From contig NZ_DS483467.1 in assembly GCF_000154285.1 (NCBI RefSeq), positions 1-44,434 of the forward strand: a stretch of DNA of 44,434 bases, in the 5' to 3' direction. Position 1 is the stretch's first letter; the number at the start of each line of letters is the position of its first letter. This stretch comes from Amedibacillus dolichus DSM 3991 (GTDB lineage Bacteria > Bacillota_I > Bacilli_A > Erysipelotrichales > Erysipelotrichaceae). A program made the position numbers and the translations under genes. The notes under the pieces were generated by a model. It did no database searches, had not been told where the DNA came from, and was given only the letters and a program-made list of their open reading frames with translations. This document shows positions 1-44,434 of this stretch, piece by piece.

Positions 1-3
1 GGA

Positions 4-9
4 TATAAT
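4..9 (+). promoter_or_regulatory. -10 element of the first gene's promoter
   Basis: A perfect TATAAT lies at 4-9, 21 bases before the ATG at 31. The -35 element would be outside the window. It suggests that the first gene starts its own transcript. Confidence 0.5.
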
Positions 10-30
10 GTTTAGAATAAGAGGTGCCTT

Positions 31-672
31 ATGAATACTACAGTAGTTGTTATTATTGTGATGGTGGTCGCAACAATCTTTTGGTTTTTCGGTATGAAAA
101 TTATGAAGAATACCATTATGAAGCGATTGATCAAGGATTTGCAGAAGCAGGATTTCGATGATTATTATAAAACGGTCGATAGCTTTGCGACAAAGCTTTT
201 AATTCCGCCGTTTAATCGTGAATATATGCGTATGAATGGTTTGATCATGCAGGGAAGAAAAGGAAAAGTAGAAGAACAGTTTGATTTGATGCTGAATATG
301 CGTATGAATCAGAAACAGGAAATTGATATTGTAATGAAGGCTTTTTATTACTATATGGAAGATGAGAATAAGCGTCGTGCAAAACAGCTGTTGGAGCGTG
401 TGCGTAAATTCGGTGATGATTATTACAATGAAAGCAAAATCATGTACGATGTGTATTTAGAAAAATCAACTGAATATATTGCTTCTATGGAGGAAGCTTT
501 GAAGCAGGAGGATCTTCCTGAAATGAATCGCGGTATGTTTATGTATCTATTAGGTTTGCAGTATGGAAATGACAATCAGAAAAAGAAGATGCGTGATTAC
601 CTGCGTGATGCTCTTCCTCTTTTGAAGAATACACCGTATGAATTAAAAATCAGAACTATCCTAAAGGACTAG
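31..672 (+). CDS. Single-pass membrane protein with helical, TPR-like cytoplasmic tail
   Basis: This is a 213-residue protein of a family I do not recognise. Residues 4-22 form one hydrophobic membrane segment with a basic flank after it. The rest is soluble, strongly charged and predicted mostly helical, with repeated Tyr/Leu/Lys-rich helices that resemble degenerate tetratricopeptide repeats. The start is supported by GAGGTG a few bases before ATG 31 and by the TATAAT upstream. The stop codon lies inside the stem of the terminator that follows, so the gene is a short single unit. A role as a membrane-bound scaffold is only a guess. Confidence 0.7.
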   Translation: MNTTVVVIIVMVVATIFWFFGMKIMKNTIMKRLIKDLQKQDFDDYYKTVDSFATKLLIPPFNREYMRMNGLIMQGRKGKVEEQFDLMLNMRMNQKQEIDIVMKAFYYYMEDENKRRAKQLLERVRKFGDDYYNESKIMYDVYLEKSTEYIASMEEALKQEDLPEMNRGMFMYLLGLQYGNDNQKKKMRDYLRDALPLLKNTPYELKIRTILKD

Positions 673-684
673 GATAGTTTTTTT
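654..684 (+). terminator. Rho-independent terminator overlapping the stop codon
   Basis: AACTATCCTA (654-663) pairs perfectly with TAGGATAGTT (670-679), with a 6-nt loop followed by a T run. The TAG stop at 670-672 forms part of the stem. Confidence 0.85.
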
Positions 685-890
685 GATGTCAAAAAGAAGA
701 ATGATAGTGGGATATTTGTTAATAAAAACACACTTAGTAAAATGTATATTTTTGGTAAGTTTAAGATATTATCTTTTCTGATACTTCAATAGATTTGCAT
801 AATTAAATTTAAAATTACTAAAAGAAGCATAAGCAATATTAAAAGGTATAAGGTCAAAAAATAGGGACTATAATCATAATAAAGTAATCG

Positions 891-1394
891 TTACTGTTTT
901 TGTATCAGGTGAATACTATTTTGAATGTACTCCTTATCTTTCCCTGTGGCGATTTCCTCCAATTGTTTAAATAACGTAATACATTCATTTTTTTTACCTA
1001 GCGCATTAAATGCAGTTGCGATGTTAAGATACCATATCATTTCGTCATTCATATCTTTAGGAGCTGCCTCTATTGCAAGCAGTCTTTCTAAAAAGAGCTC
1101 ACCATTTTTGCTTTCATGAAATTCTTTTACAATGGAATTATTCGTTTTTTTAAACTGGTTGCCTCTTCGCATCAAAATCAAAAACATAGTAAAGAAATAG
1201 ATAACAGTGATAATAACCATACCACCGATAATAATACCTAAGAAGCCTAGGGTTGATTTCACATGAGAGATTGCTATGTTTACATATATGAATAGCAGTA
1301 GCGCCCAAGCTGAAAATACGAATCTAACAAGCCATTTCTCTCTTTTTTCATACATTGCTTTTCGATCTTTTAGATGTTCGGGTTCATAAATCAT
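891..1394 (-). CDS. Small two-pass membrane protein with helical C-terminal domain
   Basis: This 167-residue protein belongs to no family I can name. After a charged N-terminus there are two membrane segments, at about 22-42 and 49-74. Residues 80-167 are soluble and helical, with alternating Leu/Ala/Asn that resembles one or two TPR units. A GGAGC ribosome site lies about 9 bases before the ATG. It stands alone on the minus strand, and the 217 bases to its left (673-890) hold no further gene. It shares the membrane anchor plus helical tail design with the protein at 31-672, although the sequences are not visibly similar. Confidence 0.65.
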   Translation of the reverse strand: MIYEPEHLKDRKAMYEKREKWLVRFVFSAWALLLFIYVNIAISHVKSTLGFLGIIIGGMVIITVIYFFTMFLILMRRGNQFKKTNNSIVKEFHESKNGELFLERLLAIEAAPKDMNDEMIWYLNIATAFNALGKKNECITLFKQLEEIATGKDKEYIQNSIHLIQKQ

Positions 1395-1597
1395 ACAATT
1401 TGCTCCTTTTTCTTCTTAAATTTAAAACTATCATTTATATATTCTTTACAAGAAATGTTTCCTTTGTCAATCTCACTTTACAATGTCTTTTCTTTTGATT
1501 CTTCCATTTGTTGTGCTTATAAAATATCTTTTACTTCTGTTGTCGTATTCTACATGAAAGTCTTTGGTAATTTGATTATAGCACAGATATAAACAAA

Positions 1598-1627
1598 AAA
1601 ACGCCGATTGATTGGCGTTTATTTTTT
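1598..1627 (-). terminator. Terminator of the tRNA-Ala transcript
   Basis: AAACGCC and GGCGTTT flank an 8-nt loop, with A/T runs on both sides. Read on the minus strand it follows the tRNA directly. Confidence 0.7.
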
Positions 1628-1630
1628 ATA

Positions 1631-1706
1631 TGGTGGAGCGTATCGGGATCGAACCGATGACCCCCTGCGTGCAAGGCAGGTGCTCTCCCAGCTGAGCTAA
1701 CACCCC
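1631..1706 (-). tRNA. tRNA-Ala (anticodon TGC)
   Basis: On the minus strand this 76-nt sequence folds into a complete cloverleaf. The acceptor arms are GGGGTGT and ACGCTCC, the D arm contains AGCTCAGCTGGGAGAGC, the anticodon stem CCTGC/GCAGG carries loop CTTGCAC with anticodon TGC, and the T arm contains GGTTCGATCC. The discriminator is A and the CCA end is encoded in the gene. It is a single tRNA with its own promoter and terminator. Confidence 0.97.
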
Positions 1707-1725
1707 ATAATTTGAATGCTCAAAT

Positions 1726-1755
1726 AATATACCATATACTCTCTATACTTGTCAA
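1726..1755 (-). promoter_or_regulatory. Promoter of tRNA-Ala
   Basis: On the minus strand a perfect TTGACA (1750-1755) and TATATT (1726-1731) are separated by 18 bases. The -10 lies about 20 bases before the tRNA. Confidence 0.7.
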
Positions 1756-1904
1756 TGTAAAATTTATAGAAATTACATGAATCGTGCACTTTCTGATTAA
1801 GAAAGCTTTTAATAAGGCAACGATAAGCCATCGTAATTTTCATAGTTGTTTTTTTTGATACCGAAAGGGGCAGGGGTATAAGCGTAAATATATTTTAGAT
1901 ATAT

Positions 1905-1947
1905 TCTACCTCCGGTAGATAGTATTTTTTTGGCTTTTCCTTATAAT
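1905..1947 (+). promoter_or_regulatory. Promoter and candidate operator of the XRE-membrane regulator
   Basis: TATAAT at 1942-1947 is a consensus -10. The -35 position (about 1919-1924) has no good match. Directly upstream is the inverted repeat TCTACC-TCC-GGTAGA (1905-1919). A palindrome next to a weak -35 suggests an operator, perhaps for the HTH protein it precedes. That is inference. Confidence 0.45.
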
Positions 1948-1965
1948 AGAGTTGAGGTGAAAATG

Positions 1966-2646
1966 ATGGATCAAAGAAAAATCGGTATATTTATTGCGAC
2001 ATGTAGGAAAGAAAAAGGGTTAACTCAAGAACAACTTGGGGAATTGCTTGGAGTTACGAATAAATCAATCAGCAAGTGGGAAAATGGAAAGAGTCTACCC
2101 GATCCTTCTTTATATAAACCATTATGTGATATTTTAGAAATCAATCTTATTGAGTTATTTGACGGAGAGCGCATTGCGGAGGATAAGGTTGTGGAAAAGG
2201 CAGATCAGGTGATTGTCGGATTGGTTGAAGATTCCCATAAATATCATACAGTGCATTTGATTGCGAAAATATGCTCGTATCTTTTTACGATACTAGGGAT
2301 AACACTTATCTTTTTGCCAAGCCTTGTTTCCATCACACAGGCTGAAATGCTTATTAGTATTAGTATAGGCTTGTTTCTCTTATTATCAAGCATGTCCATC
2401 AAATTTTATTTCTGGGGTAAAAGTCATGATAAGAAAATACAATATGAGGGAATCGGATTTTGCAGTGGTTTAACCTTATTGCTGGTGGCATTAAAGCTTA
2501 CCGGAAATATTGATTGGTCATGGCTATGGGTGCTTTCTCCGATATGGGGGTGTGCGTGCTTGCTTGTACTTATAATTGTGATACTTTTTCTTGCTGTTTA
2601 TTTCAAGGGTAAAAAAGATCAGCGACAAAAGAAGGACGAAAAATAA
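1966..2646 (+). CDS. XRE-family HTH regulator with C-terminal membrane domain
   Basis: This 226-residue protein starts with a Cro/C1-type helix-turn-helix (about residues 6-60, containing LTQEQLGELLGV and SKWENGKSLPD). Residues from about 95 onward hold four hydrophobic segments, and the C-terminus is Lys-rich. Fusions of an XRE domain to a membrane domain are common in Bacillota and are thought to be sensors or regulators of envelope state, but no ligand can be named. ATG 1966 is preferred over the adjacent ATG 1963 because GAGGTG (1954-1959) is then 6 rather than 3 bases away. The TTG at 1930 is upstream of the -10 and cannot be the start. The gene is followed by a structured terminator region. 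Confidence 0.85.
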   Translation: MDQRKIGIFIATCRKEKGLTQEQLGELLGVTNKSISKWENGKSLPDPSLYKPLCDILEINLIELFDGERIAEDKVVEKADQVIVGLVEDSHKYHTVHLIAKICSYLFTILGITLIFLPSLVSITQAEMLISISIGLFLLLSSMSIKFYFWGKSHDKKIQYEGIGFCSGLTLLLVALKLTGNIDWSWLWVLSPIWGCACLLVLIIVILFLAVYFKGKKDQRQKKDEK

Positions 2647-2652
2647 GAAACG

Positions 2653-2712
2653 AATGTTTTTCATAAAGGGACAAATAAGGGGATTTGTGTACTGATGAAA
2701 AACATTTTCATT
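2653..2712 (+). terminator. Nested inverted repeat, probable terminator
   Basis: AATGTTTTTCAT (2653-2664) pairs perfectly with ATGAAAAACATT (2695-2706). Inside it a second stem forms between ACAAAT (2671-2676) and ATTTGT (2683-2688). A T-rich tract follows. It separates the regulator gene from serC. Confidence 0.5.
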
Positions 2713-2739
2713 TTATTTGAAATAAATTTTCACAATATA

Positions 2740-2767
2740 TTTCAATATCTTTCATTTGTGATATAAT
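2740..2767 (+). promoter_or_regulatory. Promoter of serC-serA
   Basis: TATAAT at 2762-2767 is preceded by TTTCAA at 2740-2745 with a 16-bp spacer. Because the -10 overlaps the ATG at 2766, translation of serC must start further downstream. Confidence 0.6.
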
Positions 2768-2816
2768 GAGAAATCATAACATAGAAATGTTAGAAGAAGG
2801 GAAGGTGTTGAAACGT

Positions 2817-3905
2817 ATGAATGAGAAAAGGATCTATAATTTCTCTGCCGGACCATCTCAACTGCCTGAGGCGGTTTTGAAGAAGGCACAGAAACAAATG
2901 CTGAATTATGAGGGAAGTGGCATGTCGGTCATGGAAATGAGCCATCGCTCAGCTATCTATGATGCGATTCTAAAAGAAACACAGGATCGCCTGCGTCGTT
3001 TGATGAGGATACCGGAAAACTATAAGATTTTGTTTTTGCAGGGCGGAGCTACTATGCAGTTTTCTGCTATACCACTGAATTTATTGCAAAAAGGAAAAGC
3101 CGATTATATTATCAGTGGATATTTTGCGAAAAAAGCATATCAAGAAGCAAAGAAATACGGAGAAATTCATATAGCCGCAAGCAGTGAGGGAAATGATTTT
3201 TCTTATATTCCGAAGCAGGAGGAGCTACTGTTAAGTGATGATGCGGATTATGTTTATCTATGTACGAATAATACGATTTACGGAACGGAATATAACTATG
3301 TTCCAAATACAAACGGGATTGCGATTGTGGCAGATATGTCGAGCGATATTTTATCGAGGGAGATTGATGTTACTGATTACGGTTTGATTTTTGCCGGAGC
3401 ACAGAAAAATATGGGGTGTGCCGGCTTAACGGTAGTCATTGTACGAGAGGATTTGCTAGGGCATGTGCGTAAGGAAGCACCTGTTTTACTGGATTATGCT
3501 TTGCAAGTCGAAAAGGATTCGATGTATAATACACCGCCTACGTATGCGATTTATATTTTAGATTTAGTTTTGGAATGGTTGGAAAATCTAGGAGGTATTG
3601 CGGAGATTCAAAAACGAAATGAAGCCAAAGCCAAATTGCTTTATGATTGTTTAGATCAAAGTGATTTTTACAGTACCAGTGTTTGTAAAAAAGACCGCTC
3701 CAATATGAATGTAACCTTTCGCTCACCAAATGCCGAGCTAGATGCTTTGTTTGTAAAAGAAAGCAGTGAATTAGGTATGTGCAATTTAAAGGGGCATCGT
3801 GCGGTTGGGGGTATGCGAGCTTCGATTTATAATGCGATGCCACAGGAAGGTGTAGAGGAGCTAGTTGCTTTTATGAAGGATTTCGAAAAACGATATAAGG
3901 GGTGA
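2817..3905 (+). CDS. serC: Phosphoserine aminotransferase
   Basis: SerC converts 3-phosphohydroxypyruvate and glutamate to O-phosphoserine and 2-oxoglutarate, the second step of serine synthesis, in the cytoplasm with PLP. The 362-residue length is normal for the family. The N-terminal motif YNFSAGPSQLP, the GGATMQF phosphate-binding segment, the CTNNTIYGTEY segment and AGAQKN, whose Lys (about 197) should bind PLP, are all visible. ATG 2817 is chosen because AAGGTG lies 9 bases upstream and the proteins of this family begin just before the YNF motif; TTG 2808 is an alternative. It forms an operon with serA, with only 4 bases between the genes. No phosphoserine phosphatase gene follows. Confidence 0.95.
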   Translation: MNEKRIYNFSAGPSQLPEAVLKKAQKQMLNYEGSGMSVMEMSHRSAIYDAILKETQDRLRRLMRIPENYKILFLQGGATMQFSAIPLNLLQKGKADYIISGYFAKKAYQEAKKYGEIHIAASSEGNDFSYIPKQEELLLSDDADYVYLCTNNTIYGTEYNYVPNTNGIAIVADMSSDILSREIDVTDYGLIFAGAQKNMGCAGLTVVIVREDLLGHVRKEAPVLLDYALQVEKDSMYNTPPTYAIYILDLVLEWLENLGGIAEIQKRNEAKAKLLYDCLDQSDFYSTSVCKKDRSNMNVTFRSPNAELDALFVKESSELGMCNLKGHRAVGGMRASIYNAMPQEGVEELVAFMKDFEKRYKG

Positions 3906-3909
3906 AAGT

Positions 3910-5082
3910 ATGCGTGTTAAGCTATTAAATAAGATTTCTTTGCATGGTTTAAAGCGTTTTGATGCGGAAGGCTATTTATATGGAGAAGAATTTGAAGAAT
4001 ATGATGCTATTTTGGTACGCAGTGCTAAGCTGCACGATATGTCTTTCAGTAAGGAATTGAAGTGTATTGCTAGAGCAGGTGCCGGTGTAAATAATATTCC
4101 GTTAGATCGTTGCAGTGAGGAAGGAATCGTTGTGTTTAATACACCCGGTGCGAATGCCAATGCCGTAAAGGAATTGGTAATTGCCGGTTTGCTGCTATCC
4201 GCTCGAAAGCTTGTGCAAGGAATAAATTGGGTGAAAAGCTTATGTGAAGAAGATGATGTCGCTCAGTTGGTAGAAAAAGGAAAAGCGAATTTTGTAGGAC
4301 CGGAAATTGCCGGTAAAAAGCTTGGAGTTATCGGTTTAGGAGCAATCGGAGTAAAGGTTGCCAATGCAGCTGCGGCCTTGGATATGGAAGTTTACGGCTA
4401 TGATCCGTATATATCCGTACAAGCCGCTTGGACTTTAAAAGCAAGAATTCATCATGTGAAAAACGTTCGACAGATTTTTGAAGAATGTGATTACATTACG
4501 CTGCATGTACCATGCAATGAGCATACAAAAGGAATGATAGATGCTCAAGCATTCGACTGTATGAAGGAGAATGTTCGTTTATTCAATTTTGCACGTGGGG
4601 AGCTTGTTGATGAGAATGCTTTGATAGAAGCCTTACAGGCAGAGAAGCTAGCTGCTTATGTTACGGATTTTCCAAGTAAGCGTCTGCTTACTGTTGAACG
4701 TGTAATTGCCTTGCCGCACCTTGGCGCTTCTACACCGGAAAGTGAGGATAACTGTGCATTGATGGCTGCTGATGAAATCATAGAATATTTACAATATGGC
4801 AATATCAAAAACTCGGTAAACATGCCGGAGGTTCAAATGCCACAAGAGGCTAAGTATCGAATTTGTATCATCAATAAAAATATTCCGGATATGATTAGTT
4901 CTGTTGCGGCAAAGCTTTCCGCTGAGGGAATCAATATCGAAAATATGGTTAGCAAAGGGCGTGGAGATTATGCTTATACCATTTTGGAAACCAACGATGA
5001 AATCAGCTTGGAATTATTAGAACGTATGAGGCAGCGGAAAGGGATTGTACGGGTTCGTATTATTGTTCAGGATCATGTGTGA
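3910..5082 (+). CDS. serA: D-3-phosphoglycerate dehydrogenase with ACT domain
   Basis: SerA oxidises 3-phosphoglycerate to 3-phosphohydroxypyruvate with NAD. The 390-residue protein has the D-2-hydroxyacid dehydrogenase fold: a Rossmann motif GLGAIG at 142-147, Arg229 in FARGELVDE and His270 in ALPHLGAST. A C-terminal ACT domain (about 317-385) is the usual site of serine feedback in this family. The catalytic Glu normally found in a DVFxxEP segment is not visible; the segment reads VTDFPSK and the Arg-to-His spacing is shorter than in the E. coli enzyme. The ribosome site overlaps the serC stop codon, which suggests coupled translation. Confidence 0.93.
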   Translation: MRVKLLNKISLHGLKRFDAEGYLYGEEFEEYDAILVRSAKLHDMSFSKELKCIARAGAGVNNIPLDRCSEEGIVVFNTPGANANAVKELVIAGLLLSARKLVQGINWVKSLCEEDDVAQLVEKGKANFVGPEIAGKKLGVIGLGAIGVKVANAAAALDMEVYGYDPYISVQAAWTLKARIHHVKNVRQIFEECDYITLHVPCNEHTKGMIDAQAFDCMKENVRLFNFARGELVDENALIEALQAEKLAAYVTDFPSKRLLTVERVIALPHLGASTPESEDNCALMAADEIIEYLQYGNIKNSVNMPEVQMPQEAKYRICIINKNIPDMISSVAAKLSAEGINIENMVSKGRGDYAYTILETNDEISLELLERMRQRKGIVRVRIIVQDHV

Positions 5083-5107
5083 AAGATGTCGAAAGGCATC
5101 TTTTTGT
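5082..5107 (+). terminator. Terminator of serC-serA
   Basis: AAAGATGTC and GGCATCTTT pair over 9 bp (one G-T) around a GAAA tetraloop, followed by a T run. Confidence 0.85.
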
Positions 5108-5236
5108 TGAAAAAAGCACAGATTTTTCTGAATACTTGCCAATCTTTCCACTTCTATTGACTATTTTATCTAGGCATTATATAAAAGAAGAAAGAAGCAA
5201 ATATTAGGAAGAAAGTATTGCAAGGAGGTAAGGAAA

Positions 5237-5758
5237 ATGAAAAGCGGGATATATCGTTATAAGTGGTTATGCATTTTGTCGTTGCTTATAATTGTAGGGT
5301 GTTCGCAAAAAGCAACTGTAAATCCAGATGAAATGATTAAAACGGATTATGCGCAATATGAACAAGTCGCAATCAATGAAGATGATAGCGGACAAATTCG
5401 TTTGTTAAAAAGAGATGAGAATTATCTTTTGCTTGTATTTCAAAAAGATGGAGATGACTTTATTTTTAATACTGCACTTGAAACTGATAAGCCGTATGGG
5501 CAATATATAATAAAACAAGACAAGAGCACACGAATTGTGATTTTTATTGATAATACAAAAGTGGTGGCAGAGCGTTGCAAGCTTCCGCTGCGTATTTCTG
5601 AAAGTGATTTTTTAACTTTTACGGCTTCGGATTTACAGAATAGTGAAGACTATATTCTTCGTGATTTTGAAATTCAGAAAAACCTTCAAGAAATTCAGCC
5701 GTTAGAGTTTTATACAAAGGACGAACAATGGATTGATCCGGCGAAAATACAAGCGTGA
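5237..5758 (+). CDS. Putative lipoprotein
   Basis: This 173-residue protein starts with a basic stretch and a hydrophobic helix (about 8-21) that ends in the lipobox IVGC, so Cys22 is probably lipidated and the mature part faces outside. The mature domain is acidic and mixed alpha/beta, with no motif I recognise. An exceptionally strong AAGGAGG ribosome site precedes the ATG. Neighbours give no function. It sits between the serine operon and the TIGR04076-type gene. Confidence 0.75.
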   Translation: MKSGIYRYKWLCILSLLIIVGCSQKATVNPDEMIKTDYAQYEQVAINEDDSGQIRLLKRDENYLLLVFQKDGDDFIFNTALETDKPYGQYIIKQDKSTRIVIFIDNTKVVAERCKLPLRISESDFLTFTASDLQNSEDYILRDFEIQKNLQEIQPLEFYTKDEQWIDPAKIQA

Positions 5759-5824
5759 TGATTGCTTTAGGTATAGAGGTAGCTATGATTTATGAAAAGC
5801 ATTGAAAACAAGGAGGAATATAGC

Positions 5825-6127
5825 ATGAAGGACGTGCGTATTACGGTTATAAGGAAGGTGTGCCACCAGGATCTAATGGCATTGTATGAAAATCCGATAG
5901 AGCATGCCTGTGATATGGAAGAAGGTAGAGTATTTCTTTCACAAAAAGCTCAAAAACCTCTGGGGTTATGCGATAGCGCATGGGAAAGCATGGAGAGCTT
6001 TGTTGTTAAATTGGCGAACGGAGAGGGAAATTTTTATGATGGGTGGATGAAAAACCCTTATTCGGCAATGATTTCCTGCAATGATGGCTTTCGTCCGGTC
6101 AGTTTTTATTTAGAGGCATTGGATTAA
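5825..6127 (+). CDS. TIGR04076 family protein
   Basis: This 100-residue protein matches the pattern I recall for TIGR04076: a KITV-like start (VRITVIRK), a Cys in the middle (HACDMEEG), the conserved CDxAW segment (LGLCDSAWES), GGNF-like GEGNFYDGWM, and a late Cys followed by DGxRPVxF (CNDGFRPVSF). No biochemical role is established for the family; the conserved Cys residues hint at metal or redox chemistry. ATG 5825 is chosen because AGGAGG at 5811-5816 is 8 bases upstream; the in-frame ATG at 5792 has no such site. Confidence 0.8.
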   Translation: MKDVRITVIRKVCHQDLMALYENPIEHACDMEEGRVFLSQKAQKPLGLCDSAWESMESFVVKLANGEGNFYDGWMKNPYSAMISCNDGFRPVSFYLEALD

Positions 6128-6246
6128 ATACATACTAAGATATAGATAAATAGCATGCAGTATTTTAGCAGAAAGCATGTTTGAAAAAACGAGGAATTGC
6201 TATATTGCTTGAAACGGTACATACAAATAGTTGGCATTATACATAG

Positions 6247-6278
6247 AGGACTGTTGGAAACGAAAGCAGTCCTTTTTA
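6247..6278 (+). terminator. Terminator after the TIGR04076 gene
   Basis: AGGACTG (6247-6253) pairs with CAGTCCT (6267-6273), with a 13-nt loop and a T run. The 120 bases before it show nothing else. Confidence 0.8.
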
Positions 6279-6299
6279 TTAGGTGAGGTAAGCTTTATA

Positions 6300-6348
6300 T
6301 TGACATTCTTAGAAAAAGGACTATACTATAAATGGTTTACAAGTAAAC
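6300..6348 (+). promoter_or_regulatory. Promoter and likely MarR operator of the efflux operon
   Basis: A perfect TTGACA (6300-6305) and TATACT (6322-6327) are spaced 16 bp apart. At the expected transcription start is the inverted repeat GTTTAC-AA-GTAAAC (6335-6348). Position and symmetry fit autorepression by the MarR protein encoded next. Confidence 0.75.
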
Positions 6349-6363
6349 GATATAGGAGGAGCT

Positions 6364-6807
6364 ATGCTGAATGTTGAAACGATGCTACGCTATTTCAATG
6401 AGATACGTAGGATATATGCCGTAAAGCTGAATGAACGTATGGACGATTTCTTTTCACCCAATGAAATCAATATTCTTATTTTACTTTCTAACAATAAGCA
6501 TATCAATACCAGCAGTGATTTACGGGTAATGTTGGGTGTTTCCAAGGGACTTGTGAGTCGCAGCATTGATGCCTTGTTAAAAAAAGGATTGATCGTATGT
6601 AGAAGCGACGAAAGAGATAAACGGATACAACGCATTCATTTAACAAAGAAGGCTGCTCCTGTGATTGAGCATATCAATCACGAGGTTCAAAAAATCAACG
6701 ATGAGGTTTTAAAGGACGTATCGGAGGCGGATATCGCTCATTTGGAAATCACGATGAAAAAGATTTTACAATGCTTCAAAGATAAGGAGGAGAACCATGA
6801 AAATTAA
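6364..6807 (+). CDS. MarR-family repressor of a MATE pump (MepR-like)
   Basis: This is a 147-residue winged-helix protein of normal MarR size. It has helical dimerisation ends and a DNA-binding centre (about 40-100): an HTH with KGLVSRSIDALLKKGLI followed by the wing segment DERDKRIQRIHLT. The gene overlaps the MATE pump gene by 11 bases. This arrangement matches the mepR-mepA pair of Staphylococcus aureus, where the MarR protein represses the pump and is released by cationic toxic compounds. The ligand here cannot be read from the sequence. A palindrome at the transcription start is the probable operator. Confidence 0.92.
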   Translation: MLNVETMLRYFNEIRRIYAVKLNERMDDFFSPNEINILILLSNNKHINTSSDLRVMLGVSKGLVSRSIDALLKKGLIVCRSDERDKRIQRIHLTKKAAPVIEHINHEVQKINDEVLKDVSEADIAHLEITMKKILQCFKDKEENHEN

Positions 6808-8167
6808 GATGTCAAAAGAAGTCGATTTAGGAAAAGAGTCGGTTGGTAAGCTGTTGTTTATTTTGGCAGTACCGACAATCACCTCACAGGTTGTCAATGC
6901 ACTATATAATATGGTAGATCGTATGTATATCGGCCATATTCCTGAAATCGGTGCCGATGCCTTAACGGGAGTCGGTGTTTGTTTCCCGATTATTATGATT
7001 ATTTCGGCGTTTGCTTTTTTGGTGGGGGTCGGTGGATCTCCACGTGCCAGTATTTATATGGGGAAAAAGGACAATGATACCGCAGAGAAAATTTTAGGAA
7101 ATTGTTTTACCGCTTTGATCGTATGTGCCATTGCACTCACGATTATTGTGCTTTTGTTTAAAGAGCCATTGTTATATTTGTTTGCGGCAAGTGAGGATAC
7201 GATCGGATATGCGATGGATTATATTACGATTTATGCCGTAGGAACGATTTTTGTGCAGCTGACATTAGGTTTAAATGCATTTATATCAGCGCAGGGCTTT
7301 TCTAAAATCAGTATGCTGACAGTTATTATCGGTGCAGTTACCAATATTGCGCTTGATCCTATTTTTATCTTTTTGTTTGATATGGGTGTAAAGGGTGCGG
7401 CTTTGGCAACGGTATTTTCGCAAGCCTTAAGTGCTGCATGGGCCATTTGGTTTTTATTCTCCAAGCATACGGTTTTGCGTTTGCGTAAAGAAAACTTTAA
7501 ACCATCTTGGAAGATCTTAGCTCCTTGTATTGCTTTAGGAGTTGCACCATTTGTCATGCAGGCAACGGAAAGCGTGCTTGTGCTATGCTTCAATTCCTCA
7601 TTGCTTGCTTATGGAGGAAAACTGGCTGTTGGAGCGATGACGATTTTATCCAGTGTAATGCAGTTTGCTATGCTGCCGCTGCAAGGACTTACTCAGGGTG
7701 GACAACCGATTATTAGCTACAATTACGGTGCTAAGAATGCCGAGAGAGTGAAGAAAGCCTTTAAGCTTCAAACGATAAGCTGCTTTGCCTATGCCTTTAT
7801 CTTATGGGCATTGATCATGCTGTTCCCGGGAATGTTTGTTTCCATCTTTACCGGAGATCCGGCATTGTCTGAAATAACGATTTGGGCACTTCGTATCTAT
7901 ATGGCTACCATCTTTATGATGGGATTGCAAATTTCTTGTCAACAGACCTTCATTGCTTTCGGAAATTCTAAAATCAGTGCCTTTTTGGCTGTTTTCCGAA
8001 AAATCATCGTTTTAATTCCTTTGATTTACATTTTACCGATGATCTTGGAAGATGATGTGTTTGCGGTATTCTTGGCAGAGCCGATTGCCGATGTCATTGC
8101 AGTTGCGACGACGGTAACTTTATTTTATAAGGAGTTTAAGAAGCTGCAACAGCAAATGGAAGCATAA
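6797..8167 (+). CDS. MATE-family efflux transporter (MepA-like)
   Basis: This 456-residue integral membrane protein has about twelve hydrophobic segments arranged as two similar halves, the hallmark of MATE exporters, which use a sodium or proton gradient to expel cationic drugs. Near the N-terminus the segment VNALYNMVDRMYIGH is typical of the family, and LPLQGLTQGGQPIISYNYG marks the second half. The length matches MepA-type pumps. AAGGAGG precedes the ATG inside the 3' end of the MarR gene, so the two are translationally coupled. Drug specificity is unknown. Confidence 0.93.
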   Translation: MKIKMSKEVDLGKESVGKLLFILAVPTITSQVVNALYNMVDRMYIGHIPEIGADALTGVGVCFPIIMIISAFAFLVGVGGSPRASIYMGKKDNDTAEKILGNCFTALIVCAIALTIIVLLFKEPLLYLFAASEDTIGYAMDYITIYAVGTIFVQLTLGLNAFISAQGFSKISMLTVIIGAVTNIALDPIFIFLFDMGVKGAALATVFSQALSAAWAIWFLFSKHTVLRLRKENFKPSWKILAPCIALGVAPFVMQATESVLVLCFNSSLLAYGGKLAVGAMTILSSVMQFAMLPLQGLTQGGQPIISYNYGAKNAERVKKAFKLQTISCFAYAFILWALIMLFPGMFVSIFTGDPALSEITIWALRIYMATIFMMGLQISCQQTFIAFGNSKISAFLAVFRKIIVLIPLIYILPMILEDDVFAVFLAEPIADVIAVATTVTLFYKEFKKLQQQMEA

Positions 8168-8173
8168 GAGGAT

Positions 8174-8202
8174 TTGTTTTTCCCTTTGCTTTTTCGTATA
8201 AT
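8174..8202 (+). promoter_or_regulatory. Promoter of the thioesterase gene
   Basis: TTGTTT (8174-8179) and a consensus TATAAT (8197-8202) are 17 bp apart, immediately after the MATE gene stop. Confidence 0.6.
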
Positions 8203-8218
8203 AAATATGGTGATAACG

Positions 8219-8650
8219 ATGCAAAATGAATCAATGAGCGAATTAAAGAAGCGTTTAAATTCCAGCTCGATGTATCTGCAAAGTAACGATATGCAGGTTG
8301 TAGAGGTAAAAAAAGGCTATGCGAAGGTAGAAATGGTAATTGATGAACAAATCTTAAATGTTCATGGCTTTGTGCATGGCGGTGCGCTTTATTCTTTAGC
8401 GGATACTGCCGCCGGTGCCGCAAGCTTTGCGACGGGAAGAGATAGTGTAACATTGGCCGGAACGATCAATTATATAAAGCCTGGGAAGGGCGGAAAGCTA
8501 ATTGGAATTGCCCAGGAAATATCGGCAGGGCGTACAACCGGGGTGTATGAGGTATTTATTTTTAACGATGAGGAGGTACTCCTATCAAGAGCAACCTTTA
8601 CTATGTTTTTCTTAGATGGCGATCGTTATAAAAACAAGCTTAAGAAATAG
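8219..8650 (+). CDS. PaaI-type hotdog-fold thioesterase
   Basis: This 143-residue protein has the hotdog thioesterase pattern NVHGFVHGGALYSLADTA (about 47-64), with His53-Gly-Gly, and the Asp at 62 as the expected catalytic acid. It probably hydrolyses acyl-CoA or aryl-CoA thioesters in the cytoplasm; the substrate is not evident. ATG 8219 follows GGTGAT at good spacing and lies downstream of the predicted transcription start. The in-frame ATG at 8174 coincides with the promoter -35 region and is unlikely. No phenylacetate or other CoA pathway genes are nearby. Confidence 0.88.
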   Translation: MQNESMSELKKRLNSSSMYLQSNDMQVVEVKKGYAKVEMVIDEQILNVHGFVHGGALYSLADTAAGAASFATGRDSVTLAGTINYIKPGKGGKLIGIAQEISAGRTTGVYEVFIFNDEEVLLSRATFTMFFLDGDRYKNKLKK

Positions 8651-8703
8651 TGCGAAAAGAGCGGAAACATGCTATACTATTAACAATAAGGTGGTGTATA
8701 ACG

Positions 8704-9000
8704 ATGGCAAAAACTTTACCGATCAGTGGTGCGAATGCTGTAAAAATTATTTTAAAGGATAAAGAGGAATTTTCCTGTACGCTTAAAAATACGATGGAGC
8801 TAACTGATGAAAAGACGTATGTATTTGATGTAACGTATGGAAAGTATATCGGAACTTTTAATTTCCGTATTCGCAACAATGAATTTTTAGCAGCAAATCT
8901 TAATTTGATGACATTGAAAAAGGTTATCACAATGGACAATGATGCCAATCTTATTAAGCTTTGTGATTATGTGTATAAGACGTATGTTAAAGAAGCCTGA
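8704..9000 (+). CDS. Small conserved-looking protein of unknown function
   Basis: This 98-residue protein is not one I recognise. It is mostly beta-strand-like in the first two thirds (alternating hydrophobic and charged residues, including FSCTLKNTMEL and TFNFRIRNNEF) and ends in a short helix. There is no signal peptide or membrane segment. ATG 8704 is preceded by AAGGTGG. TATACT at 8673-8678 could be its -10, and a strong terminator follows, so it may be a single-gene unit. Confidence 0.65.
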   Translation: MAKTLPISGANAVKIILKDKEEFSCTLKNTMELTDEKTYVFDVTYGKYIGTFNFRIRNNEFLAANLNLMTLKKVITMDNDANLIKLCDYVYKTYVKEA

Positions 9001-9030
9001 AAGCCGTATCGAAACGATATGGTTTTCTTT
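9001..9030 (+). terminator. Terminator after the small unknown gene
   Basis: AAGCCGTATCG (9001-9011) pairs with CGATATGGTTT (9015-9025) over 11 bp including two G-T pairs, with an AAA loop and T-rich tail. Confidence 0.8.
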
Positions 9031-9086
9031 TACTTTTATTTCTATTTGTACTACAATATTCATACATAAAGAAAAGAGGAATCATA

Positions 9087-11081
9087 ATGAAAAAAGCAAT
9101 TCAATTAAAGGATTTTTTAACGTATCACTATTTATCCAATGTGCAGGCTTCACCTGATGGAACAACATTAGCATGTGTGGTTGCGCAGGCAAATGAGAAT
9201 GATAACACATACACAAGCACGTTGGCATTATTAAGTGAGAAGAAGGTCTTGCCTCTTACCGGCTATGGTAAGGAGCGCATGTATGTATGGGAAGATAATA
9301 CGCATATCTTATTTGCTAGTTTGCGCGATAAGGCTGATATAGAAGCTGCGCAAAACGGAGAAGAACGTACTTGTTTTTATCGTATCTCAACACAAGGCGG
9401 AGAAGCCCAAAAAGCATTCACACTGCCTTTGACAGTTACTTCCATTCAAAAGTTAGATGATACACGTTTCGTATTTACAGCAAATTATGATTTACATTAC
9501 TCATCTATGTATCAAAGCAATGATGTAGAAAAGCAAAGGCTTTTAAAAGCTAAGAAAGAAAATGCCGATTATGAAGTTTTCGATGAGCTTCCGTTTTACG
9601 GTAACGGTGCCGGCTTTATTAACAAAACACGCAATAGCTTATTTATGTATGATTGTAAGAATGAAGCAATTACTCGCATAAGTGAAGAAAATTTCCAAGT
9701 AGGCGGTTATGCAATTGATGAGAAGAAAGAAAAGCTATACTATTTCGGCGAAGCTTATGTGCAAAAACCGAAAAATAAGGACACTGTTTGTGTCTATGAT
9801 TTCAAACGGCAAGTTACTCACGTATTATTGCCCGCAAAAGAGTATGCCATTCGTTTTTTAGCTGAGTGGCAAGGGGAATTGCTTGTGGTTGCTAGTACAC
9901 AGCGTGAATATGGAATGAACGAAAATGCAAAGTTCTATCTGCTTGATAAAGCAAGTGGGGAAATGAAGTTATTCGCAGATTATGAAGATGCAATCGGATC
10001 AAGTGTGGGAAGTGATTGTCGTTATGGCGGAGGTAAGTCAATCAAGGTATGGAAAGATGCTGTATATTTCATTTCTACCTTGACGCATCGCTCTGTATTG
10101 CGTAGACTTGATGCACAAGGGATAATTTCAACGGTTTATGAAGGAAGTGGAAGCGTTGATGATTTTGATGTAACGAAGGATAAGCTTTTCTTTGTTGGTA
10201 TGCAGGAAGGCAAATTACAGGAATGCTATTGCTGCGATTTGCTTGGAAACGATGTACGGCAGTTAAGTACATGGAATGAGGAAATCTTTGTCGATAAAGA
10301 TGTGCGCCCATACGTTGAACTGGCTTTTGAAAATGATGGGATATCTTTATGTGGTTGGGTATTAGAGCCAAAGGATTACGATCCTAAGAAAACTTATCCG
10401 GCTATTTTGGATATCCATGGAGGGCCGAAAACCGTTTATGGAAAGGTGTTTTATCATGAGATGCAGCTTTGGGCAAATATGGGATATTTCGTATTCTTTA
10501 TGAATCCAAGAGGAGGCGATGGCTATGGCAATCGTTTCGCGGATTTGCGAGGAGCTTATGGAACCTTTGATTATGAGGATTTGATGAAGTTTACGGATTG
10601 TGTGCTTGAAAAGTATCCTGCTATCGACCAACAACGAGTTGGGGTTACGGGAGGAAGCTATGGTGGCTTTATGACGAATTGGATCATCGGGCATACCAAT
10701 CGTTTTGCGGCAGCAGCAAGTCAGCGTTCCATTTCTAATTGGATAAGCTTTGCTTATACCTCTGATATCGGAAATTTCTTTGCACTAGATCAACAAGGTG
10801 GAAATATTTGGGAAGATCATGAAAAGCTTTGGTGGCATTCTCCTTTAAAATATGCACAAAATGTAAAAACACCGACATTGTTTATTCACAGCGATGAGGA
10901 TTACCGTTGTCCTTTATCAGAGGGCTATCAGATGTATAGCGCTTTATGTGATTTGGGTATTGAAACTAGAATGTGTATGTTCCATGGTGAAAATCATGAA
11001 TTGTCAAGAAGCGGGAAGCCAAGACATCGTGTAAGACGCTTAGAGGAAATTACCAATTGGTTTGAAAAACATTTAAAATAA
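9087..11081 (+). CDS. S9 family prolyl oligopeptidase / acylaminoacyl peptidase
   Basis: This 664-residue serine peptidase has an N-terminal beta-propeller (about 1-400) that restricts access to a C-terminal alpha/beta hydrolase domain. The nucleophile motif GGSYGG places Ser at about 524; Asp605 (DEDYRCP) and His637 (GENHELSRSG) complete the likely triad. No signal peptide is present, so it should act in the cytoplasm on oligopeptides, removing dipeptides or acylated residues. The length is normal. AGAGGA precedes the ATG. The gene is followed within 20 bases by an aminotransferase and then an S51 peptidase, a set that fits peptide and amino-acid catabolism. Confidence 0.93.
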   Translation: MKKAIQLKDFLTYHYLSNVQASPDGTTLACVVAQANENDNTYTSTLALLSEKKVLPLTGYGKERMYVWEDNTHILFASLRDKADIEAAQNGEERTCFYRISTQGGEAQKAFTLPLTVTSIQKLDDTRFVFTANYDLHYSSMYQSNDVEKQRLLKAKKENADYEVFDELPFYGNGAGFINKTRNSLFMYDCKNEAITRISEENFQVGGYAIDEKKEKLYYFGEAYVQKPKNKDTVCVYDFKRQVTHVLLPAKEYAIRFLAEWQGELLVVASTQREYGMNENAKFYLLDKASGEMKLFADYEDAIGSSVGSDCRYGGGKSIKVWKDAVYFISTLTHRSVLRRLDAQGIISTVYEGSGSVDDFDVTKDKLFFVGMQEGKLQECYCCDLLGNDVRQLSTWNEEIFVDKDVRPYVELAFENDGISLCGWVLEPKDYDPKKTYPAILDIHGGPKTVYGKVFYHEMQLWANMGYFVFFMNPRGGDGYGNRFADLRGAYGTFDYEDLMKFTDCVLEKYPAIDQQRVGVTGGSYGGFMTNWIIGHTNRFAAAASQRSISNWISFAYTSDIGNFFALDQQGGNIWEDHEKLWWHSPLKYAQNVKTPTLFIHSDEDYRCPLSEGYQMYSALCDLGIETRMCMFHGENHELSRSGKPRHRVRRLEEITNWFEKHLK

Positions 11082-11100
11082 AGATAAAAGGAGGTGTGCT

Positions 11101-12264
11101 ATGCGATTTTCGAAACGAATGGAGCGATTAAAGGAAGGTGTTTTTCTCAAGCTAGATGAGGAAAAAGAAAAATACATTCAGGAAGGACATACTGTTTATG
11201 ATTTTACCATCGGCAGTCCCAATATTGCGCCCTCAAAGGAAGTGCAGGAGGCATTGATTCAAGCAGCAATGGATCCTAAAAGCTATATGTATGCTTTGCA
11301 TGACAGTAAGGAGTTAAAGGCTACTGTGAAGGACTGGTATCAAAAGCGCTATCACGTTGAGCTTGATGAACAAAGAGAAATTTTAGCGCTGCAAGGATCA
11401 CAAGAGGGGCTTGCACATATCGCTCTTGCGGTATGTGATGAGGGAGATGTTGTTTTGATACCGGCTCCAAGTTATCCGATTTTTGCGAATGGACCACGAA
11501 TTGCGGGTGCAGAGGTTTATGAAATGCCGATGCTGGAGGAGTATGATTATCAAATTCAGCTACAAGACATTCCCGAAGATATCGCTCGTAGAGCTAAGAT
11601 GATGATTGTATCTTATCCCAACAATCCAACCGGAGCAATTGCCACTGATACTTTTTTTGAAGAATTGGTAGCATTTGCGAAACATTATGATATTTTAGTC
11701 CTTCATGATATGGCATACAGCGAATTGGTGTTCGATGGTGGAAAAGCAAAAAGCTTTTTGGCTTATCCCGGTGCTAAAGAGGTCGGAATTGAGTTTAATT
11801 CCTTCTCTAAGAATTATGGCATGGCTGGAGCACGTATTGGTCTATGTGTAGGAAATAAAGAAGCTGTTCGCTGTTTGCGTAAGTTAAAAAGCAATATTGA
11901 TTACGGAATGTTTTTACCGATTCAAAAAGCCGCAGTGGCTGCTTTAACGCAAGATCAAAGCATACTTGAGGAAACACGCAATACCTATCAAAGAAGAAGA
12001 AATCGTATGATCGAGGGATTTAAAGAAGCAGGTTGGACGATCCAAGCACCGAAAGGAACGATGTTTATTTGGGCAAAGATTCCCAAAGGTTATGATAGCG
12101 AGGGCTTTGCGATTGCTTTATTGAAGAAAACAGGTATTTTGGTAACTCCGGGAAATGCATTTGGCAGATATGGCGAGGGCTATGTCCGTATTGCGCTTGT
12201 GCAAAGTGATGAAGTAATCGAAGCAGCAATTGCGTCCTTAAAAAAGAGTGATATGTTTGTATGA
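11101..12264 (+). CDS. Class I/II PLP-dependent aminotransferase
   Basis: This 387-residue fold-type I aminotransferase contains the cofactor and substrate motifs SYPNNPTGA, SFSKNYGMAGARIG (with the PLP Lys at 237) and a late YVRIAL segment with the carboxylate-binding Arg. It resembles the alanine/aspartate/LL-diaminopimelate group; the substrate cannot be decided from sequence. A strong AAAGGAGG site precedes the ATG, and the next gene starts inside its stop codon (ATGA overlap), so it is in one operon with the S51 peptidase and probably the S9 peptidase. Confidence 0.92.
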   Translation: MRFSKRMERLKEGVFLKLDEEKEKYIQEGHTVYDFTIGSPNIAPSKEVQEALIQAAMDPKSYMYALHDSKELKATVKDWYQKRYHVELDEQREILALQGSQEGLAHIALAVCDEGDVVLIPAPSYPIFANGPRIAGAEVYEMPMLEEYDYQIQLQDIPEDIARRAKMMIVSYPNNPTGAIATDTFFEELVAFAKHYDILVLHDMAYSELVFDGGKAKSFLAYPGAKEVGIEFNSFSKNYGMAGARIGLCVGNKEAVRCLRKLKSNIDYGMFLPIQKAAVAALTQDQSILEETRNTYQRRRNRMIEGFKEAGWTIQAPKGTMFIWAKIPKGYDSEGFAIALLKKTGILVTPGNAFGRYGEGYVRIALVQSDEVIEAAIASLKKSDMFV

Positions 12265-12872
12265 GAAGATTTGTTGCGATTGGATCAGGAAGTTTTCAAA
12301 AACAAGAAACTTTGAAAATTGATCAATTTATCATTCAAAAAACGGGGAAGCAAAACCCAAAGGTTTTGTTTCTTCCGGCAGCTGCTAAAGACGATCAAGG
12401 CTATGGCAAGCGCTTTAAACAGTATTATCGTTCTCTTGGCTGTGAGGTAAAGCAATTGCGTTTGTGGCATACCAAACTAGAAAAAGCGCAAATTCAAGAC
12501 TGTGTATTATCCTGCGATATTTTATATCTTGGTGGCGGAAATACAACCGTATTGATGCAGATTTTAAAGGAAAAGGAGTTGCTTCCCATACTTAAGCTAG
12601 CTTATCAAAATGGCATTGTTTGTGTTGGAAACAGCGCTGGTGCAAATGTTTGGTTTGATTATGGATTTAGTGATTTATACGATGATGGCAGTGTCTATGC
12701 TTATGTAGAAGGCATGCATGTGATTTCGGGAATCTTTTATCCTCATGCCAATGATGTACAAAGCAAAAGCAAACATCAGATACCACCCATAAGCAAGCTT
12801 CGAGAATATACCTGCTTTAAGGGTGAGGCTTTATATTTTGAAAATGAAATCATGCTAACGCATTTACGATAA
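12261..12872 (+). CDS. Peptidase E-like protein (S51 family)
   Basis: This 203-residue protein has the class I glutamine amidotransferase-like fold of aspartyl dipeptidases. It shows GSGSF near the start, YLGGGNT at about 93, and the nucleophile elbow GNSAGAN with Ser at about 125; YPHAND may provide the His. PepE cleaves Asp-X dipeptides. It is slightly shorter than typical PepE (about 230). The start overlaps the aminotransferase stop by 4 bases, which implies translational coupling. Confidence 0.85.
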   Translation: MRRFVAIGSGSFQKQETLKIDQFIIQKTGKQNPKVLFLPAAAKDDQGYGKRFKQYYRSLGCEVKQLRLWHTKLEKAQIQDCVLSCDILYLGGGNTTVLMQILKEKELLPILKLAYQNGIVCVGNSAGANVWFDYGFSDLYDDGSVYAYVEGMHVISGIFYPHANDVQSKSKHQIPPISKLREYTCFKGEALYFENEIMLTHLR

Positions 12873-12905
12873 AGAGGTTGCTTTTATCTCAAAGGTTAAA
12901 AAAAG

Positions 12906-12934
12906 TTGAAAAAAAATAACAGTTAGAATATAAT
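12906..12934 (+). promoter_or_regulatory. Promoter of the purine permease gene
   Basis: TTGAAA (12906-12911) and TATAAT (12929-12934) are spaced 17 bp. The leader before the gene is only about 40 bases and contains no purine riboswitch core. Confidence 0.75.
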
Positions 12935-12981
12935 TAAAACATCTTTTCTTTTTTAGAATAAGATAGAATGAGAGGGAGTTT

Positions 12982-14334
12982 ATGTTAGAAAAACTTTTTA
13001 AATTAAACGCGAAGAATACTTCTGTAAAAACAGAAATTATCGCAGGTATTACAACTTTCCTAGCGATGGCGTATATTCTGGGCGTTAATCCGGGCATCTT
13101 AGGAGATGCGGGAATGGATCCACAGGCTGTCTTTATGGCGACTGCGATTTCTGCGGCAATCGCTTCGATTGTGATGGGGCTTTTGGCAAATTATCCGGTT
13201 GCGCTTGCACCTGGTATGGGCGTAAATGCTTTATTCTCTTATACGGTTGTTATGAAAATGGGATTTTCTTGGCAAGCGGCTTTGGCAGCTGTATTTGTTT
13301 CCGGTGTAGTTTTCTTATTGATTTCTGTAACCGGTATTCGTAAAATGATCATCAATGCGATTCCAAAGCAGCTAAAATTGGCAGTTGGTGCGGGAATCGG
13401 TTTCTTTATTGCTTTTGTCGGTTTGAAAAATGCAGGTATCATCGTTACGAATGCATCTACTGCGGTAGGTCTTGGAAGCTTTCAATCACCGGTCGTATTA
13501 TTAGCTGTATTCGGTATTTTGGTAACTATTTTCCTAGTTATTAAAAAAGTTCCGGCAGCGGTATTTGTCGGTATGATCATTACAGCAGCTGTTGGAATCG
13601 TAGCCCATGAAGCATTCGGTGTCAGCGTATTAGATGCAAACGGTTTAGAATTGATGCCGGCACTTCCAACAAGCTTTATTTCCACAAATTTTGAAATGTC
13701 TGCAATGGGTTCCTTTATGGACGGTATGGGCGAATTATTTGCTGTTCCAGGAGCTGCCTTTGTTGCGATTTTCTCTTTCTTGTTTGTTGATTTCTTTGAT
13801 ACTGCCGGAACCTTGGTTGCAATCGGAAATCGTATCGGATTAGTAAATGACAAGGGTGAATTGGAAAATGCCGAAAAAGCATTGGTAGCAGATGCTGTCG
13901 GTACCGTAGTTGGTGCTGCACTTGGTACTTCAACGGTTACATCTTTCGTAGAAAGTTCTAGTGGTGTCGGAGTTGGCGGAAGAACCGGTTTAACAGCAGT
14001 TACTGCCGGTGTATTATTCCTGTTGTCTATATTTATTTCGCCAATTGTATTGTCCACTGCTGTAAGTGCGGTAACTGCACCTGCTTTGGTTGTTGTTGGT
14101 ATTATGATGGCACAGCAGCTAAAAGGTATTGATTGGGACGATATGGTATTTGCGGCAGCCGGATTTATTACAGTTGTCTTTATGATTCTTTCTTACTCTA
14201 TCTCTAACGGTATTGCGATGGGCTTTATTGCTTATACAGTTGCAATGGTAGCAGCAGGTAAAGTAAAACAAATCAATCCAATCGTGTGGGCATTGGTAAT
14301 TATCTTTATTCTATATTTCGGTTGGTTGATTTAA
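12982..14334 (+). CDS. NCS2-family purine permease (AzgA/PbuG-like)
   Basis: This 450-residue membrane protein has about 13-14 hydrophobic segments. The start ITTFLAMAYILGVNPGIL, the FDTAGTL motif and TSVTSFVESS-like GTSTVTSFVESSSGVGVGG identify the AzgA branch of the NCS2 family, which imports hypoxanthine, guanine or adenine with protons. The neighbour guaA makes GMP, so purine salvage and synthesis are side by side, though each gene has its own promoter. Start: GAGAGGGAG before ATG 12982. Confidence 0.93.
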   Translation: MLEKLFKLNAKNTSVKTEIIAGITTFLAMAYILGVNPGILGDAGMDPQAVFMATAISAAIASIVMGLLANYPVALAPGMGVNALFSYTVVMKMGFSWQAALAAVFVSGVVFLLISVTGIRKMIINAIPKQLKLAVGAGIGFFIAFVGLKNAGIIVTNASTAVGLGSFQSPVVLLAVFGILVTIFLVIKKVPAAVFVGMIITAAVGIVAHEAFGVSVLDANGLELMPALPTSFISTNFEMSAMGSFMDGMGELFAVPGAAFVAIFSFLFVDFFDTAGTLVAIGNRIGLVNDKGELENAEKALVADAVGTVVGAALGTSTVTSFVESSSGVGVGGRTGLTAVTAGVLFLLSIFISPIVLSTAVSAVTAPALVVVGIMMAQQLKGIDWDDMVFAAAGFITVVFMILSYSISNGIAMGFIAYTVAMVAAGKVKQINPIVWALVIIFILYFGWLI

Positions 14335-14345
14335 CCATTAAGATT

Positions 14346-14382
14346 ATCTAAGAAGCGCAGGCTTTATGCTTTCGCTTTTTTT
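14346..14382 (+). terminator. Probable terminator after the purine permease
   Basis: AAGCG and CGCTT flank an imperfect inner stem (GC/GC) and are followed by seven T residues. Confidence 0.55.
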
Positions 14383-14483
14383 ATGATAGCGAATATATAA
14401 AGAATGGGTAAAAAGTGAAACATTTAGGTAGAATTTTAGCATAAAAAATGATACTATAATCATTGTTTTAAGGAGGATCTAAC

Positions 14484-16025
14484 GTGGCAGATAAAATTAT
14501 TGTGCTTGACTTCGGAAGTCAATATAACCAATTGATAGCTCGCCGTATCCGTGAATTCGGTGTCTATTCAGAATTGCACCCACATACATTGACCATTGAT
14601 GAAATCAAAGCATTTGGTGATGTCAAAGGTATTATTTTCAGCGGTGGTCCAAATAGCGTATATGATGAGCATGCATATATGTGTGATCCTGCGATTTATG
14701 AGGCAGGAATTCCGATTTTGGGAATTTGCTATGGCATGCAGATGACGCATGAAATGAATGGTGGAAAGGTTAAGGCTTGTGAAGCGAAAGAATATGGACG
14801 CTGCGAAATTCGTGTAGATGTTGATTGTCCGCTTTTTAAAGGCTTGCCTAAAAAACAGATTGTATGGATGAGCCATGGCGATCAGGTGGCAGAACTGGCA
14901 GACGGTTTTCAGAAAACGGCATCTAGTGATACATGTACCTTTGCAGCAACGCATAATTTAGAAAAGCAAATTTATACTTTACAGTTCCACCCGGAAGTAC
15001 GTCATAGTGAATTTGGAAACGATATTTTAAGAAACTTCGTGTTTGAGGTTTGTCATGCGAAAAACGATTGGTCTATGGAAAGCTTCATTGATGTTGAAAT
15101 CGAAGCTATCCGTAAAAAAGTCGGAAATGACAAGGTGCTATTGGGATTATCCGGTGGGGTAGATTCCAGTGTAGTGGCAGCGTTGCTGCACAAAGCAATC
15201 GGTGATCAGTTGATTTGTATGTTCATCGATCATGGATTGTTGCGAAAAGGCGAAGCGGAAAGTGTAATGGAAACTTTTGGTCGTGAAATGAATATCAATC
15301 TTGTAAAGATTGATGCTAAGGAACGTTTCTTATCTAAATTAGTGGGAGTCAGCGATCCAGAAGCAAAACGTAAAATTATCGGAAATGAATTTGTGTATAC
15401 ATTTGATGAAGAGGTTAAGAAATTGACGAGTGGTGAAAACATCAAATGGTTAGCGCAAGGTACTTTATATACAGATGTAATTGAGTCAGGAACACATACA
15501 GCACAGACAATTAAAAGTCATCATAATGTTGGTGGGCTTCCTGAGGATATGCAGTTTCAGCTGATTGAGCCGCTGAATACATTGTTTAAAGATGAAGTAC
15601 GTGCTCTTGGGGAAGCATTGGGCTTGCCTAGCGAAATGGTATGGCGCCAGCCATTCCCGGGACCGGGCTTAGGAATTCGTGTACTTGGGGAGATTACGGA
15701 AGAAAAGCTGACAATTGTTCGTGATTCCGACTTTATCTTACGTGAGGAGATTGCGAAAGCCGGGCTTGAACGCGATATTTGGCAATATTTTACCGCACTT
15801 ACAAACATGCGTTCCGTTGGTGTTATGGGGGATCAGAGAACCTATGATTATGCAGTAGCAATTCGCGGTGTTACTTCTATTGATGGTATGACAGGTGATT
15901 GGGCTAAGATTCCTTACGAGGTGTTGGATATCATTTCTACGCGTATCGTAAATGAAGTGGCTCATGTAAATCGTGTACTGTATGATATTACGTGTAAGCC
16001 GCCTGCAACGATTGAGTTCGAATAG
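14484..16025 (+). CDS. guaA: GMP synthase (glutamine-hydrolysing)
   Basis: GuaA converts XMP to GMP with ATP and glutamine. The 513-residue protein has the full layout: an N-terminal class I amidotransferase (GILGICYGM-type motif with Cys82; FHPEVRHS with the His/Glu pair), an ATP pyrophosphatase with the P-loop LSGGVDSS (about 223-230), and the C-terminal dimerisation domain ending in KPPATIEFE, the typical end of the family. It starts with GTG behind a strong AAGGAGG. TATAAT at 14455-14460 is its likely -10. No riboswitch is visible in the leader. Confidence 0.98.
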
Positions 16026-16082
16026 TATATAAAATGTAAAAAAAGGGTTATAACAGTTGAAATAGCTCTAAATAAAAAAGGA

Positions 16083-16114
16083 CAGGATTGCCTGAACGGT
16101 AGTCCTGCTTTTTT
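16083..16114 (+). terminator. Terminator of guaA
   Basis: A 10-bp stem with G-T pairs joins CAGGATTGCC (16083-16092) to GGTAGTCCTG (16098-16107) around the loop TGAAC, followed by CTTTTTT. Confidence 0.85.
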
Positions 16115-16364
16115 CTTTGTGTATAATGTAGATATAAATAAAAATACATTTACACAGAGAAATTTTTATAAATGCTAACTGCCTCTGTTCATAACAATGC
16201 TATCATTCTAGAATTAAAGTTTCAGAAATTTTATAAAATTGAGTGATGATGTTAATTAAGTGGGAAATCCAATAAAAAGAAAGATACATAGATATGTCGA
16301 ATATAACGGATCAAAGAAAACGTTAAAAGTTATTTTTTATAGGTATGTATCAGCTATTTATATA
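16115..16364 (+). other. AT-rich gap without a gene
   Basis: About 250 bases of AT-rich sequence with no supported reading frame, tRNA or terminator. It probably holds the promoter of the ferritin-like gene, but I cannot choose one pair of elements. Confidence 0.4.
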
Positions 16365-16379
16365 TCATACTAAGTATGA
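16365..16379 (+). promoter_or_regulatory. Perfect palindrome over the ribosome site
   Basis: TCATACT-A-AGTATGA is a perfect 15-base palindrome that ends inside the GAGGTG ribosome site of the ferritin-like gene. It could be an operator or an RNA hairpin that limits ribosome access. Confidence 0.4.
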
Positions 16380-16389
16380 GGTGATAGCA

Positions 16390-16836
16390 ATGGATAAACA
16401 ACATCAAACAGAAGAATTAAAACAATTATTAAGAGGAACGTATATCGGTATAAGTGTATTTGAGAATTTAAAGGAACACTTAAAAAGCAAAGAGCTAAAG
16501 GAAGTATTTGCACAAATTTTAGACAATTTTAAAACACATGAGCGTGCGTTGGCTGCCTTGGTAATTGCACAGCATGAAGAAGTACCAAGAGATTTAGGAA
16601 TGCAAGGAAAACTATCGCAGCTTATGCAAGCAATTAAATCTATGACTCTGACAAGTGATAAAGAAATATTATCAGAAGCATTGAAAGCTTTGAAAATGGC
16701 AGATGATGAATTAAAGGAGTTTACCGAACGGCACTACACACTGCGTGAAGATGTTGAAAAAACAGTACGAATTATGCAGGACGACTATGCCGGCAGTTAC
16801 CACATGCTGCATAAGTTTTCAATCGAATTTCGTTAG
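16390..16836 (+). CDS. Ferritin-like four-helix protein (DUF2383-type)
   Basis: This 148-residue protein is all helical: four long amphipathic helices with an ELKEVFAQILDNFKTHE segment and conserved-looking acidic and His residues. Overall it resembles the DUF2383/PA2169 group of ferritin-like proteins, whose role is not established (metal binding or stress are common suggestions). ATG 16390 follows GAGGTG at 6 bases; the upstream in-frame ATG at 16345 would add a hydrophobic tail without a ribosome site. A palindrome overlaps its ribosome site. Assignment to the family is moderate. Confidence 0.6.
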   Translation: MDKQHQTEELKQLLRGTYIGISVFENLKEHLKSKELKEVFAQILDNFKTHERALAALVIAQHEEVPRDLGMQGKLSQLMQAIKSMTLTSDKEILSEALKALKMADDELKEFTERHYTLREDVEKTVRIMQDDYAGSYHMLHKFSIEFR

Positions 16837-16895
16837 GAGGGTGGTTTGATAAATAAAATCGTTGTATAATCATGATATTGAAAGAGGTAAGGAAC

Positions 16896-18113
16896 ATGAA
16901 TGTAAAACAACGATTTTTAGAATATGTAGCCTTTGATACAATGTCTGAGGAAGCATCTGCCACAACGCCGAGTTCTTTAAAACAATTAAAATTGGCGAAT
17001 TATTTAGTAGAGGAATGTAAAAAAATTGGATTGCAGAATCCACACGTAGATGAATATGGAATTGTTTATGCGAATTTGAGTGCTAATGTTGAAGGACTTC
17101 CCAGCATCGGGTTTATTGCCCATATGGATACTTCACCGGATATGAGTGGAAAAGATATTAAACCGAGAGTAATAGAGAAATATGATGGTTCAGCTATTAT
17201 ATTGAACAAAGAACTTGGTATTTTCATGGATACGGAAATGTTTGAAAGCTTAAAAGAGCATATCGGAAAAACCTTGATTGTAACCGATGGAACAACTCTG
17301 CTAGGAGCTGATGATAAAGCGGGAATTGCGGAAATCATGACGATGGCAGAAACGCTTATCAGTAAGAATATTCCTCATGGCAATATTTGCATTGCCTTTA
17401 CTCCCGATGAAGAGGTAGGCAGAGGAACCGATCATTTCAATATTGAAAAATTCGGAGCGGATTTTGCATATACGGTAGACGGTGGTGAAGTAAACAGTGT
17501 GGATTACGAGTGCTTTAATGCCGCAAGTGCTATGGTACATATTCAAGGTGCAAGTATTCACCCCGGAAGTGCTAAAGGAAAGATGCGTAATGCCTCACTC
17601 ATAGCTATGGAATTTCACTCCTTGTTACCGGTTTTTATGAATCCGGCTTATACGGAAGGCTATGAAGGTTTTAATCATCTAACGGATATGCAAGGGGAAT
17701 GCGAGCAAGCGACTTTATCTTATATTATCCGCAATCATGATGAAGCCTGCTTTGAAAAGCAAAAGCAGGATTTCTATCATGCAAGAGATTACTTAAATCA
17801 AAAATATCCGAAGGATACAGTGCAGGTGGATATTACGGATAGCTATGGCAATATGCGAATGCTAATTGAGAAAGATATGCGTATTGTGGATTTAGTCAAG
17901 AACTCTATGCGTGAAATCGGATTAGAGCCGACCTCACAGGCAATCCGCGGTGGTACGGACGGTGCACGGTTGACCTTCGAAGGTTTGCCTTGTCCCAATC
18001 TTGGAACCGGTGGCTATAACTTCCATGGAAAGTATGAATATGCTTGTGTAGAAGAAATGGAAACCAGTGTGAGGCTGTTGTTGAAAATTGTAGAAAATAG
18101 TACAAAGCTATAA
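16896..18113 (+). CDS. pepT: Peptidase T (tripeptidase)
   Basis: PepT removes the N-terminal residue from tripeptides in the cytoplasm using two zinc ions. The 405-residue M20B enzyme shows all metal ligand segments: AHMDTSPD (His76, Asp78), GADDKAGIAE, PDEEVGRG, TVDGG and, near the end, TGGYNFHGKYEY. The length is normal. ATG 16896 follows AGGTAAGG; a TATAAT at 16865-16870 lies upstream. Its activity complements the S9 and S51 peptidases at 9-13 kb. Confidence 0.97.
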   Translation: MNVKQRFLEYVAFDTMSEEASATTPSSLKQLKLANYLVEECKKIGLQNPHVDEYGIVYANLSANVEGLPSIGFIAHMDTSPDMSGKDIKPRVIEKYDGSAIILNKELGIFMDTEMFESLKEHIGKTLIVTDGTTLLGADDKAGIAEIMTMAETLISKNIPHGNICIAFTPDEEVGRGTDHFNIEKFGADFAYTVDGGEVNSVDYECFNAASAMVHIQGASIHPGSAKGKMRNASLIAMEFHSLLPVFMNPAYTEGYEGFNHLTDMQGECEQATLSYIIRNHDEACFEKQKQDFYHARDYLNQKYPKDTVQVDITDSYGNMRMLIEKDMRIVDLVKNSMREIGLEPTSQAIRGGTDGARLTFEGLPCPNLGTGGYNFHGKYEYACVEEMETSVRLLLKIVENSTKL

Positions 18114-18114
18114 A

Positions 18115-18153
18115 AAAGCGTCTTATCGAGGTTTTCGATAGGACGCTTTCGTT
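18115..18153. terminator. Bidirectional terminator between pepT and the pentapeptide gene
   Basis: A 15-bp stem (18115-18129 with 18135-18149, one G-T) has a 5-nt loop, A residues on the left and T residues on the right. It can end both converging transcripts. Confidence 0.85.
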
Positions 18154-18176
18154 ATGACAAGATGTGTGCTATGTGG

Positions 18177-18809
18177 CTATTCTTTGATTATGATACCAAG
18201 CAAAGCAGCTAAGCGTAGTGCCTGCTGCTCATTTACGATAACGCCACGCAAATGTTCGCTTATTACACTGATACCTTCGATTTCACTAGTGGAAAGATCC
18301 ATACCAGCTAGCGGTGTGTTGTGGAATTCACATTCATTCAGCTTACAAGCGTCATATTCTGTTTTTTGAAATTTACAAAGTATGAAGCTGCCTTTTGTTA
18401 AATCACAGTTTTGAAAGATAACCTGCTTAAATTTAGAACCGGACATATTTGCATAGCGTGCGTTGAGGTCAATAAAGCGAATGTTGTGTAAAGTGCAATC
18501 AGCAAAATCAATTCCCATGCAACGACAGTTTTTGAAGCAGCAGCGATGAATTGCCCCATCATTAAAGTGCACATTGGAAAGCTCGCAGTTTTCAAAGATT
18601 ACATCAATCATATCAATATGATCAAAATGACAGTTTTCCATACGCACATTTTGAAATTTGCACCCATCAAGATGCAAGGTATTGATATCTTGGTCTTGAA
18701 TGATAATATTGTGGAAAGATCGTGCTTCAATATAATTATCATCTTCAAGACAAGCGGTTAAAGAATCGGCAGGCGTATAATGCAAGATGCGAGGTTTCTC
18801 GATTTTCAT
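18177..18809 (-). CDS. Pentapeptide-repeat protein
   Basis: This 210-residue protein consists largely of about 25-30 tandem five-residue units (residues about 25-160) with Phe, Leu, Ile or Met at the central position and Cys or Ala before it, as in CKFQN, CHFDH and CELSN. Such units stack into a right-handed square beta-helix. The C-terminal segment EQQALRLAALLGIIIKE is a helical cap often found in Qnr/MfpA-like members, which protect DNA gyrase as DNA mimics; many family members have other, unknown roles. Many repeats carry Cys where gyrase-protecting proteins favour Ala. An AGAGC ribosome site precedes the ATG. Confidence 0.85.
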   Translation of the reverse strand: MKIEKPRILHYTPADSLTACLEDDNYIEARSFHNIIIQDQDINTLHLDGCKFQNVRMENCHFDHIDMIDVIFENCELSNVHFNDGAIHRCCFKNCRCMGIDFADCTLHNIRFIDLNARYANMSGSKFKQVIFQNCDLTKGSFILCKFQKTEYDACKLNECEFHNTPLAGMDLSTSEIEGISVISEHLRGVIVNEQQALRLAALLGIIIKE

Positions 18810-18916
18810 AAGTATCAGCTCTTTTGTTTATAATGTAAACACAAATAGCCATATTTGTGAAGTCTTGTTTTTTCTTTTTGAAGCTTTTATAATTACTTGG
18901 AAATGGAGGTAGCGCT

Positions 18917-19150
18917 GTGCGAGAAATCGATATTCATGGGTTGTTAGTAACACAAGCTAAGACATTGTTAGATCATACCTTAAATACTCTTCCAAAGGGT
19001 GTTTTTGAGTTGCGTGTAATTCATGGCTATCGTGGTGGCAATGTGCTACAGCAATATGTACGAAAGAGCTATCGTCATCGTCGTATCGAAAGAGTTCTAC
19101 TGACAATGAATTCAGGGGAAACTATTTTACGATTAAAGGATAAATCGTAA
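18917..19150 (+). CDS. Small Smr-domain protein
   Basis: This 77-residue protein is a bare Smr domain: DIHGLLVTQAK at the start and RVIHGYRGGNVLQQYV in the middle, matching the LDxHG and HGxGxGxLR signatures. The family, named after the MutS2 C-terminus, includes RNA and DNA nucleases; the TGxG-type motif here is GYRGG. It starts with GTG behind a GGAGG site, and tex follows after 17 bases, so they are probably cotranscribed. Confidence 0.88.
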   Translation: MREIDIHGLLVTQAKTLLDHTLNTLPKGVFELRVIHGYRGGNVLQQYVRKSYRHRRIERVLLTMNSGETILRLKDKS

Positions 19151-19167
19151 ATATTAAAGGAGGATTT

Positions 19168-21312
19168 ATGGAACATATCATAGCACCGATCGCATCTCGT
19201 TTGCATATCCAAGAGGAGCAGATCATCAAAACTTTGCAGCTGTTAAAGGAAGGAAATACGGTTCCCTTTATTGCACGCTATCGCAAGGAGGTTACTAAGG
19301 GATTAGATGAGGAGCAGATTCGTACCATCAATGAAGAATATCAATATCAGGTAAATTTAGAAAAGCGTAAGGAAGATGTATTGCGTTTGATCGAGCAGCA
19401 GGGGAAGCTTAATGAAGAACTGCAAAAAAAGGTTATGGCATGTGAAAAGCTTTCACAGGTGGAGGATATTTATCGACCATATCAACAAAAACGTAAGACG
19501 CGTGCAACCGATGCGATTGCGAAAGGCTTAAAACCATTGGCGGTTTGGCTATTAAAACAAGAGATAAATGGAAAGCCCGAGCAGGAGGCAAAGCAATATA
19601 TTACCCAAGATGTTCCAAGTGTTGAAGCTGCCTTGCAGGGAGCTAAAGATATTATTGCGGAAATGGTAAGTGATGATGCTGCGATACGTGAAAGAGTGCG
19701 TAACAGCATGCAGCGTTATGGTAAAATTGTTACAAAGGAAAAGAAAAAACACAGCGATGATAAAAAGATTTATCGCATGTACTATGATTATAGCGAACGG
19801 ATTTCCACTTTAGCAAGTCATCGAATCATGGCAATTGATCGAGGAGAAAAGGAAAAGGTAGTGAGTGTATCCATTGATTTTGATAAGGAATATATGGAAA
19901 ATTGGGCTGTGCAGCGATTTACTCGCAAACGTCAAGGTGCTGCGAGTGATTTGGTAAAGGAAGCTGTGGAAGATGGTTTGAAGCGTTTGGTGTACCCTAG
20001 TGTAGAGCGTGAAATTCGCTCCGCATTAAGCGAAAAGGCACAGGAACAGTCCATCGGTGTTTTCTCGATGAACCTAGAGCGTTTATTACTTCAGCCGCCA
20101 TTAAAGGATAAAACGGTTCTTGGCTTTGATCCGGCTTTTCGTACCGGCTGTAAGTTAGCGGTAATTGACAAAAACGGGAAGCTATTGACAATCAGTATTG
20201 TATATCCGACACCACCGAATGCACGTATTGAACAGGCAGAACAAACGATTTGTGAATTATGTGCTAAGTATTCCGTTGACATCATTGCTATCGGAAATGG
20301 AACAGCAAGTAGAGAAAGCGAAGCGTTTATTGCAAATTTGATTCGTAAAAAACAGCTTGCTGTTGCTTATACCATTGTATCCGAGGCAGGTGCCTCCGTA
20401 TATTCAGCTAGCAAATTGGCACGTGAGGAATTTCCGAATCTACAAGTGGAGCAGCGCTCTGCGATTTCGATTGCCCGTCGAGTAATTGATCCCTTGGCAG
20501 AGCTGATTAAAATTGATCCGCAATCCATCGGTGTAGGTCAGTATCAGCATGATTTACCTACCGCACGCTTAAAAGAACGCTTAGATTTTGTTGTTCAAAA
20601 AGCAGTGAATCGTGTCGGTGTGAATGTGAATACCGCTAGTGCCGAGCTGTTAAGTAATATTTCCGGATTAAGCAGCTCCGCAGCAAAGGAAATCGTGAAA
20701 TATCGTGATGAGCATGGAGAAATTCATAATCGTAAGGAATTAAAAAAGATACCGAAGATCGGTGCTAAATCCTTTGAACAGGCGGCCGGCTTTTTACGTG
20801 TCGAAAAAAGTGAGGAATGCTTTGATCGTACGGCTATTCACCCGGAAAGCTATCCGCTTGCAGAAGCTGTGCTAAAAGAATTGCAGCTTGATAAACGATT
20901 GATGGGAAGTGAGGAAGCAAAGAAAGCCATTGCTGCTGTTGATGTTCAAGAAATGTGCGAAAAGCTGGCTTGTGATGCTTATACGTTACAGGATATTTTA
21001 GATGCTGTTGCAGCACCTATGCGTGATTATCGTGAACGTTACGATGGACCGGTATTGCGTAGTGATGTATTGGAGCTGGAAGATGTGCATGTTGGTGATT
21101 GCTTTGAAGGTGTTGTTCGTAATGTTGTGGATTTCGGTGCTTTTGTGGATATCGGTTTGCATGAGGACGGACTTGTCCATATTTCTAAAATGAGCAAAGG
21201 TCGTATTTCGCACCCAAGTGAGCTGGTTTCTGTTGGAGATATTGTTAAGACATGGGTGTGTAACATTGATGAGGAAAAGCAGAAGGTACAGCTATCGCTG
21301 CTTCCGCTATAA
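19168..21312 (+). CDS. tex: Transcription accessory protein Tex
   Basis: Tex is a nucleic-acid-binding factor related to eukaryotic Spt6. The 714-residue protein has the N-terminal Tex domain with PFIARYRKE, a YqgF/RNase H-like domain (about 320-450, GFDPAFRTGCKLAVID), helix-hairpin-helix segments (VNTASAELLSNISGL), and a C-terminal S1 domain (about 640-714, GVVRNVVDFGAFVDIG). The length is normal. A strong AAAGGAGG precedes the ATG. It is in one unit with the Smr-domain gene. Confidence 0.97.
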   Translation: MEHIIAPIASRLHIQEEQIIKTLQLLKEGNTVPFIARYRKEVTKGLDEEQIRTINEEYQYQVNLEKRKEDVLRLIEQQGKLNEELQKKVMACEKLSQVEDIYRPYQQKRKTRATDAIAKGLKPLAVWLLKQEINGKPEQEAKQYITQDVPSVEAALQGAKDIIAEMVSDDAAIRERVRNSMQRYGKIVTKEKKKHSDDKKIYRMYYDYSERISTLASHRIMAIDRGEKEKVVSVSIDFDKEYMENWAVQRFTRKRQGAASDLVKEAVEDGLKRLVYPSVEREIRSALSEKAQEQSIGVFSMNLERLLLQPPLKDKTVLGFDPAFRTGCKLAVIDKNGKLLTISIVYPTPPNARIEQAEQTICELCAKYSVDIIAIGNGTASRESEAFIANLIRKKQLAVAYTIVSEAGASVYSASKLAREEFPNLQVEQRSAISIARRVIDPLAELIKIDPQSIGVGQYQHDLPTARLKERLDFVVQKAVNRVGVNVNTASAELLSNISGLSSSAAKEIVKYRDEHGEIHNRKELKKIPKIGAKSFEQAAGFLRVEKSEECFDRTAIHPESYPLAEAVLKELQLDKRLMGSEEAKKAIAAVDVQEMCEKLACDAYTLQDILDAVAAPMRDYRERYDGPVLRSDVLELEDVHVGDCFEGVVRNVVDFGAFVDIGLHEDGLVHISKMSKGRISHPSELVSVGDIVKTWVCNIDEEKQKVQLSLLPL

Positions 21313-21386
21313 TTTTGTAAAATTACATAACGCTTAAGGTAAAAATATAGTATAATAAAGCTTGTAAAAATAAGGAGGATATTAGA

Positions 21387-22214
21387 ATGTACGATTTTGA
21401 AGTTCTAAAGGAACATGCGAATAACATTCGCAAAAACATCGTAAAGACTGTTACGGAAGCAAAATCCGGACATCCGGGAGGCAGTCTTTCATCTGTGGAA
21501 TATGCGACAGCAATTTACTTTACGCAGATGGACGTAAACAAGGACAATCTGGAATCAACGAATAGGGATCGATTTGTATTGTCCAAGGGTCATGCTTCAC
21601 CGCTTTTGTATTCTGTGCTTGCGGAAAGAGGATTTATTGAAGAGGAAGAATTAAAAACATTCCGTAAGATCAATTCTCGTTTGCAGGGACACCCAAGCAT
21701 GCGTAAGCTTCCGGGTGTTGATATGTCTACCGGATCTTTAGGACAGGGACTTTCTGTTGCGGTAGGTATGGCGCTTGCTAATAAGTACGAAGGAAATGCT
21801 CACCGTATTTATACGATTCTTGGTGATGGGGAATGCCAAGAAGGACAGATTTGGGAGGCTGCAATGGCAGCTGCTCATTATAAGCTAGATAATTTGTTAG
21901 CTTTTGTGGATCATAACAGCTTGCAGATTGACGGAAATGTACGTGATGTTATGAATCCGACACCAATTGATGAAAAGTTTAAAGCCTTTGGGTGGAATGT
22001 TATTACGCTTGAAGATGGAAATGATATCGAGAGTGTTGTAAAGGCTTGTGAAGAAGCCAAAACTGTGAGTGGAAAACCGACGGTGATCGTTGGTAAAACC
22101 GTTAAGGGAAAAGGTGTATCCTTCATGGAAAATCAAGCCGGTTGGCATGGTGTTGCACCTAGTGCGGAGCAATGTGCGCAAGCACTTGCGGAATTAGAAG
22201 GAGGGTGCAAATAA
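21387..22214 (+). CDS. Transketolase, N-terminal subunit
   Basis: This 275-residue protein corresponds to the thiamine-diphosphate-binding half of transketolase, which moves two-carbon units in the non-oxidative pentose phosphate pathway. SGHPGGSLS, FVLSKGHASP and the ThDP motif GDGECQEGQIWEAAM ending in DHN are present. It is encoded separately from the C-terminal half, as in many archaea and anaerobic Bacillota. The next gene overlaps its stop codon by one base (TAATG), which should keep the subunits in equal amounts. TATAAT at 21351-21356 is the probable -10. Confidence 0.97.
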   Translation: MYDFEVLKEHANNIRKNIVKTVTEAKSGHPGGSLSSVEYATAIYFTQMDVNKDNLESTNRDRFVLSKGHASPLLYSVLAERGFIEEEELKTFRKINSRLQGHPSMRKLPGVDMSTGSLGQGLSVAVGMALANKYEGNAHRIYTILGDGECQEGQIWEAAMAAAHYKLDNLLAFVDHNSLQIDGNVRDVMNPTPIDEKFKAFGWNVITLEDGNDIESVVKACEEAKTVSGKPTVIVGKTVKGKGVSFMENQAGWHGVAPSAEQCAQALAELEGGCK

Positions 22215-23143
22215 TGGCAAAGATGGCAACAAGAGAAGCGTATGGAAAAACGCTGGCAAAGCTTGCAGCAGAAAATAAAAAAATTATTGTTTTAGATGCG
22301 GACTTGTCCGGCTCTACAAAAACTGCGGAAGTAAAAAAGGTTTGTCCTAATCAGCACTTTAATATGGGAATTGCCGAAGGCAATATGATGAGTGTGGCAG
22401 CAGGGCTTGCGACAAGTGGAAATATTGTGTTTGCCAGCAGCTTTGCGATTTTTGCGAGTGGACGTGCCTATGAACAAATCCGTAATTCCATCGGATATCC
22501 GCATTTGAATGTTAAGGTTTGCGCAACACATGCCGGTTTAACGGTTGGTGAAGATGGTGCCAGTCATCAAAGTGTTGAAGATCTGTCATTGATGCGCAGT
22601 ATTCCGGGAATGGTTGTTGTTTCTCCGGCAGATGGTGCTTCAACAGCTGAAGCCATTAAGGCGGTTGTGGATTATGATGGTCCTTGCTATGTTCGTCTTG
22701 GGCGTATGGCAGTAGAAGATGTTTACGAGGAAGGCAATGTTCCATTTACTCTTGGCAAAGGAAATGTATTGCGTGAAGGAAAAGGTGTAGCTATTATTGC
22801 CAATGGAATTATGGTTGAGGCTGCTTTGAAAGCGTATGAGGTATTAAAAGCGAAAGGCTTTGAACCGACAGTTGTCGATATGCATACCATTAAACCAATT
22901 GATGCCGATTTATTAGTGAAACTAGCAGAAACACATGATTTGTTTGTTACATGTGAAGAACATAGTGTGATTGGTGGCTTAGGTTCTGCAGTTGCGGAAG
23001 TATTAAGTCAGAAAGCACCTAGAAAGTTAGCGATGGTTGGCATTCAAGATACTTTCGGTGAAAGTGGAACACCAGCAGCATTGTTGGAAAAATATGGCTT
23101 AACTGCAGAAAATATTGTAAAAGCAGTGGAAGAAAACGTATAA
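22214..23143 (+). CDS. Transketolase, C-terminal subunit
   Basis: This 309-residue protein contains the pyrimidine-binding domain and the C-terminal domain of transketolase: DADLSGSTKT near the start, NMGIAEGNMM with the catalytic Glu that activates ThDP, THAGLTVGEDGASHQ, and TCEEHSVIGGLGSAV. ATG 22214 is chosen because it overlaps the stop of the N-terminal subunit and is preceded by GGAGGG; an in-frame ATG at 22172 would overlap that gene more. A terminator follows. Confidence 0.97.
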   Translation: MAKMATREAYGKTLAKLAAENKKIIVLDADLSGSTKTAEVKKVCPNQHFNMGIAEGNMMSVAAGLATSGNIVFASSFAIFASGRAYEQIRNSIGYPHLNVKVCATHAGLTVGEDGASHQSVEDLSLMRSIPGMVVVSPADGASTAEAIKAVVDYDGPCYVRLGRMAVEDVYEEGNVPFTLGKGNVLREGKGVAIIANGIMVEAALKAYEVLKAKGFEPTVVDMHTIKPIDADLLVKLAETHDLFVTCEEHSVIGGLGSAVAEVLSQKAPRKLAMVGIQDTFGESGTPAALLEKYGLTAENIVKAVEENV

Positions 23144-23183
23144 AATATATTTACCAAGCGTCTGCAATATATTCATATTAGAA

Positions 23184-23217
23184 AAAAGGAGTGAAATTTT
23201 ATTTAATCACTCCTTTT
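23184..23217 (+). terminator. Terminator of the transketolase operon
   Basis: AAAAGGAGTGA (23184-23194) pairs perfectly with TCACTCCTTTT (23207-23217) around a 12-nt loop. Confidence 0.85.
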
Positions 23218-23219
23218 AT

Positions 23220-23548
23220 ATAGTGTATATTAAGAAAATAGAAAACTTAGTAGAGGTAGTTTTTTAATATGTAGATTTATAAAAATGGAGATTTCAAAAT
23301 AGAAGAGATCTCTTTTTTAATATCAATTTGAAAGTAAGAAGGATCATGGTGATCGAGTTATTTTTTTTATTGTAGCTGACAGTCATAATTTTAAGAGTAC
23401 TTTTATTATACTTTGTAAGTGATATAGCTTTAGTGATAAACATACTATCTATCGATATGATATATTGGGCGAATATATAGAAAAAATTATTTATCGATGA
23501 CAGATTTCTTTACCTTTCTTATCCTCCTATTGACAGCTCACATAAATG
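23220..23548 (+). other. AT-rich gap without a gene
   Basis: About 330 bases, very AT-rich. It holds a weak second terminator-like hairpin (GAGAT...ATCTC followed by six T, about 23287-23318) and the short palindrome GATCA-TGG-TGATC (about 23340-23352). I see no supported reading frame or RNA gene. Confidence 0.4.
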
Positions 23549-23616
23549 CTTAAATACCCTTACAATTTTCTTACATTTACGCTTTCATCGCCACAATGAA
23601 GAAGATTTGCTATAAT
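23549..23616 (+). promoter_or_regulatory. Direct-repeat box and promoter of the signalling cassette
   Basis: CTTACA occurs at 23559-23564 and 23570-23575, exactly 11 bp apart, flanked by the weaker copies CTTAAA at 23549 and CTTTCA at 23582. A consensus TATAAT lies at 23611-23616 with no good -35 element. OmpR/PhoB-type regulators bind direct repeats spaced one helical turn, so this may be an activation site for the response regulator encoded next. Confidence 0.55.
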
Positions 23617-23658
23617 ATAGAGGAAGCTTATGAAGTGTATTGTAAGGAGGTCGCTATC

Positions 23659-24348
23659 ATGCAGACAAAAATCCTTGTTTTAGATGATGAGAAAGAAATT
23701 GCCGATTTGGTTACACTCTATTTGCGTAATGAAGGATACGAAATTTATGAGTTTTACGACAGTGAAGATGCGGTTGCGTTTATGGAGCATAATACGATAG
23801 ATTTAGCTCTTTTAGATATCATGATGCCAAAGATCAATGGCTTTGAAATCTGTAAGATGATACGTGAGAAATATACCTTTCCGGTTATTATGCTGACTGC
23901 TAAGATAGAGGATATGGATAAGATACAGGGCTTATCTCTAGGGGCAGATGATTATATTACCAAACCCTTCAATCCATTGGAAATGGTAGCTCGTGTGAAG
24001 GCTCAGCTACGGCGATATACCAAGTATAATCAACCTAATGATAATGTGAATATCATTGACTTTAAAGGGTTGATCATTGATAATGATTCCCATCGTGTAA
24101 GCTTGTATGACCAGCCTTTGATGCTGACACCGATCGAATTTAATATTTTATGGTATTTATGCAAAAATCGTGGGAAGGTAGTAACAAGCGAAGAACTGTT
24201 TGAAGCAGTTTGGAAAGAAAAGTATTTTGACAGCAACAATACCGTTATGGTACATATTCGCCGATTGCGCGAAAAAATGCACGAGCCGCCACGAAATCCG
24301 AAATTTATCAAAACGGTATGGGGAGTAGGGTATCAAATTGAAGAATAG
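23659..24348 (+). CDS. OmpR/VanR-type response regulator
   Basis: This 229-residue regulator has a receiver domain (1-120) with the acidic pair Asp9-Asp10, phospho-acceptor Asp53 in LLDIMMP, the Thr of MLTAK and the Lys of TKPFNP, followed by a winged-helix DNA-binding domain (about 135-229) with SNNTVMVHIRRLREK, as in VanR-like proteins. ATG 23659 follows AAGGAGG; the ATG at 23596 lies before the -10 and is excluded. The histidine kinase gene overlaps its end by 11 bases. No vanHAX-type genes are nearby, so a glycopeptide role is not implied. Confidence 0.95.
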   Translation: MQTKILVLDDEKEIADLVTLYLRNEGYEIYEFYDSEDAVAFMEHNTIDLALLDIMMPKINGFEICKMIREKYTFPVIMLTAKIEDMDKIQGLSLGADDYITKPFNPLEMVARVKAQLRRYTKYNQPNDNVNIIDFKGLIIDNDSHRVSLYDQPLMLTPIEFNILWYLCKNRGKVVTSEELFEAVWKEKYFDSNNTVMVHIRRLREKMHEPPRNPKFIKTVWGVGYQIEE

Positions 24349-25435
24349 TGAATACCGTTTATTAAGAAGGCGTCTGGTCTTGTTTTTCATGATTCTTACC
24401 GTATTGGTATTGGGGCTGATCGGCTTCACAATCGGTATCATCAATTACTATGCAGAGCTTTACAGCAGTCAGGGACTTTTAAGCAACACTGATTTTTTGC
24501 TGTTTTATCGCAATCATGCACTTGAATGCAATGTTTTTATGTTTGTATTTGCTTTGATGCTACTGCTGATTCTATTTTTATCCATCTTTTTTCATAATAT
24601 GAATGTGATCTTGCAAACATTTCAAGGTGAAGAAAGAAGAACCCCGATTTCCTTTTACATATTTCCACAGTTTCGTAAGGCACAGGAAAAGGTAAAGGAA
24701 ATGTTGTCGAAACGTAATGCTTCTCAAATGCTTGCCATTGAGGAAAATGAACATAAAAATGAACTGTTGATGTATTTAGCTCATGATTTGAAAACACCGC
24801 TAACCTCTATGATCGGCTATATCAATCATATTTTAGATCATAAGGTAGATGAAGAACAGCAGCAAAATGCCATTCGTATTGCTTATGAAAAAGCACTGCG
24901 ACTCGATGAATTGATAGATGAATTTAGTGAAATTTTGCGTTATGATGATAAGGTTTCTCAACTCAATTTGTCAAAGATCGATATCAATGCAATGCTGCAC
25001 CAACAATTAACCGGATTTTATCCGTTAATCGAAAAACGCAATATTCAGTTAGATGTTGATTTACCAACGGATTTTTATGTTATTGGGGATTTTGATAAGC
25101 TGCTGCGTGTTTTTGATAACCTCATGCGCAATGCAATCAATTACAGCAATGAGCATTCGACGATTGCTATTTACGGAACACAAAAGAAATCCTCGATTTT
25201 GTTGCATTACAGCAATGAAGCAGAACAAATAGATGCGGATAGTGTTGCACATTTATTTGACAAATTTTATCGAGCCTCTACTGCACGAACCACGACCAGT
25301 GGTGGAGCGGGCTTGGGACTTGCGATTGCCAAGGAGATCATTGAACTGCACCATGGTCATATTCATGCTGCAATGGAAAAGCAACGCATCGTATTTACGA
25401 TTGAATTGCCACTGACGCAGGAGGTGTTTCTATGA
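24338..25435 (+). CDS. Sensor histidine kinase (VanS-like)
   Basis: This 365-residue membrane kinase has two membrane segments (about 11-36 and 66-86) around a short external loop of about 30 residues, then a cytoplasmic linker. The H box YLAHDLKTPLTSM places the phospho-acceptor at His149, the N box is DNLMRNAINYS, and the G2 box is GGAGLGLAIAK. The G1 region is degenerate (SNEAEQI), which is seen in some VanS-type kinases. It starts with TTG 24338 inside the regulator gene, the best-placed codon; translation should be coupled. It should phosphorylate the regulator encoded upstream. Confidence 0.9.
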   Translation: MKNSEYRLLRRRLVLFFMILTVLVLGLIGFTIGIINYYAELYSSQGLLSNTDFLLFYRNHALECNVFMFVFALMLLLILFLSIFFHNMNVILQTFQGEERRTPISFYIFPQFRKAQEKVKEMLSKRNASQMLAIEENEHKNELLMYLAHDLKTPLTSMIGYINHILDHKVDEEQQQNAIRIAYEKALRLDELIDEFSEILRYDDKVSQLNLSKIDINAMLHQQLTGFYPLIEKRNIQLDVDLPTDFYVIGDFDKLLRVFDNLMRNAINYSNEHSTIAIYGTQKKSSILLHYSNEAEQIDADSVAHLFDKFYRASTARTTTSGGAGLGLAIAKEIIELHHGHIHAAMEKQRIVFTIELPLTQEVFL

Positions 25436-26553
25436 GAAAAAATCCACTGCGTTATTTAAAACGTAAGCTGCTACAAAAATATATGATGGTAATTTTGGGG
25501 ATTACCTTGCTTGGCATCGGTATCATCTATTTATTTGATGATGTGTTTAACGGCTTGGTCATTGATTTTATTCGCTTGTTCTCTGCGGAAGGAGTTTATA
25601 CGACCTTTCGAAACCTGTATGCCATTGTTTTACCGGCTACGATTATCGGCACCGGCTTTATCGTGATTTATTATCTATGTAAGGATCTTGCCGGATATAT
25701 GCGCATTTTGATGGAGGGTATGGACGATGTCATGCAGAAGGGCAGAAGTAAGATCAACTTTCCAAGTGAAATGCAAAAGAGTGAGGAACTGATTTTACAA
25801 ATTACGCAGGAATATCAAAACTATTTGGCACAGGCACGTGAAGATGAGGAAAAGAAAAAGGATCTTGTATATTTGTTAGCACAAGATATTAAGCTGCCTC
25901 TTTCCAATATTTTGATGCATTTGGAATTTTTAGATAAAGAAAAACGAATTTCACAGGATATTCGTAAGGATTATATTGTTAAGGTATTGTATCAATCTAT
26001 GGATTTAGAGGATATGATCAATGAGTTTTTCGATATTACACGATTTAATTTACAGTATGCAAAATGGAATCCGGAGCACATGTTGCTAGATCGTATGATG
26101 GAGCAGGTAATTGATGAATACTATCCGTTTATGGAAGAAAAGCAAATGCAGGTTAAGCTAGACACCTTAAGTCAACAAAAACTATATGCGGATAATGATA
26201 AGATAGCCAGAGTTATGCGGGATTTATTACGCAATCTTGTGCAGCTTGGGAAAGAAAAATCACAAATTCAAATTCGCATTCGTCAAGAAGAGGATATCTA
26301 TCGTGTAGTCATGCAGGCAGAAGCTGCACATTTATCTGCACATCAGATTACGCATATTTTTCATAACTATTACCGCTTAAAGGGTGTGCAGGGAAGTGAG
26401 AAGCAATCTCATGTATTAGGACTTGGAATAGCAAAACAAATCATGGATATGCAGCAGGGGGAGTTACGGGCCAGTTCAATAGGTGATGTATTAACCTTTT
26501 ATGTAACGATACCCATAACAACCGAGCATATTAAAAAGGAGGAGCAGGAATGA
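25432..26553 (+). CDS. Kinase-like protein with Gln in place of the phospho-accepting His (pseudo-histidine kinase)
   Basis: This 373-residue protein has the same design as its neighbour kinase: two membrane segments (about 18-36 and 63-82), a coiled-coil-like linker, a dimerisation helix and an ATPase-like domain. The H box reads LLAQDIKLPL where the active kinase has YLAHDLKTPL, so the His is Gln151 (codon CAA, 25882-25884). The N box keeps its Asn (MRDLLRNLVQ), G1 is lost (AEAAHLSAHQ), and G2 survives as GLGIAK. It therefore looks unable to autophosphorylate but could still bind ATP or pair with the active kinase. It overlaps the kinase stop by 4 bases and the next gene by 4 bases. Confidence 0.88.
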   Translation: MRKNPLRYLKRKLLQKYMMVILGITLLGIGIIYLFDDVFNGLVIDFIRLFSAEGVYTTFRNLYAIVLPATIIGTGFIVIYYLCKDLAGYMRILMEGMDDVMQKGRSKINFPSEMQKSEELILQITQEYQNYLAQAREDEEKKKDLVYLLAQDIKLPLSNILMHLEFLDKEKRISQDIRKDYIVKVLYQSMDLEDMINEFFDITRFNLQYAKWNPEHMLLDRMMEQVIDEYYPFMEEKQMQVKLDTLSQQKLYADNDKIARVMRDLLRNLVQLGKEKSQIQIRIRQEEDIYRVVMQAEAAHLSAHQITHIFHNYYRLKGVQGSEKQSHVLGLGIAKQIMDMQQGELRASSIGDVLTFYVTIPITTEHIKKEEQE

Positions 26554-27062
26554 AGGTAGAGGTAAATGAGGTATTTCCGATAGCGATTACAGAAGAAGGA
26601 ACGGTAATGGATTTTGTCGATCAAGAATGGGTGTTTGTTATAAAAGATGAAAAGTGGACATCTTATGAATGTCAAGCCTTACAAAAACAGCCGCTTTCGA
26701 TTGATTTTGTATATAAATACGATATTGCGATATTTCTATTAACGGTGGAAGATGTCATTGATACAAGTGATTTTATTTTTTGCTGTCATGATAATATATA
26801 TGATGCAGCTTTGTGGAAGAAATATGAGCAAGGAAGCGGTGCAATGTGTACTCTATATTTACTTGATAAAGCGAATGTTGTGAAAGGAAAGCGCAGGGTT
26901 TGTTTATCAACAAAAATGTCTAATTGTATTTCCGAATGCTTGCAGGTGCAAAAAGAGCATTCGTATGTAGAAGAAGAATTTGCATGTAATTTAGAGGGCT
27001 TGCAGGCGGCTTATGAGCCATTTGAATTGCAGCCTTTGGCATTGGCGAGTGAAACCTTTTAA
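26550..27062 (+). CDS. Unknown protein of the signalling cassette
   Basis: I do not recognise this 170-residue protein. It has no signal peptide or membrane segment, is acidic overall, and contains several Cys (FCCHDNIYD at about 77, MCTLYL at about 98, and SNCISECLQV) in a mixed alpha/beta context. GAGGAGCAGG precedes the ATG, which overlaps the pseudo-kinase stop (ATGA). Tight coupling to two kinase-like genes suggests an accessory role in the same pathway, but there is no direct evidence. Confidence 0.7.
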   Translation: MKVEVNEVFPIAITEEGTVMDFVDQEWVFVIKDEKWTSYECQALQKQPLSIDFVYKYDIAIFLLTVEDVIDTSDFIFCCHDNIYDAALWKKYEQGSGAMCTLYLLDKANVVKGKRRVCLSTKMSNCISECLQVQKEHSYVEEEFACNLEGLQAAYEPFELQPLALASETF

Positions 27063-27182
27063 AAACAAAGCTGTCGAGGTGTTTAAGAATGATAAACAGT
27101 GGTTTGTAATTTTTTATTTCAGCTTGTGCTTTCCGGTAGTATCAAGTATAATTTGAACATACTTACATAGGAGGATATGCTT

Positions 27183-27452
27183 ATGAGAGCAGTCGTAACA
27201 GTTATAGGAAAAGATATGGTCGGCATTTTAGCGAAAGTAAGTGCCGAGTGTGAAAAAGCAAACATGAATGTATTAGAGGTTACACAGACCTTGTTGCAAG
27301 ATATGTTTGCGATGATCATGCTGATTGATATCAGCAAGGGAACGCAGTCATTAGCGGATTTTGCGACCCACATGGAAGTGGTAGGAAAGGAATGGAATCT
27401 TGTCATTCATGTCATGCATGAGGATATTTTTAATTCCATGCATAAAATCTAG
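27183..27452 (+). CDS. ACT-domain protein, UPF0237 family
   Basis: This 89-residue protein is a single ACT domain, with RAVVTVIGKDMVGILAKVSA at the start, of the type found in glycine-cleavage regulator GcvR. ACT domains bind amino acids or other small ligands. ATG 27183 gives 8-base spacing from AGGAGG; the ATG at 27177 would be too close (2 bases). The partner gene for a PFL/UPF0210 protein starts 10 bases later; the pair is widely conserved and probably works together, but the ligand is not known. Confidence 0.9.
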   Translation: MRAVVTVIGKDMVGILAKVSAECEKANMNVLEVTQTLLQDMFAMIMLIDISKGTQSLADFATHMEVVGKEWNLVIHVMHEDIFNSMHKI

Positions 27453-27462
27453 GTGAAGATGT

Positions 27463-28821
27463 ATGATTAATGCACATGAAATATTAGAAACGATCAAAAT
27501 GATCGATGAAGAATATCTTGATGTTCGTACGATTACTATGGGAATTTCATTGATTGACTGCGCAGATAGCGATATTGATCGCTCTTGTGAAAAAATCTAT
27601 CAAAAAATTACTCGAGTAGCGAAGGATTTGGTAAAAACCGGTGAGGACATCGAACGTGAATATGGAATCCCGATTATTAACAAGCGTATCTCGGTAACTC
27701 CGATTTCTATTTTGTTAGGTGTCAGTGGAGGAGATCCGGTTAAATATGCTTTAACTCTAGAGCGTTGTGCACAAGATGTAGGTGTGAATTTTATCGGTGG
27801 CTATTCCGCATTGGTACAAAAGGGGTATTCTGCCGGTGATAAAGAATTGATGCTGTCCATTCCGGAGGCTTTGATGAAAACAGAACATGTTTGTGCTTCT
27901 GTTAATGTCGGTTCTACAAAGGCAGGAATCAATATGGACGCAGTAGAGCTAATGGGACGTATGGTAAAAAAGGCGAGTGAGCTTACAAAGGATAACAACT
28001 GCATCGGAGCGGCAAAGCTGGTTGTTTTCTGTAATGCACCGGAGGATAATCCGTTTATGGCAGGTGCCTTCCATGGTGTTGGTGAAGCCGATTGTGTAAT
28101 CAATGTCGGAGTTAGCGGTCCGGGGGTCGTGCGTGCGGCATTAGCTAAGGCTCCAAAGGATTTGCCGATGGATAAGCTAGCAGATATTATTAAGAAAACA
28201 GCATTTAAGATTACACGTATGGGGCAAATGGTTGGAGCAATTGCCAGTGAGCGTTTAGGTGTACCGTTTGGCATCGTTGATTTATCCTTGGCACCGACAC
28301 CGGCAATCGGAGATTCCGTAGCTTATATTTTAGAGGAAATGGGCTTGGATATGTGTGGAGCCTATGGTACGACCGCATGTCTTGCTATGTTAAATGATGC
28401 GGTGAAAAAAGGCGGTGTCATGGCTAGCAGCAATGTCGGCGGTTTATCCGGAGCTTTTATTCCGGTAAGTGAAGATGCCGGTATGATTGCGGCAGCACGT
28501 TGCGGTGAGCTTTGCTTGGAAAAGCTGGAAGCAATGACGGCAGTTTGTTCTGTTGGTTTGGATATGATCGTAATTCCGGGGGAAACCAAGCCGGAGATTA
28601 TTTCCGGTATCATTGCAGATGAAGCAGCTATCGGTATGGTGAATTCGAAAACAACAGCAGTGCGCATCATTCCTGCGATTGGTAAGCAGGCAGGAGAAGA
28701 ACTAGAGTTTGGTGGTTTATTGGGAAGTGGACCGATTATGAATATCAATCAAACGGATTGCAGTGTCATGATTCATCGTAAGGGAAAGATCCCGGCACCG
28801 ATTCAAAGTTTGAAAAACTAA
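27463..28821 (+). CDS. PFL family protein (UPF0210/DUF711)
   Basis: This 452-residue protein belongs to the UPF0210/DUF711 family, which shares the glycyl-radical-enzyme-like barrel fold but has no confirmed reaction. Recognisable segments are the start [27 protein letters not shown] and [17 protein letters not shown], and [10 protein letters not shown] near the end. It is encoded with the ACT-domain protein, as usual for this family. No glycyl radical motif or activating enzyme is visible, although a radical SAM gene lies downstream behind a terminator. Confidence 0.92.
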
Positions 28822-28825
28822 GATC

Positions 28826-28854
28826 AACCTCATGGCTTTGCTGTGAGGTTTTTT
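28826..28854 (+). terminator. Terminator of the ACT-PFL operon
   Basis: AACCTCA (28826-28832) pairs with TGAGGTT (28844-28850), followed by a T run. Confidence 0.8.
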
Positions 28855-28873
28855 GAAGGGAGAGTAGGCAGCA

Positions 28874-29743
28874 ATGCATTTTGTGAAAGCAAAAACGATC
28901 TTAAATGCACATAATGGAATGAATTTGTATCGTGGTTGTCAGCATGGTTGTATCTATTGTGATTCTCGTAGTACCTGTTATCAAATGTCTCATAGCTTTG
29001 AGGATATCGAAGTCAAAGAAAATGCTTTGCAGCTTTTAGAAGCAGCACTGTGTAAAAAGCGAAAGAAATGTATGATTGGAACGGGAGCTATGAGTGATCC
29101 CTATATGCCGTTGGAGCGCCATTTACAATATACCCGAAAGGCTCTTATGTTGATTGAGCAATATGGCTTTGGCGTAACGATTTTAACGAAATCAAGTGAT
29201 GTGCTGAATGATTTGGATCTATTAGAGCGTATTTCTAAAAAGACGAAATGTGTTGTACAAATGACATTAACAAGCTATGACGAGGTCTTGTGTAAAAAAT
29301 TAGAGCCGCATGTTTCTACTACCTATGAACGCTATTTAGCATTAAAGACTTTACAGGCACATGGCATACCTACGATTGTATGGCTTGATCCGATTCTTCC
29401 GTTTATCAATGATACAGAGGAAAATCTAAAAGGAATCTTGGACTATTGTATAGATGCAGGAGTCAAAGGGATCGTCTGTTTTGGTTTCGGGTTGACGCTA
29501 AGAGAAGGAAATCGAGAATATTTTTATTCACAGTTGGATCATCATTTTCCCGGCTTAAGCCAAGTATATATCAGACGGTATGGAAATCGTTATGAGGTGG
29601 ATAGTCCGAATCATGCACGACTGATGAAGATGTTTTGTGATACATGTAAAAAAGAGAATATTTTATATAAGATAGATGAAATATTTGCATACTTACACAG
29701 CTTTGAAGAAGCAAAAGTCTACGAACAATTGCATTTGTTTTAA
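28874..29743 (+). CDS. Radical SAM protein, SPL (spore photoproduct lyase-like) family
   Basis: This 289-residue protein has the radical SAM cluster motif CQHGCIYC (Cys22, Cys26, Cys29; spacing C-x3-C-x2-C) in the context LYRGCQHGCIYCDSRS, typical of the Rv2578c/SplB-like group. GTGAMSDPYMPLE and the TKS segment at the strand ends fit a full TIM barrel. Members of this group other than true spore photoproduct lyase have no settled function, possibly DNA repair or RNA modification. It lies alone between a terminator and the iron-sulfur genes. Confidence 0.88.
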   Translation: MHFVKAKTILNAHNGMNLYRGCQHGCIYCDSRSTCYQMSHSFEDIEVKENALQLLEAALCKKRKKCMIGTGAMSDPYMPLERHLQYTRKALMLIEQYGFGVTILTKSSDVLNDLDLLERISKKTKCVVQMTLTSYDEVLCKKLEPHVSTTYERYLALKTLQAHGIPTIVWLDPILPFINDTEENLKGILDYCIDAGVKGIVCFGFGLTLREGNREYFYSQLDHHFPGLSQVYIRRYGNRYEVDSPNHARLMKMFCDTCKKENILYKIDEIFAYLHSFEEAKVYEQLHLF

Positions 29744-29830
29744 AAAATGCTATATATATTTCATAATAGCATAAACTATTTTCCTAATTTGTGATAAAAT
29801 AAACTAGCTTAAAGAAATGAGGTTTTCGAT

Positions 29831-30535
29831 ATGCTTAGATTAGAACATGTTTCCTTTGCGGTAAATGGAAAATATATACTTGAGGACATCAATTTAACGA
29901 TTGAGGATAACCGCTTTACGGTCATTACCGGACCAAATGGCGGAGGAAAATCAACGCTTGCCAAACTGATTATGGGAATTGAAAAGCCTACAAGCGGAAA
30001 AATATATTTTAATGGAGAGGATATTACCGATTTAACGATTGATGAGCGTGCCAAGCGTAAGATCGGCTATGCTTTTCAACAGCCTCCGCGATTTAAGGGA
30101 ATGAGCGTGCGTAATCTGCTTACCTTAGCTCATGGAAGAGCTTTGGACGAAGAACATTGTTGTAGCTATTTAACCGATGTTGGTTTATGTTCCAAAGATT
30201 ATCTTGATCGTGATGTGGATTCCAGCTTATCCGGAGGAGAGGTTAAACGTATTGAGATTGCCAGCATCTTGGCTAGAGATGTAGAACTTTCGATTTTTGA
30301 TGAACCGGAAGCCGGAATTGATTTGTGGAGCTTTGCGAAATTGGTAGAAACCTTCCAAAAGCTGCAAAAAAAATCGCAGCAATCCATTATTTTAATTTCT
30401 CATCAGGAGCGCATTATGCAGTTAGCAGATGAAATCATTATCATTGAAGGCGGAAAAATTAAAACCAGAGGAAGCAAGGACGAAATTCTTCCATCTTTAA
30501 TGAGTGAGTTTGATACATGTGAGTATAAGAGGTAA
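29831..30535 (+). CDS. SufC-like Fe-S assembly ATPase
   Basis: This 234-residue ABC-type ATPase is soluble and has Walker A GPNGGGKST (about 34-42), the Q-loop region GYAFQQPPRFKG, signature LSGGEVKR, Walker B FDEPEAGID and the switch His in LISHQE. GEDITDLTIDERAK is typical of SufC. It lies 5 bases before a SufB/SufD-like scaffold gene. With no sufS, sufU or sufE nearby, this looks like the two-gene SufC/SufB type system described as a minimal Suf-like (SMS) machinery. Confidence 0.9.
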   Translation: MLRLEHVSFAVNGKYILEDINLTIEDNRFTVITGPNGGGKSTLAKLIMGIEKPTSGKIYFNGEDITDLTIDERAKRKIGYAFQQPPRFKGMSVRNLLTLAHGRALDEEHCCSYLTDVGLCSKDYLDRDVDSSLSGGEVKRIEIASILARDVELSIFDEPEAGIDLWSFAKLVETFQKLQKKSQQSIILISHQERIMQLADEIIIIEGGKIKTRGSKDEILPSLMSEFDTCEYKR

Positions 30536-30540
30536 ATGAT

Positions 30541-31461
30541 ATGAGTACGATGGAAAAAGAATTGATAAAAACGATTGCGGACATTTCCGGGTTTATGCCC
30601 GGGAGTGCTTTTTCCTTGCGCCGTAACGGTGAAGGGGTGGAGCGTCATTCCACACAGAATATTAAAATTGTCGCAAAAAGCGATAAGCCGGGAATTGATA
30701 TTCATGTTGCACCACATACCATAGGAGAAGAGGTGCATATTCCGGTGATACTTACAGATAGTGGAATTCATGATCTCGTATATAATGATTTTTATATCGG
30801 AGAAGGTGCCGATGTTGTAATTATTGCCGGCTGTGGTATCCATAATGATGGCTGTGATACAAGCCAGCACGATGGTGTGCATGTGTTTCATATCGGAAAA
30901 AACGCTAAAATCCGTTATGTAGAAAAGCATTATGGTGAAGGAAACGGCAGTGGAGAGCGCATCTTAAATCCAAAAACGATCATTCACATGGAAGAAGGCT
31001 CTTTTGCGCAAATGGATATGAGCCAAATTAAAGGAGTCGATTCAACAAAACGAGATACGCTAGCCAATGTAGGAGCCAATGCGAAGCTGGTTATCAATGA
31101 AAAGTTGATGACCCATGGCAAGCAGGAAGCTTATTCCGATGTCAAGGTAAATTTAAATGGGGAGGACAGTGTTGTGCAGATTGTATCACGCTCTGTAGGA
31201 AAGGATACTTCTATTCAGGTATTTCACCCGATTGCCGTTGGTAATACACGTTCTCGTGCCCATATTCAATGTGATTCCATTTTAATGGATCAGGCAAAGA
31301 TCAGCAGTATTCCCGAAATTGCAGCGAACCATGTTGATGCGCAAATCGTACATGAGGCGGCAATCGGTAAGATCAACAGCGATCAGCTGATGAAACTGCA
31401 AACATTCGGTTTAGATGTGGAAGAAGCAGAAAAAGTCATTGTTGAAGGCTTTTTGAAATAG
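30541..31461 (+). CDS. Short SufB/SufD-family Fe-S scaffold protein
   Basis: This 306-residue protein is a SufBD beta-helix protein: GCGIHNDGCDTSQHDG and FHIGKNAKIRYVEKHYGEG are typical, and the C-terminal ISSIPEIAANHVDAQIVHEA with EAAIGKINSDQL is the conserved SufB/D end. It is much shorter than SufB (about 460) or SufD (about 400), as expected for a minimal single-scaffold system. Two Cys at the GCG/GCD segment may be cluster ligands. It should form a complex with the SufC-like ATPase just upstream and assemble Fe-S clusters. Start ATG 30541 follows AAGAGGT. Confidence 0.88.
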   Translation: MSTMEKELIKTIADISGFMPGSAFSLRRNGEGVERHSTQNIKIVAKSDKPGIDIHVAPHTIGEEVHIPVILTDSGIHDLVYNDFYIGEGADVVIIAGCGIHNDGCDTSQHDGVHVFHIGKNAKIRYVEKHYGEGNGSGERILNPKTIIHMEEGSFAQMDMSQIKGVDSTKRDTLANVGANAKLVINEKLMTHGKQEAYSDVKVNLNGEDSVVQIVSRSVGKDTSIQVFHPIAVGNTRSRAHIQCDSILMDQAKISSIPEIAANHVDAQIVHEAAIGKINSDQLMKLQTFGLDVEEAEKVIVEGFLK

Positions 31462-31523
31462 CAATCGTGAAACTGTTTTCATGAAATGTTGTTGAAAATA
31501 TTTCAAAAAAACTAAAAAAGGTG

Positions 31524-31551
31524 TTGCATTTTTCGATTTCTTAAGTATAAT
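31524..31551 (+). promoter_or_regulatory. Promoter of the T-box leader and importer operon
   Basis: TTGCAT (31524-31529) and TATAAT (31546-31551) are spaced 16 bp; transcription should start near 31558. Confidence 0.7.
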
Positions 31552-31557
31552 AGGAAC

Positions 31558-31799
31558 ATATAAACGAAGAACAGAAGTAGTATCAGTATTTCTTCTGGTA
31601 GAGAGCTGTCGGTTGGTGAAAGACAGCAGGAGGGTATTGAGAACGTGTCTGGGAGTTGGGTTGTCGAAATCATTGATGAGGCAATTCCCGCAAGCCTAGC
31701 GTTATAGGTTAAGTGCTGATGAGTTCTTGATTCATCAGAAATAAGGTGGTACCGCGTAGATTTACGTCCTTGTATATTATATACAAGGACTTTTTATTT
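31558..31799 (+). promoter_or_regulatory. T-box riboswitch, probably arginine-specific (CGU specifier)
   Basis: The leader contains the T-box motif AAGGTGGTACCGCG (31743-31756), whose TGGT pairs with an uncharged tRNA ending in ACCA. Stem I can be drawn: CAGA/TCTG at the base, a specifier loop, CAGTATT(T)CTTCT (31584-31596) with AGGAGGGTATTG (31628-31639), and an apical stem GCTGTC/GACAGC (31605-31610, 31622-31627). The 3' side of the specifier loop reads GAA-CGT-G (31641-31647), so the codon is best read as CGU (Arg), followed by the usual purine. Stem III is CTGATGA/TCATCAG (31716-31738). The codon assignment is less certain than the T-box itself. Confidence 0.93.
31766..31796 (+). terminator. 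Regulated terminator of the T-box
   Basis: An 11-bp perfect stem, GTCCTTGTATA (31766-31776) with TATACAAGGAC (31780-31790), has a 3-nt loop and a T run. Uncharged tRNA should favour the competing antiterminator. Confidence 0.9.
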
Positions 31800-31830
31800 T
31801 ATAACGATGGAAAGGAAGGAAAGAACAGTT

Positions 31831-32490
31831 ATGAATTTTGACTTTACGATTATAGCGGAATATTGGCAGCTGATTATCAGCGGTATTCCATTGATTTTGG
31901 AAATATCGTTTATTTGTGCAATGATGGGAACCATTATCGGCTTATCTACCGCTTTCTTACGACGTAAGAGTAAGATTTTAGAAAAGGTGATTGCAGCCTA
32001 TATTGACATCTTTCGAGGAACACCGGTATATGTACAGTTGGTATTCTTCTGCTATGGGCTATGCTCACTGTTTCCATCACTCAACAATGTTTCACCATTT
32101 GTTTGGGCACTTATCGTATTCTCGTTAAATTCCGGAGCTTATTTATCAGAGATAATTCGTGCCGGTGTGGAAGGAATTGATAAGGGACAGATCGAAGCGG
32201 CTAAAGCTTTAGGTGTCAGCCGTAAGGATATTGCAAAGGATATTGTTGTACCGTTGGCTTTCCGCAATGTTTTGCCGGCAGTGGTAAATGAGTTTATAAC
32301 CCTAACCAAAGAAACGGCGGTTGTAGGTGTCATCGGCTTGCACGATATGATGTATTACAGTGATGCGGTAACAAGCAAATTCTATTCTTTCTTTGAACCG
32401 TTGCTTGTTGTATTCGTTGCTTACTATATTATGAATAAGGTATTAAGCCTATTAGGGAAATGGGTAGAAAGGAAGCTGAAATATGATTAA
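31831..32490 (+). CDS. Amino-acid ABC transporter permease (HisM/ArtQ type)
   Basis: This 219-residue protein is the membrane subunit of a polar amino-acid importer. It has about five membrane segments, the family segment IFRGTPVYVQLVF near residue 60, and the ATPase-contacting EAA loop EAAKALGVSRKDIAKDIVVP. Only one permease gene is present, so it probably forms a homodimer. ATG 31831 is preferred over 31807 because GGAAAG lies 8 bases upstream. It is controlled by the T-box leader, and the ATPase gene overlaps its end by 8 bases. Confidence 0.93.
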   Translation: MNFDFTIIAEYWQLIISGIPLILEISFICAMMGTIIGLSTAFLRRKSKILEKVIAAYIDIFRGTPVYVQLVFFCYGLCSLFPSLNNVSPFVWALIVFSLNSGAYLSEIIRAGVEGIDKGQIEAAKALGVSRKDIAKDIVVPLAFRNVLPAVVNEFITLTKETAVVGVIGLHDMMYYSDAVTSKFYSFFEPLLVVFVAYYIMNKVLSLLGKWVERKLKYD

Positions 32491-33208
32491 GGTAGAGCAT
32501 TTATATAAGGAATACGGACCGGAGGTAAAGGTTCTATTCGACATCAATTTCACATTTGAGGACGCTAAGACGTATGCCATTATCGGTAGCAGTGGTGGTG
32601 GAAAGTCTACCCTTATCCGATGCTTGAATATGTTGGAAACACCGACACAGGGAGATATTTATTTCAATGATATTAAGGTTACCGATCCAAAGTGTGATTT
32701 GGCAAAGGTACGTGAAAAGGTTGGAATGGTGTTTCAAAGCTTCAACTTATTTGAACACATGAAAGCATTGGATAATGTTACCTACGCACTTAAAAAGGTA
32801 AAAGGACTTAGTAAAGAGGAAGCTGACAAAAAAGGAAAGGAATTGTTGGAAAAAGTTGGGTTAGGACATCGTATTGATTCCTATCCGCATCAGTTAAGTG
32901 GCGGAGAAAAGCAGCGCTGTGCTATTGCCAGAGCGCTTGCGATGGAACCGGAGGTATTGCTGTTTGATGAACCGACCAGTGCTTTAGATCCGGAAATGAC
33001 CAATGAGGTCTTGAAAGTATTGCAGGGATTGAACCATACCGGAATGACAATGATCGTTGTTACACATGAGATGAATTTTGCGAAGCATGTGGCAGATTAT
33101 GTTGTTTATATGGATAAGGGACGCATTGAGGAATGCAGCAATGCCAAGGAATTCTTTGAAAAACCGCAAAGTGAGCGTGCACAGGAATTCTTGTCAAATA
33201 TGATTTAA
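32483..33208 (+). CDS. Amino-acid ABC transporter ATP-binding protein (ArtM/GlnQ type)
   Basis: This 241-residue ATPase powers the importer. Walker A GSSGGGKST, the Q-loop region VFQSFNLFEHM, signature LSGGEKQR, Walker B LLFDEPTSALDPEM and the switch segment VVTHEM are all intact. VFQSFNLFEHM is typical of the polar amino-acid subfamily. The start codon lies within the permease gene, which indicates translational coupling, and the substrate-binding protein gene follows after 23 bases. Confidence 0.95.
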   Translation: MIKVEHLYKEYGPEVKVLFDINFTFEDAKTYAIIGSSGGGKSTLIRCLNMLETPTQGDIYFNDIKVTDPKCDLAKVREKVGMVFQSFNLFEHMKALDNVTYALKKVKGLSKEEADKKGKELLEKVGLGHRIDSYPHQLSGGEKQRCAIARALAMEPEVLLFDEPTSALDPEMTNEVLKVLQGLNHTGMTMIVVTHEMNFAKHVADYVVYMDKGRIEECSNAKEFFEKPQSERAQEFLSNMI

Positions 33209-33231
33209 ATAGAGAAAGAGAGGAAACGAAA

Positions 33232-33990
33232 ATGAAAAAGCTATTGAGTATGTGTTTTGTGGCAGCTATGCTGTTAGCAGGCTGCGGTGGTGAGGAAAGC
33301 AAGGAAAAAGAAAAGCTGACAGTGCTAACCAATTCTGGTTATCCTCCTTATGAAGTCGTTGATAATAAAGGAAATCTTTCCGGATTTGATATTGATATTA
33401 TCAATGCCATAGCAGAAGAAACAGGTTATGAAATCGAAATCAAGGACGTTGATTTTGATACTTTGATTCCTTCCATTCAAACAGGAAAAGCCGATATGGC
33501 AATCGCCGGTATTACGCCTAGTGCAGAGCGTAGAAAAAAGGTTGATTTCTCTGAGGTTTATTTCTCCGGAGAAACTTCACAAAATTATTTGTTGTATTCT
33601 GAAAAGAACGGTATTACTTCTCAAGATGATCTAAAGGGTAAGACAATCGGCTGCCAGATGGGAACCGTACAATATGAAGCTGCTTTACATTTTGAGGAAA
33701 CACAGGGAGCAAAGGTAGATGCTAAAAAGGATTATGCTGCGATTGTTGCGGAATTAAAGAAAGGTAATAATGATGCAGCTATCGTTGAAAAAGCGGTTGC
33801 GATGGAATTCAGTGAAGAAAATCCGGATTTCAAATATGTAAAGATTAACGGTTTGGCAGATTTGGAAGGAAATGCAATTTGCTTCAAAAAAGGATCTCCG
33901 CTTGTTGAAGAAATCAATGCAGCTATTAAAACATTGAAGGAAAACGGAACGATTGATAAGCTTGCTGCTAAATATCCATCTTTAAAATAA
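33232..33990 (+). CDS. Amino-acid ABC transporter substrate-binding lipoprotein
   Basis: This 252-residue protein has a lipoprotein signal with the lipobox LLAGC (Cys18), so the mature domain is tethered outside the membrane. It belongs to the family 3 solute-binding proteins: SGYPPYEVVDNKGNLSGFDI, DMAIAGITPSAERRKKVDF and KTIGCQMGTVQYE are all typical. Arginine is the most likely ligand given the T-box reading, but lysine, histidine or ornithine cannot be excluded. A terminator follows. Confidence 0.94.
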   Translation: MKKLLSMCFVAAMLLAGCGGEESKEKEKLTVLTNSGYPPYEVVDNKGNLSGFDIDIINAIAEETGYEIEIKDVDFDTLIPSIQTGKADMAIAGITPSAERRKKVDFSEVYFSGETSQNYLLYSEKNGITSQDDLKGKTIGCQMGTVQYEAALHFEETQGAKVDAKKDYAAIVAELKKGNNDAAIVEKAVAMEFSEENPDFKYVKINGLADLEGNAICFKKGSPLVEEINAAIKTLKENGTIDKLAAKYPSLK

Positions 33991-33996
33991 GAGAAA

Positions 33997-34030
33997 AAAA
34001 CGTGCAAAGCAAATGCGATGTGCGTTTTTT
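33997..34030 (+). terminator. Terminator of the importer operon
   Basis: AAAACGTGCA (33997-34006) pairs with TGTGCGTTTT (34019-34028) with two G-T pairs, followed by more T. The 230 bases after it are AT-rich, with a TATAAT at about 34237 as likely -10 for the nuclease gene. Confidence 0.75.
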
Positions 34031-34263
34031 AAACTTTATAGGCTGTATTTTAATAATAAAAGCATTATGCCAAAAAAAGATTGCATAAAAATACGAAGAA
34101 ATTGAAGAATAGGCATTAAAAAATGTATGGTGTATGACTTTATTTACCTTATAGCCATTTGTTTTTAGTGTTTATTTAACAATCAGCTGATTTCAATATT
34201 TTAGAAATCCTTTCTATGCGTTGGCAAAAGAAATGGTATAATAGATAGGAAGTGAGGGATAAC

Positions 34264-34887
34264 ATGAAAAAATTATTGCTAGTTTGTATGCTGTTTGCAA
34301 TATCTGTGATGAGCTTGCAAGCCAATACGCGAGAAGAAGCAGAGCTTGTAAAATGTGTAGATGGAGATACAACTCATTTGAAAGTCGGAAATGAAGTGTT
34401 AAAGGTTCGCTATTTAGCTATTGATACTCCGGAATATACCAAGGAAAAGGAGCCTTATGGCAAAGAGGCAAGTGAATGTGTGTGTAAGCTATTGAGCGAG
34501 GCTGATAAAATCGAATTGGAATATGATGATGGCAGTGAAAAGACAGATAAGTACGGTCGTACGTTAGCTTGGGTTTATGCTGATGATCGCCTAGTTCAAA
34601 TGGAGTTGGTTCAGCAAGGGCTTGCTGAGGTGAAATATATTTACGGTGATTATGCTTATACCGATGATTTGCAAAAAGCCCAAAAAGCTGCGCAGGCAGA
34701 TAAGCTTAATATATGGAGCAATCAGTCCTATGAGGAAAAAGGCGCGAAGGAGAAGGCGATGCTCGGTATAGGAGGAGGCGTTTTATTGATTGTCGCAGGC
34801 TTGCTTTTTGCGAAAAATAAATCCCAAAGAAAACGTATGATAAAAAAAGGTATGCGCAAAATTTCGCAAAACAGTAAAAAGCACTAA
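34264..34887 (+). CDS. Membrane-anchored thermonuclease-like protein (SNase domain)
   Basis: This 207-residue protein has an N-terminal signal segment (1-21), a staphylococcal nuclease domain (about 25-152), a second hydrophobic segment (about 167-183) and a strongly basic tail. Active-site residues of staphylococcal nuclease are matched: Asp35 (VDGDT), Arg49, Asp54-Thr55 and Glu57 (AIDTPEY), and Arg99 (DKYGRT). The calcium-dependent nuclease should therefore be active outside the membrane while remaining tethered to it. ATG 34264 follows GTGAGGG; a GTG at 34252 is less likely. Confidence 0.88.
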   Translation: MKKLLLVCMLFAISVMSLQANTREEAELVKCVDGDTTHLKVGNEVLKVRYLAIDTPEYTKEKEPYGKEASECVCKLLSEADKIELEYDDGSEKTDKYGRTLAWVYADDRLVQMELVQQGLAEVKYIYGDYAYTDDLQKAQKAAQADKLNIWSNQSYEEKGAKEKAMLGIGGGVLLIVAGLLFAKNKSQRKRMIKKGMRKISQNSKKH

Positions 34888-34889
34888 AA

Positions 34890-34918
34890 AAGAGATGCGG
34901 GTTTCTTGCATCTCTTAT
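34890..34918. terminator. Bidirectional terminator between nuclease and flavodiiron genes
   Basis: AAGAGATGC (34890-34898) pairs with GCATCTCTT (34908-34916), with A residues on the left and T residues on the right. The stop codon of the minus-strand gene overlaps the stem. Confidence 0.85.
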
Positions 34919-36123
34919 TTTTCTGCTTCGTTTTTTAACTGCTCGGCAATATTTTTTCCAAGTTCCATTAGTTTATCTAGATCTTCTTCGCTTGGAGTGT
35001 AGTTCTGTGTCAATACTTCATCACTCAATAGGGTTAAACCGGCTTTTGTCAAGCGTTCATTGATCATAGCAGTAACGCCTTGGAACCAACCGTAAGAGCC
35101 AAAGCCAAGTGCTTTTTTATTTTTTACTTTACAGCTAGCCAAGCGTTCAAGGAAGCCGGCAATACTTCCTGCCATGGCATTGTTATAGTTTCCACTACCG
35201 ACTAGTATTGCTTTTGCGTCAAGAATTTCTTTCATTAACACAGCCGGAGAAGTGGTTGAACATTGATATACCTTTACACAAATACCGTTGCGTCCCAACC
35301 CTTCCGCAAGAGCTTCTGCCATCATACGAGTGTGCTTCCAAATGCTTTCGTATACGATAACGACTTTATTTTGTGCTGTCATATTGGCAAAATCAGCATA
35401 AGCGGAAAGCATTTCCGGAATATAGCTACGCCATATAATTCCATGCGCAGGAGCAATAATATCAATGGTTAAATTCATTTCCTGAATCTGTTTTAATTTA
35501 TTAGCAACCTGTGTTCCATACGGCATTACGATATTGGCATAATAGTCTTTGGCACAGTCCAAACATTTCGCAAGTCCATGTGCATCGTCAAAAATATCAT
35601 AGCTGCAAATATGCTGCCCAAATGCATCGTTTGAGAAAACAACATTGGCTTTATCAATATATGTAAGCATATTATCCGGCCAATGGATCATCGGCATTTC
35701 TACGAAAGTCAAGGTATGTTTACCGATGCAAAGTGTATCAGCGGTTTTTACCTTACGATAATTGTAGTCTTGGAAATATTGCTTCAGCATGATATTTACA
35801 CCGGCATTGCTTGCATACGCTTTAGCATTTGGATAGCACTGCATAAACTTTATAAAGCCGCCGGAATGGTCAGGTTCTGCATGCTGAACAATAACGTTGT
35901 GGATAGGCTTATCACCGATAACAGAGCGAATGCGCTCCATCATGATATCAAAGAATTCTTCCTCAACAGTATCAATCAATGTGATTTCTTCATCAACAAT
36001 CAAATAGGAATTATAGGTCGTGCCTTCTGCGATTGGAAATAAATCACCGTGGAAATGACGACAGTTAAAATCGTGGACACCTACCCAATATACATTATCT
36101 TTTATTTGAATTGCTTTTTTCAT
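34915..36123 (-). CDS. A-type flavoprotein (flavodiiron protein, FprA-like)
   Basis: This 402-residue protein reduces oxygen to water or nitric oxide to nitrous oxide and protects anaerobes. The N-terminal metallo-beta-lactamase-like domain carries the di-iron ligands HAEPDH (His81, Glu83, Asp85, His86), His147 (MIHWPDN), Asp166 (FSNDAFG) and His227 (APAHGIIWR). From about residue 253 a flavodoxin domain follows (VVIVYESIWKHTRMM, VGSGNYNNAMAG) that binds FMN. AGGTGAT precedes the ATG. It has its own minus-strand promoter. No rubredoxin gene is adjacent, so its electron donor is elsewhere. Confidence 0.95.
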   Translation of the reverse strand: MKKAIQIKDNVYWVGVHDFNCRHFHGDLFPIAEGTTYNSYLIVDEEITLIDTVEEEFFDIMMERIRSVIGDKPIHNVIVQHAEPDHSGGFIKFMQCYPNAKAYASNAGVNIMLKQYFQDYNYRKVKTADTLCIGKHTLTFVEMPMIHWPDNMLTYIDKANVVFSNDAFGQHICSYDIFDDAHGLAKCLDCAKDYYANIVMPYGTQVANKLKQIQEMNLTIDIIAPAHGIIWRSYIPEMLSAYADFANMTAQNKVVIVYESIWKHTRMMAEALAEGLGRNGICVKVYQCSTTSPAVLMKEILDAKAILVGSGNYNNAMAGSIAGFLERLASCKVKNKKALGFGSYGWFQGVTAMINERLTKAGLTLLSDEVLTQNYTPSEEDLDKLMELGKNIAEQLKNEAEK

Positions 36124-36155
36124 TTATATCACCTCATATTATATTACTATATTTT

Positions 36156-36184
36156 ATTTTAATATGGTCGTAAAGGGTTGTCAA
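36156..36184 (-). promoter_or_regulatory. Promoter of the flavodiiron gene
   Basis: On the minus strand a perfect TTGACA (36179-36184) and TAAAAT (36156-36161) are separated by 17 bp. Confidence 0.65.
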
Positions 36185-36248
36185 TTCATTTGTCCTAGCC
36201 CGAAGGGTATTTCTTTTCACATATTTATGAAAATCAAGCGCTTTCCAT

Positions 36249-36276
36249 TTGAATTTCAAGCTTGAGGTAGTATAAT
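36249..36276 (+). promoter_or_regulatory. Promoter of nagA with palindrome in the spacer
   Basis: TTGAAT (36249-36254) and TATAAT (36271-36276) are spaced 16 bp. The perfect palindrome TCAAGCTTGA (36256-36265) lies between them, where a bound repressor would block RNA polymerase. Confidence 0.6.
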
Positions 36277-36304
36277 AGAAGTATCAGTAAGGAGGACTCT
36301 ACCA

Positions 36305-37444
36305 ATGATTATTCAGAGTAAACGAGTATGGGTTTTAGGACAGTTTCTAGAAGCTCAACTTGAATTAGAAAATGGTAAAATTAAAAATGTATTGGCTTAT
36401 GGAACAAAGCCGGTTGATAAGGATTATGGAGATAAGCGAATCGTTCCGGGCTTTATTGATATCCATACGCATGGTGCTTATGGTTTTGACACCAATGATG
36501 CCGAAGCAGATGGACTTCGTAATTGGATGAAAAATATTCCGGAGGAAGGTGTTACCGGTATTTGTCCAACAACGATTACACAAAGTGAAGAAGTATTGAC
36601 GGCAGCAGTTGCAAATGTTGCGAAAGTAGTTGAAGAAGGATATGAAGGTGCTGAAATTTTAGGTATCCACTTTGAAGGTCCGTATTTGGATATGGTTTAC
36701 AAAGGAGCACAGCCACAGCAACATATCTTAAAGCCAGATGTTGAACAGTTCAAACGTTATCAGAAAGCAGCAAACGGCTTGATTAAGGTTATTACAATGG
36801 CAACTGAGCAAGACGATGATTTCAAGCTTACGAAATATTGTGCGGAAAACGGAGTTGTAGTAAGCATTGGACATTCTGCTGCTACATATGAGGAAGCAAG
36901 TATGGCAATTGCCAACGGTGCAAAATCAATGACGCATATTTTCAACGGTATGACACCGTTCCATCATCGTAAACCGGGTCTTGTAGGTGCGGCAATGCGT
37001 TTCCGTGATACTTTCGGTGAAGTGATCTGTGATGGAAATCACTCTGAACCGGCTGCATTGAATGATTTGTTTATGTCTAAAGGACGTGATTATACAGTCA
37101 TGGTTACCGATGCCTTAATGGTTAAAGGACTTCCGGTTGGTACGAAGGTGTTGTTCGGTGGAAATGAAATCGAGCTATATCCAGATGGAAGTGCGCATCT
37201 TACAGATACCAAGGGTCTTGCAGGCTCTACCTTACGTATGAACGAAGGAATTAAAGTATTGGTGGAACGTGCTAATGTACCATTTGACTATGCTTTAAAT
37301 TCTTGTACATTAAATCCGGCACGCTTATTGGGCGTTGATGATCGCAAGGGTAAAATTGTTGCCGGATATGATGCGGATTTGGTTGTTTTAAATGATGACT
37401 ATTCCGTAGAAATGACATATCTAAAAGGGAAAGAAGCATTTTAG
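36305..37444 (+). CDS. nagA: N-acetylglucosamine-6-phosphate deacetylase
   Basis: NagA removes the acetyl group from GlcNAc-6-phosphate to give glucosamine-6-phosphate, which NagB (encoded at about 42 kb) then deaminates and isomerises. The 379-residue amidohydrolase has the metal motif IDIHTHGAYGFD (His54, His56), HFEGPYLD with the metal-binding Glu, GHSAATYEEA and THIFNGMTPFHHRKPG, and VTDAL with the catalytic Asp. AAGGAGG precedes the ATG. The gene forms a single unit closed by a terminator. Confidence 0.96.
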   Translation: MIIQSKRVWVLGQFLEAQLELENGKIKNVLAYGTKPVDKDYGDKRIVPGFIDIHTHGAYGFDTNDAEADGLRNWMKNIPEEGVTGICPTTITQSEEVLTAAVANVAKVVEEGYEGAEILGIHFEGPYLDMVYKGAQPQQHILKPDVEQFKRYQKAANGLIKVITMATEQDDDFKLTKYCAENGVVVSIGHSAATYEEASMAIANGAKSMTHIFNGMTPFHHRKPGLVGAAMRFRDTFGEVICDGNHSEPAALNDLFMSKGRDYTVMVTDALMVKGLPVGTKVLFGGNEIELYPDGSAHLTDTKGLAGSTLRMNEGIKVLVERANVPFDYALNSCTLNPARLLGVDDRKGKIVAGYDADLVVLNDDYSVEMTYLKGKEAF

Positions 37445-37456
37445 AAAAGATACTTG

Positions 37457-37486
37457 AAAGGCAGTCTATAAAGGCTGCTTTTTTTG
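37457..37486 (+). terminator. Terminator of nagA
   Basis: AAAGGCAGTC pairs with GGCTGCTTTT (one to two G-T pairs) around TATAAA, followed by a T run. Confidence 0.8.
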
Positions 37487-37921
37487 TTATATGTATTATG
37501 TAGGAAATGAAAGTACCGATTCATAGATGATATTAAATATTCCCTATATTTCCTTTGAATGTATTGCTGTTTGATATAGGCTATACATAGTGGATACGCT
37601 GTATTTACAATGCCATTTCAATGTAGTGGTAAAATAAGAAAAAGATTTGAATATATTTAGAACAGGAAGCTATGCCTTTAAAGACCATATCGTTTTATAG
37701 GAAAAATAAAAGATATTTTGTTATGGAACTTGTTTAGAAGCAGAAAATAGTAAAGTTTAAAATAGAAAAGGAAGATTTAAGGGAAAGGGTGCTACATATT
37801 TTTCTACGTGCGATAAGAAAAAGAATAAATAATAAGAAAAATAAGAAAAATGCAAAAATGTATTGTGAAATAGAAAAAGGAGGTATATACTTTAAATGTA
37901 GAGATAGAAAGGAGTGGCAGC
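37487..37921 (+). other. AT-rich gap before the NfeD/SPFH operon
   Basis: About 430 bases, the last 130 very A-rich on the plus strand. An AAGGAGG near 37877 is followed only by ATG-TAG (about 37896), so it has no reading frame. A second AGGAG just before 37922 serves the next gene. I see no clear RNA or gene here. Confidence 0.4.
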
Positions 37922-38299
37922 ATGTTTACGTGGATTAAGGGCAATGCATACACGTTGGTATTGACATTGTATCCTAATAATATTACGCTTAACAGTAGTG
38001 CAGCATCTTATTTTGAAGATGTACGATGGGCCATGATCGGATTGGATAAGGAAAATATGAAATTAGGAATTCGTCCGATCACCAAGCGTGAAATTGATCT
38101 TTGTTTAGTTTCTATGGACGAATTGCACAAAGTATCTGTTGGAAAAGGATATGCCAGAATCAGCAATAAGATGATCATGGAAGAAATCGGTAATATGATA
38201 AGCCAATCAATCAGCGGATTAAAAATCAATGCAGAGTATGATGAAAAGGAAAATATGTTGGTTGCGGACCTTTCTGAATTAACTGCTGGGAAGGGGTGA
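37922..38299 (+). CDS. Unknown protein upstream of nfeD
   Basis: This 125-residue protein is not one I recognise. It has no signal or membrane segment, starts with a beta-rich part (NAYTLVLTLYPNNITLNSSA) and then a helical part with conserved-looking KREIDLCLVSMDEL. AAAGGAG precedes the ATG. It lies 7 bases before an NfeD-type gene and is probably part of the same operon, so it may belong to membrane microdomain biology. Confidence 0.7.
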   Translation: MFTWIKGNAYTLVLTLYPNNITLNSSAASYFEDVRWAMIGLDKENMKLGIRPITKREIDLCLVSMDELHKVSVGKGYARISNKMIMEEIGNMISQSISGLKINAEYDEKENMLVADLSELTAGKG

Positions 38300-38306
38300 A
38301 AATAGT

Positions 38307-38735
38307 ATGGTATTTGTTTGGCTTGCGGTTTGTATCATAGCGATTTTGCTGGAATTGCTTACACCAACGGCATTGATTTCCATTTGGTTTGCGGTAGGCG
38401 GTGCAATCGGTATCTTGACTGCATGTATTGCTCTTCCTCTGTGGGTACAAATTACATGCTTTGTTATTGTGTCGATCGTAAGTATGCTGATTGTGCGACC
38501 AATTGCCGCTCGTTATTTACGTGGAAATATCGTTGCGACAAATGCGGATCGTTTTATCGGCGAAATAGCAATCGTAATTAAGCCGATCACAAAAGCGGAA
38601 TGGGGAGAAGTAAAGATCAGCGGGACACTTTGGCATGCGGTTTCAATCGAAGATGAAACGATTAAAGAGGGTGCTAAAGTAAAGATTGTTGCGATTGAGG
38701 GCGCTAAGCTGCTCGTTAGAAAAGTAGAAAAATAG
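38307..38735 (+). CDS. NfeD-family membrane protein
   Basis: This 142-residue protein has three hydrophobic helices (about 2-22, 26-42 and 47-64) followed by a C-terminal OB-fold domain (about 80-140, with DRFIGEIAIVIKPI, GEVKISGTLWHAV and EGAKVKIVAIEGAKLLV). This is the short NfeD type, lacking the protease domain. It is encoded just before an SPFH protein, the classic pairing for stomatin-like membrane microdomains. GGGGTGAAAA precedes the ATG. Confidence 0.92.
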   Translation: MVFVWLAVCIIAILLELLTPTALISIWFAVGGAIGILTACIALPLWVQITCFVIVSIVSMLIVRPIAARYLRGNIVATNADRFIGEIAIVIKPITKAEWGEVKISGTLWHAVSIEDETIKEGAKVKIVAIEGAKLLVRKVEK

Positions 38736-38755
38736 AAAAGAAAGAGGGTAAAAAA

Positions 38756-39694
38756 ATGAATATATTTACATTGCTGTTAACAATTCTTGTTGTAGGACTT
38801 TTTGTTGGAATATTAGCATATATTATTCGTATCGTACCACAGTCTAATGCTTATGTCGTTGAGCGTTTAGGGGCATATCATACAACGTGGAATACCGGTG
38901 TTCATCTCTTGTTTCCGTTTGTAGATCGCGTCGCTAATAAAACCACTTTAAAAGAGGTGGTCAAGGATTTTGCACCACAGCCGGTTATTACAAAGGATAA
39001 TGTAACGATGCAGATTGATACCGTAGTTTATTTTCAAATTACCGATCCTAAATTATATACGTATGGAGTTGTGGGACCGATCACCGCAATCGAGAATCTA
39101 ACCGCTACTACATTACGTAATATCATTGGTGATTTGGAGCTAGATGAAACCTTAACATCACGTGATATTATCAATACGAAAATGCGTGCGATTTTAGATG
39201 AGGCAACCGACCCATGGGGAATCAAAGTAAATCGTGTGGAAGTTAAAAATATTATTCCTCCTCGTGATATTCAAGAGGCGATGGAAAAGCAGATGCGTGC
39301 GGAACGTGAACGTCGAGAGTCTATCTTACGTGCAGAAGGAGAAAAACGCAGCAATATTTTAACCGCAGAGGGTGAAAAAGAAGCGATGGTGCTTCGTGCT
39401 AATGCAAAGAAGGAATCTATGATTGCGGAGGCAGAAGGTCAGGCACAGGCTATGGAACGAATTTATGAAGCACAGGCACGTGGTATTGAAATGATTAAGA
39501 ACGCAAATCCTACCAAAGAATATTTAAGCTTAAAAAGCTTAGAGACCTATGAGAAAATGGCAGATGGAAAGGCTACGAAGATCGTTGTGCCTAGTGAAAT
39601 ACAGAATATGGCCTCATTTTTAACAAGTGCGCGCGAAATTTTAGTTGATGATGCCGCAAAAGATGCTATGGATAATGTTTTAGGTAAGAAATAG
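38756..39694 (+). CDS. SPFH/band 7 (stomatin-like) protein
   Basis: This 312-residue protein has an N-terminal membrane segment (about 4-24), an SPFH domain (about 25-190, with IVPQSNAYVVERLGAYHTTW, LYTYGVVGPITAIENLTATT and WGIKVNRVEVKNIIPP), and a long coiled-coil rich in Glu and Ala (about 185-250, with REAILRAEGEK-like repeats). It should form oligomeric rings at the cytoplasmic membrane and pair with NfeD. The role in membrane organisation or protein quality control is known only in general. Confidence 0.95.
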   Translation: MNIFTLLLTILVVGLFVGILAYIIRIVPQSNAYVVERLGAYHTTWNTGVHLLFPFVDRVANKTTLKEVVKDFAPQPVITKDNVTMQIDTVVYFQITDPKLYTYGVVGPITAIENLTATTLRNIIGDLELDETLTSRDIINTKMRAILDEATDPWGIKVNRVEVKNIIPPRDIQEAMEKQMRAERERRESILRAEGEKRSNILTAEGEKEAMVLRANAKKESMIAEAEGQAQAMERIYEAQARGIEMIKNANPTKEYLSLKSLETYEKMADGKATKIVVPSEIQNMASFLTSAREILVDDAAKDAMDNVLGKK

Positions 39695-39750
39695 CAGTGA
39701 AATATAAAAAACGGTAGTTTTTATTGAAAAGAATCTTATATAGATTGAAT

Positions 39751-39796
39751 AGCAGATGATCATAAGGTTGTATACCTATCTATCATCTGCTTTCTT
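39751..39796 (+). terminator. Probable terminator of the NfeD/SPFH operon
   Basis: AGCAGATGAT (39751-39760) pairs perfectly with ATCATCTGCT (39782-39791), with an inner AGGT/ACCT stem, then TTTCTT. A second hairpin, ACAGC-ATATC-GCTGT followed by CTTTCC, lies at about 39837-39858. Confidence 0.6.
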
Positions 39797-39893
39797 AATG
39801 TCTATGATTGGTAAAAGTAAGATATATAAAGAAAAACAGCATATCGCTGTCTTTCCTTAGAAATTATTATATCATTTATGAAAGGGAGAAAGT

Positions 39894-39944
39894 ATGAAAA
39901 ATATTGAGGGATAATTTCATACAGCAAGTATTTCCTACTTGCTG
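39894..39944 (+). other. Micro-ORF followed by a perfect hairpin
   Basis: AAAGGGAG precedes ATG 39894, which opens a six-codon frame (MKNIEG, stop at 39912-39914). Eight bases later CAGCAAGTA (39922-39930) pairs perfectly with TACTTGCTG (39936-39944) around TTTCC. No T run follows. It could be a leader-peptide element or a small RNA, or chance. The rest of the 430-base gap before 40125 shows only the likely -10 TATAAT near 40052. Confidence 0.3.
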
Positions 39945-40124
39945 ACTATAGTATATAAAAAAATAGTATTTTAAATATGTAGAAACTATGTGAATTCATG
40001 TGATTATTCTAAGCATGAAACTGTATCTTTTCTGTATAGACACTTTGCGGTATAATAAATATGGAAGTGAGAAAGGTGATGGTTTGCTTATCTAGATATG
40101 CAATCATCATGTAAGGTAACTATG

Positions 40125-40922
40125 ATGAAGAAGAAAGCAATCTTTTTTGATATTGATTCTACATTGTATGCACATCGCATGCATGAAATTCCCCTAAGTG
40201 CTCAGCAAACGCTTTGGAAATTGAAAAAGCAGGGACATTATGTTGCGATTGCAACGAGTCGCTGTCGTTATGAAATTGCCAATTTACCTAAGTTTTTTCG
40301 CGAATTTCCATTTGATGGTTATATTTTCGATGGAGGTGCTTTGGCTATCGTGAATGGTAATGTTATCCATGCGCAGCCAATTGCCTTAGAAACCGTACAA
40401 AAGCTGGTGCAGCTATCAAGAAAACTAGACTTTGTATTGCGTTATTCAACCTTTGATGAGGATTATTATGATCGAAGAGTATCGCATAAAGTACGTGATT
40501 CTTTTTTTCATTTGTACTTAAATATGCCCTTAGTTAAGGAATATGAAAACGAAGAAACCTTTAATCTTTTAGCTTATGTGCATGATAAGAAGCATCGTAT
40601 GGCAATTCATGAATTGGAAGATGAATTTCTACTTACCAAGCATAGTGATGAGGTATATGAAATTACGGCTAAGGGTGTGGATAAAAGTGTTGGTGTGAAC
40701 GCTGCTTGCAGCTATTGGCAAATCCCTTTACAGGATACGATTTGTGTCGGAGACGGTGTGAATGATGTAAGAATGCTGGAAATGGCAGGTATCGGAATTG
40801 CCATGGGAAATGGTGATGAGCGTGCGAAAGCAGCTGCGGATATGATTTGTCCGGATATTGAAGAAAACGGAATTCAACAGGCTTTTGAAGCATTAGGAAT
40901 GCTAGAGGAGGAAAAAGAATGA
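40125..40922 (+). CDS. Cof-type HAD phosphatase
   Basis: This 265-residue HAD-superfamily hydrolase has the nucleophile motif FFDIDSTLY (DxD, with Ser where Gly is usual), the Lys of motif III near AKGVDKSVGVN, and motif IV GDGVNDVRMLEMAG. The large C2 cap of the Cof group lies between. It likely removes phosphate from a sugar phosphate or nucleotide. ATG 40125 gives 7-base spacing from AAGGT; the adjacent ATG 40122 is also possible. The mutarotase gene overlaps its end by 4 bases (ATGA), which hints at a sugar substrate. Confidence 0.9.
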   Translation: MKKKAIFFDIDSTLYAHRMHEIPLSAQQTLWKLKKQGHYVAIATSRCRYEIANLPKFFREFPFDGYIFDGGALAIVNGNVIHAQPIALETVQKLVQLSRKLDFVLRYSTFDEDYYDRRVSHKVRDSFFHLYLNMPLVKEYENEETFNLLAYVHDKKHRMAIHELEDEFLLTKHSDEVYEITAKGVDKSVGVNAACSYWQIPLQDTICVGDGVNDVRMLEMAGIGIAMGNGDERAKAAADMICPDIEENGIQQAFEALGMLEEEKE

Positions 40923-41782
40923 AACTGAAAAATGAACGCTATGAGGTTTGTTTTGTGGAAAAGGGAGGAGAAATCTTAAGCTTTACGGATCTGCAAAGCG
41001 GCTTGCAATATATGTGGCAGGGTGATGAAGCGTATTGGACAGGAAAAAACCCAACGCTTTTCCCGATCGTTGGGAATACATATTCTAAAACATACACAAT
41101 TGATGGTAAAGAATATGCTATGAAAAATCATGGTTTAATTCGTCAAATGAATTTAAAGTGTACCTATCAAGATGAACAAAAGCTAGTCATGAGCTTGGAT
41201 AGTGATGAGGAAACCTTGTCAAAGTATCCGTTTCCGTTTCATTATGAAATTGCTTATACACTTGTGGAAGATACTTTACATATTGATTATCGAATTACGA
41301 ATATCGGAGATCGGGTGATGCCCTTTATTTTCGGTCTACACCCAGGATTTCGCTGTCCGCTTTGTGAGGGAGAGAAATTTATCGACTATACATTAAAGTT
41401 TTCAAAACAGGAGAATGTAGAACAGGTGGTATTTGATCCAAGTGGGAAAGTTCCATATCATATGGAAAAGCGAAGCTTTGATACGTTACAATGCAGCTAT
41501 GAAGAAATTTCTAAATATGCAACGATAATTTATAAAGGAATAAAGAGTGATGAGGTTACCTTATCCGGTCCTAAGGGACATGGCGTTCGTATGAATATTA
41601 AGGATTTTCCGTATTTTGCCATTTGGACAGCCAAAACCGATGCACCGTTTATTTGCTTGGAGCCTTGGTATGGGCATGGGGATTTTTCGCCATTAGATGT
41701 TGATTTTTATGAGCGTGAGGATACACAACTATTACAGCCGCAAGAAACTTTTTCAACATCTTATAGCATTCAAGTGTTTTAA
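40919..41782 (+). CDS. Aldose 1-epimerase family protein (LacX-like)
   Basis: This 287-residue protein resembles galactose mutarotase in its LacX branch: LKNERYEVCFVEKGGEI at the start, FPIVGNTY, the family segment GLHPGFRCPL with the catalytic His, and CLEPWYGHGD with the catalytic Glu region. These enzymes interconvert alpha and beta anomers of aldoses. It is translationally coupled to the HAD phosphatase, and nagB follows 62 bases downstream with its own promoter. Confidence 0.9.
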   Translation: MKLKNERYEVCFVEKGGEILSFTDLQSGLQYMWQGDEAYWTGKNPTLFPIVGNTYSKTYTIDGKEYAMKNHGLIRQMNLKCTYQDEQKLVMSLDSDEETLSKYPFPFHYEIAYTLVEDTLHIDYRITNIGDRVMPFIFGLHPGFRCPLCEGEKFIDYTLKFSKQENVEQVVFDPSGKVPYHMEKRSFDTLQCSYEEISKYATIIYKGIKSDEVTLSGPKGHGVRMNIKDFPYFAIWTAKTDAPFICLEPWYGHGDFSPLDVDFYEREDTQLLQPQETFSTSYSIQVF

Positions 41783-41785
41783 TAT

Positions 41786-41813
41786 TTGAAAAATACAGTA
41801 TAAGCGGTATAAT
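41786..41813 (+). promoter_or_regulatory. Promoter of nagB
   Basis: TTGAAA (41786-41791) and TATAAT (41808-41813) are spaced 16 bp. The palindrome seen at nagA is not repeated here. Confidence 0.65.
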
Positions 41814-41844
41814 ATAGATAGCATGTAAGCAGGAGGAAAAATGA

Positions 41845-42561
41845 ATGAAAGTTATTGTAGTTAAAGATTATGATGCAGTAAGCAAAGAAGCATTTGAAGT
41901 TATGAAAGAAGTTGTAACCGGTAAGGAAGATGCTGTATTAGGTCTTGCGACCGGATCCAGTCCTATCGGATTATATGAAAATATGATTCAGGATCATAAA
42001 GAAAACGGAACAAGCTATGCAAAATGTCAGTCATTCAACTTAGATGAGTATGTGGGAATTGATCGCAATCACCCTGAATCTTATTGGACATTTATGCATA
42101 AAAACTTGTTCCATGGAATTGATTTACCGGAAGATAAGGTACATGTTCCTTATGGAAATACAAAGGAAGATTGCGAAGCCTATGAAAAGGCAATGGAAAA
42201 TGTCAGTGTAGATATTCAGGTTTTGGGAATCGGTGCAAATGGACACATCGGTTTTAATGAACCGGGAACACCATTTACTGAAGAAACACATATCGTAGAA
42301 TTAACGGAAAAGACACGTTCTGATAATGCACGTTTCTTTGATAACGATATTAACCAAGTACCTACACATGCGATTACCATGGGGATTGCGACAATCATGA
42401 AAGCAAAGAAAATTCTTTTGGTTGCGACCGGTGCAAACAAGGCAGATGCGGTTGCGGCAATGGTAAACGGACCGGTTGATCCTGTATGTCCGGCAAGTGT
42501 TTTACAAAATCACGCTGATGTTGTTGTTATCGTTGATGAAGCAGCGGCAGCAAAGCTTTAA
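41845..42561 (+). CDS. nagB: Glucosamine-6-phosphate deaminase
   Basis: NagB converts glucosamine-6-phosphate to fructose-6-phosphate and ammonia. The 238-residue protein is the short Bacillus-type form. It shows LATGSSPIGLYENM (phosphate binding), FNLDEYVGI with the catalytic Asp, GIGANGHIGFNEPG, and THAITMGIATIM. It starts at ATG 41845 behind AGGAGG; an ATG 4 bases earlier is out of frame. With nagA, 4.4 kb away, it completes entry of GlcNAc-6-phosphate into glycolysis. Confidence 0.97.
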   Translation: MKVIVVKDYDAVSKEAFEVMKEVVTGKEDAVLGLATGSSPIGLYENMIQDHKENGTSYAKCQSFNLDEYVGIDRNHPESYWTFMHKNLFHGIDLPEDKVHVPYGNTKEDCEAYEKAMENVSVDIQVLGIGANGHIGFNEPGTPFTEETHIVELTEKTRSDNARFFDNDINQVPTHAITMGIATIMKAKKILLVATGANKADAVAAMVNGPVDPVCPASVLQNHADVVVIVDEAAAAKL

Positions 42562-42569
42562 TTAGAAAG

Positions 42570-42599
42570 AAGTATGGGCTATGATGCGCATACTTTTTC
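42570..42599 (+). terminator. Terminator of nagB
   Basis: AAGTATG (42570-42576) pairs with CATACTT (42589-42595), with an inner GC/GC pair, followed by T. Confidence 0.75.
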
Positions 42600-42699
42600 T
42601 TTGCGAATTTTATCAAGCTGTTTGTTGGGTAAACGTATTGGTAATATTATCACGAGTTTGTTAATCCTTTTATGAAAACTTGAAAAGAGTCGGTTAGTG

Positions 42700-42719
42700 G
42701 CCTAAAGTAGGCTTTTTTT
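42700..42719 (+). terminator. Second, separate terminator hairpin
   Basis: GCCTA-AAG-TAGGC is followed by seven T residues. It lies 100 bases after the nagB terminator with no gene between, so it may end a short transcript or back up nagB. Confidence 0.6.
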
Positions 42720-42776
42720 ATAGCATATAGTAGAATGTGATACGAAGAGGTATCACTACGATAAGGAGGAATTATT

Positions 42777-43040
42777 ATGTGTAACAGATGCAACAACGGC
42801 AGTAACTTTTTCTACAATGGCAATAATTGGAATGGGTGGGAAAATTGGAATCATTGGAATACGCGAGGCTGCGGTTGTGGCTGCTCTGCCAACGATCCGT
42901 TTGGTGAGGTAGAACGTATCGCCCGTCAAGCACGCAGACGTCGCAATTGTGAAAATCGAGCAGCTTGTGAATTTGTGCGTAATATGCGTAACTGTCAACA
43001 GCATCATTGGGGAAGCTGGAATGGGGGTTGTGATTGCTAG
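42777..43040 (+). CDS. Cys/Trp/Asn-rich small protein of unknown function
   Basis: This 87-residue protein has a very unusual composition: ten Cys (2, 5, 32, 34, 36, 58, 64, 73, 85, 87) and six Trp. Four Trp are spaced every third residue (18, 21, 24, 27), and two more (78, 81) repeat that spacing near the end. The ends are Gly/Asn/Trp-rich, and residues 41-75 form one charged helix with five consecutive-type Arg (QARRRRN). There is no signal peptide. Strong AAGGAGG before the ATG, a terminator of its own and an intact frame argue for a real, well-expressed gene. It could be a structural (for example spore- or cell-surface) or metal-binding protein; I cannot name a family. Confidence 0.8.
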   Translation: MCNRCNNGSNFFYNGNNWNGWENWNHWNTRGCGCGCSANDPFGEVERIARQARRRRNCENRAACEFVRNMRNCQQHHWGSWNGGCDC

Positions 43041-43058
43041 AACTCGACTTCTTAATAA

Positions 43059-43088
43059 AAGGGGGCTGTGAAATTCTCACAGCCCTTT
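43059..43088. terminator. Bidirectional terminator
   Basis: GGGCTGTGA pairs with TCACAGCCC around AATTC, flanked by A residues and TTT. It separates the Cys/Trp-rich gene from the converging flavin reductase gene. Confidence 0.85.
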
Positions 43089-43584
43089 ACTTAGTCAATA
43101 CCTTTTCAATTTCTACTACATACACCCAATGATAATCATCGTTAGGATAATTGCTATCCCTTAGCTCATGGTTTAAGAAGCCTTCTTTGTCAAGCTGTTG
43201 TGTAAAAAGTTTACGACCAATCAGTATCGTATTGGCTTCTTCAAAGTAAGGTGTATCCTCATCAAAGGTAATATGCAGATTTGCTTTTTTGATTTTATCT
43301 TCATCACGACCGCTCACTGTTCCCAAATAGGAAAGCTGTTTACGATAGCTTTCATCATAAAAGCTTAAGCTTAAAGTATCGCTGGCATCAACAAATTCCT
43401 TTGTGTAGCGTTGAGGACGAATAAAAATAAAGGCAACCTGTTTATTCCATAAGATACCCATACCACCCCAAGAAGCAGTCATGGTGTTTACCTGATTGCC
43501 TTTTTTTGCGGTAATCAGCAACCATTCCTTACCAATCATCGTAAAAACTGAGCGTTGCAGTTGTTCCGGTGTAATCGTATTCAT
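43087..43584 (-). CDS. Flavin reductase-like (flavoredoxin) family protein
   Basis: This 165-residue protein has the split beta-barrel FMN-binding domain of the flavin reductase/flavoredoxin family: LLITAKKGNQVNTMTASWGG, the RPQRYTKEFVDAS segment and SLSFYDESYR, with the usual SGRDEDK further on. Such proteins carry electrons with FMN between NAD(P)H and partners; the partner is not evident here. AAGGTTG precedes the ATG. The gene stands alone on the minus strand. Confidence 0.9.
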   Translation of the reverse strand: MNTITPEQLQRSVFTMIGKEWLLITAKKGNQVNTMTASWGGMGILWNKQVAFIFIRPQRYTKEFVDASDTLSLSFYDESYRKQLSYLGTVSGRDEDKIKKANLHITFDEDTPYFEEANTILIGRKLFTQQLDKEGFLNHELRDSNYPNDDYHWVYVVEIEKVLTK

Positions 43585-43767
43585 ATTTCAACCTTCTTTC
43601 GTTTTTATTATATGCAGTAGATATAAAAAAAACAAGCTGCAAATTTTTGTGATTGTGTATTTTTATGTATGTATTTTACTAATGAAAAAAAGAAAACGAC
43701 GTGAAGGATATGGAAGTTTATAGGCGGATATGCTATATTTTAAGTAATAGTAAAGGAGATTATGATA

Positions 43768-44256
43768 ATGGAGGCAAAACAAGTTTTAAAAAGTGTATTG
43801 GAGGAATACCAATGTATTACCGGTTTACGAAGTTATATTATTTATAATGAAGAAGATTATAAGAGTGCTAGTGAAAAAAACTATTTCTGTAAGTGCTTGA
43901 AGCTTTCAAGTAAGGCACTTAAAAAGTGTGAGCGTTGTACGCTAGATGTTTTTGCAGAAGCTGATGATGAAAATAAGGAGCGTATTTATTCTTGTCATGC
44001 GGGCTTGATTAAATGGGCAGTGCCGGTAAATTATAACGATTTGCATTGTGTGATTGTTTCCGAAGGTATTATTGCACAAAAGCAAATGGAAGAAGCTGAT
44101 CAATGGGCGGATTATTTGGCAAAGGAGTATGGGTTGAATGAGGAAATGCTGGCGCATAATTTTAAAATTATTCATACGATGAATGAGCGACAGATGCAGG
44201 CTTCTATCGGTTTATTAAAGGATTTAATTGCTTATCATTTTGCGATGATAAAATAA
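43768..44256 (+). CDS. Free-standing PocR-type sensory domain protein
   Basis: This 162-residue protein matches the PocR ligand-binding domain: a Cys pair (FCKCL, 41 and 43), a second pair CERC (54 and 57), and the hallmark YSCHAGLIKWAVPV (Cys76, His77), then a strand and helices. In known proteins the domain sits in front of an AraC-type HTH or a histidine kinase and senses small hydrocarbon derivatives such as 1,2-propanediol; here no output domain is present. ATG 43768 gives 9-base spacing from AAAGGAG; ATG 43762 would be 3 bases away. Confidence 0.8.
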   Translation: MEAKQVLKSVLEEYQCITGLRSYIIYNEEDYKSASEKNYFCKCLKLSSKALKKCERCTLDVFAEADDENKERIYSCHAGLIKWAVPVNYNDLHCVIVSEGIIAQKQMEEADQWADYLAKEYGLNEEMLAHNFKIIHTMNERQMQASIGLLKDLIAYHFAMIK

Positions 44257-44409
44257 AAAAAGCAGAGGTGCTAATATAGCATGTAATGAAAATTTCCATT
44301 TTCTGTTATCAAAGGTTTAAAATACATAGACAATGTAAATCAAATATTATAAAATTAATTTATATGCGCTTGAAAAGTACAGTAACATATAAAAAAGGGG
44401 TTGACAGCT

Positions 44410-44434
44410 GTGGTTAGAAATTGCTACGCTTGCG
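44410..44434 (+). CDS. Possible start of a further gene, cut by the window end
   Basis: A GTG at 44410, preceded by AAGGGG, opens a frame reading MVRNCYAC to the window edge. The closely spaced Cys suggest a metal-binding N-terminus, but eight codons are too few to judge. The 150 bases before it are AT-rich and hold no other feature I can support. Confidence 0.25.

Follow-up and report, generated by a model that had tools for sequence, protein, structure and literature searches.

A Cys-rich protein family of Erysipelotrichaceae with a putative role in the spore coat or exosporium

The Cys-rich proteins CsxA, ExsY and CotY, though unrelated, build crosslinked arrays in spores, and the same has been proposed for Cys-rich proteins of other spore formers (PMC7333573). 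CdeM, which is rich in Cys and Asn/Gly and is reported from C. difficile alone, is required for the exosporium of that species. Its Cys content is 8.7%, and it contains NGNNGGNNNNC and CNCCNCCRK repeats (PMC6101409). The order Erysipelotrichales is reported to have essentially none of the SASPs and coat proteins described in Bacillus, yet some of its members sporulate (PMC10868615), and a lineage-specific coat protein is therefore to be expected in this order.

The protein described here is encoded in the genome of Amedibacillus dolichus DSM 3991 (GCF_000154285.1), in a stretch of 44,434 nt that was analysed as a whole (contig NZ_DS483467.1, positions 1 to 44,434) and is called the window. Like CdeM, from the exosporium of Clostridioides difficile, this 87-aa protein is small and lineage-restricted, lacks a conserved domain, and combines a high Cys content (11.5% versus 8.7% in CdeM) with Asn/Gly-rich Cys repeats and an Arg-rich element. 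CdeM differs in having 161 aa with RREA and the repeats named above, a separation made by description. With CsxA (Clostridium sporogenes/botulinum group I) and ExsY/CotY (Bacillus cereus group) the likeness lies in the proposed function, that of Cys-rich monomers self-assembling into a disulfide-crosslinked array. Unlike them, the family described here matches no Pfam or NCBIfam model and no PDB sequence, and its self-assembly is only predicted. Our hypothesis is thus a functional likeness to ExsY, CsxA and CdeM, without homology to any family tested.

Gene, promoter box and leader

The gene spans positions 42777–43040 (+ strand, stop included), and encodes 87 aa, in frame from ATG to TAG. It is preceded by the ribosome binding site AAGGAGG (42763–42769, +), and comparable sites were found in all family members. 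Two antisense ORFs (83 and 101 aa) overlap the gene. The + strand frame is favoured by codon-position bias and by dN values far below dS between relatives, and for these reasons we consider it the real coding frame; homologs with a conserved core were present in 10 other genomes. Pattern scans recognized a small terminator-like hairpin with a T-run just 5' of the promoter (42699–42713, +), and downstream a hairpin terminator (43063–43085) common to this gene and to the convergent gene at 43087–43584 (−). The latter hairpin looks bidirectional, with the better T-run on the − strand. The gene is a monocistronic, single-gene unit. The first-pass annotation, made from the window alone, had described an intact frame with a strong ribosome site and its own terminators, and all three were confirmed, the downstream terminator being shared.

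The neighbouring genes, as recognized by Pfam, encode a nagB-like glucosamine isomerase, a flavin-reductase-like protein and a PocR-domain protein. The genes flanking the family members differ among relatives, and the ORFs listed for the window and for the relatives include no recognised sporulation gene next to the Cys-rich gene. The window has a G + C content of 38.3%. Elsewhere in it we detected a T-box leader (Rfam RF00230; 31558–31774, +), upstream of an apparent amino-acid-type ABC transporter gene set (31807–33990). By eye, we also read a radical-SAM-like Cys motif (CQHGCIYC) in the protein encoded at 28874–29743 (+), 13 kb from the Cys-rich gene. Over the locus itself, Rfam gave chance-level matches only.

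Upstream of the gene lies a sigma-K/sigma-E type −10 element, CATATAGTA (42724–42732, +), which reads GCATATAGTA with the preceding G (42723–42732). In 10 of the 11 members an exact CATANNNTA was found 48–60 nt upstream of the start codon, and the eleventh has AATATAGTA in its place, with one mismatch; within the window, CATANNNTA has a background rate of 0.0004 per base. This sequence is the sigma-K −10 consensus as listed in PMC3416734. The window’s GCATATAGTA also fits the sigma-E form, whereas the members L005 and L006 have CATACCTTA, a sequence compatible with sigma-K alone. None of the boxes upstream of the members fits the sigma-G form CAWAMTA (consensus from PMC3416734). A convincing sigma-K −35 element was not found upstream of the CATANNNTA box in the members’ upstream sequences. 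In one genus (L008, L009, L010, L016, L018 and L019), a GGGC(A/T)TTTT..CCTGTAT-like block is conserved about 20–35 nt before the −10 box, and is perhaps a regulator site or a variant −35.

Between the −10 element and the ribosome site there is a 5'-leader hairpin, GTGATAC-gaagag-GTATCAC (42737–42756, +; fold z −2.5), whose stem score was reached by 8 of 2000 shuffles. Because MAFFT aligned the leader hairpins poorly, the stems were scored one by one by script. A hairpin was recovered at the same place in 9 of the 11 members, matched by at most 56 of 2000 shuffles, and was weak in two close relatives, L018 and L019. The stem sequences change with the genus (GTGATAC/GTATCAC, AATGTCG/CGACATT, AGATACGTT/AACGTATCT and GGCTG/CAGCC) while the pairing is kept, in at least four sequence types. 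Hairpins of this kind are known from aprE and other examples (PMC7509114). As in the stabilising leaders of the B. subtilis aprE type, the stem-loop is short, lies near the expected 5' end and stands ahead of a strong ribosome site. It differs in that its sequence is unrelated and its stabilising effect is suggested by analogy. From its position near the expected mRNA 5' end, the hairpin is likely a stabiliser.

Protein layout and family members

The 87-aa protein has 10 Cys and six Trp, and three parts can be distinguished. The N-terminal arm (residues 1–37; 42777–42887, +) begins with MCN, is rich in Asn, Gly and aromatic residues, and carries W18, W21, W24 and W27, spaced by three, followed by C32-G-C34-G-C36. 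The conserved core (about residues 39–78; 42891–43010, +), supported by alignment A2 and structure prediction, is a single predicted Arg-rich helix, FGEVERIARQARRRRNCENRAACEFVRNMR. The C-terminal arm, the end of WGSWNGGCDC (43011–43037, +), completes a second WxxW (W78/W81) and closes with Cys-x-Cys (C85/C87). The remaining Cys are C2, C5 and three more in or near the helix. An AlphaFold run with three sequences gave a mean pLDDT of 51, at which the helix alone is usable. It predicted one helix at residues 41–78, with low-to-moderate confidence, and disorder elsewhere, including the N-terminal arm (pLDDT about 35).

The ten Cys, the four Trp spaced by three, the second WxxW, the GCGCGC stretch and the CDC end noted in the first-pass annotation are thus all present in the sequence. 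Its description of Trp at every third position is right for W18–W27 and does not extend beyond that one stretch. The W..W..W..W pattern occurred in 107 of 200,000 shuffles of the protein’s own composition, so the array is non-random given six Trp, though it was chosen post hoc.

A first search with the single 87-aa protein against 60 related genomes gave one clear relative. Profiles A1, A2 and A3, built stepwise and searched over 315 genomes of the order, extended the family to 11 distinct members in 11 genomes, the 87-aa protein included. Two further candidates, L003 and L011, were dropped as low-scoring matches inside other proteins. The members are 81–97 aa long and have 10–16 Cys, with two to six CxC per protein. 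They share an MCN start (MFN in one member), the CxC clusters and a Cys-containing C-terminus, which ends in CRRCW or NCNW in most members, on an arm of varying length. Cys number and spacing vary across the members. The central block follows the consensus F..E.eRi....RR..ENR.A..F.r.M, and in alignment A2 (eight members) the invariant residues are M1, C32, C34, F42, R55, R56, E59, R61, A63 and C87. Arg residues of the central helix noted at first reading are thus among those conserved in relatives.

The proposed search of relatives for the WxxW and Cys pattern had a divided outcome: relatives keep the Cys clusters and the Arg-rich helix, and do not keep the WxxW. The Trp array is private to the 87-aa protein; the other members carry none to two Trp and keep Phe/Tyr in the Asn/Gly-rich arm instead. 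Pairs of relatives are under strong purifying selection. For L010 and L018, dN was 0.037 and dS 0.65, with 2, 4 and 21 differences at the three codon positions.

None of the 11 members matched a Pfam family. NCBIfam gave chance-level matches only, with no curated coat or exosporium model among them, and the Cys-rich protein had no match in the PHROGs families or among PDB sequences. The earlier statement that no family with this pattern is known thus holds for these four collections; relatives exist and, as far as checked, no known coat family was matched. The 87-aa protein had no match in plasmids and phages, and single-sequence and profile scans found nothing in viral contigs, so that a mobile-element origin is without support.

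Distribution and link to sporulation genes

All 11 members belong to Erysipelotrichaceae, where they are spread over five genera including that of the window, with 7 of the 11 member genomes in one genus. No members were found outside this family among the 315 genomes of the order and in samples of 296 genomes of the class and 392 of the phylum. Members are present in Longicatena caecimuris DSM 29481 and in a Longicatena sp. MAG; the original isolate of L. caecimuris came from faeces treated with ethanol (PMC8340488).

As a marker of sporulation genes we took SpoIVA, the coat-basement ATPase that anchors the spore coat. It was detected in 40 of the 195 Erysipelotrichaceae genomes (36 over the cut-off), including the window’s genome. 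Among the 124 good-quality genomes, 32 have SpoIVA, as do all nine that carry a member (Fisher p 2e-6). One member genome, 66% complete, shows no SpoIVA. By genus, SpoIVA was present in 5/5 member genera versus 20/59 overall (p 0.003), which is the fairer figure, because relatedness inflates the genome-level p. Since seven of the member genomes come from one genus, the co-occurrence is partly phylogenetic. A further 25 spoIVA-bearing genomes of Erysipelotrichaceae gave weak matches only, none of them a Cys-rich MCN protein. The protein is therefore not a universal coat component, and the family either represents one solution among several or has diverged past detection elsewhere.

The window’s genome has candidates for four sporulation sigma factors (sigma-K-, sigma-E-, sigma-G- and sigma-F-like), with names assigned from scores and gene order. 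The sigma-K-like factor scored 295.1 against a curated cut-off of 298.65 bits, 3.5 bits below it. Two adjacent factors are arranged as would be expected for sigE-sigG, and another is sigF-like. Despite SpoIVA and these sporulation-type sigma factors, the coat protease YabG (PF05582) was not found in this genome. Alpha/beta SASPs (PF00269) also had no match there, nor did the 87-aa protein match PF00269. This model was absent from all but one of the 195 family genomes, the lone match being on a MAG 83% complete, and the same loss has been reported for the order (PMC10868615). The absence of YabG and of alpha/beta SASPs counts against assuming that the window’s genome gives rise to normal spores.

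Possible functions

The occurrence of the members in spoIVA-bearing genomes and the conserved sigma-K-type −10 element favour a role in the spore envelope. On these grounds the Cys-rich protein is probably a lineage-specific, mother-cell-expressed, disulfide-crosslinked structural protein of the spore coat or exosporium. Weighing against this reading are the absence of recognised sporulation genes beside the gene, the lack of a clear −35 element and the 25 spoIVA-bearing genomes that gave weak matches only. Of the three suggestions made in the first-pass annotation, a coat or surface protein held together by disulfide crosslinks is the best supported, though still putative. The other two, a metal-binding protein and a modified peptide, gained no positive support.

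A metallothionein-like protein, storing or buffering metal ions such as Zn or Cu via its CxC clusters, possibly during sporulation, would account for the alternating Cys (GCGCGC, CDC) and several His of the 87-aa protein, and for the CxC clusters in every member. However, a metal site would usually fix the spacing of its Cys, and here their number and positions vary; conservation is strongest in the Arg helix and not in the Cys, there was no match to a metallothionein model, and the family is restricted to spoIVA-bearing genomes. We regard this function as unlikely.

A spore-core or forespore protein, in which the Arg-rich helix binds DNA and substitutes for the absent alpha/beta SASPs, would agree with the near-complete loss of SASPs from these genomes and with the conserved Arg residues, at a net charge of 0 to +4 among the members. 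But this charge is low, 10–16 Cys are unlike any DNA-coating SASP, the upstream box fits the mother-cell form CATANNNTA and not CAWAMTA, and the protein is missing from the 25 other spoIVA-bearing genomes, and almost all of these are without SASPs too. Such a role is very improbable. We give just as little credence to a RiPP precursor with thioether or disulfide crosslinks. The protein is small and rich in Cys and Trp, and its conserved block lies next to Cys-rich arms that vary; yet this block is central, where a leader would be N-terminal, and no RiPP model was matched. In ORF lists read by eye, no maturation enzyme or exporter adjoins the gene in the window and no maturation enzyme adjoins it in the relatives, among which the neighbours vary. 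A non-functional or fast-evolving orphan frame, to which the low-complexity composition and narrow distribution might point, is hardly credible given the purifying selection, the conserved core, and the promoter box and leader hairpin kept across genera.

For a coat or exosporium protein, the mother cell would transcribe the gene late in sporulation from the sigma-K-type promoter, and the 5' hairpin would probably protect the leader, giving a long-lived, well-translated mRNA. In the predicted product, the central Arg-rich helix is flanked by two flexible Asn/Gly/aromatic arms that hold the CxC clusters. The helix may pack or dock the monomers, and the arms may then crosslink via disulfides into an insoluble sheet round the forespore, as in the ExsY, CsxA and CdeM layers. 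Much more tentatively, the family might provide a main structural protein for the coat of some Erysipelotrichaceae spores. It would then be a substitute that evolved independently in an order from which the classical coat proteins and SASPs have been lost, and its aromatic (Trp/Phe), Asn-rich arm would aid self-assembly before disulfide locking.

Erysipelotrichales are common gut bacteria, and the family gives a candidate for the shell composition of their spores. It points to a defined gene that bears a promoter and leader signature and is present in a cultured species, Longicatena caecimuris. As a putative spore surface protein, it would be a further example for the idea that crosslinking of the spore surface by Cys-rich proteins has evolved repeatedly, from unrelated proteins.
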